This document shows, piece by piece, positions 1 to 64,000 of a DNA stretch of 64,000 bases (positions are counted from its first letter, which is position 1; the number at the start of each line of letters is the position of its first letter). The notes under the pieces are model-generated. The model saw nothing but the letters and a program-made list of their open reading frames with translations, was not told where the DNA came from and did not search any database. This DNA is from Sediminibacterium soli (GTDB lineage Bacteria > Bacteroidota > Bacteroidia > Chitinophagales > Chitinophagaceae): contig NZ_JAACJR010000008.1 of assembly GCF_009939225.1 (NCBI RefSeq), positions 679,107 to 743,106 of the forward strand, given 5' to 3'. The translations under genes were made by a program, and so were the position numbers.

Positions 1-3
1 ATA

Positions 4-47
4 GTTTGTGGCCTGTTGTCTATGGTTCAAAACCGCAGACCACAAAC
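4..47. repeat. Imperfect hairpin upstream of parB
   Basis: The left arm GTTTGTGGCCTG...GTCTATGGTT faces the right arm AACCGCAGACCACAAAC around a CAA turn, with a few mismatches. The following bases (41-66) repeat the words ACCACAAACC/AACCACAGACC. This resembles the reiterated-word intergenic elements found elsewhere in the window. It could act as a terminator for a gene left of the window or as an mRNA 5' structure for parB. Confidence 0.4.
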
Positions 48-78
48 CAAAAACCACAGACCAAAGCCTACAAACCGC

Positions 79-1002
79 ATGACATCACCCAAACAGAATA
101 AAGACCTGATCGGAAAAGGGCTTCGCTCTTTGCTGCAGAATATAGATTCGGATCTGAAAACAACCGCCGGCACTTTAAAAACAGAAGTGACCGAGCAGGC
201 AACGCATTCCGCACGCGTTGCCCTGGCCGATATTCAGGTAAACCCCAAACAGCCCCGCCGCGATTTTGACGAACAGGCCCTGAATGAACTGGCCGAATCC
301 ATCAAACTGCACGATATCATCCAGCCGCTGACCGTATCTAAACTGGCCAATGGAAAATACCAGCTGATCGCCGGCGAAAGACGGTTCCGCGCCTCCAGGC
401 TGGCGGGATTGAAGGATGTACCGGCCTATATCCGCCAGGCCAACGACCAGCAACTGCTGGAACTGGCATTGCTCGAAAACCTGCAGCGAGAAGACCTCAA
501 TGCCATGGAGATCGCCCTCAGCTACAAACGGATGATGGAAGAGCTCAGCTATACACAGGAGCAGGTGGCCGAAAGAATGGGCAAGGAACGCACTACCGTT
601 ACCAATTATCTGCGTTTGCTCAAACTGCCCCCCGATATCCAGCTGGCGGTAAGAACCGGTCTGCTGAGTATGGGGCATGCAAGGGCATTGGTGAATATCG
701 ATACCATCGACAAACAGCTGTATGTTTTTAAAGAGATCCGAGAGAAAGGGCTGAGCGTTCGCCAGACGGAAGAACTGGTGCGCAAGATGTACAAAGAAGA
801 CAAGGGCGGCGCTGTTAAATCTTCCGTAAAGTCGGACCTTCCGCCGGCTTACAAAAAAATTGAGGATAATTTAGCCTCGCATTTCGCAACCAAAGTAAAG
901 ATGGAGCATAACAAAAAAGGTTATGGCAGTATTACCATCGAATATTATTCGCTCGACGAGCTGAATAAGATACTGGAAGCGATGAACGTAACCGTGAGTT
1001 GA
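79..1002 (+). CDS. parB: Chromosome-partitioning protein ParB
   Basis: A 307-residue ParB/Spo0J-family protein, a CTP-dependent DNA clamp that binds parS sites near the origin and works with ParA in chromosome segregation. The N-terminal ParB domain (about residues 46-135) contains the CTP-binding motif GERRFRA at 99-105 and the conserved ENLQREDLNAMEIA stretch; a helix-turn-helix region follows (YTQEQVAERMGKERTTVTNYLR) and then a C-terminal dimerisation tail. An upstream in-frame ATG at 16 lies inside the hairpin/word repeat, and the family N-terminus KGLxSLL fits the ATG at 79, so 79 is preferred. No parA is seen, but it may lie left of the window. The order parB-DUF5683-dapB is common in Bacteroidota. 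Confidence 0.95.
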   Translation: MTSPKQNKDLIGKGLRSLLQNIDSDLKTTAGTLKTEVTEQATHSARVALADIQVNPKQPRRDFDEQALNELAESIKLHDIIQPLTVSKLANGKYQLIAGERRFRASRLAGLKDVPAYIRQANDQQLLELALLENLQREDLNAMEIALSYKRMMEELSYTQEQVAERMGKERTTVTNYLRLLKLPPDIQLAVRTGLLSMGHARALVNIDTIDKQLYVFKEIREKGLSVRQTEELVRKMYKEDKGGAVKSSVKSDLPPAYKKIEDNLASHFATKVKMEHNKKGYGSITIEYYSLDELNKILEAMNVTVS

Positions 1003-1010
1003 TTACCGGC

Positions 1011-1685
1011 ATGAAACCATACGGGCTTTTATTCATCGCGATGATCATGTGCGTACATGCTGCCATCGGCCAGGATGATAAGAAAGTTTTGTCCAACACC
1101 CATCTTTTTGCCGCTCCCAAAGACTCCGCCAGCCGCGACAGTCTGCTGAAAACAAGGCCCGCCGCTTTGGCAAGAAAAGACAGCGGCCGGAAAAAGCACG
1201 ATCCACGCATTGCTACAAAACGATCCCTGATCCTTCCGGGATGGGGACAGGCATACAACAAAGAATACTGGAAGATCCCGATCGTATACGGCATTCTTGC
1301 CATTCCCACCACGCTGTTTTTTTACAACAACAGCTACTACAACAAAACCAAGTTCGCCTACGAAGCGCGTTACAAAGCCCAGCAGGGAGATTCTTCCGAT
1401 CTTCCGAAGATCGACCCCGAAATAGCCAATATCAGCATTTCCGGTCTGCAGAACTACCGGAACGCGTTCCGCCGCGACAGGGACTATGCAGTGCTCTGGT
1501 TTCTGGCAGCATGGGCGCTGCAGGTGGCCGATGCCACGGTGTTTGCGCACCTGAAGGAGTTTGATGTAAGCAATGACCTTACCATGCAGGTGAATCCCTC
1601 GTTTAACCCGTATACAAGAACCCCGGCGCTGAGCCTTACACTGAACCTGAAGAACGCATCGCAGCGAAAGATAGTGGCCAGGTAG
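1011..1685 (+). CDS. DUF5683 domain membrane protein
   Basis: A 224-residue protein with an N-terminal signal peptide (hydrophobic residues about 4-18, cleavage near AIG-QDD). The DUF5683 core begins with ATKRSLILPGWGQAYNKEYW, followed by hydrophobic segments around residues 87-104 and 160-178. A TTG at 999 in the same frame would add four residues; the ATG at 1011 gives a cleaner signal peptide. It starts 8 bases after parB and is followed by dapB, so the three genes are probably cotranscribed. The biochemical role of the family is unknown; envelope location is inferred from the signal and the hydrophobic segments. Confidence 0.85.
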   Translation: MKPYGLLFIAMIMCVHAAIGQDDKKVLSNTHLFAAPKDSASRDSLLKTRPAALARKDSGRKKHDPRIATKRSLILPGWGQAYNKEYWKIPIVYGILAIPTTLFFYNNSYYNKTKFAYEARYKAQQGDSSDLPKIDPEIANISISGLQNYRNAFRRDRDYAVLWFLAAWALQVADATVFAHLKEFDVSNDLTMQVNPSFNPYTRTPALSLTLNLKNASQRKIVAR

Positions 1686-1703
1686 CAGCCCCTGCCAGAA
1701 GGA

Positions 1704-1737
1704 TTCGTGTATATTGATTTTGCAAAGTAGCTTTGCA
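1704..1737 (+). promoter_or_regulatory. Bacteroidota-type promoter before dapB, with palindrome over the -7 box
   Basis: TTCG (1704-1707), 20 bases, then TAGCTTTG (1728-1735) match the Bacteroidota -33/-7 pattern (TTTG, TAnnTTTG). The perfect inverted repeat TGCAAAG-TAG-CTTTGCA (1721-1737) overlaps the -7 element, leaving room for repressor binding or simple chance. The spacing to the dapB ATG (25 bases) is plausible. Confidence 0.5.
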
Positions 1738-1759
1738 GGCATTCCTTAAAACATCTACT

Positions 1760-2476
1760 ATGAAAATTGCGCTAATCGGTTATGGCAAAATGGGTAAGGC
1801 CATTGAAAACATCGCCCTGGAAAAAGGACACGAGGTGGTGGTAAAGATCGATCTGGACAATGCAGACGCGTTCAACAAAGAGAATATGGCCAGGGCGGAT
1901 GTTGCCATAGAGTTCACCGGCCCGCACAGCGCATTCGACAACATCATGAAATGCCTGGCATTCGGCATTCCCGTGGTATCCGGTTCCACCGGCTGGCTCG
2001 AACAATGGGACACGGTGAAAAAGACCTGTGAAGAAAAAAATGGCACCCTTATTTACGCCAGCAATTTCAGCATCGGCGTAAACCTTTTTTTTGAGCTGAA
2101 TACCTATCTCGCAAAACTGATGAGCCGGCACCCTTCGTACAATGTGTCGATGGAAGAGATCCACCACACACAAAAAAAAGATGCTCCCAGCGGCACCGCC
2201 ATTACGCTGGCAGAACAGGTGATTGCCAACAGCCATAAAACCTCCTGGGTAAACCAGGCCACCGACAGCGCCGGCGAACTGGGTATTGTTTCGGAGCGCA
2301 TAGACCCGGCGCCGGGCACGCACAAGGTCCGGTACAGTTCGGCCGTCGACGATATCGAGATCATTCATACCGCGCACAGCCGCGTAGGCTTTGCCGGCGG
2401 TGCCGTGCTTGCCGCGGAATTCACCGCAGGGAAAAAAGGCATTTTCGGAATGAAAGAAGTACTCGGGCTCTCCTGA
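1760..2476 (+). CDS. dapB: 4-hydroxy-tetrahydrodipicolinate reductase
   Basis: A 238-residue DapB, the NAD(P)H-dependent reductase of the diaminopimelate/lysine pathway. The dinucleotide-binding loop GYGKMG is at residues 7-12, SGSTGW near 74-79, and the catalytic signature EIHHTQKKDAPSGTA at 133-147 (His135/136, Lys139/140). The length fits the shorter Bacteroidota form. The ATG at 1760 directly precedes the Rossmann strand; an upstream in-frame ATG at 1733 would overlap the promoter -7 box and is rejected. Confidence 0.96.
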   Translation: MKIALIGYGKMGKAIENIALEKGHEVVVKIDLDNADAFNKENMARADVAIEFTGPHSAFDNIMKCLAFGIPVVSGSTGWLEQWDTVKKTCEEKNGTLIYASNFSIGVNLFFELNTYLAKLMSRHPSYNVSMEEIHHTQKKDAPSGTAITLAEQVIANSHKTSWVNQATDSAGELGIVSERIDPAPGTHKVRYSSAVDDIEIIHTAHSRVGFAGGAVLAAEFTAGKKGIFGMKEVLGLS

Positions 2477-2486
2477 TCCCCGGTAA

Positions 2487-2984
2487 CTACAATTTGATTG
2501 CCAGTCCGCCTTTCAGCAGCAGCGCATTCCTGTTTTCGCCGAAACCGGTGTAGGCAGCGCCCAGTTCGAAGAAACCGAGCTTGTAGCCGGCGCCCACTTC
2601 ATAGAGAAAATTACTTTTCTGTTCGTCGGGCAAACTATTGTAATCGTAATTCAGACGTGCCACCCCAACATTGCCATTGAGAAAAAGACCCAGCAAAAGA
2701 TACTGGCGCACCCCGAATTTCCAGGGCGTAACACTCAGGTGCCCCAGATTGGGAAGGGTGTAACGGATATTGCCCGAGGAAGCCATCAGCATGGTTTTAC
2801 CAAGGCCTAACCCGGCGCCGATTTCATACCCGATACCATTGTTGGCAATATTTTTAAATTCACCCACCGGGCTGGCATAGGTAATGTTGCCAAAAGCCAG
2901 TACCTTGGGCAGCTGCGCGTTTACACGGGGAATGATTACATTTGACACGCAGATAAGCAGGATAAGTTGAATTGTTTTTTGCAT
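2487..2984 (-). CDS. Small outer-membrane beta-barrel-like protein
   Basis: A 165-residue secreted protein with a signal peptide (MQKTIQLILLICVSNV..., likely cut after VNA). The mature part has alternating polar/aromatic strands with glycine turns (GYEIGAGLGLGKTML, FLYEVGAGYKLGFFELGAAY) and ends KGGLAIKL, as in small porin-like barrels. It converges on dapB with a gap of only about 10 bases. The specific function is not recognisable. Confidence 0.75.
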   Translation of the reverse strand: MQKTIQLILLICVSNVIIPRVNAQLPKVLAFGNITYASPVGEFKNIANNGIGYEIGAGLGLGKTMLMASSGNIRYTLPNLGHLSVTPWKFGVRQYLLLGLFLNGNVGVARLNYDYNSLPDEQKSNFLYEVGAGYKLGFFELGAAYTGFGENRNALLLKGGLAIKL

Positions 2985-3018
2985 CGGATCCGGTTATATC
3001 GTTTAAGCTACAAAAATC

Positions 3019-3429
3019 ATGCTATCGAAGAAAACACAATATGCGTTTAAAGCGCTGACCTTTATGGCAGAGCGCAAAAAAGACGGCCCCGTACTGATAG
3101 CGGAGATCGCAAAAAGGAAAAAAATCCCCCTGAAATTCCTCGAAAATATTCTGCTTGAACTGAAAAAAGCCGGTTTGCTTGACAGCAAAAAAGGCAAAGG
3201 CGGCGGTTATTTTTTTAAAGTGGACCCGCAAGACATCAGACTGGCACAGGTTATGCGTCTGATTGAGGGGCCCATTGCCCTGTTGCCCTGTGTAAGTCTC
3301 AATTTTTACGAACGCTGCAAGGATTGCGACGAAAAAAAATGCGGCCTTAACAGGGTCATGATCCAGGTAAGGGATAATACCCTGATGATCCTGGAGAACA
3401 AAACCGTATCTGATCTCGCTATCAAATAA
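3019..3429 (+). CDS. Rrf2-family transcriptional regulator, cysteine-bearing
   Basis: A 136-residue Rrf2-type winged-helix regulator. The N-terminal part (MLSKKTQYAFKALTFMAE) and the wing GKGGGYFF are typical. Four cysteines, 91, 100, 103 and 108 (within CVSLNFYERCKDCDEKKCGL), sit where IscR/NsrR-type members bind an Fe-S cluster, so redox or Fe-S sensing is possible but the target is unknown. It starts 34 bases from the divergent barrel gene (2984) and is followed after 18 bases by another barrel gene, so either could be under its control. Confidence 0.88.
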   Translation: MLSKKTQYAFKALTFMAERKKDGPVLIAEIAKRKKIPLKFLENILLELKKAGLLDSKKGKGGGYFFKVDPQDIRLAQVMRLIEGPIALLPCVSLNFYERCKDCDEKKCGLNRVMIQVRDNTLMILENKTVSDLAIK

Positions 3430-3447
3430 CAAAACCATATATTGTTT

Positions 3448-4179
3448 ATGAAAAAAATCCTGCTGGCAATATTGCTGTTGCCCATGTTTGCAAGTGCCCA
3501 AAGCCTGATCGGCGGAAAGAACATCGTACGATGGAACCTTGGTTCGCTGGCATTGCGCAACTATCATTTTACGTATGAAAGAAGCATCACCCGCATGTTC
3601 TCTCTTTCACTCAGTTACCGTACCATGCCCAAAGGCTCGGTTCCCTTCCAGAGCCAGCTGGAAAACGCCATCAAAAGCAAAGAGATCAACTTCGGCAAAA
3701 TGGAAATGGGCAATACTGCCTGGACGGTGGCCGGCCGTGTGTATTTCGGTCTTGGCCGTATGAAGGGTTTTTACATTGAACCCTACCTGCGTTTCGCCAA
3801 CTTCGATATAAGTGCACCCGTAAAATATACCATCACCTCGGGGCCCGCCACCGGGCAATCGAAAGAAGCGCTCTTTAACGGTAAGGTCAAATCAACCAGT
3901 CCGGGCCTGTTATTGGGATGGCAGTTCCAGCTGGCCACCAAACTGGTGCTGGATGTACAGATACTGGGCGGACACTATGGTCACAGCAATGGCGATCTCA
4001 ATTTTGCCGCAACCCTAACCAATGATGAACGCGATGCACTGCAAAAAAGCATCAACGATATCAAAGCCGATCCGTTCAAGATACAGGGCACGGTCAGCAA
4101 CAGCGGTGCCGTTATCAAAACCGACGGCCCCTGGGCAGGACTGAGGGGCGCGAATATTGGAATAGGGTTCAGGTTTTAA
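3448..4179 (+). CDS. Outer-membrane beta-barrel protein, uncharacterised
   Basis: A 243-residue exported protein: signal peptide MKKILLAILLLPMFASAQ, then a barrel-like sequence starting GGKNIVRWNLGSLALRNYHF with repeated amphipathic strands and a terminal aromatic residue (ANIGIGFRF), the usual outer-membrane sorting end. The first ATG that gives the signal peptide is at 3448; a TTG two codons upstream is less likely. It probably forms an operon with the Rrf2 gene. It resembles DUF3575-like Chitinophagaceae proteins; ligand and role are unknown. Confidence 0.8.
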   Translation: MKKILLAILLLPMFASAQSLIGGKNIVRWNLGSLALRNYHFTYERSITRMFSLSLSYRTMPKGSVPFQSQLENAIKSKEINFGKMEMGNTAWTVAGRVYFGLGRMKGFYIEPYLRFANFDISAPVKYTITSGPATGQSKEALFNGKVKSTSPGLLLGWQFQLATKLVLDVQILGGHYGHSNGDLNFAATLTNDERDALQKSINDIKADPFKIQGTVSNSGAVIKTDGPWAGLRGANIGIGFRF

Positions 4180-4196
4180 AGAGATTCCGGATTCGT

Positions 4197-4313
4197 GGAT
4201 TGGCGGATTATGGATAAATGAATCTTGCAGGTCTAAAAAGCAGGGCGATGCTGATGAATAGCATCGCCCTGCTTTTTTCGTCGCAGTGCCGCAACCCAAA
4301 ATCCGCCAATCCA
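4197..4313. repeat. Reiterated-word inverted repeat around a terminator
   Basis: The word TGGATTGGCGGATT (4197-4210) returns as its exact complement AATCCGCCAATCCA (4300-4313). Both arms sit in longer strings of the same words (about 4184-4215 and 4298-4336). The same word family recurs at 39.25-39.36 kb and 45.47-45.51 kb. A perfect terminator hairpin lies inside. Confidence 0.75.
4235..4277. terminator. Bidirectional intrinsic terminator
   Basis: Perfect 18-base arms (4235-4252 and 4260-4277: AAAAAGCAGGGCGATGCT and its complement) with a 7-base loop, A-rich on one side and T-rich on the other. It separates the convergent barrel gene (ends 4179) and threonine dehydrogenase gene (ends 4336) and can stop transcription from both. 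Confidence 0.9.
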
Positions 4314-4335
4314 TAATCCACTGATCCGCGAATTC

Positions 4336-5283
4336 TTACCCCAGGTTCCTGAGCATATCTTCCGTCATCCGCGGGAGATCGTATTCGGGTTTCCATCCCC
4401 AGTCTCTGGCGGCCACACTGTCGTCGATGCTTTGCGGCCAGCTATCGGCGATCGCCTGGCGGTAATCGGGTTGGTATGTCATGGCAAAGCCGGGAACATG
4501 CCTGCCGATCTCGGCACCGATTTCTCTGGGCGAAAAACTCATACCGGCGATATTATACGAAGTGCGTATGGAAATTTTCTCCGAAGGCGCATGCATCAGT
4601 TCCAGCGTTGCCCTGATGGCATCGGGCATATACATCATGGGCAGGTAGGTATCTTCGCTTAAGAAACAGGTATATTTTTTATCGTCCAGGGCACGGTGAT
4701 AGATCTCCACTGCATAATCGGTGGTGCCTCCGCCCGGCTCCGATTTGTAACTGATCAATCCCGGGTAACGGATGCTTCTCACATCCACCCCGTAACGCTG
4801 GTGATAATAGTTACACCAGAACTCGCCTGCATATTTGCTGATGCCATACACCGTAGAAGGTTCGATAATGGTCTGCTGCGGGCAATGCTGTTTGGGAGAA
4901 GTGGGACCGAATACCGCAATGCTGCTCGGCCAGTACACTTTGTGCAGTTTTTCCTCCCGGGCAATATCCAGCACGTTCAGCAGTCCCTGCATGTTGAGAT
5001 GCCAGGCAAGATTGGGATTTTTTTCGCCTGTGGCGGAAAGAATGGCCGCAAGCAGGTATACCTGGGTGATGTTCTGGCGGATCACCTGCACATGCAGCAT
5101 TTCCTTGTTCATAACGTCCAGGCTTACATAGGGGCCTGTATCTTTTAACAACGGGTTCTGCTCGCGCAGATCGGAAGCGATCACATTGGCATTGCCGTAT
5201 TGCTTGCGGAGCGCCATCGTAAGCTCCACCCCTATCTGGCCTGATGCACCGATCACCAGAATTTTATCTTTTACTGCCGACAT
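4336..5283 (-). CDS. NAD-dependent L-threonine 3-dehydrogenase, SDR type
   Basis: A 315-residue extended short-chain dehydrogenase. The Rossmann motif is GASGQIG (residues 12-18), the catalytic serines are near 120-121 and the YGISK dyad at 146-150. The stretch from GLISYKSEPGGGTTDYAVE to YLPMMYMPDAIRAT is characteristic of the SDR-type threonine dehydrogenases, which oxidise L-threonine to 2-amino-3-ketobutyrate and are unrelated to zinc-dependent Tdh. The start is either the ATG at 5283 or one two codons upstream (5289). It is transcribed alone, divergently from kdsA. A generic NAD-epimerase is the alternative, less likely. Confidence 0.88.
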   Translation of the reverse strand: MSAVKDKILVIGASGQIGVELTMALRKQYGNANVIASDLREQNPLLKDTGPYVSLDVMNKEMLHVQVIRQNITQVYLLAAILSATGEKNPNLAWHLNMQGLLNVLDIAREEKLHKVYWPSSIAVFGPTSPKQHCPQQTIIEPSTVYGISKYAGEFWCNYYHQRYGVDVRSIRYPGLISYKSEPGGGTTDYAVEIYHRALDDKKYTCFLSEDTYLPMMYMPDAIRATLELMHAPSEKISIRTSYNIAGMSFSPREIGAEIGRHVPGFAMTYQPDYRQAIADSWPQSIDDSVAARDWGWKPEYDLPRMTEDMLRNLG

Positions 5284-5391
5284 GTTCAATCGTTTTGTGC
5301 AGCAAAGGAAAGCAATAAGACCGAAACAAATACCAGCCGCCTGCCCTTTTAAGCAAACGGTTGACCGGGGGTTCGCTTACACCAAATGCAG

Positions 5392-5399
5392 TAACTTTG
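5392..5399 (+). promoter_or_regulatory. -7 box of the kdsA promoter
   Basis: TAACTTTG matches the Bacteroidota -7 consensus TAnnTTTG and lies 27 bases before the kdsA ATG. I could not place a convincing -33 TTTG at 19-21 bases upstream. Confidence 0.45.
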
Positions 5400-5426
5400 C
5401 ACATCGTAATCAGCAAATACACACCT

Positions 5427-6251
5427 ATGATCCCTTCGTTCCTGCAAGATCTTTTCAGACAGCAATCCTATCATCCGGATAATTTTTTCCTGATCGCCGG
5501 TCCCTGCGTGGTGGAAGACGAAGCATTGGTGATGGAAGTGGCAGATAAGGTGCGCGCCATCTGCAAACGCCTGGAGATACCCTATGTATTCAAAGCCAGT
5601 TACCGGAAGGCCAACCGCACAAGCGGCAATTCCTTTACAGGCATCGGTGACGACAATGGCCTGGCGCTGATCAAAAAAGTAGGCAGCACCTTTCAACTGC
5701 CCACCACTTCAGACATACACGCACACGATGAAGCCGCCATGGCTGCTCCCTATATCGACATACTGCAGATACCCGCGTTTTTATGCCGGCAAACCGACCT
5801 GCTCCTGGCCGCCGCAGCAACAGGTAAAGTGGTGAATGTAAAAAAAGGACAGTTTCTCAGCGGTCCTGCGATGAAGTTTGCGGTAGACAAGATCAGGAAA
5901 GCCGGCAACGATAACATCATGCTTACCGAACGGGGCACCACATTCGGCTACCAGGACCTGGTGGTGGATTACCGCAATATACCCTGGATGCAGGAACACC
6001 AGGCGCCTGTGATCATGGACTGTACGCATGCCCTGCAGCAGCCCAATCAAACCACCGGTGTTACCGGCGGCAACCCGCAGCTGATAGGCACCATTGCCAA
6101 AGCGGCCATTGCCACAGGAGCCGATGGACTGTTCATTGAAACCCATCCCAACCCCGCCGTGGCCAAAAGCGATGGCGCCAATATGCTGAAACTGGATCTG
6201 CTGGAAAGCCTGCTGGAACAGCTGGTAAAACTGCGCAAAGCCGTTATTTAA
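5427..6251 (+). CDS. kdsA: 3-deoxy-8-phosphooctulonate synthase (KDO-8-P synthase)
   Basis: A 274-residue KdsA, condensing arabinose-5-phosphate with phosphoenolpyruvate to give KDO-8-phosphate for lipid A core synthesis. Visible family motifs: FLIAGPCVVED (about 21-31), FKASYRKANRTSGNSF, DIHAHDEA, QIPAFLCRQTDLL, NVKKGQFLSGPAM, and the C-terminal FIETHPNPAVAKSDGANM. The upstream in-frame ATG at 5361 would overlap the promoter, so the ATG at 5427 is chosen; the family length agrees. It is followed by a word-repeat element and a convergent PspC gene. Confidence 0.96.
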   Translation: MIPSFLQDLFRQQSYHPDNFFLIAGPCVVEDEALVMEVADKVRAICKRLEIPYVFKASYRKANRTSGNSFTGIGDDNGLALIKKVGSTFQLPTTSDIHAHDEAAMAAPYIDILQIPAFLCRQTDLLLAAAATGKVVNVKKGQFLSGPAMKFAVDKIRKAGNDNIMLTERGTTFGYQDLVVDYRNIPWMQEHQAPVIMDCTHALQQPNQTTGVTGGNPQLIGTIAKAAIATGADGLFIETHPNPAVAKSDGANMLKLDLLESLLEQLVKLRKAVI

Positions 6252-6261
6252 GCGGTGAACA

Positions 6262-6335
6262 GGGCACACAAAATCCGTTCCCTGCTCCTCCGTTCCCTGT
6301 TCCTCTGTTCTTTGTTCCCTGCTCTTCTGTTCAAT
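6262..6335. repeat. GTTCCCTG-type reiterated-word tract
   Basis: About 75 bases composed of variants of GTTCCCTGTTCC / CTCCGTTCCCTG / CTCTTCTGTTC. No clear inverted partner is present here, unlike other such tracts. It lies between the convergent kdsA and PspC genes. Confidence 0.6.
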
Positions 6336-6549
6336 ATTTCACCGGATTCCTTCTTCCCGTAAGGATATAGTTCTTCAGGTTGATCCAGAAGGCAAGTATC
6401 ATATAAATCACCACAGGTGAGCCCATGGTAAGGAATGACACGTAAATAAACCACATACGGATACGCGAAGAGGCAATACCCAGTTTCTCACCAATTGCCG
6501 CGCATACGCCAAAGGCACGCAGCTCAAGAAATTCCCTGATCTTTTGCAT
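6331..6549 (-). CDS. Small PspC-domain membrane protein
   Basis: A 72-residue protein consisting of one PspC-like domain: an N-terminal segment with FGVCAAIGEKLGIASSRIRM, then a long hydrophobic helix (MWFIYVSFLTMGSPVVIYMILAFW broken by MGSP) and a basic tail. PspC proteins are membrane stress-response components; here no other psp genes are near. The last residues are encoded within the edge of the word-repeat tract. Function beyond the domain is unknown. Confidence 0.75.
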   Translation of the reverse strand: MQKIREFLELRAFGVCAAIGEKLGIASSRIRMWFIYVSFLTMGSPVVIYMILAFWINLKNYILTGRRNPVKY

Positions 6550-6801
6550 ATAACTCGTTTATCTGGTCGGGGGGTGTTTGCATTGCTAAATTATATAAAT
6601 CATCCAATACAGATGGTAAAACAGTGCCCGGTTTTTCGTAAATTCGCGGCATTCTGCCACCCTTTTTGCCTGAGCTGGGGATAATCCCTGTGCACGAACA
6701 CAGCCATTACCGCCGGCCGGCATGGATGACATGAAAAAACAGGGCCGGCCCATCTGCCCTGTGGAAGAACAAGAATTCCAAACCTCAAACAACTTATAAC
6801 T

Positions 6802-9063
6802 ATGGCCTTCGACATTGAAATGATCAAGAAAGTGTATGCCGGAATGCCAGCCAGGGTGGATGCCGCACGTAAAGCGCTGAACCGTCCGCTGACGCTGAGT
6901 GAGAAAATCCTGTTTGCTCACCTGCATCCCGACCAGAAGCCGGATAATTTTGAAAGGGGAAAAAGCTATGTGGATTTTGCCCCGGATCGTGTGGCCATGC
7001 AGGACGCCACGGCGCAGATGGCCCTGTTACAGTTTATGCAGGCAGGAAGACCCAGGGTGGCCGTGCCCTCCACCGTACACTGCGATCACCTGATCACAGC
7101 CAAGGCTGAGGCCAAAAAAGACCTGGAAGTAGCCAATAAGGAAAGCAAGGAAGTGTACGATTTTCTTGCATCCGTTTCCAATAAATACGGCATCGGTTTC
7201 TGGAAACCCGGCGCCGGGATCATTCACCAGGTGGTGCTTGAAAACTATGCATTCCCCGGTGGTATGATGATCGGCACCGATTCGCATACCGTAAATGCCG
7301 GCGGACTTGGCATGGTAGCCATCGGCGTGGGCGGTGCCGATGCCTGTGATGTGATGGCCGGTTTGCCCTGGGAACTCAAATGGCCCAAGCTGATCGGTGT
7401 GAAACTGACAGGTAAACTGAGTGGCTGGACAGCCCCCAAAGACGTTATCCTCAAAGTGGCAGGCATCCTTACCGTAAAAGGCGGAACCGGTGCCATCGTG
7501 GAATATTTTGGCGAAGGTGCCCAGGCCATGAGCTGTACAGGTAAAGGCACTATCTGCAATATGGGCGCCGAAATTGGTGCTACCACTTCCACTTTCGGTT
7601 ACGATGACAGCATGAGCCGCTACCTGCGCGCCACCGGCCGCACCGAAGTGGCTGAAATGGCCGATCAGATCTCCGCTTACCTGAACGCAGACGCGGCCGT
7701 TTATGCCGAGCCTTCCAAATATTTTGACGAGGTGATCGAGATCAACCTCAGCCAGTTGGAACCCCATCTCAACGGGCCGTTCACACCCGATCTGGCTACC
7801 CCTATTTCCAAAATGAAAGAAGCTGCCGCCGCCAACGGCTGGCCTACCAGAGTGGAAGTGGGTCTGATCGGAAGCTGCACCAACAGCTCCTATGAAGACA
7901 TCAGCCGTTCCGTAAGCCTGGCACGCCAGGTAGAACAGAAGGGACTGACACTGAAAAGCCAGTTCACCATCACCCCCGGAAGCGAACAGGTTCGCTATAC
8001 GGTTGAGCGCGACGGCTTCCTCGATGTGTTTGACAAAATCGGCGCAACCGTATTTGCCAACGCCTGCGGACCCTGTATCGGTATGTGGGACCGGGTAGGT
8101 GCCGAGAAGAAAGAAAAGAACACCATCGTGCACAGCTTCAACAGGAACTTTGCCAAACGCGCGGACGGAAACCCGAATACGATGGCTTTTGTGGCATCAC
8201 CCGAACTGGTTACAGCGCTGGCCATTGCAGGTGACCTGACCTTTAACCCGATCACCGATACCCTCACCAATGAAAAAGGCGAGCAGGTAAAACTGGATGA
8301 GCCAACAGGACAGGAACTGCCCCTGCGCGGTTTTGCCGTGGATGATCCCGGTTACCAGGCGCCTGCGGCAGACGGCAGCGGCGTTAGCGTGATTGTGGCG
8401 CCCGACAGCAAACGCCTGCAGTTACTGGCCCCCTTCTCCGAATGGGAGGGCACCGATCTCAAAGGGCTGAAACTGCTGATCAAAGCCAAAGGAAAATGTA
8501 CGACCGATCACATCAGCATGGCAGGGCCCTGGCTGAAGTTCCGCGGTCACCTCGATAATATCAGCAACAACATGCTGATCGGCGCGGTGAATTTTTTCGG
8601 CGAAAAAACAGACCATGTAAAGAACCAGCTTACCGGCGTGTACGGTCCTGTACCCGCCACACAGCGCGCCTACAAGGCCGCAGGCGTTGGCAGCATCGTT
8701 GTAGGCGATGAGAACTATGGCGAGGGCAGCTCCCGCGAGCATGCCGCCATGGAGCCCCGCTTCCTCGGCGTTCGGGCAATACTGGTAAAATCCTTTGCGC
8801 GCATCCACGAAACCAACCTGAAGAAACAGGGTATGCTGGCACTGACCTTTGCGGATAAGGCCGACTACGACAAGATCCAGGAAGACGATACCATCGATAT
8901 CACGGGTCTTACCGGTTTTGCACCGGGCGTTCCCTTAACCCTGGTCTTCCATCATGCAGATGGCACCCAGAACATCATCGTGGCCAACCACACTTACAAC
9001 CAGCAGCAGATCGAATGGTTCAAAGCCGGCGCTGCCCTGAACATCATACGCAAACAGTTATAA
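6802..9063 (+). CDS. acnA: Aconitate hydratase
   Basis: A 753-residue aconitase of the mitochondrial-like type, interconverting citrate and isocitrate in the TCA cycle using a [4Fe-4S] cluster. The cluster ligands are visible in [10 protein letters not shown] and [11 protein letters not shown]; substrate-site segments include SVLGEN-like [23 protein letters not shown] and [19 protein letters not shown] in the C-terminal swivel domain. The ATG at 6802 gives the expected N-terminus. The 250-base gap before it contains a GC-rich inverted repeat (GCCGGCCGGC / GGGCCGGCCC near 6710-6755). A hairpin terminator follows. Confidence 0.96.
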
Positions 9064-9087
9064 AAGGGCGCTGCCTTTTTACGCAAC

Positions 9088-9117
9088 AAGCCGGTTACAC
9101 CAGTGACCGGCTTTTGT
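9088..9117 (+). terminator. Intrinsic terminator after aconitase
   Basis: AAGCCGGT (9088-9095) pairs with ACCGGCTT (9106-9113), followed by TTTTGTTT. It lies 25 bases after the aconitase stop codon. Confidence 0.8.
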
Positions 9118-9203
9118 TTGCGGGTTACCGCACCGCTATAAAACGGTATTGTTTTGCGGTAAACCACCTTGTTACGATCATTTTCTGCCGTTATTTTCCC
9201 TGT

Positions 9204-9728
9204 ATGCAGGCAGATACGATCTACCAAAAAATCAGGGAAATCAGGGCCTGCAGGGTCATGCTCCATTTTTTGACCTGGCCCTGCTGTACGGAGTAACAAA
9301 AGCCCTGAACCAGGCCGTAAAACGCAACAGCAACCGCTTCCCGGATGATTTTATGTTTCAACTAACTGAGAAAGAATGGGATGCACTGATGCGGTCACAA
9401 AATGTTACCGCATCATCCGCAGAAATCAGAAAACGCAACAAACAATCCCTTCCCTACGCATTTACAGAGCATGGCGTAACCATGCTGGCATCGGTGCTGC
9501 GCAGCGATAAGGCGGTTCATGCAAACATTTTCATCGTCAGGGGCATTCATCAGTTTACGGCAGTTGGGACAGCAATACACGGAACTGGCCCAAAAGCTGT
9601 CCAGGCTTGAGAAAAGCAACCAGGAGCAGTTCAGGGATATTTACAAAGCATTAAACTACCTGGTCGAGAAAAAACAACAGCAGGAAGATTTCAGCAAACG
9701 CAGAAGAATCGGGTTTACAGCGCCCTGA
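9204..9728 (+). pseudogene. Frameshifted ORF6N-domain gene
   Basis: Pieces of one ORF6N-domain protein lie in alternating frames. Frame 1 has [20 protein letters not shown]; a frameshift near 9270-9280 moves to [20 protein letters not shown]...[21 protein letters not shown] and [20 protein letters not shown]; a second shift near 9540-9550 returns to [19 protein letters not shown] with a coiled tail ending 9728. ORF6N proteins are mostly phage- or mobile-element-associated DNA-binding proteins, so this is probably the relic of a small mobile insertion. It cannot make a full product unless both shifts are sequencing errors. Confidence 0.8.
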
Positions 9729-9755
9729 GACCGGTGCACGGGTAATGGTACCAAT

Positions 9756-9784
9756 AAAAATCCCCCGGATGTCGGGGGATTTTT
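9756..9784. terminator. Bidirectional intrinsic terminator
   Basis: AAAAATCCCCCG (9756-9767) pairs perfectly with CGGGGGATTTTT (9773-9784) around a 5-base loop. It separates the ORF6N relic and the convergent DinB-fold gene. Confidence 0.92.
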
Positions 9785-9796
9785 ATTCAGGGGCGG

Positions 9797-10402
9797 TTAT
9801 TTTTTCGGGAAATTCGGATCGGCTTTTACCTCGTTCATCTGCTGCATATGGCGGTTGCTGTGCGCACCGATAAACAGCAGCATCTGGAAGCTGTCGAAAC
9901 TGGCGAATGGCAGCGCGTTCACATGGTTGCGCAGATCGTCGTTGGTATTGTTCACATATTCGATCAGCTTGTCGCGGCTTTTGCTGAACGATTCCCAGGC
10001 TTCGCTCATGCTTTTGTAGGGCGTGTTAAGGGGCTCCATGGGTGCAGAAGTCTTTACCTTATTGGTACGGTCTTCGAGCACTTTTATCACCTGGTCATCC
10101 GTCATCTTAACATCAGCTCTTTTTTCAGGCGTGGCCGGGCTCTTGAGTCCCTGCTCAACCATACCCCAAAGCATCTGCTCGGTAATGGCGATATGTTTCA
10201 TACAGTCTTCCACACTCCATTTATCGGGTGCGGGTTTAAATTTCAGCTGCGCTTCGCTGAGACCCTGGGTGGCATCCCAAACGCCCTTCTTGGTCTCTGT
10301 AAGAAAATCGGTGGCTTTTTTACGCTCTTCCTTGCTGATCGTATCAACCAAAGAAAAGGAGAACAGCACGCTGGCTGAGAGTAGCAGGAGTAGTTTTTTC
10401 AT
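9797..10402 (-). CDS. Exported DinB/YfiT-superfamily protein
   Basis: A 201-residue protein with a signal peptide (MKKLLLLLSASVLFSFSL) followed by a four-helix DinB_2-like domain: FLTETKKGVWDATQGLSEAQ, WSVEDCMKHIAITEQMLW, and LFIGAHSNRHMQQMNEV. His in the MKHI and HSNRH segments are in the positions where this superfamily binds a metal. DinB/YfiT proteins are putative metal-dependent enzymes (thiol transfer in some); the substrate is unknown here. The signal peptide points to the periplasm. Terminators flank it on both sides, so it is monocistronic. Confidence 0.82.
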   Translation of the reverse strand: MKKLLLLLSASVLFSFSLVDTISKEERKKATDFLTETKKGVWDATQGLSEAQLKFKPAPDKWSVEDCMKHIAITEQMLWGMVEQGLKSPATPEKRADVKMTDDQVIKVLEDRTNKVKTSAPMEPLNTPYKSMSEAWESFSKSRDKLIEYVNNTNDDLRNHVNALPFASFDSFQMLLFIGAHSNRHMQQMNEVKADPNFPKK

Positions 10403-10547
10403 CTGTCAAGTTTTTTATGGTGAATAGGACCTACAAAATACAACCTGCAGACACAAATTCAAACCGGAACAGATGATATTTCCGTAACCTTTTCGGGGCG
10501 GCGCATATTTTCCATCAATGGCGGCCCAAAATCCGCTCATAAACAAA

Positions 10548-10578
10548 AAACGGCTGGCCCTTTCGGAGCCAGCCGTTT
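10548..10578 (-). terminator. Intrinsic terminator after dnaK
   Basis: AAACGGCTGGC (10548-10558) pairs with GCCAGCCGTTT (10568-10578); on the minus strand the stem is followed by a T-rich tract. It lies 20 bases after the dnaK stop. The remaining bases 10403-10547 show no gene. Confidence 0.88.
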
Positions 10579-10598
10579 ACTTTTATCTGTCAGGCTGA

Positions 10599-12503
10599 TT
10601 ACTTCACTTCTTCGAATTCCGCATCGGTTACGGTTTCTCCGCCACCCTGCGCGCCTGCATTCGGCTGGGCGCCGCCATCAGCGCCCGGCTGACCGGCTGC
10701 CTGCTGCGCTTTGTAGATCTCTTCGCTGGCGGCTGTCCAGGCGGTATTCATTTCCGTCATCGCGGCATCAATGGCTGCGATGTCCTGGTTTTTATGAGCC
10801 GTTTTCAGGTTTTCCAGCGCCGCTTCGATCGGCGCTTTTTTATCGGCAGGTATCTTATCGCCGAACTCCTTGATCTGTTTTTCGGTCTGGAAGATCATGC
10901 TGTCCGCACCGTTCAGTTTCTCCACTTTCTCGCGTGCTTCCTTATCCGCAGATTCGTTTGCTTTTGCTTCGGCTTTCATTCTCTCCACTTCTTCCTTACT
11001 CAGACCGCTGCCCGCTTCGATACGGATCTTCTGTTCTTTACCGGTGCCCTTGTCTTTTGCACTTACATGCAGCATACCGTTGGCATCGATATCAAAAGTC
11101 ACCTCGATCTGGGGTACGCCTCTCGGGGCCGGCGGTATACCATCCAGGTTAAACATACCCAGGCTCTTGTTCTGGTTAGCCATTGGCCGTTCGCCCTGCA
11201 ATACATGTATCTGCACACCCGGCTGGTTATCGCTGGCTGTTGAATACACTTCTGTTTTCTTGGTGGGAATGGTTGTATTGGAAGCGATCATGGTGGTCAT
11301 TATACCACCCATGGTTTCGATACCCAGGCCCAGCGGGGTCACATCCAGCAGCAGCACATCTTTTACCTCTCCTGTCAGCACCGCACCCTGAATAGCGGCA
11401 CCGACTGCCACCACCTCATCGGGGTTAACACCCTTATTGGGTTTTTTGCCAAAGAATTTCTCCACGATCTCCTGTACTTTGGGGATACGTGTGGAACCTC
11501 CCACCAGGATCACTTCATCGATCTGCGAGGTACTGTAACCCGCGTCTTTCAAAGCGGCCTCACAGGGTTTCAGACAGCGCGCAAACAGGTTATCTGCCAG
11601 CTGCTCAAACCTTGCACGGCTCAGTTTGGTCACCAGGTGTTTGGGCACGCCGTCCACTGCGGTGATATAAGGCAGGTTGATCTCCGTTTCGGCGGATGAG
11701 CTCAGCTCGATCTTTGCTTTTTCGGCAGCTTCCTTCAAACGCTGCAGGGCCATCGGGTCCTTTCTCAGGTCGATCGCTTCCTGCGATTTGAACTCATCGG
11801 CCAGCCAGTCCATGATCACTTTGTCAAAATCATCACCACCCAGGTGGGTATCGCCATTGGTCGATTTCACTTCAAATACGCCATCACCCAGTTCGAGGAT
11901 AGAGATATCGAAAGTGCCGCCGCCAAGGTCAAATACGGCGATCTTCTGGTCGGCATGTTTTTTATCCAGACCATAGGCCAGTGCAGCAGCCGTAGGTTCG
12001 TTCACGATACGCCTAACGGTCAGTCCCGCAATTTCGCCGGCTTCTTTGGTGGCCTGGCGCTGGGCATCGTTGAAGTAGGCCGGAACGGTGATCACCGCTT
12101 CGCTTACCTCCTGGCCCAGGTAGTCTTCGGCCGTTTTCTTCATTTTCTGAAGGATCATGGCAGAAATCTCCTGCGGCGTGTACAGCCTGTCATCAATGGC
12201 CACACGCACTGTATTATTGTCGCCTTTGGCTACTTTATAGCTCCAGTGGCTGATCTCTTCGGTCACTTCGTCAAACCTGCGGCCCATAAAGCGTTTTACG
12301 CTGCTGATGGTGTTCTGCGGGTTGGTGATCGCCTGCCTTTTGGCCGGATCCCCTACTTTACGCTCGCCGTTCTTCAGGAATGCCACTACCGAGGGCGTGG
12401 TTCTGCGCCCCTCGTCGTTGGCAATCACTACCGGCTCGTTACCCTCCATTACGGCAACGCAACTGTTCGTTGTTCCGAGGTCAATTCCAATTATTTTACC
12501 CAT
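10599..12503 (-). CDS. dnaK: Molecular chaperone DnaK (Hsp70)
   Basis: A 634-residue Hsp70. The ATPase domain starts [20 protein letters not shown] and has [46 protein letters not shown] and [11 protein letters not shown]. The substrate-binding domain includes [18 protein letters not shown], and the C-terminus ends in a Gly/Ala/Gln-rich linker and EFEEVK. With DnaJ and GrpE it folds nascent and stress-damaged proteins; neither partner is next to it, as is common in this phylum. I see no CIRCE operator (TTAGCACTC-N9-GAGTGCTAA) in the 271 bases upstream. Confidence 0.97.
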
Positions 12504-12774
12504 GTTTTGTTGAATTTCAGATGAATAATCGGTTTTTAAGTGTCAATCATTATGCCACCCGCCAAAAAATGAAAAATTGGCAGGTTGATTTTTCCTTAAC
12601 ACACATTATTGCAGATTCATATATGAAAAAAGCCTTAGAATCTGCCAGATTGTGCAATAATTGAGCACCAATCACTACCTTCATTTGCATGATCAGTTTT
12701 CCGGCGCCTGGTCCTGCTAAAAATCCAATCCTGGCTAATCCTAAGTTTTCGTAACCCCCCAGGAAATCATACGT
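12504..12774. other. Divergent intergenic region dnaK / DUF5686 gene
   Basis: The 271-base region holds promoters for two divergent genes. The one visible structure is the inverted repeat GCAGATTC (12611-12618) / GAATCTGC (12638-12645), flanked by ATTGC and GCAAT further out. No ORF is convincing and no classical heat-shock operator was recognised. Confidence 0.4.
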
Positions 12775-15312
12775 GTGAATAGATCTGTAACCAGGTACGT
12801 ATTGTTGGTGCTGTGTATGGCGCTGTGTGGCATCGGTATATCGCAGTCTTCCCAGGTGCGCGGCCGGATCCTCAACCATTTTACCAAAGAAACCGTTCCC
12901 TTTGCAAGCGTTTACTGGAAAAGAGCCGGCTTTGGCGGAGTATCCGACAGCCTGGGTAATTTTCTGCTGCGCAGCAGCCACCACCAGGTAGACACCCTGG
13001 TTGTAAGCTATGTGGGTTTTTCCGATGTGATGCGCCGGATCACGCGGGGAAAAGACACCGCGGAGCTGACGATGATGCTGGACCAGGTAAAACAAAGCAA
13101 CGAGGCGGTTGTTAAATCCAAATTCAACAAAGGACTGCGCTGGTGGAAATACATCGTAAACCACAAACCGCAGAACGATCCCTACCGGCACGACAGTTAT
13201 TCTTACGAGCTGTACAACAAAATAGAGATCGATATCAACAATATCAAACGCGATTATTTTGAAAACAAAAAACTTTTCAAACCTTTTGCGTTCATACTGG
13301 ATAATATCGACAGCGTTTCCGAGAAAGCGCCGTTCCTGCCCGTATACCTTACCGAATCGCTCTCGGATTACTACTACGCAACCAACCCCTACAAAGTGCG
13401 GGAAGAGATCAAAGCCGCCAAGATCAGGGGTGTGAAAAATGAAAGCATCCTGCAGTTCATCGGCGGCATGGGACAGCGGGTGAACATGTACCAGGACTAT
13501 ATCAACATCTTCGGCAAAGAATTCATCAGTCCGCTGAGCGCCGTAGGCGATAAATACTATAACTACCGCGGCGCCGATACACAGGTGATCGGCGGTGAAA
13601 AATATTTTCACCTCTATTTCACACCCAAAAGCGCCGGTGAGAATTCCTTCAGCGGCGATTGCTGGATCCATGGCCGCAACTGGGGCATCCGCCGCATCAG
13701 CCTCAATATTTCCACCAGTGCCAATATCAACTATGTGAACCGCCTGAGCATTTTGCAGGAATTCAACCTGCAGTCAGACAGCTCCTGGATGTTTGGCAAG
13801 GACAAATTCATCATCGATTTCTCCCCGCTGGGTAAGGAAAAGACATCGTTTATCGCGCGCAAATCGAGTACCTATAAAGATATCCGGATCAACGATACCG
13901 CCATCCTGTCAAAACTGGCGCTGAATGCCGAAAAAGAGGAAGTGGTGGTAGCGGAAGGAGCACGCCTGAAGACCGATGATTTCTGGACCGATAACCGGCA
14001 CGAAACACTCAGCACCAACGAACGCAAAGTGTACTGGATGATGGATACCCTGAGATCCATGCCCGTTTTTAAAAAGTACATGGATATTCTCACTTTTATC
14101 GTAGACGGACACAAAAAACTGGGCGCCGTGGAAATAGGCCCCTGGTACAAATGGATCAGCGGCAACCAGCTGGAGAAAGTAAGGGTAAGGTTTGACCTTG
14201 GCACTACGGAACAATTCAGCAAATACCTGCGCCTGCACGGCTACCTGGCCTATGGCTTTAAAGACGGAGAGTTCAAAGGAAGGTTTGATATGAACTACCG
14301 TGTTCCCGGCGACAGGGGGCTGAGCATCTTTGCCTCCTACACACACGACCTCGACAATGGCCGCGCGCGCTACAACGACGAAGACATCACCACCGATAAT
14401 GTATTCAGTCAGCTGATCAGGCGGCCGAATATCCGCCAGAAATTCCTTGGCGTGGATGAAATGAAATTCATGATCACCAAAGAATGGAAAAACAAGTTCT
14501 CCGTTCAGCCTTTTGTGTTACGTACAAAATACGATACCCATACCCCCCTGCTGCCGCGCAGGCAACTTGTAACACATGCACTGCAGGATGAGATCATCAG
14601 CACCGAATTCGGTCTTAAGCTACGGTATGCGCCGGGCGAAAAATCCATCACCACGCACCGCAAGGAAAGAAAGCTGAAAACCAACCACCCGGTGTACGAA
14701 CTCAGAACCGTACTCGGTGTGCCTGGTGCATGGTCTTCGAATTACCGCTACGAACGTGTTGCGGCAAATATTACGCATAGCTTCCGCATACCCAGGTGGG
14801 GAAAGGTCAATTACATGGCGTATGCGGGTAAAGTGTATTCGCAGGAGTCGCTGCCGTTTATGCTGCTGGAAATACATCCCGGCAACGAGATCTATTACTA
14901 CAACAGACAATCGTTTAACCTGATGAACCGTTTCGAGTACGTCAGCGATCAGTATGCCGGTATCAATATTGAGCATAACCTGGAAAAAAAATTCATTAAC
15001 CTGCTTCCGTTCATGCGCAAAAGCAATATGCGCCAGTTCTGGAACCTGAAAGCCGTGTGGGGCGATCTTTCCGACGGTAACCGAAAACTCAATATCCAGG
15101 ATTACTACTATGAATACCGCATGCGCTCTCTGAGAGGCGGTGTATATACCGAACTGGGAACCGGTTTCGAAAATATCTTCAAACTGCTCCGCATCGATCT
15201 TGTGTGGCGCTATGCACCCATGCGCAATATTCCTGCAGGACTGCCCCCTTCTCTTTTCAAATCAAAGACCAATGATTTTGGCGTGTTCGGAAGCGTTAGG
15301 TTCCAGTTTTAA
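12775..15312 (+). CDS. DUF5686 outer-membrane protein with carboxypeptidase-like N-terminal domain
   Basis: An 845-residue exported protein. A signal peptide (VLLVLCMALCGIGISQS) is followed by a carboxypeptidase-regulatory-like beta-sandwich (about residues 28-105: VRGRILNHFTKETVPFASVYWK...LVVSYVGF), as in TonB-dependent receptors. The DUF5686 body follows, ending in barrel-like strands and FGVFGSVRFQF. It is probably an outer-membrane protein of unknown ligand. The start is GTG at 12775; no ATG gives the signal peptide. The next gene, encoding a beta-helix protein, begins 97 bases downstream on the same strand. Confidence 0.85.
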   Translation: MNRSVTRYVLLVLCMALCGIGISQSSQVRGRILNHFTKETVPFASVYWKRAGFGGVSDSLGNFLLRSSHHQVDTLVVSYVGFSDVMRRITRGKDTAELTMMLDQVKQSNEAVVKSKFNKGLRWWKYIVNHKPQNDPYRHDSYSYELYNKIEIDINNIKRDYFENKKLFKPFAFILDNIDSVSEKAPFLPVYLTESLSDYYYATNPYKVREEIKAAKIRGVKNESILQFIGGMGQRVNMYQDYINIFGKEFISPLSAVGDKYYNYRGADTQVIGGEKYFHLYFTPKSAGENSFSGDCWIHGRNWGIRRISLNISTSANINYVNRLSILQEFNLQSDSSWMFGKDKFIIDFSPLGKEKTSFIARKSSTYKDIRINDTAILSKLALNAEKEEVVVAEGARLKTDDFWTDNRHETLSTNERKVYWMMDTLRSMPVFKKYMDILTFIVDGHKKLGAVEIGPWYKWISGNQLEKVRVRFDLGTTEQFSKYLRLHGYLAYGFKDGEFKGRFDMNYRVPGDRGLSIFASYTHDLDNGRARYNDEDITTDNVFSQLIRRPNIRQKFLGVDEMKFMITKEWKNKFSVQPFVLRTKYDTHTPLLPRRQLVTHALQDEIISTEFGLKLRYAPGEKSITTHRKERKLKTNHPVYELRTVLGVPGAWSSNYRYERVAANITHSFRIPRWGKVNYMAYAGKVYSQESLPFMLLEIHPGNEIYYYNRQSFNLMNRFEYVSDQYAGINIEHNLEKKFINLLPFMRKSNMRQFWNLKAVWGDLSDGNRKLNIQDYYYEYRMRSLRGGVYTELGTGFENIFKLLRIDLVWRYAPMRNIPAGLPPSLFKSKTNDFGVFGSVRFQF

Positions 15313-15408
15313 CCGGGCCTCATGCAGTTTGTTAAACAGGGCAAATGAATCATTGTCTTCGTTTCACCGCTCCGTTTCGCAACAGCTGCTTAGTGCTTAT
15401 CTTTAAGC

Positions 15409-17604
15409 ATGCAAAGAATACTATCCTGTATCTGGCTGCTGTTGTTTGCCGCGGGTGCCGGTACCGCCGGGGCAGCAGATATACGTTTACAACCCGGCAT
15501 GGTGATCAGGCAATCGGGCAGGGTTGTGCAGGACAGTTACCATCTCAATGCCGACAGCTCGCTTCGCACGGCTTTGATCGAAATTGAAGGACAGGATATC
15601 GTGATCGATTTCAACAACGCGGTGCTCCAGGGCTCGGGCGACCGGTGGCGGCCCGATGCATTTTACGGGCTGGCTGTGCGTATCAGGAAGGGATCAAAGA
15701 ACATCACTGTCAGGAATGCGCGTATCCATGGGTATAAGATCGCCATCCTTGCAGACAGCGTACAGGGACTGGTGATCGATCACTGCGACCTGAGTTATAA
15801 CTGGCGCCAGGAATTGAAAAGCAACCGCGAACGGGAAGACATCAGCGACTGGATGAGCTACCATAAAAATGAGCAGGATGAGTGGATGCGCTACGGTGCT
15901 GCGCTGTACCTCAGGCACACAAACAAAGCCGTAGTATCCAACAATACCGTAACCGGCGGGCAATGCGCGCTGATGATGACGGATTGCGGGAACGCAGAAG
16001 TATACGACAACGATTTTTCATTTAACTCGGGTATCGGCATCGGTTTATACAGGAGCAGCGGGAACAGGATCTACCACAACCGGCTCGACTTCAATGTACG
16101 CGGTTACAGTCATGGCAAATACCAGCGGGGACAAGACAGCGCCGCCATACTCGTATTTGAGCAATGCAACAACAATGTGTTTGCATTCAATACCGCAACA
16201 CACAGCGGCGACGGTTTCTTTTTATGGGCGGGTCAGACAACAATGGACAAAGGCACAGGCGGCTGTAACGATAATTTTATTTACGGCAATGATTTTTCGT
16301 TTGCCCCCACCAACGGCATCGAAGTTACCTTCAGCCGCAACCTGATCATGAAAAACAGGATACGGAATTGCGATCATGGAATATGGGGCGGATACAGTTT
16401 TGATACGGATATCACTGACAACAGTTTTGAAAACAACCGCATCGGCATCGCCATCGAACACGGACAGGGTATCAACATTGCATTGAATGGTTTTAACGGA
16501 GATAAAACGGGTATCAAGCTCTGGTCGAGGGAAAAACAGCCGGCCCACTGGGCCTATGCCAGGCTGCACAATACCGAAAGCAGGAATTACTGGATTGCCG
16601 CCAACCGTTTTACCAATAACCCCGTTGCGATCGATATCATGGGCACCGATACGGTGGTGCTGCAGGGTAATACCAAACTGAATGTATCTCAAAACCTGGT
16701 GGTGGGCGACCGCGCGGAAGACATCGATACCTCGCGCGATGAGGAAATGCTGGATATCGAATACCAGAAAGACGAGCGGCTGCAAACGATCAAAGCCACA
16801 GAACTGCCCGCCGCTGTATTGCCTTCGGGTAAAGAACAGATACGCATCACGCCCTGGGGGCCCTATGATTTCCGTTACCCGCTGCTCTGGCTGAAAAACA
16901 TCGACAGTACCGGCACCTATCATTTCGAGGTATTGGGTGCAAAAGGCAGCTGGGAGATTGCTTCGACAAAAGGTTTCAGCATACAGAGAACGGGAGAAAA
17001 AACATTTCCTTCCGGCCTCAGCGCAAAACCGGATTCGGCCCTGGTGAACAGAAGTATCGATCTGCGGTATACAGGGCCCGGCTTTACGGATGCATACGGC
17101 CGGCGGCATGACAGCGGCGAAGCCCATGTTTTTTCGTACACCGAATTTGATCCCCATCCGCAATGGAATATCGCCTGGTACAAATGGGATGCAGCATACG
17201 ACCCGGCAAAAGGATACGATCGTTTTCAGCAGGTAACGGCAACCGAACCGTTTACGACATCGGTTGCAGCAAAACTGGATTATACCTGGTGGGGAGCGGT
17301 TTCAAAAGGATTACCTGCCGACTCCTTCGCTACCGTAGCGGCCACTACGGTGTTCCTGCCCGGGGATCTGTACGAAGTGGCGGTTACCGCTGATGACTAC
17401 GTTAAGGTTTTTATAGACGGGAAAGAAGTGATCGACGCCTGGGATGCGAAATACACACTGCGTGACGAAGACACGCACCACCGCATACAACTGCGGTTAC
17501 CCGAAGGCGATCATACGATCCGGGTGATACACGCGGAAGACAAAGGACTTGCCACACTGATGTTCTATATACGGCCGGTAAACGATAAGAAGAAGCCCCG
17601 GTAA
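15409..17604 (+). CDS. Secreted right-handed beta-helix protein with PA14-like C-terminus
   Basis: A 731-residue protein with a signal peptide (cleavage near TAGA-ADI). Residues about 60-440 carry many NosD/PbH1-type turns (ITVRNARIHGYKIAI, LVIDHCDLSYN, VVSNNTVTGGQCALMM, NFIYGNDFSFAPTNGIEV, DITDNSFENNRIGIAI, NYWIAANRFTNNPVAI), the signature of a parallel beta-helix seen in polysaccharide lyases and hydrolases. The C-terminal 130 residues (YTWWGAVSKGLPADSF...FIDGKEVIDAW...LPEGDHTIRVIHAED) look like a PA14-type carbohydrate-binding fold. A secreted glycan-binding or -degrading role is likely; the substrate is unknown. Confidence 0.82.
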   Translation: MQRILSCIWLLLFAAGAGTAGAADIRLQPGMVIRQSGRVVQDSYHLNADSSLRTALIEIEGQDIVIDFNNAVLQGSGDRWRPDAFYGLAVRIRKGSKNITVRNARIHGYKIAILADSVQGLVIDHCDLSYNWRQELKSNREREDISDWMSYHKNEQDEWMRYGAALYLRHTNKAVVSNNTVTGGQCALMMTDCGNAEVYDNDFSFNSGIGIGLYRSSGNRIYHNRLDFNVRGYSHGKYQRGQDSAAILVFEQCNNNVFAFNTATHSGDGFFLWAGQTTMDKGTGGCNDNFIYGNDFSFAPTNGIEVTFSRNLIMKNRIRNCDHGIWGGYSFDTDITDNSFENNRIGIAIEHGQGINIALNGFNGDKTGIKLWSREKQPAHWAYARLHNTESRNYWIAANRFTNNPVAIDIMGTDTVVLQGNTKLNVSQNLVVGDRAEDIDTSRDEEMLDIEYQKDERLQTIKATELPAAVLPSGKEQIRITPWGPYDFRYPLLWLKNIDSTGTYHFEVLGAKGSWEIASTKGFSIQRTGEKTFPSGLSAKPDSALVNRSIDLRYTGPGFTDAYGRRHDSGEAHVFSYTEFDPHPQWNIAWYKWDAAYDPAKGYDRFQQVTATEPFTTSVAAKLDYTWWGAVSKGLPADSFATVAATTVFLPGDLYEVAVTADDYVKVFIDGKEVIDAWDAKYTLRDEDTHHRIQLRLPEGDHTIRVIHAEDKGLATLMFYIRPVNDKKKPR

Positions 17605-17634
17605 ACAGTTACCGGAACTTCTTCTGCATTGCAT

Positions 17635-18432
17635 TTATCGTAAAGTAACAGAACCCACATCGGTTACAGCGCCGTTGGTAACAACCACATTGCTGATGGT
17701 TGTATCGCGGTACGAACCTGCTGTAGCTCGGAAACCAAGTTTATAGGTGGCAGCCGGAAGTCCGCGCAACAGGAATGCACCGGTAGCCGCATCGGCAGGC
17801 GTTGATGAAATGGTATCTGCTGCATTCTGGATGGCAAACACCCATCCTTTTGCGGCAACAGGAAGCGTAAATCCTTTAATGCCGCCAGAGGTAGCCACGG
17901 TAAACGGACGTATCACGGGTTTCAGGATATAAGACCCCGAACCGGTTTGTACGATGGAACGGGCAGCATCAAAATCGATCCATATCTTATAGTCAACACC
18001 TGCAATAAGCGTTGCGTTGATATTGAGTTTAAGACCGGATTGCTGGGCAGAAGGCGTGGTCAGCGGGTAAGCAACACCGTTTATCACCACGCTGTTGTTA
18101 GTACCCAGTACCAGGCGAAGCTGGCCGACATTGCCGGCGGGCAGGGTAATAGAACCCAACAGGGTATCGATGCCATTTTTAAAATCGAGCAGGTTATAGA
18201 TGCCCGCACGGCCGAGCTTGAGGGTTTGCCAGCCATCTTCCGAAGCATCTGATGATACTTTCACCTGTACGGATTGAATATCCAGGTATACACGGTCGTA
18301 GGCGGCGGGACCGTCAACAAGGTATACTTTCATAGAAGCGGTACCACCAGCCGCACCGGAATTCTCGTTCTTGCTGCATGACCATAACAATACAGACAGG
18401 AAACCTGTGAGCACAAAAGCGATCTTTTTCAT
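17635..18432 (-). CDS. DUF4382 lipoprotein
   Basis: A 265-residue lipoprotein with a signal peptide ending in the lipobox LLWSC (Cys about residue 19), then the DUF4382 domain (SMKVYLVDGPAAYDRVYLDIQSVQVKV ... ITLPAGNVGQLRLVL ... GVDYKIWIDFDAARSIV) and a C-terminal beta-sandwich that looks carboxypeptidase-regulatory-like (GAFLLRGLPAATYKLGFRA). Location at the membrane surface is inferred from the lipobox; the molecular function of the family is unknown. It is transcribed divergently from imuA. Confidence 0.85.
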   Translation of the reverse strand: MKKIAFVLTGFLSVLLWSCSKNENSGAAGGTASMKVYLVDGPAAYDRVYLDIQSVQVKVSSDASEDGWQTLKLGRAGIYNLLDFKNGIDTLLGSITLPAGNVGQLRLVLGTNNSVVINGVAYPLTTPSAQQSGLKLNINATLIAGVDYKIWIDFDAARSIVQTGSGSYILKPVIRPFTVATSGGIKGFTLPVAAKGWVFAIQNAADTISSTPADAATGAFLLRGLPAATYKLGFRATAGSYRDTTISNVVVTNGAVTDVGSVTLR

Positions 18433-18500
18433 TTTTCATACGTTTAGACCCCATCCTATCAAAAAATCATGCCGAAACCCGTATATATTGGATTGTTTTT

Positions 18501-18527
18501 AAAAATACTAAATTTTTTAGTATTTTT
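18501..18527. promoter_or_regulatory. 27-base palindrome in the imuA promoter region, candidate SOS operator
   Basis: AAAAATACTAAA, TTT, TTTAGTATTTTT: perfect 12-base arms around three bases, 20 bases upstream of the imuA ATG and 69 bases from the divergent lipoprotein start. imuA-imuB-dnaE2 cassettes are typically damage-induced through LexA-type repressors, so this is a good operator candidate. A terminator reading is unlikely because the stem is almost only A/T. Confidence 0.55.
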
Positions 18528-18546
18528 ACCTGACTGAATCCATTCT

Positions 18547-19272
18547 ATGCAGGTTGCCCAGACAGATATAATCGCCAGGCTGCGAAAAGATATTCTTATC
18601 CGTGAGGGTCTGAAAATAAATGCAGCTGCCGCCCTGCCGGATATCGGCCTGGGATCTATGAACCAGGCTTTCCCCGATAAAACCTTCCCTACGGGTTGCA
18701 TACATGAATGTATTTGTGACGACCGGTCGGGTAAAACAGCCACTGCCGGGTTTATTGCGGGCATTGTATCGGTACTGATGAAAGAAGGAAGTGTATCGGT
18801 ATGGATAGGACCGGCCAATACCATCTTTCCGCCCGCACTGGCTGCATTTGGCATAGACCCCTGCAAAATCGTTTTTGTTGAACTGCACCGGGAAAAAGAC
18901 AGGCTCTGGGCCATGGAAGAAGCGCTTGCCTGCGAAGGCCTGTCCGCAGTGGTCGGCGAGATCGCGCAGCTCGATTTCACCGCTTCCCGGAGATTGCAGC
19001 TGGCCGTGGAAAAATCGCATGTAACCGGTTTTGTGATCCGGCAAACAGAACGGTTACAGACCACCGCCTGTGTTGCGCGATGGAAGATCCGCTCCGCTGG
19101 CAGCAGTTTACCGGAGGGTATGCCTGGCCTGGGTTTTCCGCGCTGGCAGGTTGACCTGCTCAGGATACGCAATGGCCGCCCCGGCTCCTGGCAGTTTGAA
19201 TGGAACCGGCAGCATTTTATGGAGCAGAAACCATCCTCTTCTGCCATCTATGCCCGAAAAAAGATCGTGTGA
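18547..19272 (+). CDS. imuA: ImuA-like RecA-related protein of the mutagenesis cassette
   Basis: A 241-residue protein with a degenerate RecA-like core: CIHECICDDRSGKTATAGFIAG takes the place of the P-loop region, followed by VSVWIGPANTIFPPALAAFGIDP and LWAMEEALACEGLSAVVGEI. ImuA acts with ImuB and DnaE2 in damage-induced translesion synthesis. Its stop codon overlaps the imuB start (TGATG), so the genes are translationally coupled. Sequence conservation in ImuA is weak; the assignment leans on gene order as well as the motifs. Confidence 0.85.
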   Translation: MQVAQTDIIARLRKDILIREGLKINAAAALPDIGLGSMNQAFPDKTFPTGCIHECICDDRSGKTATAGFIAGIVSVLMKEGSVSVWIGPANTIFPPALAAFGIDPCKIVFVELHREKDRLWAMEEALACEGLSAVVGEIAQLDFTASRRLQLAVEKSHVTGFVIRQTERLQTTACVARWKIRSAGSSLPEGMPGLGFPRWQVDLLRIRNGRPGSWQFEWNRQHFMEQKPSSSAIYARKKIV

Positions 19273-20771
19273 TGCAGAAACGGTACGTAACAATATGGTT
19301 CCCTTACCTGAAAACCGATTGGGTTGTTCTCCGCAACAAAACATTAGCAGAAAAAAATTTTGTGCTTACCGTTAACGACCATGGGCGTAAACTGATCACG
19401 GCGGTAAGTCCGGCAGCGCACAGGCAGGGCATATATCCCGGTATGGTGGCAGCCGATGCCTGCGCCTTGTTCCGCGATCTGCTGATCAGGGAGGATGCGC
19501 CCGCCGAAGCGGCCAAACTGTTATCCCGTCTTGCAGAATGGTGCATCCGTTTCACACCCTCGGTTACCATCGACGGACAGGACGGGCTGCTGCTCGATGC
19601 AACGGGTTGTACCCATCTGTGGGGCGGAGAAGAAAATTATATCGATACATTACAGCAGCGACTGGCAGGTTTCGGTTTACATACCCGCATAAGCATGGCA
19701 GATACGATAGGCGCCGCATGGGCGTTAAGCCGGTTTACAACAACACGATCGGTGCTTCCCGGTCAGCAGGTTGAGACGCTCCTGCCCCTGCCGCCGGCCG
19801 CTTTGCGTTTGGATACCGTTGTTGTGGAACGACTGGAAAAACTGGGATTACGCAGCATCGGTCATTTTATACATATGCCCCGTTCCGTGCTGCTGCGCAG
19901 GTTTGGAAAAGACTGTGTTCAGAAAATCCGGTTCGCACTGGGAGAAGAAGAAGAAATACATGAACCCATTCACCCGCTGCAGCTTTACCAGGAACGGCTG
20001 CCCTGTCTCGAACCCATTTTTACACCCGCAGGTATCGATATCGCATTGAGAAAACTGCTCGGTATGCTCTGCGACCGTTTACGCAGCGAAGGCAGGGGAT
20101 TGCGTACCGCCGTCTTTACAGGTTACCGCATAGACGGCAAAACCGTATCGATCACGATCGGTGCCGGCAGGGCTTTGCATAATGAGATCCACCTGCACAA
20201 ACTTTTTCTGCTGAAGTTCGGAGCGTTTGAACCGGGACCGGGTATCGAACTGTTTACCCTCGATGCAACAAAAACAGATGAGATCACCATTTCACAGCTA
20301 CAGTTGTGGGGCGCCGGGGCAGGTTTGCATAATACCGCTTTATCAGAATTACTCGACCGCATGAACAACCGTTTTGGTGAAGGACATATTCACCGTTACC
20401 TGCCCGATGAACACCACTGGCCCGAACGCTCGGTAAAAAAAAGTTCATCGCTGCTTGAAAAAACCGCTACCGGCTGGCGGCCGGGCAGGCCAAGACCCCT
20501 GCACCTGCTGCCCGTACCTGAACGCATAGAGGTAGCTGCACCCATTCCCGATTACCCGCCCATGCATTTCAGACACAAAGGAGTTTTACACAAAACGATG
20601 AAAGCAGACGGTCCCGAACGTATTGAACAGGAATGGTGGCTGCAAACAGGACTGCACCGCGATTACTATTGTGTGGAAGACGAAACGGGTAACCGTTTCT
20701 GGCTGTTCCGTCTCGGGCATTACGATGAAGAACAACCGCCAGGCTGGTTTCTGCACGGATATTTTGTGTGA
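19272..20771 (+). CDS. imuB: ImuB, inactive Y-family polymerase subunit
   Basis: A 499-residue DinB/Y-family homologue. In place of the catalytic DMDAFYA and SIDE acidic motifs it has YVTIWFPYLKTDW and TIDGQDGLLLDATGC, consistent with ImuB proteins, which lack polymerase activity and act as adaptor linking DnaE2 to the clamp. Fingers, thumb and little-finger regions are recognisable (GMVAADACALFRDL, RISMADTIGAAWALSRF, LGLRSIGHFIHMPRSVL). The ATG at 19272 shares one base with the imuA stop; the long upstream in-frame extension to 19200 overlaps imuA and is rejected. Confidence 0.9.
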   Translation: MQKRYVTIWFPYLKTDWVVLRNKTLAEKNFVLTVNDHGRKLITAVSPAAHRQGIYPGMVAADACALFRDLLIREDAPAEAAKLLSRLAEWCIRFTPSVTIDGQDGLLLDATGCTHLWGGEENYIDTLQQRLAGFGLHTRISMADTIGAAWALSRFTTTRSVLPGQQVETLLPLPPAALRLDTVVVERLEKLGLRSIGHFIHMPRSVLLRRFGKDCVQKIRFALGEEEEIHEPIHPLQLYQERLPCLEPIFTPAGIDIALRKLLGMLCDRLRSEGRGLRTAVFTGYRIDGKTVSITIGAGRALHNEIHLHKLFLLKFGAFEPGPGIELFTLDATKTDEITISQLQLWGAGAGLHNTALSELLDRMNNRFGEGHIHRYLPDEHHWPERSVKKSSSLLEKTATGWRPGRPRPLHLLPVPERIEVAAPIPDYPPMHFRHKGVLHKTMKADGPERIEQEWWLQTGLHRDYYCVEDETGNRFWLFRLGHYDEEQPPGWFLHGYFV

Positions 20772-23700
20772 TGGAAACGAACGATATGGCATATACAGAA
20801 CTACAGGTAACCAGTAATTTTTCTTTTCTCCGCGGAGCATCGCACCCCCATGAACTGGTGGAACAGGCGGCCGCCCTGGGTTATACCGCGCTGGCCATAA
20901 CGGACCGCAATACACTGGCAGGTATCGTTCGGGCGCATGTGGCTGCCCAAAAAAACCAGATCAGGCTGATCGTAGGCTGCAGGCTCGATCTGCAGGATGG
21001 CCCCTCCCTTCTCGCCTATCCCACCAACCGGAAAGCATATGCCGCTTTGTGTACGCTGTTGTCAACCGGAAATCTTCGCACGGAAAAAGGAAAATGTATT
21101 TTATACAGGACCGATGTATATGCCTGTGCAGACGGTATGAAGCTGATCGTGCTGCCTCCGGCAGAACTCAACGCATCATTCGGTTTTAACGACGACTTTA
21201 CAGAAGCACTGGCCGAATACCGCCGGCAATTCGGAAACGGCCTGTACATAGCCGCAACACGCTGTTACCAGGGCGATGACATGAAATACCTTTACCAGGC
21301 ACACCGGCTTTCGCAGCAATATAAAGTGCCGATGGTGGTTACGAATGATGTACACTACCACTCGCACGAACGGCGCGAACTGCAGGACATCATCACCTGC
21401 GTTCGTGAAAAATGCACGATACACAACGCCGGTTACAAACTGCATCCCAACGCCGAACGCTTCCTGAAAGAGGAAAAAGAAATGCGGCGTCTGTTCCGGA
21501 AATATCCCGAAGCCATAGACCGCACAAAAGAGATCGCAGATGCCTGCCGCTTTTCGCTTGAAGAATTGGCGTATGAATTTCCCGACGAGATCATACCCGA
21601 CGGACGCAACCCGCAGGAGCAGCTGGCTGCATTGACATGGGAAGGCGCAAGAGAAAAATACAACAATGCCATTCCGAAAAAAATCATCGACAATATTGAA
21701 TACGAACTGGCATTCATTGAAAAAATGGAGTATGCTCCTTTTTTTCTGGTAGTGGAAGATACCGTACGCGAGGCCAGAAGAAGAAAGATACTCTGCCAGG
21801 GACGGGGCTCTGCAGCCAACTCAACGGTTTGCTATTGTTTGGGCATCACCGCGGTGGATCCAACCAAACACGACCTGCTGTTTGAACGTTTTATTTCGGA
21901 TGCAAGGAATGAACCGCCTGATATCGATGTGGATTTTGAACACGAACGCCGCGAAGAGATCATCCAGTATGTATACCAGAAATATGGCCGCGACCGCGCA
22001 GGCATCGTAGCCACCGTAACCCAGCTGCACCAGAAAGGTGCGATACGCGATGTAGGCAAAGCCATGGGATTGTCTGTTGATACCATCAGCGCACTGTCGG
22101 GCACTGCATGGGAGTTCACCGACGAATGGCTGGCAGACCGTTCCGTAAAAGACACGGGGCTGAACCTGGCAGACAAACACCTGCAGAAAGTGCTGCAGCT
22201 CACAGCCCAGCTTATTTCTTTCCCCCGGCAGCTGGGGCAGCATACTGGAGGTTTTGTGATCACACGTGGCAAGCTGCATGAATTGTGTCCCATACTCAAT
22301 GCCCGCATGCAGGACAGGACCTGTATCGAATGGAACAAAGACGATATCGATGCATTGCGTTTTCTCAAGGTGGATATACTGGCGCTGGGTATGCTTACCT
22401 GTGTGCGTAAGGCATACGACCTCGCAAAAAACCATTATGGCCTGGATCTTACGCTCGACAATATTCCGCAGGAAGACCCCGAAGTGTATAAAATGATTTC
22501 CCGGGCAGATACGATCGGTGTTTTTCAGATCGAAAGCCGTGCGCAGCAATCGATGCTGCCCAGACTAAAACCCAAAGAATTTTACGACCTGGTCATAGAA
22601 GTGGCCATCGTAAGACCCGGGCCGATACAGGGAGATATGGTGCATCCTTACCTGCGCAGACGCAACGGGCAGGAAAAAGTGGACTATCCTTCTCCTGAAC
22701 TGGAAGACATACTGAAACGCACCATGGGCGTGCCATTGTTCCAGGAACAGGCAATGAAGATCGCCATTGTTGCCGCAGGCTTTACCCCGGCAGAAGCAGA
22801 CGAATTAAGAAGGGCCATGGCCACATTCAAGGCCCAGGGACAGGTAACAAAATTTGAGCGGAAACTGGTCAAAGGCATGCTAGCAAAAAACTATACGGAA
22901 GAATATGCGCGCCGTATATTTCAGCAGCTGAAAGGTTTTGGCTCGTACGGATTCCCTGAGAGCCATGCGGCAAGTTTTGCCCTGCTTGTATACATCTCTT
23001 CCTGGCTCAAATGTTTTTATCCCGATGTATTTGCCTGTTCCCTGCTGAACAGCTGGCCGATGGGTTTTTACCAGCCCGCACAGCTCATTATCGATGCGCA
23101 GAAACATGGTGTGCAGGTAAGACCGGTTGACATCAACCATTCTTTCTGGGACAATACGCTGGAAGAAAAAGCAGGCACGCATTGCGCTTTGCGGCTGGGG
23201 TTCCGGCAGGTAAAAGGCATACATGAAGAAGATGTAAACAGGTTGCTTGCCGGCCGTAGCTATCCGTATGCCGGTATCAACAGCCTGCGTGAAGCAGGGT
23301 TATCTGATAAAACGCTTCACAAACTGGCCGATGCCGATGCATTCCGTTCCATGGGTATCGACCGCCGCCAGGCTTTGTGGGAAATATCCGTGCAGGACAG
23401 ACCCATCGCCCTGTATGCCGGTCAGACAAACGACCCGGAAAACGAAAAAAAAGTTTCTTTACCGGCCATGTTATTTTCCGAACATGTGATACAGGATTAT
23501 GCGGCAACGGGTTTTTCTGTAAAAGCGCACCCGGTAAGTTTTTTACGGCAAACCCTTACACAATTGCATACCCTGTCCTGCGCACAGTTAACCACCGCAA
23601 AAGACGGGGATTATGTAAAGATCGCCGGACTGGTACTGGTAAGACAAAGACCCGGCACGGCAAAAGGCGTTGTATTCATGACCATTGAAGACGAAACCGG

Positions 23701-23980
23701 CAACGCGAATGCGGTGATATGGGAATCCGTTTTTGAAAAATTCCGGAAAGAAATACTCGGCGCCAAACTCATCCTGTTAGAGGGGAAATTACAGGTGGAA
23801 GGCGAGGTCATACACCTGGTGCTGCACAAATGCTATAATATCTCCCGCCTGTTGCGGAAACTGACGCCCTCCGGAAATGCGGAACTGACACAGCAGCCTG
23901 TCTCTTACATGCAGCCACAGACAGCCACAGAGCAGCCCCCTGCAAAAAATGTGTTTCACGGCGGAAGAAATTTCAAATAA
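20771..23980 (+). CDS. dnaE2: Error-prone DNA polymerase III alpha subunit (ImuC)
   Basis: A 1069-residue C-family polymerase. The N-terminal PHP domain (YTELQVTSNFSFLRGASHPHELV, ITDRNTLAG, NDVHYHSHERRELQD) is followed by the polymerase core with catalytic acidic motif PDIDVDFEHERREE, LGQHTGGFVI, KVDILALGMLT and ESHAASFALLVY, and a C-terminal OB fold (VKIAGLVLVRQRPGTAKGVVFMTIEDETG). Length and sequence fit DnaE2 rather than the replicative DnaE1, and the context is decisive. The ATG at 20771 shares one base with the imuB stop (TGATG); a GTG at 20768 is possible. Confidence 0.95.
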   Translation: METNDMAYTELQVTSNFSFLRGASHPHELVEQAAALGYTALAITDRNTLAGIVRAHVAAQKNQIRLIVGCRLDLQDGPSLLAYPTNRKAYAALCTLLSTGNLRTEKGKCILYRTDVYACADGMKLIVLPPAELNASFGFNDDFTEALAEYRRQFGNGLYIAATRCYQGDDMKYLYQAHRLSQQYKVPMVVTNDVHYHSHERRELQDIITCVREKCTIHNAGYKLHPNAERFLKEEKEMRRLFRKYPEAIDRTKEIADACRFSLEELAYEFPDEIIPDGRNPQEQLAALTWEGAREKYNNAIPKKIIDNIEYELAFIEKMEYAPFFLVVEDTVREARRRKILCQGRGSAANSTVCYCLGITAVDPTKHDLLFERFISDARNEPPDIDVDFEHERREEIIQYVYQKYGRDRAGIVATVTQLHQKGAIRDVGKAMGLSVDTISALSGTAWEFTDEWLADRSVKDTGLNLADKHLQKVLQLTAQLISFPRQLGQHTGGFVITRGKLHELCPILNARMQDRTCIEWNKDDIDALRFLKVDILALGMLTCVRKAYDLAKNHYGLDLTLDNIPQEDPEVYKMISRADTIGVFQIESRAQQSMLPRLKPKEFYDLVIEVAIVRPGPIQGDMVHPYLRRRNGQEKVDYPSPELEDILKRTMGVPLFQEQAMKIAIVAAGFTPAEADELRRAMATFKAQGQVTKFERKLVKGMLAKNYTEEYARRIFQQLKGFGSYGFPESHAASFALLVYISSWLKCFYPDVFACSLLNSWPMGFYQPAQLIIDAQKHGVQVRPVDINHSFWDNTLEEKAGTHCALRLGFRQVKGIHEEDVNRLLAGRSYPYAGINSLREAGLSDKTLHKLADADAFRSMGIDRRQALWEISVQDRPIALYAGQTNDPENEKKVSLPAMLFSEHVIQDYAATGFSVKAHPVSFLRQTLTQLHTLSCAQLTTAKDGDYVKIAGLVLVRQRPGTAKGVVFMTIEDETGNANAVIWESVFEKFRKEILGAKLILLEGKLQVEGEVIHLVLHKCYNISRLLRKLTPSGNAELTQQPVSYMQPQTATEQPPAKNVFHGGRNFK

Positions 23981-24240
23981 TACGGCAGACAAAACTGTAA
24001 CTATTTCTGCCGGCAGCGTTTACCCATAGTACGGGCATCCTTTGCTCGATAGTTAGTAAAACCCGGGGGCAGTGTCTACTGCTCCTTTTGTATAACCGGG
24101 TGATGGTAATGGTAAAAAAAAAAACAATTATCCGGTACGATACAAACGCCGTACCTGCCCTGTTCCAACATTGATCTTCATCAGGCCGGCGCTTGTCGGG
24201 GGTCATATCCCATGCGCCGGGCGCTGTCTATTTTCGTTTC
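23981..24240. other. Intergenic region without recognisable gene
   Basis: The 260 bases between dnaE2 and hemN contain a homopolymer run of A (about 24115-24124) and no convincing ORF, RNA gene or terminator. The hemN promoter is presumably here; I could not identify its boxes. Confidence 0.4.
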
Positions 24241-25617
24241 ATGAATCATACCCCGCCGCCCGAACTCATCCACAAATACAACCGGCCCGTACCGCGGTAT
24301 ACCAGCTATCCCACGGTTCCTTTCTGGAAGAACGATCTTCCGGAGAATGCCTGGCAGGCGCGTTTTGTAAACCGGTTCGGGGAAGCCAATACCACCCATG
24401 GCCTCAGCCTGTATATTCATCTCCCGTTTTGCGAATCGTTATGTACCTACTGCGGATGCAATAAGAAGATCACCCGCAACCACGAGGTTGAGCCGGTTTA
24501 TATAGCTGCGGTAAAAAAAGAATGGCAGATGTACCGGGGGCTGATGAACCAGGCGCCAAAGATCAGGAGTATACACCTGGGTGGTGGTACGCCTACTTTT
24601 TTTTCGCCCGGGCACCTGGAAGAACTGATCAGTTTTATCATGGAAGACAGCCTGGTTGCCGCCGACCACCAGTTCAGCGTGGAAGGCCACCCGAACAATA
24701 CCACCGAAACGCACCTGTCTGTACTGGCCAGGCTGGGATTTACCCGCGTCAGCTACGGTGTTCAGGACAACGATCCCGAAGTACAGCATATCATCAACCG
24801 CATCCAGCCGCTTGCCAATGTTGCGGCGGCTACCGCCCATGCTCGCAGCAACGGGTTTTCATCGGTAAATTTCGACCTGATCTATGGGTTGCCGAAACAG
24901 ACACTGCAGAGTATGGAAAAAACCATGAACCAGGTGATCTCGCTGCGCCCGGACCGCATCGCTTTTTACAGTTATGCGCATGTGCCATGGACCAGCAGGG
25001 GCCAGCGCTTGTTTGACCAGTCGGACCTGCCCGGCGCTGAAGAAAAAACGGCGCTGTATGCCAAAGGCAAAGAAGTGCTGCTGGCCGGCGGATATGCCGA
25101 TATCGGTATGGACCATTTTGCCCTGCCATCGGACGAACTCTTCAAAGCACGCCAGGAAGGAAGGCTGCACCGCAATTTTATGGGATATACCGACCAGACA
25201 CCCGGTCTGTTGCTGGGCCTGGGCGTATCCAGTATCAGCGACAGCGGCGATGCGTTTGCGCAGAACCATAAAACGCTACATGATTACTACGAAGCCATAG
25301 CCCGGGAGCGCTTCCCTTTTGCAAAAGGATACCTGCTGACAGAAGAAGACCACTGTTTCCGGAACAACATACTGGATATTATCTGCAAAGGCCGCACAGG
25401 TTTTCTGCCATCGCAATACACCAACCTGCAGCAGTACAGTTTTCCGGCACTGGCCGAACTTGAACAGGATGGGTTGGTCAAATGGAACGATACAGGACTA
25501 AGTGTTACCGAAGCGGGTCATTATTTCCTGCGCAATATCTGCGCTGCCTTTGATATGCACCTGCAACGGTCAGGGCAAGACGGACAAACACAGCCACAGT
25601 TCAGCAAAGCGATCTGA
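24241..25617 (+). CDS. hemN: Oxygen-independent coproporphyrinogen III oxidase
   Basis: A 458-residue radical SAM enzyme converting coproporphyrinogen III to protoporphyrinogen IX without oxygen. The cluster motif is FCESLCTYCGC with Cys at 64, 68, 71 and 73, the extra fourth cysteine being typical of true HemN rather than HemW. Also visible: RYTSYPTVPFW at the N-terminus, HLGGGTPTF, VSYGVQDNDPEVQHIINRIQP, FDLIYGLPKQT and the C-terminal HemN domain. The ATG at 24241 is chosen over an in-frame upstream start (24193) because the family starts at PPELIHKYNRP. Confidence 0.94.
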   Translation: MNHTPPPELIHKYNRPVPRYTSYPTVPFWKNDLPENAWQARFVNRFGEANTTHGLSLYIHLPFCESLCTYCGCNKKITRNHEVEPVYIAAVKKEWQMYRGLMNQAPKIRSIHLGGGTPTFFSPGHLEELISFIMEDSLVAADHQFSVEGHPNNTTETHLSVLARLGFTRVSYGVQDNDPEVQHIINRIQPLANVAAATAHARSNGFSSVNFDLIYGLPKQTLQSMEKTMNQVISLRPDRIAFYSYAHVPWTSRGQRLFDQSDLPGAEEKTALYAKGKEVLLAGGYADIGMDHFALPSDELFKARQEGRLHRNFMGYTDQTPGLLLGLGVSSISDSGDAFAQNHKTLHDYYEAIARERFPFAKGYLLTEEDHCFRNNILDIICKGRTGFLPSQYTNLQQYSFPALAELEQDGLVKWNDTGLSVTEAGHYFLRNICAAFDMHLQRSGQDGQTQPQFSKAI

Positions 25618-25628
25618 GGATACTATTG

Positions 25629-25666
25629 CCGGGATTACACAGATGGGCATCCGTGCAATCCCTGGC
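25629..25666. terminator. Hairpin after hemN
   Basis: GGGATTACACAGATG and CATCCGTGCAATCCC form a stem with two small mismatches around a GG turn, shortly after the hemN stop. There is no long T tract, so termination is only probable. The words resemble other intergenic elements of this window. Confidence 0.4.
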
Positions 25667-25716
25667 GATTAAGCTTAGTTGGCGGGTATGGCATAAAGCG
25701 CTCCTGCCGGCGGTCT

Positions 25717-26154
25717 TTATTTTACTGTCAGACTTGTGCTGATGGCAATCCGGTTCCAGCCATTAATGGTTACCACAGCCATAATGATCTGCGCGAGATA
25801 GCTTTCATCAAATAATTTTTCAGCCTTCCTGTATGTTTCTTCGCTCAACCCCTGCCGGCTGATCAGCGTAACCTCCTCGGTTATCGCCAGAATGGTGCGC
25901 TCTTCCTCTGTAAACAGTTCCGTTTCCCGCCAGGCGTTGAGTAAAAAAATCCGTTGCGAAGTTTCACCCTGTTTCAGGGCGTCCGATGTGTGCATATTGA
26001 TGCAGAAAGCACATCCATTGATCTGAGATGCGCGGATCTTGATCAGTTCCAGATGGGTTTTAGAAAGCTGGGAATGCTGGAGGTAATTTTCCAAGGCATA
26101 CATTGCCTTATACGCTTCGGGCTGCAGTTTCTGAATGTTGATTCGATTTTCCAT
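25717..26154 (-). CDS. AhpD-like carboxymuconolactone decarboxylase family protein
   Basis: A 145-residue alkylhydroperoxidase-like protein. The active-site motif is NGCAFCINMHTSDA with Cys48, Cys51 and His55, the redox CxxC..H arrangement of AhpD-type peroxidase reductases. A role in removing peroxides is likely, but the partner reductase is not visible. It lies 62 bases downstream of the Crp/Fnr gene on the same strand, a recurrent pairing in which the regulator probably controls the enzyme. Confidence 0.9.
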   Translation of the reverse strand: MENRINIQKLQPEAYKAMYALENYLQHSQLSKTHLELIKIRASQINGCAFCINMHTSDALKQGETSQRIFLLNAWRETELFTEEERTILAITEEVTLISRQGLSEETYRKAEKLFDESYLAQIIMAVVTINGWNRIAISTSLTVK

Positions 26155-26216
26155 GTTGGTTTTTTATCTGTTTCAGCAAAAGTAAAAACGCCGCCCCGGG
26201 AAAATCTTAAACTGGC

Positions 26217-26792
26217 TTAAGAGCGCCGCTTCTTTTTGATCTCGCTTAAATATTCGGGTGTCATATTCAGATACGATGCCAAAAGCTGCTGCGGAACCCT
26301 CCCGGCAAACTCAGGAAAGCTTTCGCTGAAATGATGGTACATCTGTTCCCTCGAAAAATCGTGAAGGTATTTTGTCCGGAGTTGCGTGGCGGCATACGCT
26401 CTTTGATAGATAAGTCTGAAATACCGCTCCAGCTGTGGGAATCGCGCGAGCAGTTTTTCCTGGCTGCCATAATCGATCTGTACAACATCTGACTTTTCAA
26501 CCGCCTGGATTTCGAATGCTGTCACCGTCTGTTTCTCAAATGCCAGATAGTCTGTTATCCACCAGTTTTCAATGGCAAATTGAATCGTTTGCTCCATTCC
26601 TTTCTCGTCTATGTAAAACATTCTCAAACAGCCTTTCACGACAAAAAAATGATACCGGCATTTTGTGTTTTGTACTACCAGGCTCTCCTTTTTTGCAAAG
26701 GTGCCTGAACGGAAGAAGCTTATCATTTCTGCCTCGTCTTCTGCGTCTACAGGAATGTACTTTCTAAAATGTTTGATCAGCTTTTCAGACAT
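26217..26792 (-). CDS. Crp/Fnr-family transcriptional regulator
   Basis: A 191-residue regulator with an N-terminal cyclic-nucleotide-binding-like beta-roll (about 20-115: FFVVKGCLRMFYIDEKGMEQTIQF) and a C-terminal part ending VPQQLLASYLNMTPEYLSEIKKKRRS, a helix-turn-helix typical of Bacteroidota Crp/Fnr proteins. No Fe-S cysteine cluster of the Fnr type is visible. The ATG at 26792 (MSEKLIKHFRKY) fits the family; an upstream one at 26825 is also in frame. It heads a likely two-gene operon with the AhpD-like gene. Confidence 0.88.
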   Translation of the reverse strand: MSEKLIKHFRKYIPVDAEDEAEMISFFRSGTFAKKESLVVQNTKCRYHFFVVKGCLRMFYIDEKGMEQTIQFAIENWWITDYLAFEKQTVTAFEIQAVEKSDVVQIDYGSQEKLLARFPQLERYFRLIYQRAYAATQLRTKYLHDFSREQMYHHFSESFPEFAGRVPQQLLASYLNMTPEYLSEIKKKRRS

Positions 26793-26940
26793 ATCTTTAC
26801 TATTCAGCGCGGTTAGGGCAAACACTATTTTTCAAGACACTAATGGAATTGCATGCTGTATCATCTGATAAATGGTTTTGCCACAGATTACGCAGATTGG
26901 CACAGATTATCGGTGTGATTGGTTTCCATACAATGCTTTA

Positions 26941-27510
26941 TTACTGAAATGGGTGTTTGAACTGCGGGTATTTTTTCTTCCGTTCGTTCAATTCCTGCAT
27001 CCTCAGGTCATCTTCTGCCGGATCGTATACTTTATCCTTCCCAAAGAATACCCGGTTCTCATGAAAGTAGACCAGGCACCAGTTCAGCGTTTTGTCAAAG
27101 ATCATGACATCACTCCCAAAGAAAATATGGTCTATATACTTGATCATCATTTTCCAGGTCATCATCATCGGAGGCTCAGCATCCATTAAAACAAACACCC
27201 AGGTAGAAAACGGGATCCCTCTGTTGAACAACCATTTCTTAAGATCCTGGTTTGATCCCGGCATGCCGTATAATTCATCATATTCTTCAACAGTTTTGAA
27301 ATTCCCTTTGGCAAAAGGGTCCCAGAAACCGCCGGTGACAAGATGGGCTGCCGACGCAAATTCAAAAATATATTTTTCGGCAGCCTTATCTAAAAACACG
27401 ATCTGCTCCTGGTGGGTTTCGGGAATCGCCGCAAACGCTGTTGCAGCACCGATAAAGTTCCGGTCGGGCGGTGGGATGCGGAAGTTCTGTATGTTATTGA
27501 TATCTACCAT
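26941..27510 (-). CDS. Uncharacterised protein
   Basis: A 189-residue protein with no signal peptide and no motif I recognise. It is rich in aromatic residues (FEFASAAHLVTGGFWDPF, WVFVLMDAEPPMMMTWKMMIKYIDHIFFG) and ends with a charged tail ERKKKYPQFKHPFQ. Codon usage looks like the neighbours. It is flanked by a short ACAGATTACGCAGATT-type word tract (26880-26915) downstream and the tRNA-Leu repeat region upstream; its position next to a tRNA with duplicated 3' pieces would fit an acquired gene, but that is speculative. Confidence 0.7.
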   Translation of the reverse strand: MVDINNIQNFRIPPPDRNFIGAATAFAAIPETHQEQIVFLDKAAEKYIFEFASAAHLVTGGFWDPFAKGNFKTVEEYDELYGMPGSNQDLKKWLFNRGIPFSTWVFVLMDAEPPMMMTWKMMIKYIDHIFFGSDVMIFDKTLNWCLVYFHENRVFFGKDKVYDPAEDDLRMQELNERKKKYPQFKHPFQ

Positions 27511-27618
27511 CCGGTTATAGTTACCTGCAATCTAGTATCTTTTGTCAATTAAGTGTTGATTCATCACCCCCACGGTACCGTGGGGGGGCTACCTCCTCAA
27601 AGTCGGACAAATAAAAAA

Positions 27619-27637
27619 GGACACAATATCTGCGTCC
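27619..27637 (-). terminator. Duplicated tRNA terminator hairpin
   Basis: A second copy of the tRNA-Leu terminator (minus-strand GGACGCAGATATTGTGTCC followed by T6 at 27618-27613), lying after the pseudo-tRNA piece. Confidence 0.75.
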
Positions 27638-27644
27638 TTTTTTG

Positions 27645-27710
27645 TGCGGAAGAGGAGATTCGAACTCCCATCCCCACGGTACCGTGGGGACTACCTCCTC
27701 AAAGTCGGAC
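27645..27710 (-). pseudogene. 3'-half tRNA-Leu remnant
   Basis: Reading the minus strand, an anticodon-loop-like segment (CTTTGAGGAGGTAG) is followed by the palindrome CCCCACGGTACCGTGGGG in place of the variable arm, then an intact T-arm and acceptor 3' strand (GGGAGTTCGAATCTCCTCTTCCGCA). The 5' half (acceptor and D-arm) is absent, so it cannot fold as a tRNA. Confidence 0.7.
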
Positions 27711-27721
27711 AAATAAAAAAA

Positions 27722-27740
27722 GGACACAATATCTGCGTCC
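27722..27740 (-). terminator. Intrinsic terminator of tRNA-Leu
   Basis: On the minus strand GGACGCA-GATAT-TGTGTCC forms a 7-pair stem (one G-U), followed by a run of seven T (27721-27715). It begins five bases after the tRNA 3' end. Confidence 0.85.
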
Positions 27741-27745
27741 TTTTG

Positions 27746-27829
27746 TGCGGAAGAGGAGATTCGAACTCCCACGGCTGTTACCCCGCTACCACCTCAAAGT
27801 AGTGCGTCTACCAATTTCGCCACCTCCGC
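27746..27829 (-). tRNA. tRNA-Leu(GAG)
   Basis: An 84-base class II tRNA. Acceptor GCGGAGG pairs with CTTCCGC; D-arm TGGCGAAATTGGTAGACGC; anticodon stem CTACT/GGTAG with loop TTGAGGT giving anticodon GAG (codons CTC/CTT); a long variable arm; T-arm GGGAG-TTCGAAT-CTCCT; discriminator A. The 3' CCA is not encoded, so it must be added by a nucleotidyltransferase. Confidence 0.95.
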
Positions 27830-27879
27830 GTGCGTAGGGGTGCAAAAATAAGGGAACGGGATATAATCTCAAAAATGGA

Positions 27880-28323
27880 TTATTGCGCTTTTTCCGCACA
27901 ATTGAACATCCACTGTACGCCGAACTTGTCTGTGCAGCTGCCGAAATAATCGCCCCAGAACATCTCTTCCAGCGCCTGTGTTATCTTACCGCCTTCGGAA
28001 AGTTTGGCAAACAGGTCCTGTGTTTCCTTGCGGGTATCGGGCGAGAGATTGATGGAGAGGTTATTACCCATATTCACGGTAAAGCCCATCGACTCGGGGG
28101 CATCCGTGCCCATCAGAAAATGACCGGCAAGGATGGGGAGCGCCACATGCATCACCAGGTTCTTATCGGCTTCGGCCATCGGCGGCATGCCTTCCATAGG
28201 CGGAATATCGCCCATACGCATGACACCATTACCCCAGAACTCGGTGCCAAAAACGGATTTGTAAAAATTGAATGCTTCCTCTGTATTGCGAGGGAAATTC
28301 AGGTAAGTGCTTACGCTTGCCAT
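27880..28323 (-). CDS. PhnB-like VOC-superfamily protein
   Basis: A 147-residue glyoxalase/VOC-fold protein of the PhnB type: STYLNFPRNTEEAFNFYKSVFGTEF at the N-terminus, LVMHVALPILAGHFLMGTD in the middle, and the end EMFWGDYFGSCTDKFGVQWMFNC typical of this group. Such proteins are often annotated as 3-demethylubiquinone-9 methyltransferase-like, but the enzymatic activity is generally unknown. It lies between the tRNA and argS on the same strand. Confidence 0.88.
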   Translation of the reverse strand: MASVSTYLNFPRNTEEAFNFYKSVFGTEFWGNGVMRMGDIPPMEGMPPMAEADKNLVMHVALPILAGHFLMGTDAPESMGFTVNMGNNLSINLSPDTRKETQDLFAKLSEGGKITQALEEMFWGDYFGSCTDKFGVQWMFNCAEKAQ

Positions 28324-28389
28324 ATGATGAAGTTTTCGTTAGAAATTTTTCTGACAGAAAGAGAATCATCAGCTGCAAATACCAGGCCA

Positions 28390-30165
28390 TCACATGCGTT
28401 CCGGCACTGTAATACCCAACACACCCATTCCCGTACTGATTGTCTGTGAAGTTAGCCTGGCCAGTTGTAAACGCAGTGTTTTCTTTTCGTTACTTTCTGC
28501 ATTCGCAATGGAATGCTCGGTATAGAATGAATTAAAGGTTTTGGCCAGGTTGAATACATAGATCGCCACTTTGGACGGATCGTGTTCGTCTGCCGCATCT
28601 CTGAGTACCACAGGGAACATCTCCAGATGGATGGCCAGCGCACGCTCCAGCGGCAGCAATCCCTCACCGGCATCCCCGATGGTATCGCATTCGGCTTTAC
28701 GCAGGATACTCCGGATCCTTGCATGGGTATATTGCACAAACGGCCCGGTGAAGCCATGAAAATCGATGCTCTCTTCCGGGTTGAACACCATTTTCTTTTT
28801 GGGATCCACACGCAACAGGAAAAATTTCAGCGCGCCCAGCCCGATCGTATCATACAGACCGGTAAGTTCCATATCCGTAAAATCCCGCACCTTGCCCAAT
28901 TCCTCCGTTTTCTGCTTGGCGATCGATACCATTTCATCCACCAGGTCATCCGCATCCACTACGGTTCCCTCGCGGCTTTTCATTTTACCGGTGGGCAACT
29001 CCACCATGCCATAGCTGAGGTGGTAAATGCCGTCGGCAGATGGCAGACCCAGTTTCTGACAGATCAGCTTCAATACTTTGAAATGATAGTTTTGCTCATC
29101 ACCCACCACGTAAATGCTCTGGTCTGCGTGAAACTCCTGCTGTTTCTGCTCTGCCAGACCAATATCCTGTGTTATATAAACAGACGTGCCGTCTTTTCTT
29201 CTCACCAGTTTTTCATCCAGTCCATCGGCGGTAAGATCGATCCATACACTGCCATCGTCTTTCTGGTAAAACACGCCTTTTTCGAGACCCATATTCACCA
29301 GGTCTTTTCCCAGCAGGTACGTATTGCTTTCGTAATAGGTTTTGTTGAAATCGCTGCCGATGCGCTGGTAAGTGGCCTGAAACCCTTCGTATACCCAGCC
29401 GTTCATATCCCTCCACAACTGCATTACCTCGGGTTTGCCCGCTTCCCAGTCGAGCAGCATCTGCTGCGCCGCCCGCATAACCGGGGCTTCCTTCTCGGCT
29501 TCCTCGGTGGTTTTGCCGGCCGCCTTCAACGCATCCACCTGTTTTTTATACTCGTCGTTGAACCGCACATAGTAGTCGCCCACAAAATGATCGCCTTTTG
29601 TATGCGTTGTTGCCGGTGTGGTGCCGTTGGCAAACAGCTGCCAGGCGATCATGCTTTTGCAGATATGTATGCCCCTGTCGTTCACAATACAGGTTTTCAC
29701 CACTTCATGCCCCGTTGCCTTCAATATTTCGGCAATGCTTCTTCCGAGAAAATTATTACGGAGATGCCCGAGGTGCAGCGGTTTATTGGTATTGGGTGAG
29801 GAATACTCCACCATCACTTTTTTCCCGGTCGGCTGTGCAATACCGTATTGCTCGTCGGCTGCATGCCGCTGTAGAAAATCGAGCCAGTATTTTTCCGTGA
29901 TGACCAGGTTCAGGAATCCTTTGATCAGGTTAAAGCCGCTGAACAGCGCGGGGTTCTTTTCCAACAGTTCCGTACCAAGTTGCTGGCCAAGCGCGTCGGG
30001 CGACAGCTTCAGCTGCTTTACCAGTGCAAACAATACCACGGTGTAATCGCCTTCGAATTCGGGTTTGGTGGCATTTACGAGTATTTCGGAGGGGAACAGG
30101 TCCAATCCGTACAAATCCTTGATTGCCTGTGAAGTAGCCTGTTTGACCTGTGCAACAACGCTCAT
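28390..30165 (-). CDS. argS: Arginyl-tRNA synthetase
   Basis: A 591-residue class I aminoacyl-tRNA synthetase charging tRNA-Arg. The N-terminal additional domain is followed by the catalytic core with VEYSSPNTNKPLHLGHLRNNFLG, which contains the HIGH-like HLGH, and GTSVYITQDIGLA; the KMSKS-like site appears as TGKMKSREGTVV. The C-terminal DALR anticodon domain ends GMGVLGITVPERM. Starts are possible at 30165, 30174 or further upstream; the ATG at 30165 (MSVVAQVKQATSQAI) fits the family. It is divergent from the GtrA gene, 55 bases away. Confidence 0.96.
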   Translation of the reverse strand: MSVVAQVKQATSQAIKDLYGLDLFPSEILVNATKPEFEGDYTVVLFALVKQLKLSPDALGQQLGTELLEKNPALFSGFNLIKGFLNLVITEKYWLDFLQRHAADEQYGIAQPTGKKVMVEYSSPNTNKPLHLGHLRNNFLGRSIAEILKATGHEVVKTCIVNDRGIHICKSMIAWQLFANGTTPATTHTKGDHFVGDYYVRFNDEYKKQVDALKAAGKTTEEAEKEAPVMRAAQQMLLDWEAGKPEVMQLWRDMNGWVYEGFQATYQRIGSDFNKTYYESNTYLLGKDLVNMGLEKGVFYQKDDGSVWIDLTADGLDEKLVRRKDGTSVYITQDIGLAEQKQQEFHADQSIYVVGDEQNYHFKVLKLICQKLGLPSADGIYHLSYGMVELPTGKMKSREGTVVDADDLVDEMVSIAKQKTEELGKVRDFTDMELTGLYDTIGLGALKFFLLRVDPKKKMVFNPEESIDFHGFTGPFVQYTHARIRSILRKAECDTIGDAGEGLLPLERALAIHLEMFPVVLRDAADEHDPSKVAIYVFNLAKTFNSFYTEHSIANAESNEKKTLRLQLARLTSQTISTGMGVLGITVPERM

Positions 30166-30220
30166 TATTAACATTTTCGGCTGGCAAAAATAGCTAATTA
30201 CGACTACCTTCGCAACGCAA

Positions 30221-30745
30221 ATGCGCAAGCTGCATGAATCCATACAAAAACTGATCCTGGGCGTGATAGATATGTTCTATCCCCTGTTCAGCAAATTCAT
30301 GCCGCAGCAAACCTTCCGGTATGCAGCCTGTGGCGGCGGTAATACGATGCTTGATATCACCCTGTTTTTTATCTCGTACAATTTTATCCTGCAGAAACAG
30401 CCGGTGCATCTTCCGTTTCTTACCATCGGCGCGCATATCGCCGCGTTCCTGATCGGTTTTGCAGTCACTTTTCCCGTGGGTTTTTACCTGAGCCGTTACG
30501 TGGTATTCCAGGAAACAACGGCCGGCAAGCGCGAGCAGCTGACAAAATATTTTACCGTGGTGCTGGGTTGCCTGTTATTAAACTATGTATTCCTGAAACT
30601 GTTCGTGGATTTTTTCCACTGGTACCCCACCCCTTCCAAAATTGCCACCACCTTGTTCGTGGTAACCTTCAGCTATCTCTCCCAGAAAAACTATACGTTC
30701 AAACCGGCTGTCAGCCTGGTGGATCCGGTGGAAGAAACGCGGTAG
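30221..30745 (+). CDS. GtrA-like membrane protein
   Basis: A 174-residue protein with four hydrophobic segments (about 45-62, 72-95, 112-130, 140-160), matching the GtrA family: RYAACGGGNTMLDITLFFISYNF, TFPVGFYLSRYVVFQ, KYFTVVLGCLLLNYVFLKLFV, SYLSQKNYTFK. GtrA proteins are thought to move lipid-linked sugars across the inner membrane; no partner glycosyltransferase is adjacent. Confidence 0.87.
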   Translation: MRKLHESIQKLILGVIDMFYPLFSKFMPQQTFRYAACGGGNTMLDITLFFISYNFILQKQPVHLPFLTIGAHIAAFLIGFAVTFPVGFYLSRYVVFQETTAGKREQLTKYFTVVLGCLLLNYVFLKLFVDFFHWYPTPSKIATTLFVVTFSYLSQKNYTFKPAVSLVDPVEETR

Positions 30746-30891
30746 CGGATCACGCCCAGCCCGAATTGCGGTTACCGATTCAGCGGGTCCCGTTTCATTT
30801 TGTCCGACCAATACGGCCCGGATACCATTTTTAATAAACGCTTACCAAATTCCGGCAGGCTACTTGTGGCATCAGGGATAAAAAGAAGTAT

Positions 30892-31365
30892 ATGAAACCT
30901 GTTGCACTCATCCTTGCGGCGGTTCTATTGTTTACCGGCATCCACCCGGCTGCGGCACAGCATCCGGATGAACCGACGGTCAGCCAGAAAATCGGCCGGA
31001 AGCAATTTGTATTTGTTGCGCAGACGGTGCTGCCCTTACGCAGTATGGTGCGGCAGATAAGCGGTTTGTACGAGCTGCGCATTTCGGGAGACAGCGTGCT
31101 GGCCGACCTGCCCTATTTTGGCAGGGCCTATTCGGCGCCGATGGATATGACGGGCGGCGGTATCCGTTTTACCTCGGTAAAAAACGCTTATACGGTTAAA
31201 AACCGGAAAAAAGGAGGCTGGGATATCGCCATCCGCATCAACGAACCCAATGATGTGCGCGAACTGAACCTGAGTGTTTTTCCCAACGGAACCGCTTCGC
31301 TGCGGGTAACCAGCACCAACAGGGATCCTATTTCCTTTAACGGCTTTATTGCAACCGGCCGGTAA
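30892..31365 (+). CDS. DUF4251 exported protein
   Basis: A 157-residue protein with signal peptide (MKPVALILAAVLLFTGIHPAAAQ) and a DUF4251 domain: KQFVFVAQTVLPLRSMVRQISGLYELRI, DSVLADLPYFGRAYSAPM, GIRFTSVKNAYTVKNRKKGGWDIAI. The fold is expected to be a beta-barrel/sandwich in the periplasm. The function is unknown. It stands alone between GtrA and DUF2130. Confidence 0.88.
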   Translation: MKPVALILAAVLLFTGIHPAAAQHPDEPTVSQKIGRKQFVFVAQTVLPLRSMVRQISGLYELRISGDSVLADLPYFGRAYSAPMDMTGGGIRFTSVKNAYTVKNRKKGGWDIAIRINEPNDVRELNLSVFPNGTASLRVTSTNRDPISFNGFIATGR

Positions 31366-31467
31366 CCGGCATCATCATCCCGGGCATTGAAAAACAAAAT
31401 CGTGGTGCTCCTGCCCGAACGCCATCCGTTTGTTGCATAGTTCTGCTTACTTTGTAAAAAAAACGGA

Positions 31468-32718
31468 ATGGCCGATTTTATCATAACCTGTCCCAGCTGC
31501 AATACCCAGTTCGAACCCGGTGATTCCATACGGGAGGAAGTGGAGAAAAAACTGCGCGGACAAATGCGCGACTGGCAGAAGACCAAGGACGAGGAGTTCA
31601 GGCAAAAAGAAGCTTTACTGCAGCAGCAGATCAGATTAAAAGACGAGGAAACCGAAAAACGCATTGAAGCGGAGAAAAAGAAATTACAGGAAGAAATACA
31701 GGTTTCCATACGGCAGTCGATCAGCAAAGAATACGAGAACCAGCTGATCCTGCTTCGGCAGAATGCGGCTGACAGTGAAGAAAAGCTGAAAGATGCCAGG
31801 AAGAAAGAACTCGAATTCCTGCAGAAAGAACAGTCGCTGAAAGCACGCGAGGAAGAGCTGCAGATCACGCTGCAGCGGCAGCTGCTGGAAGAAAGGGAAA
31901 AACTCAAGGAACAGATACAGACAGAGGAAAAAGAAAGATCGGGCCTGAAGGAGCAGGAGTTTCAGCTGAGGATGCGGGAAAAGGACAAACAGCTCGAAGA
32001 CCAGAAAAAACTCGTTGAAGAAATGCGCCGCAAGGCCGAACAGGGCAGTACGCAGATGCAGGGCGAGGTGCTGGAACTGATGCTGGAAGAATTGCTGCAG
32101 GCCACTTTTCCTTTTGACAAAGTGGAAGAAGTGGGCAAAGGCGTTCGCGGTGCAGACTGCATACAGACCGTGCGCAACCAGTTTGGCAATGAAGCGGGGC
32201 GCATCATCTACGAGAGCAAACGAACCAAGGATTTTTCGCACGACTGGATTGAAAAACTGAAAGCGGATATGCGTACGCTGGGCGCAGATATTGCGGTGAT
32301 CGTAACACAGGCATTGCCGAAAGATATGGAACGCTTTGGAGAGAGAGACGGCGTTTATATCTGCACATTCACAGAAGTAAAAAGCGTGGCGCTGCTGCTG
32401 CGCAATGCCATACTGCGGGTACACGATGCCAAAAAAGGACAGGAAAACAAAGGCGATAAAATGGCGATGCTGTACGACTACCTGATCGGCACCGAATTCA
32501 GCGAACAGTGGAAAGCGATACGCGAAGGGTTCCTGAGTATGAAGCTGAGTATACAGCGCGAAAGGGATGCCATGGAAAAACTCTGGAAAGCAAGAGAGAA
32601 ACAGCTGGAAAAGGTATTGCTCAATGCAGCCGCCATCAAGGGCTCGGTGGAAGGCATCGCCGGGAACGATGTAAACCTGAGCCTGCTGGAAGACAACGAT
32701 CCATTATTGCTTGAATAA
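31468..32718 (+). CDS. DUF2130 coiled-coil protein
   Basis: A 416-residue protein beginning with a zinc-ribbon-like ITCPSCNTQFEP, then a long coiled coil (about residues 20-190, rich in K/E/Q), and the conserved DUF2130 C-terminal region (EVLELMLEELLQATFPFDKVEEVGKGVRGADCIQTVRN, IIYESKRTKDFSHDWIEKLKADMR, ADIAVIVTQALPKDMERFGERDGVYICTF). The E..K and D pattern is reminiscent of restriction-endonuclease-like folds, but no activity is established. Its last 8 bases overlap the next gene. Confidence 0.9.
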   Translation: MADFIITCPSCNTQFEPGDSIREEVEKKLRGQMRDWQKTKDEEFRQKEALLQQQIRLKDEETEKRIEAEKKKLQEEIQVSIRQSISKEYENQLILLRQNAADSEEKLKDARKKELEFLQKEQSLKAREEELQITLQRQLLEEREKLKEQIQTEEKERSGLKEQEFQLRMREKDKQLEDQKKLVEEMRRKAEQGSTQMQGEVLELMLEELLQATFPFDKVEEVGKGVRGADCIQTVRNQFGNEAGRIIYESKRTKDFSHDWIEKLKADMRTLGADIAVIVTQALPKDMERFGERDGVYICTFTEVKSVALLLRNAILRVHDAKKGQENKGDKMAMLYDYLIGTEFSEQWKAIREGFLSMKLSIQRERDAMEKLWKAREKQLEKVLLNAAAIKGSVEGIAGNDVNLSLLEDNDPLLLE

Positions 32719-33814
32719 CCTGTTTGACAATATCGAACCGAACGAACAACCCGACCGGCCGTCGAAAAAGAAACCTATTTTCCCGGTCAATGAGCAGCTG
32801 CGCCAGTACCTGGTTCAGTATGGCCGCGAGGTAACCCTTCCGGTAAGTTACCAGGACCTGCAGCGGTACCGCTATACCACCTCCTTAAAAGATAAGCGCG
32901 GCAACGAAACCGCCTGGGAGAAAGCTTCCTATGATATGAACGACTGGGAATGGCTGCGCACCAACCTGGTGCGCATATACGCCATCCTGAAAACGGAAGG
33001 CGATATGAGCTTTATCAACCACCTCGATGTGGCGCGCATCGATTTCTGTTATTTTGGCAACAGCCAGCCTTTCCGCATCCGTATCGTTAATAAATTCAAC
33101 GATAATTACGACCACTATTACATCAAACAGGCCGATGCCAACCGTGTGTATGGACTGGAGCTGGAGCACCTGCTATCGCCCAACCGCATGACCTATTTTA
33201 CGGATAAGAATACGCTTATAGAAGAGCATATACCCGGTGTACCCGGCGATGTGTTCATCACGGATTACCTGGATAATCCCAACACCAACCTGATCCGTTT
33301 GGCAAAAGAGTTTGTTAAGTTCAACGAACGGTGTTTTGTGCACCTGCTGGGTGATATGCGTTCGTATAATTTTGTTGTGAACGTGATCCCGGATATCGAA
33401 GATTTTCAGTACAGGATACGCGCCATCGATTTCGACCAGCAATCCTACGAGGGAAGAAAAAATCTTTACCTGCCGCAGTTCTTCAAAGAAAACAAACCCC
33501 TGGTCGACATCGTGCTGAAACACCTCGACAAAGAATCCATTGCCCAATACCAGGCAGAAGAAAGAACGATGATGACCTTCAGGCTGGTTTCCTCACGCTA
33601 CCGCGTAAAAGAACTGCTCGACATCATGAGCACGGATGCTATTTCCAAAGACGAAAAGATAGAACAGCTGAAACTCGAACTGAGCACCCATTTTTCAGGC
33701 CCCGCTTTTCTGAAAGTAAGAACCATGGGACAGCTGGTAAAAACACAGCTCAAGCAATCCCTTCGCAAAAGCCTGCTCCTCGTTAATAAAACCAAGAGCC
33801 GTATTGCGGATTGA
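32711..33814 (+). CDS. Uncharacterised kinase-like protein
   Basis: A 367-residue protein starting with TTG at 32711 inside the end of the DUF2130 gene; the first internal ATG would remove 75 residues. I know no family name for it, but kinase-type landmarks appear in order: FRIRIVNK (Lys128), an acidic helix LELEHLL (Glu150/152), hinge-like EEHIPGVPGDV (171-181), catalytic-loop-like HLLGDMRSYN (His211, Asp215, Asn220) and IDFDQ (240-243). This is the layout of APH/protein-kinase folds. The overlap with the DUF2130 gene suggests a joint function. The kinase reading is an inference. Confidence 0.75.
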   Translation: MNNLFDNIEPNEQPDRPSKKKPIFPVNEQLRQYLVQYGREVTLPVSYQDLQRYRYTTSLKDKRGNETAWEKASYDMNDWEWLRTNLVRIYAILKTEGDMSFINHLDVARIDFCYFGNSQPFRIRIVNKFNDNYDHYYIKQADANRVYGLELEHLLSPNRMTYFTDKNTLIEEHIPGVPGDVFITDYLDNPNTNLIRLAKEFVKFNERCFVHLLGDMRSYNFVVNVIPDIEDFQYRIRAIDFDQQSYEGRKNLYLPQFFKENKPLVDIVLKHLDKESIAQYQAEERTMMTFRLVSSRYRVKELLDIMSTDAISKDEKIEQLKLELSTHFSGPAFLKVRTMGQLVKTQLKQSLRKSLLLVNKTKSRIAD

Positions 33815-33890
33815 TTGGTGTAAGCAATGGCTTATTGTTATACTGTTTAATGGTCTCAAGGGCATAATGACACAGCTCTTTAATCCTCAC

Positions 33891-34520
33891 CTAACCGCTC
33901 ACCACCCAGCAAAGACTCATTTCGGGGTACATGATATAGGATAATTGCACGGGGATTTTTCTGCCGGCGCGTATAAAAAATGCGTCGATGAGCCCCTGGC
34001 CGCCAAATACAAACGGTTCCAGGCGCAGCATTTCGCTGAAGTCCACATCGCCCCGGCTCCACCATTTGTACATGGCTTCCTTGGCGCTCCAGAGCAGGGT
34101 AAGCAAGGCGATCTGTTTACCGGGCGGGCAGGTATGAACCAAATGCAGCTCCTCGGGGTGCAGGAATTTGTGTTGTATATGCTGCACGCGGGGCGTCAGC
34201 ATTTCAATATCGATACCAACCCTTTGCGTAGGACTGGCGATGGCCGCCGCAAAACCGCCGCAATGCGAAATGGAAAAATGGTACTGTTCGTCGCGCAGAA
34301 AAGGTTTGCGTGTATCGGCCACCTCGATCTCCGCATGCGGGAAATCGGGGAACAGGAAAGGCAGTAAATACCGGCCCGCCAGGTGCTGTAACCGCTTATG
34401 CGGGTGGGTGATGGCCCTGGTGAGTGCCACGCTGCGGAGGAAAAAATCTTCCGGCTCCTCGATCTTCCAAACGGCCAGGCGTGTATGTCCGTTGATATTT
34501 TGTTGATAAAACAGCGGCAC
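33891..34520 (-). CDS. 4'-phosphopantetheinyl transferase
   Basis: A 209-residue Sfp/AcpT-type transferase that attaches the 4'-phosphopantetheine arm of CoA to carrier proteins. Conserved motifs: KPFLRDEQYHFSISHCGGFAAA, RVGIDIEML (metal-binding Asp/Glu) and LLWSAKEAMYKWW. Its partner may be the acyl carrier protein, since no NRPS/PKS gene is in the window. It stands alone and is divergent from dcd. Confidence 0.92.
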   Translation of the reverse strand: MPLFYQQNINGHTRLAVWKIEEPEDFFLRSVALTRAITHPHKRLQHLAGRYLLPFLFPDFPHAEIEVADTRKPFLRDEQYHFSISHCGGFAAAIASPTQRVGIDIEMLTPRVQHIQHKFLHPEELHLVHTCPPGKQIALLTLLWSAKEAMYKWWSRGDVDFSEMLRLEPFVFGGQGLIDAFFIRAGRKIPVQLSYIMYPEMSLCWVVSG

Positions 34521-34580
34521 GAGCAGATGAATTAGATTGCAGATTTAAGATTTATTTGCATTTCTACCTAAACGTCCGTT

Positions 34581-35117
34581 ATGATCCTCACCGATACACG
34601 CATACTCGAAGAAATGGCCAAAGGAACGATCAAGATCGAGCCGTACAAACGGGAAGACCTGGGCAGCAACAGTTACGATGTGCACCTGGGCAAATGGCTG
34701 GCCACCTATATTGATGCGGAACTGGACGCCAAAAAGCACAACAGGATCGATTATTTTGAAATACCCGATGAGGGCTATGTGCTGCAGCCGCATGCTTTTT
34801 ACCTCGGTGTAACCGAAGAATATACCGAAACCCATGCGCATGTTCCTTTTCTCGAGGGAAAATCGTCCACCGGCCGCCTCGGCATCGATATCCATGCCAC
34901 TGCGGGCAAAGGCGATGTGGGTTTCTGCGGCAACTGGACGCTGGAGATTTCCTGCAAGCAACCGGTGCGTATTTACAAGGGCATGCCCATTGGCCAGCTT
35001 ATCTATTTCCCCGTTGAAGGAGAGATCGAGGTAAAATACAACCAGAAAAGCAACGCCAAATACTCCGGTCAGCCCAATAAGCCCGTGGAGAGCATGATGT
35101 GGAAGAACAGGTTTTAA
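34581..35117 (+). CDS. dcd: dCTP deaminase
   Basis: A 178-residue dCTP deaminase producing dUTP for thymidylate synthesis. Family motifs: MILTDTRILEEM at the start, EDLGSNSYDVHLG, HVPFLEGKSSTGRLGIDIHATAGKGDVGF (catalytic Glu region) and GMPIGQLIYF; the C-terminal KYSGQPNKPVES is the nucleotide-covering tail. The length is standard. Confidence 0.95.
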   Translation: MILTDTRILEEMAKGTIKIEPYKREDLGSNSYDVHLGKWLATYIDAELDAKKHNRIDYFEIPDEGYVLQPHAFYLGVTEEYTETHAHVPFLEGKSSTGRLGIDIHATAGKGDVGFCGNWTLEISCKQPVRIYKGMPIGQLIYFPVEGEIEVKYNQKSNAKYSGQPNKPVESMMWKNRF

Positions 35118-35178
35118 CTGCCGGTGCCGGCCGGGTTTCGTATCCGCATCCAGCTTCAAAACCGATCTCAACGGCTCC

Positions 35179-35655
35179 CTATCGGTTAAGCCACCAGATG
35201 GTGCCGTTGAGAATTTTGGCAAAACTTACCCAGGCAATATAAGGCGCTAACAGCCAGGCCGCCGCAAGCGATACACGGCTGAACTGCACGATGGTGAAAA
35301 TGAGCAGCACCCATAAGGCCACGATGTCGGCAAACGCCAGCCCGATGTTATGCAGTTTGAAAAACAGAAAAGACCAGATAAAGTTCAGCGCATACTGGAT
35401 GATGAACAAAAGAAGCGCCCTGTCTCTGTCCCTGCCCGCGGGCTGCTTCCATACCAGGTAAACGCTGATGCCCATCAGCGTATATAAAAAAGTCCATACC
35501 GGGGCAAATAACCAGTTGGGTGGGTTGAACGAGGGTTTCTCGATGCCGGCATACCAGCCACCGATCTCCCCCGCGTTGAACAAAAGACCTCCCAGCGCAC
35601 CCAGCCCTACGGTAAGCGTAACGGAGATAATGAGTTTTACATAGGGAGAGCGCAT
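35179..35655 (-). CDS. tspO: TspO/MBR-family membrane protein
   Basis: A 158-residue protein with five predicted membrane helices and the TspO signature: GWYAGIEKPSFNPPNWLFAPVWTFLYTLMG, QYALNFIWSFLFF, and WLLAPYIAWVSFAKILNGTIWWLN. TspO proteins bind porphyrins and take part in tetrapyrrole and stress regulation. The ATG at 35655 (MRSPYVKL) is preferred over 35697, which would add 14 non-hydrophobic residues. Confidence 0.92.
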   Translation of the reverse strand: MRSPYVKLIISVTLTVGLGALGGLLFNAGEIGGWYAGIEKPSFNPPNWLFAPVWTFLYTLMGISVYLVWKQPAGRDRDRALLLFIIQYALNFIWSFLFFKLHNIGLAFADIVALWVLLIFTIVQFSRVSLAAAWLLAPYIAWVSFAKILNGTIWWLNR

Positions 35656-35699
35656 ATATTTTCTGGTTGGTGTTAAAAAAAATATGCCGTTATGCACCG

Positions 35700-36821
35700 C
35701 TACAATTTGCCATACTTACGCTGGTAAGCCAGCAGCAGACCGATCACCTCATCATAACTGCGGATACCTTCGAACTGTTTATTCATCTTCAGGTACTGGT
35801 CGTACAGGCCGGATACTGCGGGCGATACGCGGTTACGTCGTTTGTCGAAAAACGCACGGATCTCGCGCCGGTCTTTTTTTACCAGCGTATCCAGCCGCTG
35901 CCGGTTCCATTTGATGGTGGAATCAAATTCCGTTCTGTCTTTTTCCTTTGCCAGCAACGCCAGCTCTTCTGCCTGCGCATAAGAAAAAAGATCCAGGTAC
36001 ACCGAATAGCGGAAATAGGCGTTCTCCGATCTGGCGGCTGCAAGGTACCCTACAAAATTCGCCTCGCTCTCGCTTGCATAGCCCAGCTGATGGGCCATCT
36101 CGTGGCATACGATATAGGGTATCAATATACGCGGTATATCAGCCCGCACCTGTGCTTCACCGGTAAAGGGGTTATAGTAACCGGAGAATCCCATATAATC
36201 GCCCAAACGCGTGAACAGGCTTTTTTTAACAGACCGGTTACGGTAATTCAGGAATTCGTATTCGAGCGAGGCAAGCTGGTAAGCCCTGAAAGCATCGCGG
36301 AAAAGCGCATCCAGTTCCGGCCGGGGCAGTACCGTATCGGGCAACTGCCTGCGCGCTTCGTTCACTTTATCGATCAGCCGGTTGGTCAGGTTCACCAGAT
36401 CGCCTTTGTTATAGGCCATTTTTTTAATGGCAAGCTGGTGAGCCACACCCAGCCTGTCGTAATTCAGTCCCCATAAACATTTGAATACGATATATGCCCA
36501 AAGCAGAAAATGAAGGCTCCGGTATACCGACCGCGCAAACCAGCCCGGCCGGAGCTTTTTCCGGTACAGTTCCACAAAAAAACGGGCAAGACCGATCAGA
36601 ACGCGTAAGGAAAAAACGATATATATCAGATCTCCCAGGCTGAATGGCATCCACCGGGTGCATAACCGCAGCAGTACAGAAATGGCAGGATACAGTGTTT
36701 GGGAATAGGCGTTCTCCACAAATAAGGGAAAGAAACCCAGCACGGTGACCCCGACAGCCAGCAAAGCAATGGGGAGCAGCCGCAGCCAGTACGGTTTTTC
36801 CGGCTTATTTTTGGGGATCAT
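35700..36821 (-). CDS. DUF3810 membrane zinc-protease-like protein
   Basis: A 373-codon gene for a protein with three N-terminal hydrophobic segments (about 12-34, 42-55, 62-82, then 100-118) and a cytoplasmic or periplasmic domain holding the zincin motif HEMAHQLGYASESEANF (His240, Glu241, His244, downstream Glu251/253). The motif suggests a membrane-linked metalloprotease; no substrate is known for DUF3810. The ATG at 36821 (MIPKNKPEKPYW) is chosen; an upstream ATG at 36863 lies in the spacer. It is divergent from the yceD-rpmF-plsX cluster. Confidence 0.88.
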   Translation of the reverse strand: MIPKNKPEKPYWLRLLPIALLAVGVTVLGFFPLFVENAYSQTLYPAISVLLRLCTRWMPFSLGDLIYIVFSLRVLIGLARFFVELYRKKLRPGWFARSVYRSLHFLLWAYIVFKCLWGLNYDRLGVAHQLAIKKMAYNKGDLVNLTNRLIDKVNEARRQLPDTVLPRPELDALFRDAFRAYQLASLEYEFLNYRNRSVKKSLFTRLGDYMGFSGYYNPFTGEAQVRADIPRILIPYIVCHEMAHQLGYASESEANFVGYLAAARSENAYFRYSVYLDLFSYAQAEELALLAKEKDRTEFDSTIKWNRQRLDTLVKKDRREIRAFFDKRRNRVSPAVSGLYDQYLKMNKQFEGIRSYDEVIGLLLAYQRKYGKL

Positions 36822-36872
36822 ACAACAAATGTAACTGAGTACCACCATTCTACCTGTTAACATGGTATTTGC

Positions 36873-36904
36873 TTTGGTATTTCCGTTGTTTTGAACTACC
36901 TTTG
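36873..36904 (+). promoter_or_regulatory. Promoter of the yceD-rpmF-plsX cluster
   Basis: TTTG (36873-36876), exactly 20 bases, then TACCTTTG (36897-36904): a full match to the Bacteroidota vegetative promoter. It lies 21 bases before the yceD start codon. Confidence 0.75.
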
Positions 36905-36924
36905 CAAGCCCTTAAAAAACGGTT

Positions 36925-37473
36925 ATGAATCAGCGCCGGGAATTTGAGATAGCTTTTGTGGGTCTGAAACCGGGGATTCATGTATACGAGTACCGAATTG
37001 AGGACAAGTTCTTTGCACCCTATGGCAAGCAGGATTTTGAACACTGCGGGGCCGATGTAAAGCTGACGCTTGATAAAAAGACGGGCTTTATGCAGCTCCG
37101 GTTCGATGTGGGCGGAAGCGTGGAAGTAACCTGCGACCGCTGCGGAAACCCGCTGCCGGTTCAGCTCTGGGACGAGTTCAACATTCTGGTAAAGATGGTT
37201 GACAATCCCGATGAGATGAATGCGCAGGAAGACGATCCGGATGTATATTATATCAGCCGCGGCGAAAGCCACCTGTATGTGTCAGACTGGATCTACGAAT
37301 TCATCAACCTGAGCATACCGTTGCAGAAGATGTGCCTGGAAGAAGAAAAAGGCGGACCGGGATGCAACAAGGAAGTGCTGGAGAAACTGAAGGAAATGGA
37401 GGCGGGGACAAAACAACCGGAATCGACCAATACCGTTTGGAAGGGACTGGATAAATTTAAAAACCTGGATTGA
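36925..37473 (+). CDS. yceD: YceD/DUF177 family protein
   Basis: A 182-residue DUF177 protein, commonly encoded just before rpmF and linked to 23S rRNA accumulation. It has a CDRCG motif (Cys70, Cys73) and a second pair in KMCLEEEKGGPGC, fitting a zinc site. The sequence GSVEVTCDRCGNPLPVQL and DWIYEFINLSIPLQKMC are family-typical. The gap to rpmF is 26 bases. Confidence 0.9.
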   Translation: MNQRREFEIAFVGLKPGIHVYEYRIEDKFFAPYGKQDFEHCGADVKLTLDKKTGFMQLRFDVGGSVEVTCDRCGNPLPVQLWDEFNILVKMVDNPDEMNAQEDDPDVYYISRGESHLYVSDWIYEFINLSIPLQKMCLEEEKGGPGCNKEVLEKLKEMEAGTKQPESTNTVWKGLDKFKNLD

Positions 37474-37499
37474 TTTTTTGATACTATAAACTTTGAGAT

Positions 37500-37694
37500 A
37501 TGCCGAATCCAAAACGCAGACACTCACAACAGCGTAGCGCAAAGAGAAGAACGCATTACGTAGCGCAGGAAGTGACCCTGAGCAAAGACAACACAACAGG
37601 CGAAACACATGTACGCCACCGTGCACATGTGAGCGAAGGTAAATTGTACTATAAAGGAAAGCTGGTAGCTGAGAAAGCTCCCCTGAAAGCGTAA
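37500..37694 (+). CDS. rpmF: 50S ribosomal protein L32
   Basis: A 64-residue basic protein beginning MPNPKRRHSQQRSAKRRTHY, the L32 hallmark. The zinc-binding cysteines of the C+ form are absent, so this is the C- form. It sits in the conserved order yceD-rpmF-plsX. Confidence 0.96.
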   Translation: MPNPKRRHSQQRSAKRRTHYVAQEVTLSKDNTTGETHVRHRAHVSEGKLYYKGKLVAEKAPLKA

Positions 37695-37727
37695 CCTTTT
37701 CTGTACAAATTAGCTTAGTTTGCCGTT

Positions 37728-38675
37728 ATGAACATTGGCTTAGACATGATGGGAGGAGATTTTGCACCGCTGGAAGCGGTGAAGGGTCTGCAACTGTACA
37801 TGCAAGGCAATGATCATGCGGCTTCTGTGTTTTGTATCGGCGACGAAGCCATCGTAAACCCACTGCTGGAAGAGTATGGGTTATCGGCATCCCCCAATCT
37901 CCGGGTGGTACATGCGCCGGAAACCATCGGTTACCATGAGCCGCCCACCAAAGCGCTGAAAGAAAAACAGCGTTCCTCCATCGCCATCGGTTTTTACCTG
38001 CTTGCCACCGGCAAAATAGATGCTTTTATCAGTGCGGGCAATACCGGCGCCATGCTGGTGGGTGCCATGTTCAATATCAAGGTCACCGAAGGCGTGCTCC
38101 GCCCCACCATTGCCACCATCATCCCCAAACTGGATGGCAGTACGGGTCTGTTACTGGATGTGGGTCTTAATTCTGACTGCAAGCCCGAACAGCTGAACCA
38201 GTTTGCCATACTCGGCAGCCTGTACGCAAAGCATATGCTGGGCGTTGCGCAGCCAAAAGTGGGGTTGGTAAACATGGGAGAAGAAGAAGGTAAGGGTAAT
38301 ATGCTGGCCCAGGCCACCTATCCCCTGCTTGCCGAAAACTCGCATATCTATTTTATCGGCAATATAGAAGGGCGCGATATACTGAACGAGAAAGCAGATG
38401 TTATGGTCTGCGACGGTTTCACCGGCAATATTATCCTGAAATTAGCCGAAACCTTTTACGATATTACCCGCGAACGCGGTTATGGCAACGACGGCTACTT
38501 CAGTCGCTTCCATTACGAGAATTATGGCGGCACGCCCGTGCTCGGCGTGAACAAGCCGGTGGTTATCGGCCATGGTATCAGTACCGCCAAAGCCTTCCAA
38601 AACATGATCCACGAAGCCGAAAAAATGATCCAGAGCGATCTTTGCGGTAAGATGGCGAATGAATTTAAAAGCTAG
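37728..38675 (+). CDS. plsX: Phosphate acyltransferase PlsX
   Basis: A 315-residue PlsX, making acyl-phosphate from acyl-ACP for phospholipid synthesis. Motifs: MNIGLDMMGGDFAPLEAVKG, AGNTGAMLVGAMF, LLLDVGLNSDCKPEQLNQFA, MGEEEGKGN and DVMVCDGFTGNIILKLAE. It follows rpmF after 33 bases, with a -7-like TTAGTTTG in the gap, so an extra internal promoter is possible. Confidence 0.95.
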   Translation: MNIGLDMMGGDFAPLEAVKGLQLYMQGNDHAASVFCIGDEAIVNPLLEEYGLSASPNLRVVHAPETIGYHEPPTKALKEKQRSSIAIGFYLLATGKIDAFISAGNTGAMLVGAMFNIKVTEGVLRPTIATIIPKLDGSTGLLLDVGLNSDCKPEQLNQFAILGSLYAKHMLGVAQPKVGLVNMGEEEGKGNMLAQATYPLLAENSHIYFIGNIEGRDILNEKADVMVCDGFTGNIILKLAETFYDITRERGYGNDGYFSRFHYENYGGTPVLGVNKPVVIGHGISTAKAFQNMIHEAEKMIQSDLCGKMANEFKS

Positions 38676-39078
38676 CTTTTTTCGGGGTTGATTGAGTCAG
38701 CGTGAGTTGCGAGGATTTCATGGACCTGGCTGGCGGCAGGCAGGTAAAAGATTGTTCTGTTGTCTTTTCTCTCAGCTAGCTGATCGGTTTTTTTCTGCAG
38801 CTGCTCTTTCTCTCTCTGCGATAAAAAGAGAGCTGCCAACGAACAACCACAACTGCTCCATCCAGACCCTTTCCATCCTCGGCTATTACCGCTCATCACA
38901 TTGCTATCTTTTTCTTATCAGGTAAAATTTCATTTAATTATTTGACTGTCAATTATTTATTGTATAACATGATATTATGCAGTAAAAACTACCACCCTTT
39001 AGATGGTACTATATATTGCATAGTACTAAGAAAGATAGTATCTTTGACTTATCAAAATCAACCAAAAAACCTTTTACT
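38676..39078. other. Long intergenic region after plsX
   Basis: About 400 bases. The first 210 hold no ORF I trust. Bases 38920-39010 are markedly A/T-rich. From 39005 on there are two inverted repeats and a promoter for the next small gene (separate entries). No RNA gene is recognised. Confidence 0.5.
39007..39046 (+). promoter_or_regulatory. Promoter with two palindromes before a small membrane protein gene
   Basis: TTG (39016-39018), 20 bases, TATCTTTG (39039-39046) match the -33/-7 pattern. The palindrome AAAGATAGTATCTTT (39031-39045) covers the -7 box, and TACTAT...ATAGTA (39007-39012 / 39020-39025) covers the -33 box, suggesting repressor control. Confidence 0.6.
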
Positions 39079-39252
39079 ATGAAAAAGTTCCTCTTCCCCG
39101 CAAACGTGATAGCAGTACTGATCCTGGTTCCCGCCCTTGTTTTTGGTTACCTGCATTACCAGGCCAAAGCCGAAAAAGAGGCCACCGAAACCGCCGCCGA
39201 ACCCCTGAACCACGAAAGCAGTTCCATCATCACACTCGTTAAAAGTTTCTGA
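39079..39252 (+). CDS. Small single-pass membrane protein
   Basis: A 57-residue protein: short basic start (MKKFLFPAN), one hydrophobic helix (VIAVLILVPALVFGYLHY) and a charged, Glu/Ala-rich tail (AKAEKEATETAAEPLNHESS). It could be an anchored small protein or an exported one with an uncleaved signal. An upstream in-frame ATG at 39016 lies inside the promoter and is rejected. It is followed by a word-repeat element and the cystathionine beta-synthase gene. Confidence 0.7.
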   Translation: MKKFLFPANVIAVLILVPALVFGYLHYQAKAEKEATETAAEPLNHESSSIITLVKSF

Positions 39253-39366
39253 GGATTACGGATTAGTGGATTAGGGGGCAGCGCATGGGAATTTGCCTGA
39301 TCGATCAGGGCTTCATCTCGGAAAAAATCCGGAATCCGATAATCCGCCAATCCACTAATCCATCGT
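39253..39366. repeat. Reiterated-word inverted repeat
   Basis: GGATTAGTGGATT (39260-39272) has its exact complement AATCCACTAATCC at 39349-39361, each inside strings of the same GGATTA/AATCCG words. The family matches the element at 4.2 kb. The inner part holds a near-palindrome CTGATCGATCAG (39298-39309). Confidence 0.75.
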
Positions 39367-39428
39367 TCCCATCGTCCGCAAACGCCTTCCCTCCCCACAA
39401 TACTTTACCTTTGCCAAAAAGGTTCGTC

Positions 39429-40784
39429 ATGTGGCTTAATAATATCCTCGAAACGATAGGCAATACTCCGCTGATCAGGCTCAACAAAATCACCAAAGAT
39501 CTTCCCTGTACCGTACTTGCAAAAGTGGATTATTTCAATCCGGGCAATTCCATCAAAGACCGCATGGCGCTGAAAATGGTGGAAGTGGCCGAGCAGCAGG
39601 GCAAACTCAAACCCGGCGGCACCATCATCGAAGGCACCAGCGGCAACACCGGTATGGGACTTGCCCTTGCCGCCTGCGTTAAAGGATACAAATGCCTGTT
39701 TGTGACCACCGATAAACAGTCGAAGGAAAAAGCCGATATCCTCAAAGCGGTGGGCGCCGAGGTAATCGTTTGTCCTACGAACGTGCTGCCCGACGATCCC
39801 AAAAGCTATTACAGCGTAGCCAAACGCCTGGCAAAAGAGATACCCAATTCCATGTACATGAACCAGTACGATAACCTGGCCAACCGGCAGGCGCATTACG
39901 AAAGTACCGGTCCGGAAATTTGGGAACAGACAGAAGGCAGGATCACGCACCTGGTGTGCACAGCCGGAACCGGCGGCACCATTACGGGCACTGCCATGTA
40001 CCTGAAAGAAAAAAATCCCAACATACAGATATGGGCCATCGATGTATACGGTTCCCTGCTTACCAAATATTACAGAACAGGTGAGATCGATATGAACGAA
40101 GTGCATCCGTATATCTCCGAGGGATTTGGGGAAGATTTTGTTCCGGAGAACTACGATATGGGCGTGATAGACGCGTTTGAACAGGTTACGGATAAAGACG
40201 GCGCCATTATGGCAAGAAGGATCGCGAAAGAAGAAGGACTTTTCTGCGGTTACAGTGCGGGCAGTTGCCTGCAGGGTTTGATGCAACTGAAAGATTCACT
40301 CAAAAAAGACGACCTGGTGGTATGCATCTTCCACGACCACGGCAGCCGTTACGTAGGCAAGATCTATAACGACCAGTGGATGATGGAACGCGGGTTTCTT
40401 GATGTAAAAACATTCAAGGACATCGTAAACGGCCGCGCGGCAAAAAGACTGGTGACCATTTCTCCGGACTGCCTGGTATCGGATGCAGCGGAACTGATGA
40501 AGAAATACGATATTGAACAATTGCCTGTGATGAAAGACAATGCGCTGATCGGCGCCGTAAGCGAGAACGGGTTGTTCCAGAAATTATTCGGTGACCAGGA
40601 ACTCAAAAATGCAACCGTACAGAGTGTGCTCGAACCTGCTTACCCGGTGGTTGATTTTGATACGCCGGTGGAAAGACTGGGCAACCTGATCACCAGGGAG
40701 AACGGCGCGGTACTGGCCAAAGATGAAAAAGGCGAATTCCATATCGTGACGAAGTATGATGTGATACAAAGTCTTGCGAAATAG
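39429..40784 (+). CDS. Pyridoxal-phosphate cystathionine beta-synthase with CBS domains
   Basis: A 451-residue protein: fold-type II PLP domain (MWLNNILETIGNTPLIRLNK; PLP Lys43 in NSIKDRM; EGTSGNTGMGLALAA; CTAGTGGTITGTAMYL; FCGYSAGS) followed by two CBS domains (about 335-451: CLVSDAAELMKKYDIEQLPV, DTPVERLGNLI). It makes cystathionine from serine and homocysteine, or may act as a cysteine synthase. The CBS pair suggests nucleotide or SAM control. An in-frame extension to 39285 runs through the word repeat and is rejected. The LysR gene downstream may be functionally linked. Confidence 0.92.
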   Translation: MWLNNILETIGNTPLIRLNKITKDLPCTVLAKVDYFNPGNSIKDRMALKMVEVAEQQGKLKPGGTIIEGTSGNTGMGLALAACVKGYKCLFVTTDKQSKEKADILKAVGAEVIVCPTNVLPDDPKSYYSVAKRLAKEIPNSMYMNQYDNLANRQAHYESTGPEIWEQTEGRITHLVCTAGTGGTITGTAMYLKEKNPNIQIWAIDVYGSLLTKYYRTGEIDMNEVHPYISEGFGEDFVPENYDMGVIDAFEQVTDKDGAIMARRIAKEEGLFCGYSAGSCLQGLMQLKDSLKKDDLVVCIFHDHGSRYVGKIYNDQWMMERGFLDVKTFKDIVNGRAAKRLVTISPDCLVSDAAELMKKYDIEQLPVMKDNALIGAVSENGLFQKLFGDQELKNATVQSVLEPAYPVVDFDTPVERLGNLITRENGAVLAKDEKGEFHIVTKYDVIQSLAK

Positions 40785-40797
40785 TTTGCATTGTCAC

Positions 40798-40860
40798 ATG
40801 GCTGCATTGTTACACTGTAAATGACCGACTGGTCTTCCGGCAATGTAACAATGCAGCCAT
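40798..40860. repeat. Long perfect inverted repeat between cbs and lysR
   Basis: ATGGCTGCATTGTTACA (40798-40814) and its exact complement TGTAACAATGCAGCCAT (40844-40860) make a 17-base perfect stem. CATTGT(C/T)ACA words also occur just outside. There is no T tract, so it is not a classical terminator. Confidence 0.8.
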
Positions 40861-40899
40861 AACAATATACCCATTTAACCGCTCAGCCATCACCTCCCT

Positions 40900-41799
40900 A
40901 TGATCTCAACAAGGCATAATGTTTTCATGGCGGTGGCGCAACACAAAAGTTTTTCCAAAGCCAGCCAGGCGATGTACATCTCGCAGCCTGCCATCAGCAA
41001 GCATATTAAATCGCTGGAAGAATATTACAAAACCAAACTCTTCGACCGCAAAGGTATACAGATAGAACTGACCGCAGCTGGCAAGCTATTGTATGAACGC
41101 CTGCTGGAAATGAAGAAACTGCAGGAGCAGGCTGAGTTCGAAATATCCACCATCAACGACCGGCAGCAGGCCAAAGGCATGCTGAAACTGGGTGCAAGCA
41201 CAACAGTTGCGCTTTATATACTTCCGAAAGTATTGTCGGCCTTTAACCAGCTGTACCCGCAAACCGAGATCAGTTTGCTGAACCGCAATTCGGAGATCGT
41301 ACTCGATGCGCTGCTGAATGAAGAGATCAACCTCGGCATCATAGAAGGAAGAAGCAAACTGACCCAGGTGGATTACCAGCCGTTCCTGAGCGATAACGTA
41401 CTGGCCGTTTGCAGCCGGAAAAGTCCGCTGGCAAAAAGAAAAACATACCAGCTCAGCGAGATCACGCATATGCCGGTAGCCATACGCGAAAGAGGCAGCG
41501 GTACACTGGCGGCGCTCAAATATTCACTCGAAAAGAAAAAGATCAAACTCAGCGATCTCGATATCAGGGTAAGGCTCGGCGGAACAGAAGCGCTGAAAAA
41601 TTTTCTGCTCGAATCCGACTCGCTTGGTTTCTTACCCGAGAGATCGGTGCACAGGGAATTATCCAACGGCGAATTATCGGAGATCTATTTCGAAGGCTTC
41701 AGTATACAGCGCAATTTCTACTTTATACAGCGCAAGGGCGAGACCAGCGAGCTGAACAAGAATTTTATCGGACTGGCCAAAAAGATATATAACTTTTAG
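40900..41799 (+). CDS. LysR-family transcriptional regulator
   Basis: A 299-residue LysR regulator: N-terminal winged helix (HNVFMAVAQHKSFSKASQAMYISQPAISKHIKSLEEYYKTKLFDR) and a two-lobed periplasmic-binding-like effector domain (about 92-299: GMLKLGASTTVALYILPKVL, GIIEGRS, VAIRERGSGTLAALKYSLE). It resembles CysL/YwfM-type members. Location right after the cystathionine beta-synthase gene makes sulfur-amino-acid control plausible, not proven. Confidence 0.92.
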   Translation: MISTRHNVFMAVAQHKSFSKASQAMYISQPAISKHIKSLEEYYKTKLFDRKGIQIELTAAGKLLYERLLEMKKLQEQAEFEISTINDRQQAKGMLKLGASTTVALYILPKVLSAFNQLYPQTEISLLNRNSEIVLDALLNEEINLGIIEGRSKLTQVDYQPFLSDNVLAVCSRKSPLAKRKTYQLSEITHMPVAIRERGSGTLAALKYSLEKKKIKLSDLDIRVRLGGTEALKNFLLESDSLGFLPERSVHRELSNGELSEIYFEGFSIQRNFYFIQRKGETSELNKNFIGLAKKIYNF

Positions 41800-41857
41800 T
41801 TATAGACTATCACCACAAAGATTTATACAGGTTATAACTGCCCGGTAACTTTGCAGT

Positions 41858-42073
41858 ATGAAATCTTTTGATATCAATACACTCCAGGAAGGCATACAAC
41901 AGATAAGGACTACCACGGTTCAGCTGATAGATGAAGGGTATAACAGGATCGCATCCTATATTCTCTATCCACAGTCTTTTGCCGGTTTTACCGGTCTGAA
42001 AAAGCTGATCGAAAAAGATTACAGCGAATCCGAACCGCAGGAACAGCTTGCCGGTTCCCTGGTGAGTTCCTGA
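41858..42073 (+). CDS. Small uncharacterised protein
   Basis: A 71-residue protein without signal peptide or membrane segment: MKSFDINTLQEGIQQIRTTT starts a probable helix, then a hydrophobic centre (YNRIASYILYPQSFAGFTGL) and an acidic tail (EKDYSESEPQEQ). It lies 58 bases after the LysR gene. A -7-like TAACTTTG occurs just before it (41849-41856). No family recognised. Confidence 0.6.
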   Translation: MKSFDINTLQEGIQQIRTTTVQLIDEGYNRIASYILYPQSFAGFTGLKKLIEKDYSESEPQEQLAGSLVSS

Positions 42074-42835
42074 TCACCATTTCCGTAACTGGTCTTTTTT
42101 GAAGAGCCAGGTAGGTGTGGGTATGTCTTTGTCTGCATCCAGCACATACCAGGGGCCAAGTGCCGGATCGTATGTATTCAGTACGATGTGTATGTCCTGC
42201 GCGGGCATATATCCTTCGGCCAGCATAAACAGCTTTTTTCCCGTTACGCGGCTGACGGCCATATCGACAACCATTTCGGCATGTCCGGGTGAGCCACCCC
42301 TGATCAGTATATCTCCCGGTTTCATTTCCGCGAGACCTGTTCTGTGCAATTGTTTTTCCAGTGAATAGGTGCCGCAGCTTGCGAACACGGTTTCCATAAA
42401 GCTGAGAAAACAGCCGCGCAGTCCGGTACGGCAGGTTTTCATCCGCTCAGGAAACCGGTAGGCCTTGCCACTGCCGTCGTAAAATACAATGCTGTCGTAT
42501 TGCTTCTTTACGTAAAAATATTCCGCGCGTAAACGCATGGCGGCATCGGCGCATTGCTGCAGGTCTTTTTTGCCGGTGGATACAGCTATCACCGCGTAAT
42601 GCAGGTCCTGCCGCTGTTTGGGCCGGCCATCGAAAAGGTAAACGGTTTTGTCTTTACGCAACGGAAGATCGCGCAGGTAAGCCGCAAAAGAACCGGGTGT
42701 AACGGCTGCCCTTTCGTACCCGGCAGGCAGGGGTATGGCCGCTACGGTGGTCATATGGACCGCAAAATTTCCAACCTGGGCTTCGGATATATTTTGCAGG
42801 AAACAGAACAGGAAAAGAAAAAAGAGCTTTCTCAT
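42074..42835 (-). CDS. DUF4846 exported protein
   Basis: A 253-residue protein with a signal peptide (MRKLFFLFLFCFLQNISEAQ) and a DUF4846 domain: FAAYLRDLPLRKDKTVYLFDG, DLHYAVIAVSTGKKDLQQCADAAMRLRAEYFY, MKPGDILIRGGSPGHAEMVVDMA. The late GHAEMVVD and LAEGYMPAQDIHIVLN segments look NlpC/P60- or amidase-like, but no catalytic activity is established. Converges with the small protein gene; stops nearly touch. Confidence 0.87.
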   Translation of the reverse strand: MRKLFFLFLFCFLQNISEAQVGNFAVHMTTVAAIPLPAGYERAAVTPGSFAAYLRDLPLRKDKTVYLFDGRPKQRQDLHYAVIAVSTGKKDLQQCADAAMRLRAEYFYVKKQYDSIVFYDGSGKAYRFPERMKTCRTGLRGCFLSFMETVFASCGTYSLEKQLHRTGLAEMKPGDILIRGGSPGHAEMVVDMAVSRVTGKKLFMLAEGYMPAQDIHIVLNTYDPALGPWYVLDADKDIPTPTWLFKKDQLRKW

Positions 42836-42910
42836 AAGTTGTTTTGACGGAGATGCCGGTCCGCCTGTTTTTCATACGGCCAACTGTTAATACTGAACTA
42901 TTTTTACCGT

Positions 42911-43687
42911 ATGCCATCCTACACCGACCAGTTGGGAAATACCCTTGTTCTTACCGCGAAACCACAGCGCATCATTTCGCTGGTGCCCTCGCAAACAGAG
43001 TTGCTGTACGACCTGGGGCTGGATAAGGAAGTGATCGGCATCACCAAATTCTGTGTGCACCCGGAGCAGTGGTTCCGGAACAAGACAAGGATCGGCGGCA
43101 CAAAAAACATCGATATAGAAAAGATCCGCCGCCTGCAACCCGACCTGGTGATTGCCAACAAGGAAGAAAACCTGCGGGAACAGGTAGCAGCCCTTACCGG
43201 TATTGCGCCTGTATGGACAAGCGATATCGCCAAGCTGGATGATGCCATCGGTATGATACGCCAGCTGGGCACGATCACCGGAACAGCGACAAAAGCCATG
43301 GAAATCGGCCGGCAGCTGCAGGCCGATTTTGCTGCGATCGGACTAAGAGCCGCTAACCGCCGTGCAGTCCGCACTGCCTACCTGATCTGGAAAGATCCCT
43401 GGATGAGTGCCGGTGGCGATACCTTTATCAGCGATATGCTGCAAAGAGCAGGGTTCAGGAATGTATTTGCGGATCGAACCCGCTACCCCGAGATTACGAT
43501 CGACGATATCAGGCAGCGGGGTGCGGAGCTGGTATTGCTCTCGTCCGAACCCTACCCTTTTAAACAATCCCATCTGAAAGAAATGACTGTTGCCCTGCCA
43601 GGTGTGGAGATAAGACTTGCTGACGGGGAGATGTTCAGCTGGTATGGCAGCAGGTTGCTGCACTTTAAAAAATACCTTGAAGAATAG
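42911..43687 (+). CDS. Helical-backbone metal receptor / ABC substrate-binding-like protein
   Basis: A 258-residue BtuF/TroA-fold protein: RIISLVPSQTELLYDLGLDKEVIGITKFCVHP, GGTKNIDIEKIRRLQPDLVIANKEEN, AYLIWKDPWMSAGGDTFISDMLQRAGFRNVF, IRQRGAELVLLSSEPYPF. These proteins bind cobalamin or iron chelates for ABC import. Unusually, there is no signal peptide: the protein begins directly MPSYTDQLGNTLVL, and no in-frame upstream start exists nearby. No permease or ATPase is adjacent. Confidence 0.86.
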   Translation: MPSYTDQLGNTLVLTAKPQRIISLVPSQTELLYDLGLDKEVIGITKFCVHPEQWFRNKTRIGGTKNIDIEKIRRLQPDLVIANKEENLREQVAALTGIAPVWTSDIAKLDDAIGMIRQLGTITGTATKAMEIGRQLQADFAAIGLRAANRRAVRTAYLIWKDPWMSAGGDTFISDMLQRAGFRNVFADRTRYPEITIDDIRQRGAELVLLSSEPYPFKQSHLKEMTVALPGVEIRLADGEMFSWYGSRLLHFKKYLEE

Positions 43688-43708
43688 TTTATTTGCGGCG
43701 GGCTGGGA

Positions 43709-43780
43709 TTTTTTTTAACACAGAGGCGCAGAGATACAGAGAAACACAGGCAAAACCTCCGTGACTCTGTGTTAAAAAAA
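43709..43780. terminator. Hairpin of reiterated words with T/A tracts
   Basis: TTTTTTAACACAGAG (43711-43725) pairs with CTCTGTGTTAAAAAA (43765-43779), giving 15 perfect base pairs around a loop of related words (GCAGAGATACAGAGAAACACAGG). The flanking T and A tracts allow termination in both directions. Confidence 0.75.
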
Positions 43781-43920
43781 CCTCCGCTACCCGGGGAGAT
43801 TGTTTTTATGGGCCACCCTGCCATGCTTCGCCCGTCAACCCGCCAAATGCTAATGACTGTTTGTGATAACTAACCTATCTTGCCGGTCCCAAACCTCAAT
43901 TAAAAACAAAAAGCCAAACC

Positions 43921-44988
43921 ATGAAGAAATACAGGGCCGGCGTCCTTTTCGGTAAGGAACTGGAAGAATTGTACAATGATGCCAAAGCGAATGAATTTGC
44001 GTTACCCGCGGTGAATACCATCGGCACAAACACCATCAACGCCACGCTGGAAACCGCCGCAAAAGTGAACTCACCGGTGATCATCCAGTTCTCCAATGGC
44101 GGTGCGCAGTTTATTGCAGGAAAGAGCATGCCCAACGACAATCTCCAGGGAAATATCGCCGGTGCCATTTCCGGTGCGTTGCATATTCACAATGTTGCCA
44201 AATATTATGGCGTACCGGTGGTACTGCATACCGATCATGCCGCCAAGAAATGGCTGCCCTGGATCAGTGGCCTGATCGATGCAGGCGAGCAATTCCATAA
44301 AGAAAAAGGACAGCCTTTGTTCAGCTCTCATATGCTGGATCTGTCAGAAGAGCCTATCGAAGAAAACATCCATACTTCCGTTGAATTCTTCAAACGCATG
44401 GCCCCGCTGGGTATGGGTATAGAGATCGAACTGGGTGTTACCGGCGGTGAAGAAGACGGTGTTGACAACAGCGGTATCGAGAACGATAAATTATATACCC
44501 AACCACAGCATGTGGCCTATGCTTTTACCGAGTTAAGCAAGGTGGGCAACCTGTTCACCGTTGCAGCTGCCTTTGGCAATGTGCACGGCGTATACAGTCC
44601 GGGTAATGTGGAACTGCGTCCCGTGATCCTCAAGAACAGCCAGGATCATATCGAGCAAGAACTGAAAGCAGGCCCAAAACCTGTGTATTTTGTTTTCCAT
44701 GGCGGCAGCGGTTCTCCGCAACACCAGATCCGCGAAGCGATCAGCTATGGCGCCATCAAAATGAACATCGATACCGACCTGCAATGGGCTTTCTGGGAAG
44801 GCATCCAGCAGTTCTACCAGAAAAACGAAGGTTACCTGCAGGCACAGCTCGGCAATCCCGAAGGAGCGGATAAACCGAATAAAAAATACTACGATCCCCG
44901 CGTATGGCTGCGTAAGGGAGAAGAAAACTTTGTGAAAAGACTGGAAGTGGCGTTTGAGGATCTGAATTGTATTAACAGGAACGCATAG
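43921..44988 (+). CDS. fbaA: Fructose-bisphosphate aldolase, class II
   Basis: A 355-residue zinc-dependent aldolase splitting fructose-1,6-bisphosphate. Zinc ligands and active-site motifs are visible: VVLHTDHAAKKWLPWI, SSHMLDLSEEPIEENI, GIEIELGVTGGEEDGVDN, AAAFGNVHGVY and FVFHGGSGS; IKMNIDTDLQWA is the phosphate loop. It is followed, after a repeat-filled gap, by a class I aldolase gene on the same strand. Confidence 0.96.
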   Translation: MKKYRAGVLFGKELEELYNDAKANEFALPAVNTIGTNTINATLETAAKVNSPVIIQFSNGGAQFIAGKSMPNDNLQGNIAGAISGALHIHNVAKYYGVPVVLHTDHAAKKWLPWISGLIDAGEQFHKEKGQPLFSSHMLDLSEEPIEENIHTSVEFFKRMAPLGMGIEIELGVTGGEEDGVDNSGIENDKLYTQPQHVAYAFTELSKVGNLFTVAAAFGNVHGVYSPGNVELRPVILKNSQDHIEQELKAGPKPVYFVFHGGSGSPQHQIREAISYGAIKMNIDTDLQWAFWEGIQQFYQKNEGYLQAQLGNPEGADKPNKKYYDPRVWLRKGEENFVKRLEVAFEDLNCINRNA

Positions 44989-45543
44989 GTACAGAATATC
45001 GGATTGGTGGATGTTGAATTTTCGGATTCTATTCTCCGGGGTAAAGAACAGATTACCGCAGCGGCGCGGAGGGGCGGAGTTTTGCAGAGGGAGAGGAAAA
45101 AATTCCGGAAAATTTTAGGTTGATAAATAACGATTTGGAAGAAAAGCCATCCTGTAATAGGGATGGCTTTCTGTTTTGGTGAGGCTATCAGATTTTGGGG
45201 TTCCTGCGTCTCTGCGCTAGAGAATAGATTACCGCAGCGGCGCGGAGGGGCGGAGTTTCGCAGAGAGAAATATCTGCCGGTCCGAAATCCTTTTATTGTC
45301 CCGGAACTAACGGTCTGCCCGTATAATACTTTTGTTTCAGTAAATTGCAATAGCCAGGGGTGTTACTCAGGTCATGGATTTTTTCTCTGCGGAACGCTGC
45401 GGTTTCTCTGCGTCTCTGCGGTAAAGAACAGATCACCGCAGAGGGGGCGGAGTTTCGCAGAGAAAAAATCCGCTAATCCACAATCCGTTAATCCGGAATC
45501 CCTAAACAGCCCCCAGTATTGCTCATCCTCAAAAAAACATGCT
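44989..45543. repeat. Intergenic region with three direct copies of a CCGCAG...GGCGGAG element
   Basis: A 555-base gap without genes. A unit starting near GATTACCGCAG and running through GGGGCGGAGTTT(T/C)GCAGAG occurs at about 45050-45100, 45221-45268 and 45429-45466. Between the second and third lies the reverse word string CTCTGCGGAACGCTGCGG / TTTCTCTGCGTCTCTGCGG (45379-45421), so the third copy can fold with it. A GGATTA-type string (45468-45503) closes the element next to the class I aldolase. A small hairpin AAGCCATCC...GGATGGCTT (45144-45171) is also present. Confidence 0.7.
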
Positions 45544-46602
45544 ATGGCCAACCAGAAGATCATCGACCTCTTAGGAGATAAGGCATCCTATTTACTGGAA
45601 CACAGATCGACCACGGTAGATAAAGCAGGCCTGCACCTTCCCTCCCCCGATCATGTAGAGAAGATCTGGATCAACAGCAACCGGAGTAACCAGACATTGC
45701 GGAGCTTACAGACTTTATTGGGCACGGGGCGTTTGGCCAACACCGGTTACTGCAGCATCTTCCCGGTTGACCAGGGCATCGAGCACAGCGCCGGATCTGC
45801 TTTTGCGCCCAATCCGGTTTATTTCGATCCGGAGAATATCATCAAACTGGCTATCGAGAGCGGATGTAACGGTGTGGCCTCAACTTTTGGCGTATTGGGC
45901 ATCATGAGCCGGAAATATGCGCACCGGATACCCTTTATCGTAAAGATCAATCACAATGAATTTCTGAGTATGCCCAACCGCTACGATCAGACCATGTTCG
46001 GTACGATCAGGAGCGCCTGGAACATGGGCGCGGTTGCTGTTGGCGCCACCATTTACTGGGGCAGCGAAGAAAGCAACCGCCAGCTGAAAGAAGTTTCCGA
46101 AGCATTCGAGCTGGCACATGAACTGGGTATGGCTACCATTCTCTGGTGCTATACACGCAATGCCGGGTTTAAAGTGAATGGGGTGGACTACCACACTTCC
46201 GCCGATCTTACCGGCCAGGCCAACCACCTGGGCGTAACCATACAGGCAGATATCATCAAACAGAAACTGCCAACCAATAACGGGGGATACCTTGCCACCA
46301 AGCACGGCAAAACAAGTCCGCTGGTGTATGAAAAACTTACTTCCGATCACCCCATCGATCTCTGCCGCTACCAGGTACTGAACTGTTACAGCGGAAGGGT
46401 TGGGCTGATCAATTCGGGCGGCGAGAGCAAGGGAGCCAGCGACCTGGCGGAATCCGTAGCCACCGCGGTGATCAATAAGCGGGCGGGCGGTATGGGACTG
46501 ATACTTGGCCGCAAAGCTTTTCAGCGGCCCATGAGCGAAGGGGTGGAACTGCTGAATATGATCCAGGATGTGTATCTTGACGACGACATCACCATCGCCT
46601 AA
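45544..46602 (+). CDS. fbaB: Fructose-bisphosphate aldolase, class I (DhnA type)
   Basis: A 352-residue Schiff-base aldolase of the DhnA/FbaB type. Evidence: [69 protein letters not shown] and [23 protein letters not shown] with [14 protein letters not shown]. An in-frame extension upstream to 45163 runs through word repeats and is rejected in favour of the ATG at 45544 ([14 protein letters not shown]). Two evolutionarily unrelated aldolases are thus encoded back to back. Confidence 0.94.
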
Positions 46603-46687
46603 TCATTTGATTCATAGGAAGTAGCACCCCCCGCACCCGGGTGCGTAATAATTCCTATCTTCGATGCCCCCAATTTGACAGGAACAT

Positions 46688-47608
46688 ATGAAAAAAGAAC
46701 GTGAAGAAGATTTTGAAGCTAACCTGACTGGCGAAGAAGGACAAGGCGGCGAACAGGAAAAATCTCGTTGGTTCAAACGCATCAGCAGGGGTATCCTTAC
46801 CTCCACTGCCGATAAGAAAGAAACACCCGAAGGCCTCTGGAACAAATGCCCCGAGTGCAATTATATCTGCACCACCACGGAACTGAAAGAGAACCTGTTC
46901 GTGTGCCCCAAATGCAACTACCACCACCGTATCGGCAGCGAGGAATATTTTGATGTATTATTCGATAACAAGGAGTATGCCGAACTGTTCGACAATATCC
47001 AGAGCAAGGATGCGCTTGGCTTTACCGACCTGAAATCGTACCAGAAACGCCTGGATGATATCCATTCCAAAACAGACCTAAAAGATTCGATGCGTGTTGC
47101 CGCCGGCAAAGTAAACGGCGAGGGCGTGGTGATTGCCTGTATGGATTTTGAATTCATCGGAGGATCTCTCGGAAGCGTGATGGGCGAAAAATTCAGTCGC
47201 GCAGTCGATTACTGCATCCTGCACAAACTGGCCTACCTGGTTATCAGCAAAAGCGGCGGTGCACGGATGATGGAAAGCGCATTCAGCCTGATGCAGCTGG
47301 CCAAAACAAGCGGCAAACTGTCCGAACTCAGCGATGCCCGTTTACCCTATATCTCTTTACTGACGGATCCCACTTTCGGAGGCATCTCCGCCAGCTTTGG
47401 TATGCTCGGCGATCTCAATATCGCAGAACCGGGCGCACTGATCGGGTTCGCCGGTCCGCGCGTGATCAAAGAAACCATCAAAAAAGACCTGCCCGAAGGA
47501 TTCCAGCGCAGCGAGTTCCTGCTCGAACACGGCTTCCTCGATTTTATCGTTGACAGGAAAGACCTGAAAAACAAACTTGCACAGCTGGTGCTGCTTTTCA
47601 GAAACTGA
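46688..47608 (+). CDS. accD: Acetyl-CoA carboxylase carboxyltransferase beta subunit
   Basis: A 306-residue AccD. The N-terminal zinc finger CPECNYIC...FVCPKCNYHHRIG is followed by the crotonase-like carboxyltransferase domain (MDFEFIGGSLGSVMGEKFSRAVDYC, SKSGGARMMESAFSLMQLAKTS, DPTFGGISASFGMLGDLNIAEPGALIGFAGPRVI). With AccA it transfers carboxyl from biotin to acetyl-CoA for fatty-acid synthesis. A -7-like TATCTTCG lies at 46656-46663. Confidence 0.96.
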   Translation: MKKEREEDFEANLTGEEGQGGEQEKSRWFKRISRGILTSTADKKETPEGLWNKCPECNYICTTTELKENLFVCPKCNYHHRIGSEEYFDVLFDNKEYAELFDNIQSKDALGFTDLKSYQKRLDDIHSKTDLKDSMRVAAGKVNGEGVVIACMDFEFIGGSLGSVMGEKFSRAVDYCILHKLAYLVISKSGGARMMESAFSLMQLAKTSGKLSELSDARLPYISLLTDPTFGGISASFGMLGDLNIAEPGALIGFAGPRVIKETIKKDLPEGFQRSEFLLEHGFLDFIVDRKDLKNKLAQLVLLFRN

Positions 47609-47610
47609 CA

Positions 47611-47765
47611 ATTGAGAATTTGAAAATTTGAAAATGGGGGTTAGGATGCATGGTTGAATGATTAAATGGTTAAACTGTTAATTGTTCGAACTCCCTGAAG
47701 CCATTGAACAATCCAGCTATAAAACAATCCCAACCATTTTCAAATTGTCAAATCTTCAAATTGTC
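47611..47765. repeat. AATTTGAAAAT-type reiterated-word inverted repeat
   Basis: AATTTGAAAATG (47625-47636) has its complement CATTTTCAAATT at 47735-47746; both are embedded in strings of the same words. An inner pair of word strings (TTAAATGGTTAAACTGTTAATTG, CCATTGAACAATCC) nests within. It fills the gap between accD and smpB. Confidence 0.7.
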
Positions 47766-47777
47766 TAATTAATTACC

Positions 47778-48212
47778 ATGGAACTCAACAACCGACAGGC
47801 TTATTACAACTACTACATAGATGATAAATATGTGGCGGGTATCGTATTGCTTGGAACGGAGGTGAAGTCTATCCGCAGCGGAAAGGTAAGTTTTAACGAT
47901 GCCTTCTGTTTGTTTGACGAAGGTGAGTTATGGGTGCGCGGCTTATATGTTGCCGAGTATTCACATGGCACCGCCAACAACCATATCGCGGTTCATGACC
48001 GCAAACTGTTGCTCACCAAACGCGAGTTAAAACGATTGCAGACCAGTCTCAAAGAAAAAGGGTTTACGATCGTTCCGCTTCGTGTTTTCCTTAACGATAA
48101 AAACCTGGTTAAAGTAGAGATTGGTCTTGGCCGGGGTAAAAAACTTCACGACAAACGCGAAACCATCAAGAACCGCGATGTGGAGAAGGAGATCAAACGT
48201 TATTTAAAATAA
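47778..48212 (+). CDS. smpB: SsrA-binding protein SmpB
   Basis: A 144-residue SmpB, partner of tmRNA in ribosome rescue. Motifs: NRQAYYNYYIDDKYVAGIVLLGTEVKSIRSGKVSFNDAFC, YEHGTANNHI-like YSHGTANNHIAVHDRKLLLTKREL, and the C-terminal GRGKKLHDKRETIKNRDVEKEIKRYL. No tmRNA gene is seen in the window. Confidence 0.96.
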   Translation: MELNNRQAYYNYYIDDKYVAGIVLLGTEVKSIRSGKVSFNDAFCLFDEGELWVRGLYVAEYSHGTANNHIAVHDRKLLLTKRELKRLQTSLKEKGFTIVPLRVFLNDKNLVKVEIGLGRGKKLHDKRETIKNRDVEKEIKRYLK

Positions 48213-48262
48213 TATCGATATTCGATATTCCTTGTTCAATATTCGATATTCCTTACCCGATA
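48213..48262. repeat. ATATTCGATATTCC word repeat
   Basis: ATATTCGATATTCCTTG... occurs twice in direct order (about 48217-48234 and 48240-48252) between the convergent smpB and membrane-protein genes. The word is itself partly palindromic (CGATATCG-like). Confidence 0.55.
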
Positions 48263-48678
48263 TACTTTCTCTTTTTTTCTTCTTTATACTCCATCTGTTC
48301 CAGCAGCGCTTCGGGTGTGGGGTTTTTGGTGATGATAACGGCCATCTGGAATAAAACCAGCAGCAGGATCACCGATACCAGCACCTCCTGCCAGCGCAGC
48401 CAGTACCCCCAGAAAGCGAATACGGCGGCCTGCGAAACCGCTTCCTTTTCAAAGATCACGGTTAGCTTTTTTCCCTCTGGCAGGCTGCGGAAAACATAGC
48501 GCGCATCAATGGCATAATTTTTTGAATTGTAGCGGAACAATGCCTTGGGAATTGTTCTTTGGGAACGGCTGTCGTACATCCAGTGCACCATTGCCGGTGA
48601 TGTTTCACCATCAAAAAAATCGGGCACCCGGGTGTAGAGAATATAACAACCGAAGCAAACCAGGTACAATATGATCAA
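48253..48678 (-). CDS. Two-helix membrane protein, DUF3592-like
   Basis: A 141-residue protein with an N-terminal hydrophobic helix (MIILYLVCFGCYILY), a soluble loop that includes YDSRSQRTIPKALFRYNSKNYAIDARY and GKKLTVIFEKEAVSQAAVF, and a second membrane helix (EVLVSVILLLVLFQMAVII), ending in a Glu/Lys-rich tail. The layout resembles DUF3592 proteins. Function unknown. Confidence 0.65.
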   Translation of the reverse strand: MIILYLVCFGCYILYTRVPDFFDGETSPAMVHWMYDSRSQRTIPKALFRYNSKNYAIDARYVFRSLPEGKKLTVIFEKEAVSQAAVFAFWGYWLRWQEVLVSVILLLVLFQMAVIITKNPTPEALLEQMEYKEEKKRKYIG

Positions 48679-48707
48679 AAGACTGCGCAGGATGCAAAAT
48701 TAAGGCT

Positions 48708-49958
48708 ATGAACAGAGGAGAAAAGAAAAAACTGATCATCGTTGGTGCAGGCGCATCGGGACTGATGGCGGCATCCCTGCTGGCGGATACCTATGATGTA
48801 ACGATACTCGAAGCGCTGTCGCGGATCGGTGGCAGGATACATACCCTGGAGGACCGCAGCGAAGCCGGGGCAGAATTCGTTCACGGCGATCCGCCGCTGA
48901 CAACGGAACTGGTTCAGCAATCGGGAGCCACACTCGAAAAGATCGAGGCGCAGCGCTTTTCGGTGGACCGGTGCAGCTGGACAAAAGAGGAGAACATGAT
49001 CGAAGGATGGGATCTTCTGCTGGATAAAATGCGGCAGCTCTCAAACGATATCACCCTCGATGCTTTTCTCGAAACAGGTTTTACAGAACCTGCCTATGAA
49101 AAACTCCGCCACGAAACCCGCGCCTATGCTTCAGGATTTGATCTGGCAGACCCCGTTCACGCCAGTACAATGGCTTTGTACAGGGAATGGTCGGCCGATA
49201 CGGGAAACCTATACCGCATAAAAGAGGGATACCATCGGCTTACCGGACACCTGGCAGAAGTATGCCAGGCAAAAGGTGTGCGCATATTATTGCAGCAAAC
49301 GGTAACAGAAGTGAACTGGGCTATGGGCCAGGTGGTACTGCTGACCGCCTCCGATGAAACATACACTGCCGACAAACTGGTTGTTACCATTGCTGCGGGC
49401 GTGCACCGACAGCCATTCTCTCCCTGCCATATACGGTTTCAGCCGGTATTGCCGGGTTACCAGGAAGCCTGGAGACAGATCGGTTACGGATCGGTCATGA
49501 AACTGCTGCTGTTATTTCGCCGCCCGTTCTGGAAACCTGCCGGCGAGGATGGCTTTATCGTTTCCAACGAGGCGATCCCTACCTGGTGGATCAAAAAAAA
49601 CCTGCTGACGGGATGGACAGGCGGACCTTCGGCGCTGCAGTGGGACCTGATAGACGACCAGCAGATCATTGAACAGGCGGTGCATTCGCTTTCGCGGATC
49701 TTCAGGGTCAGCGGCGCTGCGATCATCGATAGCCTCATTGAGCACCATATTTTCCGCTGGCATACCTACCCTTCCATGATGGGCGGCTACAGCTATGAAA
49801 CGCCTTATTCCGGAGAGGCTAAAACACGGCTCCGCCAACCCGTACAGCATACGATCTATTTTGCGGGAGAAGCCCTGTACAACGGCGTATTCACCGGTAC
49901 CGTTGAAGCGGCCCTGCAATCGGGCGCAGCTATCGCCCGCACCATACTGGAAAAATAA
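48708..49958 (+). CDS. FAD-dependent amine oxidase-like protein
   Basis: A 416-residue flavoprotein. The FAD-binding motif is IIVGAGASGLMAASLLADTYDVTILEA (GxGxxG at about 13-18), then GGRIHTLEDRSEAGAEFVHG, and a C-terminal GG motif region HTIYFAGEALYNGVFTGTVEAALQSGAAIA. It belongs to the monoamine oxidase/polyamine oxidase group; the substrate cannot be told. Divergent from the small membrane protein gene (29 bases). Confidence 0.88.
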   Translation: MNRGEKKKLIIVGAGASGLMAASLLADTYDVTILEALSRIGGRIHTLEDRSEAGAEFVHGDPPLTTELVQQSGATLEKIEAQRFSVDRCSWTKEENMIEGWDLLLDKMRQLSNDITLDAFLETGFTEPAYEKLRHETRAYASGFDLADPVHASTMALYREWSADTGNLYRIKEGYHRLTGHLAEVCQAKGVRILLQQTVTEVNWAMGQVVLLTASDETYTADKLVVTIAAGVHRQPFSPCHIRFQPVLPGYQEAWRQIGYGSVMKLLLLFRRPFWKPAGEDGFIVSNEAIPTWWIKKNLLTGWTGGPSALQWDLIDDQQIIEQAVHSLSRIFRVSGAAIIDSLIEHHIFRWHTYPSMMGGYSYETPYSGEAKTRLRQPVQHTIYFAGEALYNGVFTGTVEAALQSGAAIARTILEK

Positions 49959-50060
49959 TCGCTGTCTGAGGTAGGTATCGGTAACGATAACCAGGGCATT
50001 CCCTATGCAAGAATCCCCGGCGATTGCCAGGGATCCAGATGCTTTGTATAATCAGCGGGG

Positions 50061-53000
50061 TTAGTTAGAAAGACTTCTGAAATCAACCGGTACCAGTTTG
50101 CTTACACCCGGCTCCTGCATGGTTACGCCATAGATCACATCCACCGCGCCCATGGTTTGTTTGTTGTGTGTTACGATGATGAACTGCGAGTTATCGCTGA
50201 ATTTCTTGATCATCTGCGTAAACTTGCCTACGTTGGCATCATCCAGCGGCGCGTCCACCTCATCGAGGATACAGAACGGAGCCGGTTTGATCAGGTAGAT
50301 CGAGAACAGCAGCGCCGTTGCGGTCAATGTTTTTTCACCACCGCTCAGCTGGGTGATGGACGAAGGTCGTTTGCCTTTGGGTTTTGCAATGATCTCGATA
50401 CCCGTTTCTGCCAGGTTCTCGGGGTTTACAAGAACCATATCGGCCGTATCCTCCTCGGTAAACAATGCCTTGAACACTTTCTGGAAATTTTCACGCACCT
50501 GGTTAAAAGTGTCGAGGAACTGCTGGTTGGCAGTGGCTTCCACTTCCTGGATGGTTTGCAACAGGCTTTCCTTGGCCGAAACCAGGTCGTTTTTCTGCTC
50601 GAGGATGAACTCGTAACGCTTTTTCATTTCCGTAAAAGCCTCGATGGCCGTCGGGTTCACTTCACCCATATTCTCGAGACGTTTCTTCATCCTGTCCGAG
50701 CTGGCCTGCAACTCTTCCAGCGTGGTATCCGTGGTTCTTTCCTGGTCCAGGATTTCATCCAGCTCTACCTTGAATTCAACACTCAGCCGCTCCTTCATAC
50801 CGGCCAGCTGCAGCTTCAGTTCATTCAGACGGTCTTTGATCTCCGTTACCAGGTGATCGATCATCTCCTTGCTCTTCACTTTGTGACGCAGCTCGCTTTC
50901 TTTTTCCTGCAGTGCATTGCGGAAATTATAGTAGGCCTGATCGGCTTCGTTGAGTTTTTTCTCTTCTTCGTCTTTCTTACGCATCAGTCCCAGCAGCAGT
51001 TCTTCCGACTCGATCAACGCCTTCTCTCCTTCCTCGATATTGGCCGAAGCCTCGGTTAGCTGCGTGGCATTGCTTCCTATCTGCACATGCAATTCGTCGA
51101 GCTGCTTTTCCTTGAACACCATTTCCTGTTTCAGCGCGGTGATCTTGCTTTGCTGACGGGTAAGCTGCAGGTTGATCTCGTTGTATTGCACCGATGCCAG
51201 GTTATAGGCCTGTTCGGCAGACTGGTAATCCTGCTCAATGGTTTTCAGTTCCTCTGCGGTGGCCGCCAGCGCTTCGTTCAGCTGGTGAAAAGACTCGCGG
51301 GTTTCGGCGATCGCATCGTGTTCCGATTGCAGACGCTGCTCCAGGTCTTCCAGTCGCTGCAAACCGTTTTGCTGTGCTACCTGCAGGTTTTCAATTTTGT
51401 TTTTGGCGGCAAACACCTGGTTGGTCAGCTGGTTGATCTCGTTCTCCGTTTGCCTGATCAGGTTCTCTTTCAGCTGGTCGTTGAACGCGATCACTTCATT
51501 GTGCTTGGCCTGAATATCGGATTTCAGCAGGTTCACGATCGATTCCTGGTCGGAAATATCTTCTGCCAGTTTCTCCAGGTTTTTGGCACGGCCTATCTTT
51601 TTTCCCTCAAAAAGCCCAACGCTGCCGCCGGTGAGGGTATATTTTCCTTTTACATACCTGCCGTGTTTTTCGAGCACCACTGCGCCGTTGCTGTTGGCGA
51701 TGGCTTCTTCGTTCTCAGCGATATATACGTTACCCAGCAGGTATTGCGCCAGCTTCCTGTATTGCGCATCCACTTCAATCACGTCCATCGCAGGAATGGT
51801 ACCAGCGGGCTGATGGGTATCGATACGCAGGTCAGCAAATTTCTCCAGCATGAAAAAATTGGCCTTGCCTTTCTTATGCGCATCCAGCAACTGCACGGCC
51901 TGTAAACCTTCGCCCAGATTGTTCACCACATAATAGTTCAGGTAGGGTTCCAGTACATTCTCAACCGCGGTACGGAATTCTTCTTTTACGTAAATGATAT
52001 CGGACAGGATGGGCGCCTGGTGATTCCATTCCGGGTTCTTGTGCAGGAACTTGATACTCTCGGGGTATCCTTCCATCGAATCGATCAGGCTCTTCAGCAG
52101 GTTGTACTCGTTGCGTTTTGCATCGAGTTTCCTGTTCTCTTCGTTCAGCTCGTTACGAAGTACCTCAAGCTGTGCCTGTGTTTCAAAAATATGATCTTTG
52201 GTGCGCTGCTGGTGTTCCTGCAGATCGCGCAATTCCACCCTTTTCGCTTCGAGTGTGGATTCTTTGTCTTCGAGTTCAACAGATACCTGCTGCAGCTGCT
52301 GCTCCCTGTTCTGCTTTTCTTCGTTCAGCTGCAGTTGCGCTCTTTGCAGGTTCTGGATAGAGGTATCGGCAACCGCCACTTTTTTCTCCGCATCAAACTG
52401 GTTACGCTGTATCTGCTGGTAACGGCTACGCGAAGCATCCACGCCGCTGCGCTTCTCGTCAAAACTGCGGCGTTTGTCCTCCACTTCCATTTTGGTGTTT
52501 TCAACAGACGACTGCAGATCGGCCAGTTTGCTTTCTTCTTCGCCTACCTGTATCTGGGTATACTGAATGGAATCGCCCAGGTTCTTCAGCTGTCCTTCGG
52601 CCTTGGCCAGGAAATCTTTCAGTCCTGTCTCCTTTTCTTTCAGGTAATGCAGTTTCTGCGTGGCCAGGTTCTTTTCATTTTCCTTGGTGCGCAGCTGCTG
52701 CAGGAACCCGTTGTATTCGTACTGCATGCTCTGCAAAGCCCTTTCCTTTTCGATAAAACCCACTTTCTCCTGTTCCACGGCGGCTTCTTCCGTAGCGATC
52801 TCGGCTTCGAGCTGGATCTTTTTATTGGTCTCCAGTTCCTGCTGCTCGTTCAGATCCCTATAGGTGATGTTGAACCCTTCGAGCGCCGCTTTGGCAAGCT
52901 CTATGGCCACTTCCTTGTATTCCTTGCGGATCTCGTAGAATTTTTCCGCTTTCTTAGCCTGGTTCTCGAGCGTTTTCAACTGGTTGTTGATCTCGAACAG

Positions 53001-53582
53001 CAGGTCTTCGATACGTGCCAGGTCCTGTTCGGTGGCATCGAGTTTATTCTTGGCCTCTTTTTTACGTGTTTTGTAAATGGTGATACCCGCAGCCTGCTCC
53101 AGCATCCTTCTGCGGCTGTTCTCTTTGTCCTTGATGATATCGTCCACCATACCCAGTTCGATGATGGCATAGCTGTCGGTGCTTACACCGGTATCGAGGA
53201 AAAGATTATGGATATCTTTCAGCCGGCAGGTAACATCGTTGAGACGGTATTCACTCTCCCCATTTTTGTAAAAGCGGCGGGTAACGGTAACGGTATTGAA
53301 TTCTGTGGGAAGCAGGTTCTTGGTGTTCTCAAAAGTGAGGCTTACTTCTGCCAGACCGCTGGCGCTCCTGGTTTTGCTGCCGTTAAAAACAAGTGCTTCC
53401 AGGTTTTCGCTGCGAAGCGCGGATATTTTCTGTTCACCGATTACCCAGCGTATGCTATCGATGATATTACTTTTGCCACAGCCGTTAGGTCCGATAATAC
53501 CGGTGATGCCTTCGTCGAAGCTCACCACGGTTTTATCAGCAAAACTTTTGAATCCTTTGATTTCTAATGACTTTAATCTCAC
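50061..53582 (-). CDS. smc: Chromosome segregation ATPase SMC
   Basis: A 1173-residue SMC condensin ATPase. The N-terminal head has Walker A GPNGCGKSN (31-39); two long coiled-coil arms flank a central hinge (about 500-680: LKSLIDSMEGYPESIKFL, DIIYVKEEFRTAVENVLEPYLNYYVV, KGKYTLTGGSVGLFEGKK); the C-terminal head has signature LSGGEKTLTATALLF and Walker B FCILDEVDAPLDDANV. The family start is xRLKSLEIKGFKSFADKT, which begins at the GTG codon 53582; an ATG at 53639 would add 19 odd residues. ScpA and ScpB are not adjacent. Confidence 0.95.
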   Translation of the reverse strand: MRLKSLEIKGFKSFADKTVVSFDEGITGIIGPNGCGKSNIIDSIRWVIGEQKISALRSENLEALVFNGSKTRSASGLAEVSLTFENTKNLLPTEFNTVTVTRRFYKNGESEYRLNDVTCRLKDIHNLFLDTGVSTDSYAIIELGMVDDIIKDKENSRRRMLEQAAGITIYKTRKKEAKNKLDATEQDLARIEDLLFEINNQLKTLENQAKKAEKFYEIRKEYKEVAIELAKAALEGFNITYRDLNEQQELETNKKIQLEAEIATEEAAVEQEKVGFIEKERALQSMQYEYNGFLQQLRTKENEKNLATQKLHYLKEKETGLKDFLAKAEGQLKNLGDSIQYTQIQVGEEESKLADLQSSVENTKMEVEDKRRSFDEKRSGVDASRSRYQQIQRNQFDAEKKVAVADTSIQNLQRAQLQLNEEKQNREQQLQQVSVELEDKESTLEAKRVELRDLQEHQQRTKDHIFETQAQLEVLRNELNEENRKLDAKRNEYNLLKSLIDSMEGYPESIKFLHKNPEWNHQAPILSDIIYVKEEFRTAVENVLEPYLNYYVVNNLGEGLQAVQLLDAHKKGKANFFMLEKFADLRIDTHQPAGTIPAMDVIEVDAQYRKLAQYLLGNVYIAENEEAIANSNGAVVLEKHGRYVKGKYTLTGGSVGLFEGKKIGRAKNLEKLAEDISDQESIVNLLKSDIQAKHNEVIAFNDQLKENLIRQTENEINQLTNQVFAAKNKIENLQVAQQNGLQRLEDLEQRLQSEHDAIAETRESFHQLNEALAATAEELKTIEQDYQSAEQAYNLASVQYNEINLQLTRQQSKITALKQEMVFKEKQLDELHVQIGSNATQLTEASANIEEGEKALIESEELLLGLMRKKDEEEKKLNEADQAYYNFRNALQEKESELRHKVKSKEMIDHLVTEIKDRLNELKLQLAGMKERLSVEFKVELDEILDQERTTDTTLEELQASSDRMKKRLENMGEVNPTAIEAFTEMKKRYEFILEQKNDLVSAKESLLQTIQEVEATANQQFLDTFNQVRENFQKVFKALFTEEDTADMVLVNPENLAETGIEIIAKPKGKRPSSITQLSGGEKTLTATALLFSIYLIKPAPFCILDEVDAPLDDANVGKFTQMIKKFSDNSQFIIVTHNKQTMGAVDVIYGVTMQEPGVSKLVPVDFRSLSN

Positions 53583-53763
53583 AAAATTTCCGTTTAGTAC
53601 CTGCGAACATACTGTAAAAACAGCAGGATATCCCAGCAAAAAAAATGCCTGTGTATAATCGGTGGAGAATTTGAAAACGATTTTTCTGATACATCCTCAA
53701 CATACTGGCAATCATTCATATAGATACATTTTAGTTCTATAAAATTTTCATGTTTTCACGGGT

Positions 53764-53771
53764 TATATTTG
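53764..53771 (+). promoter_or_regulatory. -7 box before the glycosyltransferase pair
   Basis: TATATTTG matches TAnnTTTG and lies 17 bases before the TTG start at 53788. No clear TTTG is seen 20 bases upstream. The rest of the 205-base gap after smc is A/T-rich without genes. Confidence 0.4.
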
Positions 53772-53787
53772 TTGACAAACCTTCCAT

Positions 53788-54876
53788 TTGAACAGGATCA
53801 TTCTCACCGTCACCAATGACCTCAATTACGACCAGCGGATGCATCGTATCTGCGGCAGTCTGTTCAATGCGGGGTACGATGTGTGGCTGGTTGGCAGAAA
53901 AATGCGGGGATCGGTGCCCGTTATCAAACGGAATTTTCGGCAGAAACGGTTGCATTGCTTTTTTTCGCGAAGCTTTTTGTTCTATGCAGAATACAATCTA
54001 AGGCTTTTCTGTTTTCTTCTTTTTGCGCCCAAAGCAATCCTTTGTGCCATAGATCTGGATACGATACTGCCGGTGTATTTCACAAGCGTCCTCAGGAAAA
54101 CCAAAAGGGTGTATGATGCGCATGAATTATTCACTGAGCAAAAAGAAGTGGTCAGCCGCAAACGCATACATGCTTTCTGGCTGGCGGTGGAGAGGTTTGC
54201 CGTACCCAGATTCCCGAAGGGGTATACCGTAAATGCAATGCTGGCGGGTATTTTTCGGGAAAGATATGGGGTGGTCTACGCGGTTATTCCCAACTATCCG
54301 CTCTTAACAGATGCGGCGGCGCCCGACCGGCAGCACCGGGAACCCTGTTTTATTTACCAGGGCGCCGTGAACGAAGGAAGGTGTTTTGAAACCCTGATAC
54401 CCGCCATGAAGCAGGTACCCGCAGGTTTACTGATCTGCGGCACGGGAAACTTTCTGGCCCAGGCGATGGAACTGGTGAAACTTCATGGCCTTGAGGAGAA
54501 AATACGGTTCGGGGGGAACAGATTGCCCGGGGATTTACCGGAACTGACGGCGCAGGCCTATGCCGGCATCACGCTGTTTGAAGCAGCAGGGCTCAACCAG
54601 TATTATTCCTTATCGAACCGGTTCTTTGATTATATCATGGCCGGTATTCCACAGCTTTGTGTGAACTATCCGTTGTACAAAGCGATCAATGATCAATATG
54701 ATATCATGTATCCAATTAACAATACCGATAGCGAAAGCATTGCCAACGGACTGAATAAATTATTGAATGATCATGCACTGTATAAAAGATTGCGCGAACA
54801 TTGCCAATTGGCAAGAGAGGGCCTGAACTGGCTAAAGGTTGCGCCAAAATTGATCAGCTTCTATCAACAGTTATAG
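53788..54876 (+). CDS. GT4-like glycosyltransferase
   Basis: A 362-residue GT-B glycosyltransferase. N-terminal: RIILTVTNDLNYDQRMHRICGSLFNAGYDVWLVGRK; C-terminal Rossmann domain: FIYQGAVNEGRCFETLIPAMK, GLEEKIRFGGN, GITLFEAAGLNQYYSLSNRFFDYIMAGIPQLC. It probably adds a sugar to a surface glycan. The start is TTG at 53788; the next ATG (53838) would cut the Rossmann start. Its stop overlaps the next glycosyltransferase start by one base (TAGTG). Confidence 0.85.
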   Translation: MNRIILTVTNDLNYDQRMHRICGSLFNAGYDVWLVGRKMRGSVPVIKRNFRQKRLHCFFSRSFLFYAEYNLRLFCFLLFAPKAILCAIDLDTILPVYFTSVLRKTKRVYDAHELFTEQKEVVSRKRIHAFWLAVERFAVPRFPKGYTVNAMLAGIFRERYGVVYAVIPNYPLLTDAAAPDRQHREPCFIYQGAVNEGRCFETLIPAMKQVPAGLLICGTGNFLAQAMELVKLHGLEEKIRFGGNRLPGDLPELTAQAYAGITLFEAAGLNQYYSLSNRFFDYIMAGIPQLCVNYPLYKAINDQYDIMYPINNTDSESIANGLNKLLNDHALYKRLREHCQLAREGLNWLKVAPKLISFYQQL

Positions 54877-56000
54877 TGATTAAACAGCTTCATATCATTT
54901 GTTTCACCGTTCCCTACCCTGTTGACTACGGAGGTGTTTATGATCTTTTCTATAAACTGTCTTCTTTGCAGAAACAGGGCGTTCAGATACATTTGCATTG
55001 CTTTGATTACGGCCGCGGAAAACAAGCCAACCTCGAAAAATATTGTGCATCGGTTCACTATTATGAACGATTTACCGGACATACAAGCATCACAAACAAA
55101 CTTCCCTATATCGTTTCAAGCAGGCGCAATGAGTCATTGCTGGCGAGGTTATTGCAGGATGATCACCCGATATTAATGGAAGGCATTCATTGTACGTACC
55201 TGCTGAATGATCCAAGGTTTATTGGGCGAAAATGTTTTGTGCGGCTGCATAATGTAGAATACCAATATTATCGCGAATTATCCCGCAATGCATCTCTTTC
55301 ATTCAGAAAATTATACTATGGGATAGAAAGCTGGTTGTTGCGCAGGTATGAAAAAAAGATCGCGAACAAAGCTGTCTTCTTTTCTGTAACAACAGCAGAT
55401 GCCATAAAATACAGTACCAGCCTGCATTGCGGCGATATCAGTACCATACCCGTTTTTCTTCCCGATTGGAAACTAGTTTCTAAAGAAGGGCCCGGCAATT
55501 ATTGTCTTTACCAGGGTGATCTCGGTGTGGATACAAATGAAAAAGCGGCGATATGGTTGTTGCAAAAAGTATTTTCAAAAATCGAATTACCACTGGTGAT
55601 TGCGGGAAAAAATCCTTCAGTAAAACTGGAAACGCTTGTCAAAGAGAACCCACGTGCAGTATTGATCGGCAACCCTTCGCAGGAACAGATGCAAACACTT
55701 ATCGCCGATGCTCAAATACATCTTCTGCCCTCTTATACAACGACAGGCATCAAGTTAAAATTGCTGAATGCATTGTTTAATGGAAGACATTGCGTGGTTA
55801 CGCCTGAAACTGTTGAAGGAACGGAATTGGAGAGTACTTGTCATATCGCAGCTTCTGCAAACAATTTTGCGGAGATTATTGAACTACTATATCATCAGCG
55901 ATTTATGGAAAATGATATTCTGGTTCGCAAAGAATTATTACAGAACAGGTTCGATAACTGCAGGAATGCGGAACTAATAGTCAAAAAGATATGGGGTTAA
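54876..56000 (+). CDS. Glycosyltransferase, second of the pair
   Basis: A 374-residue GT-B-type transferase: VIKQLHIICFTVPYPVDYGGVYDLFYKLSSLQKQG at the start, then a C-terminal nucleotide-sugar domain (YCLYQGDLGVDTNEKAAIWL, LPLVIAGKNPS, QMQTLIADAQIHLLPSYTTTGIKLKLLNALFNGRHCVV). The start is GTG at 54876, sharing a base with the previous stop. The gene is visibly A/T-richer than the window: bases 55261-55320 contain 20 G+C of 60, against about half elsewhere, which suggests acquisition with surface-glycan genes. Confidence 0.82.
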   Translation: MIKQLHIICFTVPYPVDYGGVYDLFYKLSSLQKQGVQIHLHCFDYGRGKQANLEKYCASVHYYERFTGHTSITNKLPYIVSSRRNESLLARLLQDDHPILMEGIHCTYLLNDPRFIGRKCFVRLHNVEYQYYRELSRNASLSFRKLYYGIESWLLRRYEKKIANKAVFFSVTTADAIKYSTSLHCGDISTIPVFLPDWKLVSKEGPGNYCLYQGDLGVDTNEKAAIWLLQKVFSKIELPLVIAGKNPSVKLETLVKENPRAVLIGNPSQEQMQTLIADAQIHLLPSYTTTGIKLKLLNALFNGRHCVVTPETVEGTELESTCHIAASANNFAEIIELLYHQRFMENDILVRKELLQNRFDNCRNAELIVKKIWG

Positions 56001-56279
56001 AAGACTTAACTGTGCATACGCTGCACTCAGCTTTCTTTGTTTTTTTTAATTTGCCTTTTTCGTAAATGAAAACCCATAGTTTTTGTAGCTTTTGATCGTA
56101 AATAGTTGTTTCACCCGTGTATGTGCTAAACAGGCCATTTTTTATACAAAGCAGCGTCGTACTCAGAATTGAATTTACCATTCATTAGTCGAAAGCCAAC
56201 CTCCGGTGCATCAAATATTTGAGTCTTTGCAGAGAAAATGCGTCCATATTCATTGCGCGCACTAAACACCTGCTATCGA
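56000..56279 (-). pseudogene. Frameshifted remnant of an unidentified gene
   Basis: On the minus strand one frame reads VFSARNEYGRIFSAKTQIFD, continues APEVGFRLMNGKFNSEYDAALYK and hits a stop; the next frame continues NGLFSTYTGETTIYDQKLQKL, then WVFIYEKGKLKKTKK. Removing one A from the run of six at about 56143-56148 joins them into one plausible protein. No start codon with signal is evident, so it is also 5'-truncated. I do not recognise the family. It fills the gap between the glycosyltransferase and ftsE genes. Confidence 0.45.
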
Positions 56280-56282
56280 ATC

Positions 56283-56969
56283 TTAAGCTACAATCTCTGC
56301 GCTGTCTACTAATCTATTGTTTTCTGTTTTGAGCATACGCGATGGATAACGATTGATCACAATAAAATCATGAGTAGCCATCAACACAGTAGTTCCGTAA
56401 TCCCGGGCAATGTGAATAAGCAGTTGCATGATCTCGTCACTTGTTTCGGGATCAAGATTCCCGGTGGGCTCGTCGGCCAGTATCAGTTTGGGAGAATTGA
56501 GAAGTGCGCGGGCAATGTCTACACGTTGCTGCTCTCCTCCACTCATTTCAAAAGGCATTTTAAAACCTTTGCTGCGGAGACCCACTTTATCCAGCACATC
56601 GTTGATCTTTTCTTCCATCAGCCGTTCATCTTTCCAGCCGGTGGCTTTCAGGACAAAACGAAGATTTTCCTGTACGTTACGATCGGTCAGCAACTGAAAG
56701 TCCTGGAACACCACACCCAGGTTACGCCGCAGAAATGGCACTTTTTTCCAGTCCATGGAACGCAGATCGAATCCTACCACAGATGCCTGTCCCTCTCTCA
56801 GCGTCAGTTCTCCATACAATGTTTTCAGCAGGCTGCTTTTACCCGTACCGGTTTTACCAACCAGGTAAACAAATTCTCCCCTGTTGACGGTGAAATTGAC
56901 ATCCTGGAGCACCAGGCTGTCGCCCTGGTAAATATTGGCATTGTGTATGGATACTACGGTGTCTGACAT
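56283..56969 (-). CDS. ftsE: Cell-division ATP-binding protein FtsE
   Basis: A 228-residue ABC ATPase: Walker [10 protein letters not shown] (38-46), Q-loop VVFQDFQLL, signature MSGGEQQR and Walker [13 protein letters not shown] with H-loop ATHDF. FtsE with FtsX controls septal peptidoglycan hydrolases. ftsX is not next to it; the assignment relies on the FtsE-typical sequence ([38 protein letters not shown]). A lipoprotein-export ABC is the alternative. Confidence 0.88.
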
Positions 56970-57035
56970 AATACTAAGTTACGGAAATGTCAAAAGTGAA
57001 TCGTTAAAACTTGTGCGCGGAAGTCCGCCCCGGGT

Positions 57036-58208
57036 TCAGGCATAGACGATTTCGCCGAATGGTCCGCTGAGCGTCAGTTTTGCTTCTGCTGCAGGTGCTA
57101 CCCTGCCTACGATACGCGCTTCGATACCGAATGTTCCGGCAATCTCGATCATACTTTGTGCCGCGGCCTCGCCGGTAAATATTTCCAGCCTGTGACCCAT
57201 ATTGAACACCTGGAACATTTCCCTGAAGTCCGCGCCCGAGTTTTCCCGGATCAGCTGAAACACCGGCGGTATGGGAAACAGGTTGTCTTTGATGATATGC
57301 AAAGGTTTCGGCAGGTATTTCATGCATTTGGTCTGACCGCCGCCGCTGCAATGGATCATCCCGTTGATATCGCCGAAATGCTTATCCAGCAGGGTTTTCA
57401 CCAGGGGTGCATAGGTTCGGGTGGGCGACAGCAGCAGCTTGCCGACACTGATCTGGCGGTCGCCGATCAGGAGGGTATCGGTCATTTTGTTCTTTCCGAT
57501 ATAAACCACCTCAGGGGGCAGCGTTGACTCAAATGTTTCCGGATACTGTTCTGCGTAGTATTTGCTCAGTACATCGTGCCTGGCGCTGGTAAGTCCGTTG
57601 CTGCCAAGACCGCTGTTGTATTCGTTTTCGTAATTCGCCTGGCCATAGCTGCTGAACCCTACGATCACATTTCCTTCAGTAATCTTTTCGTTGGTGATGA
57701 GCCGCGATTTGGGCCAGCGTGCCGTCATGGTGCCGTTCACGGCAATCGTTCTTACCACATCACCCACATCCGCCGTTTCGCCGCCGAGGTAGTGGATATG
57801 CACGCCATAGACAGCCAGCTGGTCAAAAAATTCCTGGGTGCCGTTGATCACCGCCTGCAGCACTTCGCCGTTGATCCGTAATTTATTCCGGTCTATCGTG
57901 GAAGAGAACAACAGGTTATCGGTAACACCCACGCAGAGCAGGTCATCGAGGTTCATCGCCACGGCATCCTGCGCAATACCTTTCCATGCGGTGATATCGC
58001 CGGTCTCTTTCCAGTAGAGATAGGCCAGGATGCTCTTGGTGCCCGCACCATCGGCATGCATGATGTTTACCCAGTCTTTATCACCACAAAGATGGTCTGC
58101 ATAGATCTTACAGAAGGCAAAAGGATACAGGCCCTGGTCGAGTTTCTGAATGGCTGCATGCACTTCCTCTTTCTGTGCGGAAACACCACGTTGCGCGTAA
58201 AGAGACAT
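57036..58208 (-). CDS. purM: Phosphoribosylformylglycinamidine cyclo-ligase
   Basis: A 390-residue PurM (AIR synthetase) of the Bacteroidota length. Evidence: FAFCKIYADHLCGDKDWVNIMHADGAGTKSILAYLYW, DLLCVGVTDNLLFSSTIDRNK, HYLGGETADVGDVVRT, GNVIVGFSSYGQANYENEYNSGLGSNGLTSARH, MIHCSGGGQTKCMKYL and MFQVFNMGHRLEIFT. It closes the AIR ring in purine synthesis. The ATG at 58208 (MSLYAQRGVSAQ) is chosen; the frame stays open far upstream through the antisense of ribF, which is not coding. Confidence 0.93.
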   Translation of the reverse strand: MSLYAQRGVSAQKEEVHAAIQKLDQGLYPFAFCKIYADHLCGDKDWVNIMHADGAGTKSILAYLYWKETGDITAWKGIAQDAVAMNLDDLLCVGVTDNLLFSSTIDRNKLRINGEVLQAVINGTQEFFDQLAVYGVHIHYLGGETADVGDVVRTIAVNGTMTARWPKSRLITNEKITEGNVIVGFSSYGQANYENEYNSGLGSNGLTSARHDVLSKYYAEQYPETFESTLPPEVVYIGKNKMTDTLLIGDRQISVGKLLLSPTRTYAPLVKTLLDKHFGDINGMIHCSGGGQTKCMKYLPKPLHIIKDNLFPIPPVFQLIRENSGADFREMFQVFNMGHRLEIFTGEAAAQSMIEIAGTFGIEARIVGRVAPAAEAKLTLSGPFGEIVYA

Positions 58209-58390
58209 GGGAATGGGGAATTTTGGAATTGTGAAATCGGGAAATTGCGGCAAATGTACTGATTTGTGGCAAGGGATTGGATGTTGGAATCGGGAAATTG
58301 GAGACAGGCTGTCAAACAGCCGGATACCGTTCCCAATCTGCAATTTCCAATTTCCCGATTCCAACATCCAAAATCCAAATACATTTGCCC
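58209..58390. repeat. Reiterated-word element with perfect 26-base arms
   Basis: Bases 58277-58302 (starting TTGGATGTTGGAATCGGG) have an exact reverse complement at 58346-58371. Between them lies a smaller hairpin, GGCTGT-CAA-ACAGCC (58307-58321). The outer words GGGAATGGGGAATTTTGG (58207-58224) are of the same type. It occupies the whole gap between the divergent purM and ribF genes. Confidence 0.85.
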
Positions 58391-58391
58391 C

Positions 58392-59330
58392 ATGCAAGTG
58401 CATCGTGAACTCATTGACTCGCTGCCCGTATTCAGGAATGCCGTGGTTACCATCGGTTCTTTTGACGGTGTTCATATCGGGCACAGGCAGATCATACAGC
58501 AGTTGAAACAGGAAGCCCGGCGTATCGGCGGCGAAACGGTGATCATCACTTTTCATCCGCATCCGCGGAAAGTGGTGTCCTCTGTTCCGGGCGATGTGAA
58601 ACTGCTTACCACGCTCCCGGAAAAAATACAGCTGCTCGAGGAAGCCGGCATCGATCACCTGGTGATCGTTCCTTTTGACCATGTGTTCTCCGACCAGACG
58701 GCCGAGCAGTATATCGGCGATTTTCTGCACCGTTATTTCAGACCGCATACCGTTATCATCGGTTACGACCACCGTTTCGGGAAGGGACGCGAGGGAGATT
58801 ACCAGCTGATGGAGACCTATGGCAGCCGGCTGGGTTTTGAGGTAAAGGAAATACCGGCCGAGGTACTGCATGAACTGGTGATCAGTTCCACGCGTATCCG
58901 GGAGGCACTCGGAGAAGCCGATATTGTTACGGCCAACGAATTCCTGGGCTATCCTTATTTTTTCGAGGGGAAAGTGGTAAAAGGCAACCAGCTGGGCCGA
59001 ACGCTGGGCTATCCAACCGCCAACCTGCATATTGCCAGCGAAGAAAAGCTGGTACCCTCCAACGGCGTGTATGCCGTGACCGTGAAAACCGAAGACGGGC
59101 ACCAGCACGGGGGCATGATGAATATCGGTATCCGCCCCACCATTGATGGCAGCACCCGTGTGATAGAAGTGAACATCTTCGATTTTGACCGCGATATCTA
59201 TGGGCAGGAACTGGTGGTAAGCCTGCACCGGTATATCCGCGGAGAGGTAAAATTCAGCGGGCTCGATGCCCTGAAACAGCAGCTGTCGGAGGACAGGATC
59301 GATGCCATGCGTTTCCTCGCCGGTCAATGA
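58392..59330 (+). CDS. ribF: Bifunctional riboflavin kinase / FAD synthetase
   Basis: A 312-residue RibF. The N-terminal FMN adenylyltransferase domain has VTIGSFDGVHIGHRQII (about 19-35), TFHPHPRKVV and ISSTRIREALGEAD; the C-terminal riboflavin kinase domain has GNQLGRTLGYPTANLHI and GVYAVTVKTEDG...GGMMNIGIRPTIDG. It makes FMN and FAD. The ATG at 58392 is used; an in-frame start at 58266 lies in the repeat element. Confidence 0.95.
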   Translation: MQVHRELIDSLPVFRNAVVTIGSFDGVHIGHRQIIQQLKQEARRIGGETVIITFHPHPRKVVSSVPGDVKLLTTLPEKIQLLEEAGIDHLVIVPFDHVFSDQTAEQYIGDFLHRYFRPHTVIIGYDHRFGKGREGDYQLMETYGSRLGFEVKEIPAEVLHELVISSTRIREALGEADIVTANEFLGYPYFFEGKVVKGNQLGRTLGYPTANLHIASEEKLVPSNGVYAVTVKTEDGHQHGGMMNIGIRPTIDGSTRVIEVNIFDFDRDIYGQELVVSLHRYIRGEVKFSGLDALKQQLSEDRIDAMRFLAGQ

Positions 59331-59337
59331 GGTCTGT

Positions 59338-59595
59338 TCATCGCGGGTCTTTTTTCCGGAACAGGGATTCCGGGTCAAAATCAATGATCTGCCGGTAATC
59401 ATCCAGTCCGAATACTGTTGCCAGCCGGATCAGCGTCTCGATCCGTACTTCCGTAACACCGTTTTCCCAGGTGGATAAGGTAGAGCGCGCCACCTGCATG
59501 GCTGCGGCCACATGCCGCTGATCGTAGTTCCGCAATTCACGTATCAACCTGATATTACGGGCAATCCGCAGTCTTTCCGCACTGATCTGGTACAT
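59338..59595 (-). CDS. Small XRE-family DNA-binding protein
   Basis: An 85-residue protein that is nearly all one helix-turn-helix domain: LRIARNIRLIRELRNYDQRHVAAAMQVARSTLSTWENGVTEVRIETLIRLATVFGL. It sits between ribF (convergent) and the bacteriocin-type locus (divergent); four CCGGGT half-sites lie upstream, so it may repress itself and that locus. Whether it regulates the peptides is an inference from position. Confidence 0.88.
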   Translation of the reverse strand: MYQISAERLRIARNIRLIRELRNYDQRHVAAAMQVARSTLSTWENGVTEVRIETLIRLATVFGLDDYRQIIDFDPESLFRKKDPR

Positions 59596-59634
59596 AAGCT
59601 ATTGTTTGATGCAATACTACGGTACCCCGCATTG

Positions 59635-59681
59635 CCGGGTTAGCGTGGAAACACCCGGTCTAAAAACCCGGACTGCCGGGT
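59635..59681. promoter_or_regulatory. Cluster of four CCGGGT half-sites, candidate operator
   Basis: CCGGGT at 59635-59640 and 59676-59681 and its complement ACCCGG at 59653-59658 and 59666-59671 form two inverted pairs with centre distances of 18 and 10 bases. They lie in the divergent region between the XRE gene and the peptide genes (335 bases long). The closer pair alone is a hairpin ACCCGG-ACTG-CCGGGT. Confidence 0.45.
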
Positions 59682-59930
59682 ATTTGCCACGGGGTTCTGT
59701 TACCGGCGCAAAAAATCAGGTATAAATACGCTATGACAAATGAGTGCAACACGGTAATTTTCACCCGGTAAAGGATTGTCGGCCTGGCTGACATAGTTCC
59801 AGGCTTATTTGTTGATGAAACCGTTGCGGGTACTGAATTTTACGCATCATCGGCCGATGAGATGGGCTATCCAATCCTCCGCTACCCATGCCTGTTGCCA
59901 AACAGCGGGGGAAAACCAAAATTCAATGAT

Positions 59931-60119
59931 ATGAAAACGTTGGAATTAAAAACAACCGGTTTTGTTGAATTAAATGAACCTGATTCAATAGAAACAGCCG
60001 GCGGAAGTACCTCATTTGTTTACGACCTGGCCACAGCGTTGAGAGCAAATTTTCAGGCAACGACCGGAAACGTCAATGGTCTGGTCAAGACGGCCTTCAC
60101 CTGGTTCGCACAACAATAA
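59931..60119 (+). CDS. Double-glycine leader peptide precursor 1
   Basis: A 62-residue precursor. The leader MKTLELKTTGFVELNEPDSI ETAGG ends in Gly-Gly (residues 24-25), the cleavage signal of C39-peptidase ABC exporters, with the usual hydrophobic/acidic pattern (FVEL, SIETAGG). The core of 37 residues (STSFVYDLATALRANFQATT...AFTWFAQQ) has no cysteine and is amphipathic. The start is the ATG at 59931; the in-frame ATG at 59862 adds 23 residues that do not look leader-like. No homologous bacteriocin is recognised. Confidence 0.7.
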   Translation: MKTLELKTTGFVELNEPDSIETAGGSTSFVYDLATALRANFQATTGNVNGLVKTAFTWFAQQ

Positions 60120-60140
60120 TATTTCACAAAAAAAATCCTT

Positions 60141-60356
60141 ATGAAAAAACAATCACTGAACATCGAAAACATGATGCTTTCAGAACTTTCCGAAAGCGAA
60201 ACAGTAAACCGGTCCGGTGGAACCTTTCCCTGGTTTGTAACAGGAGCTGGCGGTCTTCTCGCATTCCTTGCAAAGAAATGCATTGACGATTGGCAGTGTT
60301 TCAAAGATGGCCTGTCAGGCAACCTTTGTACGCACGGCACCACGCACAGTAAGTAA
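60141..60356 (+). CDS. Double-glycine leader peptide precursor 2
   Basis: A 71-residue precursor. The leader ends LSESETVNRSGG (Gly26-Gly27), matching the LSxxE..xxGG pattern of bacteriocin leaders. The 44-residue core begins TFPWFVTGAGGLLAFLAKK and contains three cysteines (47, 53, 63), so one disulfide is possible. It starts 21 bases after precursor 1. The core segment WQCFKD (51-56) recurs as WQAIKD and RQSIKD in the two downstream 35-residue peptides. Confidence 0.75.
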   Translation: MKKQSLNIENMMLSELSESETVNRSGGTFPWFVTGAGGLLAFLAKKCIDDWQCFKDGLSGNLCTHGTTHSK

Positions 60357-60364
60357 CATGGGAT

Positions 60365-60419
60365 GAAGCTGACTGAAAGACATGGATGCTTCATTGATCC
60401 GTACTCTTTCGTCAGCTTC
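60365..60419 (+). terminator. Strong hairpin between precursors and downstream genes
   Basis: GAAGCTGACTGAAAGA (60365-60380) pairs with TCTTTCGTCAGCTTC (60405-60419) with one bulge; the loop can form its own GGAT/ATCC pair. There is no T tract, so it would more likely attenuate transcription or protect the upstream peptide mRNA than stop transcription completely. Confidence 0.6.
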
Positions 60420-60442
60420 ACTTCAAACAAAATAGATCCATA

Positions 60443-60550
60443 ATGAAAAAAACAATCTCGTACCTCCTGGGTGGCATCTGCGGCGTTTTGCTGGTAGACC
60501 TGCTTGTCAGCAACCGGCAGTCGATAAAGGATTTTTTCCTTACGCACTAA
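60443..60550 (+). CDS. 35-residue membrane peptide A
   Basis: The peptide MKKTISYLLGGICGVLLVDL + LVSNRQSIKDFFLTH has a basic start, one hydrophobic helix with GG and GxxxV/L packing, and a polar amphipathic end. It has no GG leader. It is 18/35 identical to peptide B, which has the same length, so the pair arose by duplication. Either immunity proteins or leaderless active peptides are plausible given the locus. Confidence 0.55.
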   Translation: MKKTISYLLGGICGVLLVDLLVSNRQSIKDFFLTH

Positions 60551-60585
60551 CCCGGGACCAGATCGTTCAGTCACAACAACATCGT

Positions 60586-60693
60586 ATGAAAAAACACATC
60601 CCGACCATACTTGGTTTCCTGGGCGGCGTGCTGGTGGGTTTTCTGCTGGAGCATAACTGGCAGGCCATCAAGGACCTGTTTCTCCGCAAATAA
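60586..60693 (+). CDS. 35-residue membrane peptide B
   Basis: The peptide MKKHIPTILGFLGGVLVGFL + LEHNWQAIKDLFLRK is a paralogue of peptide A 35 bases upstream. The hydrophobic helix carries GxxGG and GxxxG small-residue packing, and the end NWQAIKDLFLRK is amphipathic and basic. It shares WQxxKD with the core of precursor 2. The HlyD gene starts 65 bases further on. Confidence 0.6.
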   Translation: MKKHIPTILGFLGGVLVGFLLEHNWQAIKDLFLRK

Positions 60694-60758
60694 ACCCAGG
60701 CTTTCTTCAGCAACTTCCGGTACCGCATCGGCGCCGGCAGGTAACCTATTGCCTATCC

Positions 60759-61919
60759 ATGCTGCCTTCATTCGACGATATCAGCTATTTCAGCCAGCTC
60801 AGGCCCCCAAGGGCCGCGGGAAATGCATATCTGGTGCTGCTGGTGATCGTGTTTTCCGCCTTGTTGGCATTGCCATTTATCTATACGGATATTTCCATCA
60901 AAGCAGGGGGTATAACCCGGCCCGGTCATGAACGCACCGAAACAAAGGCCGCCGCAAGCGGCATCATCGATTCGGTATTTGTCAGAGAAGGACAGTTTGT
61001 TGAAAAAAACCAGCTCATCCTCCGGATCAGGGACCTGGCATCGGGCAACAGGCTGCTGCAAACCGGCACCGAGATAGACCAGTACCGGGCTTTTATCCAG
61101 GACCTTTCCGCACTCACCACCCGCCCGTTGCAGGAATCCCTGTTGCCCGTACTTCGCTCGGCAGTGTACACGGAACAGCTTAACCATTTTTTACAGCAGC
61201 AGAACGAACTCCAGTTACAGCTGTTACGGGCCGAAAAAGAGGTAACCATCAACAGCAGCCTGTACAAAGACAGGGTGATCTCATCCAAGGAATTTTTTGA
61301 TACGGAGAACAACCGCGACAAAATACTGGCTTCCCTCCGTGTTCAGCTGGGCGCAAGGCTCAGTACCTGGCAACAGGAGCTGGCGCGCTACCGGGCGGAT
61401 CTCTCGCGGCTCCGCGAACAAAACAGGGATATTCATATCCAGGCAGACCAATACCTGGTCAGGGCACCGGTGGCGGGTATCGTGCAGGGCGTGCATACAC
61501 GTTATTCGGGAGGACTGATACAAACCGGCGACCCTGTCTGCCATATTTCGCCCGAAGAAACACTGATCGGGGAATGCCTGGTTGCAGCAAAAGATGTGGG
61601 GCTTTTACAAATCGGTCAGCCCGCCCGTTACCAGGTGGAGGCATTTAACCATACTTATTTCGGCTCGCTTACCGGCGCCATCATGCAGATCGATAACGAC
61701 TATACGCCGGTTGACAACCAGCCTTTTTTCAGGGTGCAATGCAGTTTTGACAGCCTGCAGTTAGGGCTAAAGAACGGGTTCAGCGGGCGACTGAAAAAAG
61801 GGCTGAATTTTCAGGCGGCCTTTCTCGTTGCACGAAGAAGCCTCTGGCAGTTACTGTTCGATAAAATCGACGACTGGTTAAATCCTTCCGCCCCTGTATT
61901 CAAGAGAAAAAACACTTGA
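60759..61919 (+). CDS. HlyD-family membrane fusion protein of a peptide exporter
   Basis: A 386-residue adaptor. One N-terminal membrane helix (AYLVLLVIVFSALLALPFIYT, about 24-44), a biotinyl-lipoyl half (AAASGIIDSVFVREGQFVEKNQLILRI), a coiled-coil hairpin (about 125-240, rich in Gln/Leu), the second lipoyl half (YLVRAPVAGIVQGVHTRYSGGLIQTGDPVCHI) and a beta-barrel end. It bridges the ABC transporter to the outer membrane. Its stop overlaps the transporter start (TTGA). Confidence 0.9.
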   Translation: MLPSFDDISYFSQLRPPRAAGNAYLVLLVIVFSALLALPFIYTDISIKAGGITRPGHERTETKAAASGIIDSVFVREGQFVEKNQLILRIRDLASGNRLLQTGTEIDQYRAFIQDLSALTTRPLQESLLPVLRSAVYTEQLNHFLQQQNELQLQLLRAEKEVTINSSLYKDRVISSKEFFDTENNRDKILASLRVQLGARLSTWQQELARYRADLSRLREQNRDIHIQADQYLVRAPVAGIVQGVHTRYSGGLIQTGDPVCHISPEETLIGECLVAAKDVGLLQIGQPARYQVEAFNHTYFGSLTGAIMQIDNDYTPVDNQPFFRVQCSFDSLQLGLKNGFSGRLKKGLNFQAAFLVARRSLWQLLFDKIDDWLNPSAPVFKRKNT

Positions 61920-64000
61920 GAAGACCCACCCAGATAAAACAAAGAGACATTACCGACTGCGGCGCAGCCTGTCTGTGTTCCGTGGCGGCCTATTACCGTT
62001 TGCGTGTACCGGTAAGCCGTATCAGGCAACATGCCGGCACAGACCAGCAGGGAACCAATGTACTGGGCATGCTGCAGGCGGCAGAAAAAATCGGGTTACG
62101 CGCAAAAGCGGCCAAAGGACCTGCGGAAAGCCTGCAGAAGATACCCCTGCCGGCCATAGCGCATGTGGTGCTTCCCAACCAGTTGCATCACTATGTGGTG
62201 ATCTACCGCGTTCGGGGAAAAAAACTTTGCATCATGGACCCCGCCGACGGAAAGCTTCATCGAAAAACAACAGAACGGTTCAATAAAGAATGGACGGGCG
62301 TAATCCTGCTATGCATTCCCGGCGAGGATTTTACCGAGGGCAACCAGGTGCAGTCCAATGCCCTGCGTTTCTGGCAACTGGTTAAACCGCATTCGGGTAT
62401 TCTTCTGCAGGCATTGACCGGGGCCGTTGTATATACCCTGCTCGGACTGAGTACATCGCTGTACCTGCAAAAGATCATTGATTTTGTGCTGACAGACGGC
62501 AATACAAGACTGCTCAACCTGTTAAGCGCACTCATGCTGCTGCTGCTGGGAGTGCAGCTGTACATAGGGGTTTTCAAAACCCTGCTGGGGCTGCAGACCG
62601 GTCAAAGCATCGACGCAAAGCTGATCCTCGGCTATTACAAACACCTGCTGCAGCTGCCGCAGCGTTTTTTCGATACCATGCGTGTAGGCGAGATCATCAG
62701 CAGGGTGAACGACGCGGTAAAGATCAGGGAGTTTATCAACGATACGGCACTGAACATGATCGTGAACTGCCTGATGATCGTTTTCTCCGCCGCCTGTATG
62801 TTTCTGTATTACTGGAAACTGGCGGCACTTACCTTACTGATCGTTCCGTTGTATAGCCTTATTTATTTTATCGGCAACCGCATCCACAAAAAATGGCAGC
62901 GTATGCTGATGGAAAGCAGTGCGGAACTGGAAACCCAGTTTGTGGAAAGCCTGACGGCTGCGGGAACCATCAAACGTTTTGGCCTGGAACAGTATGCCGG
63001 CACACGTACAGAGAAAAAGTTCGCGGATCTTTTAGACCGCATCCGGCAAAGCAGCACAAAAGGAATTTACCTGAACACATCCACCGAGTTCTGCACCAGG
63101 CTGTTCACGATCCTTTTGCTCTGGGCCGGGAGTTATTTTGTGATCAGCCGTGAACTGAGTCCCGGTGAGCTGCTTTCCTTCTATGCACTGCTGGGTTACC
63201 TCACCGCGCCGCTGGGTTCCCTGCTATCGGCCAATAAAAACATACAGGAAGCGCTGATCGCCGCAGACAGGCTGTTTGAGATCATCGACCTGGAAACGGA
63301 AGCATCACCTGCCGCCCAGCTGGTGCTCAGTGCCGGCCTGGTAGGCGATATTCATTTTTCGGCGGTATGCTTCCGGTATGGAAGCCGCACAAATGTTTTT
63401 GAGAATTTCACGGCAACCATTCAAAAAGGAAAGGCCACCGCCATCGTGGGAGAAAGCGGCAGCGGAAAGTCCACGCTGCTCTCCCTGCTGCAGAACCTGT
63501 ATCCCTTGCAGAAAGGGCATATCCGCATCGGCGATGCCGATATACGGTACATCGATAAACAAAGCCTGCGCAAACTGGTATCGGTGGTACCGCAGCACAT
63601 TGAATTATTCAGCGGCAGTATTGCCGAAAATATCGCCATCGGCGACGAACAGATGGATATGAGTCGCATACTGCAACTGGCGCGGCTGCTGGGTATTGAT
63701 GATTTTGCCAATGATCTCCCGGCGGGTTACCATACCTTGCTGCACGAACAGGGCGTAAACCTCTCCGGCGGCCAAAGACAGAGAATTGCCATTGCACGCG
63801 CTTTGTACCGCAACCCGGAGATACTGATCCTGGATGAAGCCACTTCCTCGCTGGACCCTTTCAGTGAGCAGAAAGTGCAGGAAACGCTTCGCTGGTTCGC
63901 CTCATCCGGCAAAACCATTATCGTGATCGCTCACCGGCTGAGTACCATCCGTAACTGCGATACCATTCTGGTGCTAAAACAGGGAAAGCTGATCGAAGAA
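61916..64000 (+). CDS. C39-peptidase ABC transporter (partial, runs off the window)
   Basis: 695 codons are visible, open at base 64000, so only the extreme C-terminus is missing. The start is TTG at 61916, overlapping the HlyD stop. C39 peptidase domain (1-140): QRDITDCGAACLCS with Gln9 and Cys15, His92 in HHYVVIY, Asp108 in MDPADGK. Six-helix membrane domain (about 160-440). Nucleotide-binding domain: Walker A GESGSGKS (512-519), signature LSGGQ (616-620), Walker B ILDEATSSLD (about 638-647). It should cut after Gly-Gly leaders and export the cores of the nearby precursors. Confidence 0.95.
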   Translation, partial: MRRPTQIKQRDITDCGAACLCSVAAYYRLRVPVSRIRQHAGTDQQGTNVLGMLQAAEKIGLRAKAAKGPAESLQKIPLPAIAHVVLPNQLHHYVVIYRVRGKKLCIMDPADGKLHRKTTERFNKEWTGVILLCIPGEDFTEGNQVQSNALRFWQLVKPHSGILLQALTGAVVYTLLGLSTSLYLQKIIDFVLTDGNTRLLNLLSALMLLLLGVQLYIGVFKTLLGLQTGQSIDAKLILGYYKHLLQLPQRFFDTMRVGEIISRVNDAVKIREFINDTALNMIVNCLMIVFSAACMFLYYWKLAALTLLIVPLYSLIYFIGNRIHKKWQRMLMESSAELETQFVESLTAAGTIKRFGLEQYAGTRTEKKFADLLDRIRQSSTKGIYLNTSTEFCTRLFTILLLWAGSYFVISRELSPGELLSFYALLGYLTAPLGSLLSANKNIQEALIAADRLFEIIDLETEASPAAQLVLSAGLVGDIHFSAVCFRYGSRTNVFENFTATIQKGKATAIVGESGSGKSTLLSLLQNLYPLQKGHIRIGDADIRYIDKQSLRKLVSVVPQHIELFSGSIAENIAIGDEQMDMSRILQLARLLGIDDFANDLPAGYHTLLHEQGVNLSGGQRQRIAIARALYRNPEILILDEATSSLDPFSEQKVQETLRWFASSGKTIIVIAHRLSTIRNCDTILVLKQGKLIEE

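Follow-up and report, generated by a model that had tools for sequence, protein, structure and literature searches.

A probable class IIb-like bacteriocin locus with tandem small membrane peptides in Sediminibacterium soli

Results and discussion

The right end (59931–64000) of the window, by which we mean the whole 64,000-nt stretch of Sediminibacterium soli DNA analysed and in whose positions all coordinates are given, carries a compact export locus, an insertion in this member of the Sediminibacterium group (Chitinophagaceae). It is probably a two-peptide bacteriocin cassette of a class IIb-like kind, in which orf3 and orf4 would form an unconventional immunity pair. Two adjacent precursor genes (orf1, orf2), an RNA hairpin, orf3, orf4, hlyD and a C39-ABC gene follow one another on the (+) strand (Table 1). 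The gene set is flanked by ribF and holA and is an insertion: holA was located in 14 same-genus relatives, and ribF is its neighbour in 13 of them. The segment missing between ribF and holA in relatives also includes the gene for an XRE-type HTH protein, a possible local regulator. The original prediction did not include orf3, orf4 or the hairpin after the precursor genes.

Table 1. Features of the locus and its upstream neighbour, in window coordinates
Feature	Position	Strand	Evidence
XRE-type HTH protein, 85 aa	59338..59595	-	Pfam HTH_3 1.4e-12; ribF-holA comparison
orf1, GG precursor, candidate partner peptide	59931..60119	+	leader HMM, shuffles; type A not demonstrable
orf2, GG precursor, divergent type-B peptide	60141..60356	+	leader HMM; core vs B profile
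Strong RNA hairpin after last precursor gene	60359..60425	+	folding-energy z scores
orf3, 35 aa, one hydrophobic segment; candidate immunity peptide	60443..60550	+	
orf4, 35-aa paralogue of orf3; candidate immunity peptide	60586..60693	+	
HlyD-family periplasmic adaptor, 386 aa	60759..61919	+	Pfam HlyD_3 3.2e-15, HlyD_D23 2.4e-10
C39-peptidase ABC exporter, 721 aa	61916..64000, on to 64081 beyond window	+	Pfam; 4ry2

Exporter

The C39-ABC gene starts with a TTG that overlaps the hlyD stop, and it ends 81 nt outside the window. Its product combines a Cys-His-Asp C39 domain, a transmembrane (TM) domain and an ATPase in one chain (Pfam Peptidase_C39, 1.2e-34; ABC_membrane; ABC_tran), as is characteristic of C39 peptidase-containing ABC exporters, and bears a Walker A motif (512) and LSGGQ (616). 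The catalytic residues Cys15, His92 and Asp108 and the HlyD adaptor are present as originally predicted. The closest solved relative is the C39 'bacteriocin transporter' PDB 4ry2, which is alike over its full length (C39, TM and ATPase; E 4.4e-165), the difference being that the exporter here is encoded beside an HlyD adaptor. In the family, a C39 ABC gene follows hlyD at all 36 places where a related HlyD was found.

Precursor leaders and proposed processing

Both short open reading frames upstream carry a leader of about 20–30 residues ending in GG and lie beside a C39 exporter, as double-glycine leader precursors do. The 62-aa orf1 has GG at 24–25, a leader of residues 1–25 and a cysteine-free core of 37 aa, while the 71-aa orf2 has GG at 26–27, a leader of residues 1–27 and a 44-aa core with cysteines at core positions 20, 26 and 36, confirming the predicted adjacent pair of GG precursors and their core sizes. 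A leader HMM, like the A, B and CPBP profiles used below, was built from relatives with the window ORFs left out. Among 528 ORF starts of 40–120 aa in the window, orf2 (15.7 bits) and orf1 (13.8 bits) were the two best distinct ORFs for this profile, the next scoring 4.1 bits (other starts of the same two excluded), and 0 of 3000 shuffles reached the score of either leader.

We propose that orf1 and orf2 would be made as GG-leader precursors and cut after GG by the C39 domain, and that the ABC and HlyD proteins, with a putative TolC-type partner encoded elsewhere, would export both cores. On the model of class IIb peptides, they may then enter the inner membrane of a target cell as helices and permeabilise it, and could kill the cell.

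C39 exporters also handle pheromones, and the GG peptides might instead be signals processed by such an exporter, as in ComC/BlpC systems. Weak matches of ComC/BlpC models to the leaders of relatives, together with the adjoining XRE gene, are consistent with signalling; we nevertheless consider it improbable, firstly because the ORFs of the insert were seen to include no histidine kinase or receptor and secondly because relatives pair their precursors with CPBP membrane proteins.

Related loci in the genus and family

The prediction of an export locus with a possible two-peptide system is supported by the loci of relatives. According to home-made profiles, 19 of 30 same-genus loci encode B and A GG precursors and a CPBP membrane protein before hlyD-ABC, and 23 of 30 encode CPBP, although this tally describes the relatives, since the profiles came from the same loci. 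In the tally orf2 itself receives no B label, the cut-off applied across 848 ORFs being more stringent than a single-sequence test. All 10 CPBP candidates submitted (L036 and nine others) match Pfam Rce1-like, and the A set includes weak members (L108a, L108b, L110, L111 and L112). These unnamed B/A + CPBP loci of Chitinophagaceae, from the Sediminibacterium group and others, share with it the leader and the exporter (identity as high as 73% across the first 266 residues of the latter), and the orf2 core is homologous to their B. The window locus differs from them in its orphan orf1 core, in its precursor order, opposite to the B-A order that relatives show, and in two 35-aa TM peptides replacing CPBP. 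The B precursors were labelled only 'hypothetical' or 'uncharacterized' among the labels shown for 47 B proteins, that of the window included, and among the papers listed in searches of the open-licence PMC literature none described such loci in Chitinophagaceae or Sediminibacterium. Together the B/A + CPBP loci probably make up a class IIb-like bacteriocin locus family of Gram-negative Bacteroidota, and the window locus is its member with two 35-residue TM peptides at the position of CPBP.

Precursor cores

In keeping with the original view that the cores match no known bacteriocin, Pfam and NCBIfam gave no significant match to either orf1 or orf2, the NCBIfam class IIb models TIGR03949, NF038034 and NF038035 gave none at E<=1, and each precursor as a lone query found only itself among 5.8 billion proteins. 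Comparison with the related loci nevertheless identifies orf2 as a divergent member of the B family, its core scoring against the B profile at a level reached by 3 of 2000 shuffles and against the best pairwise B core at a level reached by 0 of 1000. A type A assignment of the orf1 core was not supported, its score being reached by 342 of 1000 shuffles pairwise and by 724 of 2000 against the profile, and orf1 couples an orphan core to a fitting leader. A lack of reading-frame conservation in relatives would count against the original prediction; for orf1, with no relative of its core detected, only the leader is conserved and such a lack may apply. Homologues lacking GG or a neighbouring C39 transporter would also have spoken against it; the opposite was seen, in that orf2 relatives have a GG leader beside a C39 exporter and, in most same-genus cases, a second GG precursor alongside.

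The strict GxxxG motif is present in the orf1 core (and in 5% of its shuffles) and in 18 of 22 B cores but absent from orf2, whose GxxxG-like form is uninformative because 90% of its shuffles have one. GC content by codon position is without bias in orf1 (0.44/0.44/0.43) and orf2 (0.47/0.43/0.49), in contrast to ribF and hlyD. An alternative is that orf2 alone is an active, B-type one-peptide bacteriocin and orf1 a decaying or unrelated passenger with a GG leader. This would fit the lack of a relative for the orf1 core, its unbiased codons and the single GG precursor detected per locus in the relatives L107, L125 and L135; we regard it as unlikely given the well-preserved orf1 leader, the strict GxxxG in its core and the A + B pair before the same exporter in most same-genus loci. 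The pairing of orf1 with orf2 in a two-peptide system remains the preferred reading. Set against it are the lack of a recognisable type A core in orf1, the unbiased codons of both precursors, the reversed gene order, the absence of strict GxxxG from orf2 and the absence of class IIb model matches for either peptide.

Alignment A2, which includes orf2, was used for the lactococcin G-beta and lactobin A/cerein 7B comparison (see below), for AlphaFold and for a PDB profile search. The AlphaFold model of orf2 (15 sequences; mean pLDDT 58; helices 31–35, 37–49 and 51–61) was too weak for use, and the PDB search with the B family returned a single chance-level match.

Comparison with known bacteriocins

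According to PMC6957408, class IIb clusters comprise two precursors, immunity, a transporter and an accessory protein, with known cases of Abi-type immunity. With the lactococcin G / enterocin 1071 type the window locus shares an adjacent pair of different GG precursor genes and a C39 ABC exporter with an accessory protein, and its relatives add an Abi/CPBP-type membrane protein and a B family that weakly matches the lactococcin G-beta model (7 of 15 members of the B alignment; 6 of 15 for the lactobin A/cerein 7B model). One precursor of a related locus, L033, exceeds the curated cut-off of the latter model (25.6 vs 21.5 bits); B and A relatives otherwise fall below class IIb model cut-offs, and several matches lie on the leader. 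The locus differs from this type in its Gram-negative HlyD adaptor and in cores that do not clearly resemble those already known. Homology of both cores to a known or related pair extends to orf2 with B and is not detectable for orf1 with A, and no CPBP or LagC-like protein was seen at the locus.

Bacteroidetocins likewise combine a Bacteroidota GG-leader peptide with a C39 ABC exporter. As described in the excerpted text of PMC6671954, they are class IIa-like with 15–16-aa leaders, the two main ones have 42-aa cores with four cysteines, and their loci mostly encode a thiol oxidoreductase and a five-TM protein. By this partial account the locus differs from them, the class IIa-like peptide, short leader and four-cysteine core all being absent; neither a thiol oxidoreductase nor a five-TM protein was seen among its ORFs, which were read individually, the larger products also being scanned with Pfam.

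Candidate immunity peptides

The tandem peptides orf3 and orf4 are 51% identical, each with a single hydrophobic segment, and show coding-type base use (GC3 0.67/0.69 vs GC2 0.28/0.25). They occupy the slot in which many relatives encode CPBP, a membrane protein presumed to protect the producer; CPBP is absent from the locus, the two CPBP matches of the genome sitting elsewhere. We posit that orf3 and orf4 most likely protect the producer, a role that rests on position and hydropathy because no convincing relatives were found in 147 genus genomes; 16 other genomes of the genus gave weak matches (E 0.0085 to 0.1) that we regarded as noise. Alternatively, they could have no part in immunity and act as leaderless helpers, small subunits associated with the exporter or small toxin-like membrane peptides. 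Such roles would suit their position directly before hlyD, where small TM ORFs also occur in L033, L034, L045 and L049, and the coexistence of CPBP and such an ORF in L034, but we think them rather unlikely as orf3/orf4 fill the CPBP slot of most same-genus loci in a locus that itself lacks CPBP. A further small TM ORF before hlyD, in L117, was dropped because it proved to be the C-terminus of a longer protein (225 aa).

If orf3 and orf4 do confer immunity, a quite speculative and improbable elaboration is that they form a two-part system of leaderless, membrane-anchored mimics of the bacteriocin helices, one per peptide, acting as dominant-negative decoys that pair with incoming cores through GxxxG helix contacts or take up their docking site. 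The orf4 tail 'NWQAIKD' resembles 'DWQCFKD' of orf2, and the small TM ORF before hlyD in L033 and L034 carries the C-terminal motif of B peptides outright. Mimicry was rejected as a firm claim and is suggestive at best: the score against the orf2 core was reached by 19 of 2000 shuffles for orf4 and 344 of 2000 for orf3, that against the B profile by 113 and 47 of 2000, respectively, and the strict GxxxG of orf3 and orf4 also occurs in 16% and 28% of their respective shuffles. The B-like tail is, moreover, not specific to exporter loci, because an XRE-TM protein of 126 aa (L208), a small TM ORF (L205) and an ATG-less TM open frame (L204) end in it too, in genomes where a HlyD search found no match; the resemblance could instead reflect a shared motif of membrane tails. 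A fourth match to the tail lies at L207. The immunity mechanism of two-peptide bacteriocins was called a mystery in 2019 (PMC6957408, excerpt), and immunity conferred by orf3/orf4 would make such a mechanism testable with a very small protein.

RNA hairpin and promoter

The region after the precursor genes is predicted to fold strongly (229-nt region, z -3.21; 60357–60440, -30.7 kcal/mol, z -5.28). The hairpin lacks a T-run and is of attenuator or processing type, and it sets the precursor genes apart from the remaining operon. No Rfam match was found; in relatives, the 110 nt after the A gene reached z<=-2 in 19 of 25 regions. A Bacteroidetes-type promoter upstream of orf1 was not supported, the motif yielding a single weak -7 candidate without TTG. 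A sigma-70-like scan of a 1.7-kb stretch gave 5 sites vs 1.8 in shuffles, one of which (59895–59922) lies just before orf1.

Architecture of the export locus

Many genomes of the genus contain class IIb-like loci, and the locus is a divergent member of these rather than a new category; the original prediction of a bacteriocin-type export locus, possibly a two-peptide system, is borne out as real and was correct in outline. Its coordinates and its features, namely two adjacent ORFs with double-glycine (GG) leaders, an HlyD adaptor and an exporter with Cys15, His92 and Asp108, hold on re-examination. The C39-ABC exporter also has intact ATPase motifs, its closest solved structure is 4ry2, an 'ABC-type bacteriocin transporter' (E 4.4e-165), and it is the single C39 match in the genome. 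Unusual in this locus are an orphan partner peptide, a reversed gene order and tandem tiny transmembrane (TM) proteins in the immunity slot.

Features of the export locus and its flanks, in window positions
Feature	Position	Strand	Remarks
XRE gene	59338-59595		encodes an 85-aa HTH protein
orf1	59931-60119	+	GG-ending leader of 25 residues; adjoins orf2
orf2	60141-60356	+	GG-ending leader of 27 residues; adjoins orf1
hairpin	60359-60425		after orf2
hlyD	60759-61919	+	adaptor gene; stop overlapped by the TTG start of the C39-ABC gene
C39-ABC gene	61916-64081	+	TTG start; ends 81 nt outside the window
holA	directly 3' of the C39-ABC gene	-	name from reading of the sequence

Precursor leaders and cores

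A leader profile was derived from 47 precursors of relatives (25 of type A and 22 of type B, the window's own left out). When the 528 ORF starts of 40-120 aa from either strand of the window were scored with it, orf2 (15.7 bits) and orf1 (13.8 bits) came out as the best two distinct ORFs, with the next unrelated ORF at 4.1, and none of 3000 shuffled leaders scored as high for either. This ranking and the shuffle test indicate that both are GG precursors and not chance ORFs. As single queries they retrieved only themselves among 5.8 billion proteins, neither had a significant match in Pfam or NCBIfam, and codon-position GC bias is absent from both.

The score of the orf2 core on the B core profile was reached by 3 of 2000 shuffles, and its best pairwise B score, with the core of L034 (a family locus whose precursor is identical to a protein labelled Niabella yanshanensis, now Paraniabella), by none of 1000. 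The core of orf2 contains three cysteines, and its end deviates in having KDGLSGN in place of the B-type KxGxxxGWN; orf2 consequently lacks the strict GxxxG present in 18 of the 22 B cores. In sequence comparison the core of orf1 stands as an orphan: 724 of 2000 shuffles reach its score against the A profile, and 342 of 1000 reach its best pairwise A score. It has one strict GxxxG, as do 5% of its shuffles. Gene order is also reversed, with orf1 preceding the B-type orf2 where relatives have B then A.

Related loci and likeness to class IIb systems

An HlyD search matched 36 of 294 Chitinophagaceae genomes, our own included, and the 36 places besides our own (L033-L068, a few cut by contig ends) all have a C39 ABC gene after hlyD on the same strand. 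Residues 1-266 of the exporter, used as a query, gave matches in 39 of the 147 genomes of the genus, again including our own; the 32 exporter places at ~44-73% identity comprise the window, L043 from the family set and 30 new loci (L106-L135). In 19 of these 30, a B precursor, an A precursor and a gene for a CPBP membrane protein precede hlyD in that order, B cores ending in ..NWxxIKKGxxDGWN and A cores following GFWxDxxYxxG..FAKxAxxYQxSLPPNLKK, with variants. Seven of the remaining 11 (L107, L109, L112, L117, L118, L125, L135) have other or single GG precursors, and none was detected in L106, L113, L121 and L131, the last three of which have <170 nt before hlyD. CPBP was detected in 23 of the 30 loci; all ten CPBP candidates checked (L036 and nine others) had an Rce1-like Pfam match, and one further protein of another type had none in the same check. 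Outside the genus the B, A and CPBP pattern is rarer (L035 and L036, 2 of the 35 loci in L033-L068 minus L043). When 5.8 billion proteins were searched by profile, 47 B proteins emerged, including that of the window; the named ones are labelled hypothetical or uncharacterized.

Published descriptions of class IIb (two-peptide) clusters give them a pair of precursors together with a transporter, an accessory protein and an immunity protein, the last of which is in some cases a member of the Abi group of putative membrane metalloproteases (PMC6957408; PMC8538875). NCBIfam models for lactococcin G-beta and lactobin A/cerein 7B were matched by 7 and 6, respectively, of the 15 B-alignment members (E <= 0.1). 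The best of these matches (L036, 7.4e-5) covers leader and core and the others listed fall on the leader; none of the B and A members among the matches listed passes the NCBIfam cut-offs. An L033 precursor of another core type does pass that of lactobin A/cerein 7B (25.6 versus 21.5 bits). The Abi group presumably corresponds to the CPBP/Rce1-like proteins.

The best supported steps of a mechanism are those expected from the protein families, in which the precursors would dock via the leader, the C39 domain would cut after GG and the cores would leave through ABC/HlyD and a putative TolC-type channel. By analogy with class IIb peptides we infer killing, synergy and target, the cores probably acting on the inner membranes of close relatives.

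In the GG precursors upstream of hlyD in L033, L037, L117 and L118, the core opens with a hydrophobic stretch and a ..[AG]-G-C that resembles a lipobox, and an Asn/Gln-rich tail comes next, an odd-looking combination of GG leader and lipobox; in L033, L117 and L118 a 217-249-aa membrane protein (without a Pfam match in L033) replaces CPBP. A conserved small ORF (..TTLFxYL..GAPIxY..), HTH-like by eye and possibly a local regulator, precedes the precursors in L127-L129, L132, L134 and L043; it was not seen in the window locus. The genus also has a second kind of C39 exporter, ~30% identical (L136-L145).

Tandem small membrane proteins

The original prediction had missed orf3 and orf4, tandem 35-residue ORFs after the hairpin that are 51% identical (10 identical, 8 synonymous and 17 non-synonymous codons). 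Each has one hydrophobic segment (maximum 17-residue means 2.11 and 2.24), and GC3 versus GC2 is 0.67 versus 0.28 in orf3 and 0.69 versus 0.25 in orf4. No convincing relatives were found in 147 genus genomes. They occupy the slot of the relatives' CPBP gene; of the two CPBP matches of the genome, one is ~760 kb off in the same contig and the other is in a different contig. Because of where they lie, their TM character and the absence of another candidate nearby, we infer that orf3 and orf4 give immunity. Small TM ORFs lacking a GG leader directly precede hlyD in 4 of 40 other loci inspected (L033, L034, L045, L049; of these four, L034 alone also has CPBP). This count was made by eye after discarding fragments of CPBP and of other larger proteins, from a listing whose filter misses orf4 and in which hardly any sequence upstream is available for three loci.

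The similarity of orf4 to the orf2 core (score reached by 19 of 2000 shuffles; 344 of 2000 for orf3), together with the B tail carried outright by small TM ORFs in L033 and in L034 (0 of 2000 each), suggests leaderless mimics of the bacteriocin peptide acting as decoys. We consider this improbable, however, as a B precursor is missing from L033 itself and B-like tails are also present where no exporter locus was detected, so that they may represent a membrane motif of a general kind. Such a tail (NYTEIKSGIVEGWNS and similar) ends an XRE-TM protein (L208:1210-1590), a small TM ORF in L205 and, in L204, a TM open frame that lacks an ATG; the family-wide HlyD search found no related HlyD in these three genomes.

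Insertion site and hairpin

A search of 15 other genomes of the genus located holA in 14 of them; ribF lies within ~70 nt of it in 13, and in the fourteenth the contig ends at that point. In the window the ribF-holA gap is ~4.75 kb and holds the XRE gene, precursors, orf3/orf4, hlyD and the ABC gene. As the sites of relatives are empty and three of these relatives (G216, G608, G696) have an exporter locus elsewhere in the genome, the arrangement is most simply read as gain of the cassette at this site, and the system is patchy in the genus; the XRE gene may have come with the cassette.

The hairpin after orf2 had likewise been overlooked. Folding z is -3.21 across the 229 nt that lead up to orf4, and 84 nt picked around the stem fold at -30.7 kcal/mol (z -5.28). 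For the 110 nt that follow the A gene of relatives, a stretch not picked by fold, 19 of the 25 regions, which come from 24 loci, had z <= -2, and a stem-loop after the precursors is thus common in the family.

In other genera of the family, L063, L064 and L065 have Gly/Leu-rich GG precursors (..LGGLLGGL..) upstream of hlyD with the same exporter kind. The B-type system seems to reach beyond Chitinophagaceae; in L210 and L211, from another family of the class, B-type precursors are followed by membrane ORFs resembling CPBP by look.
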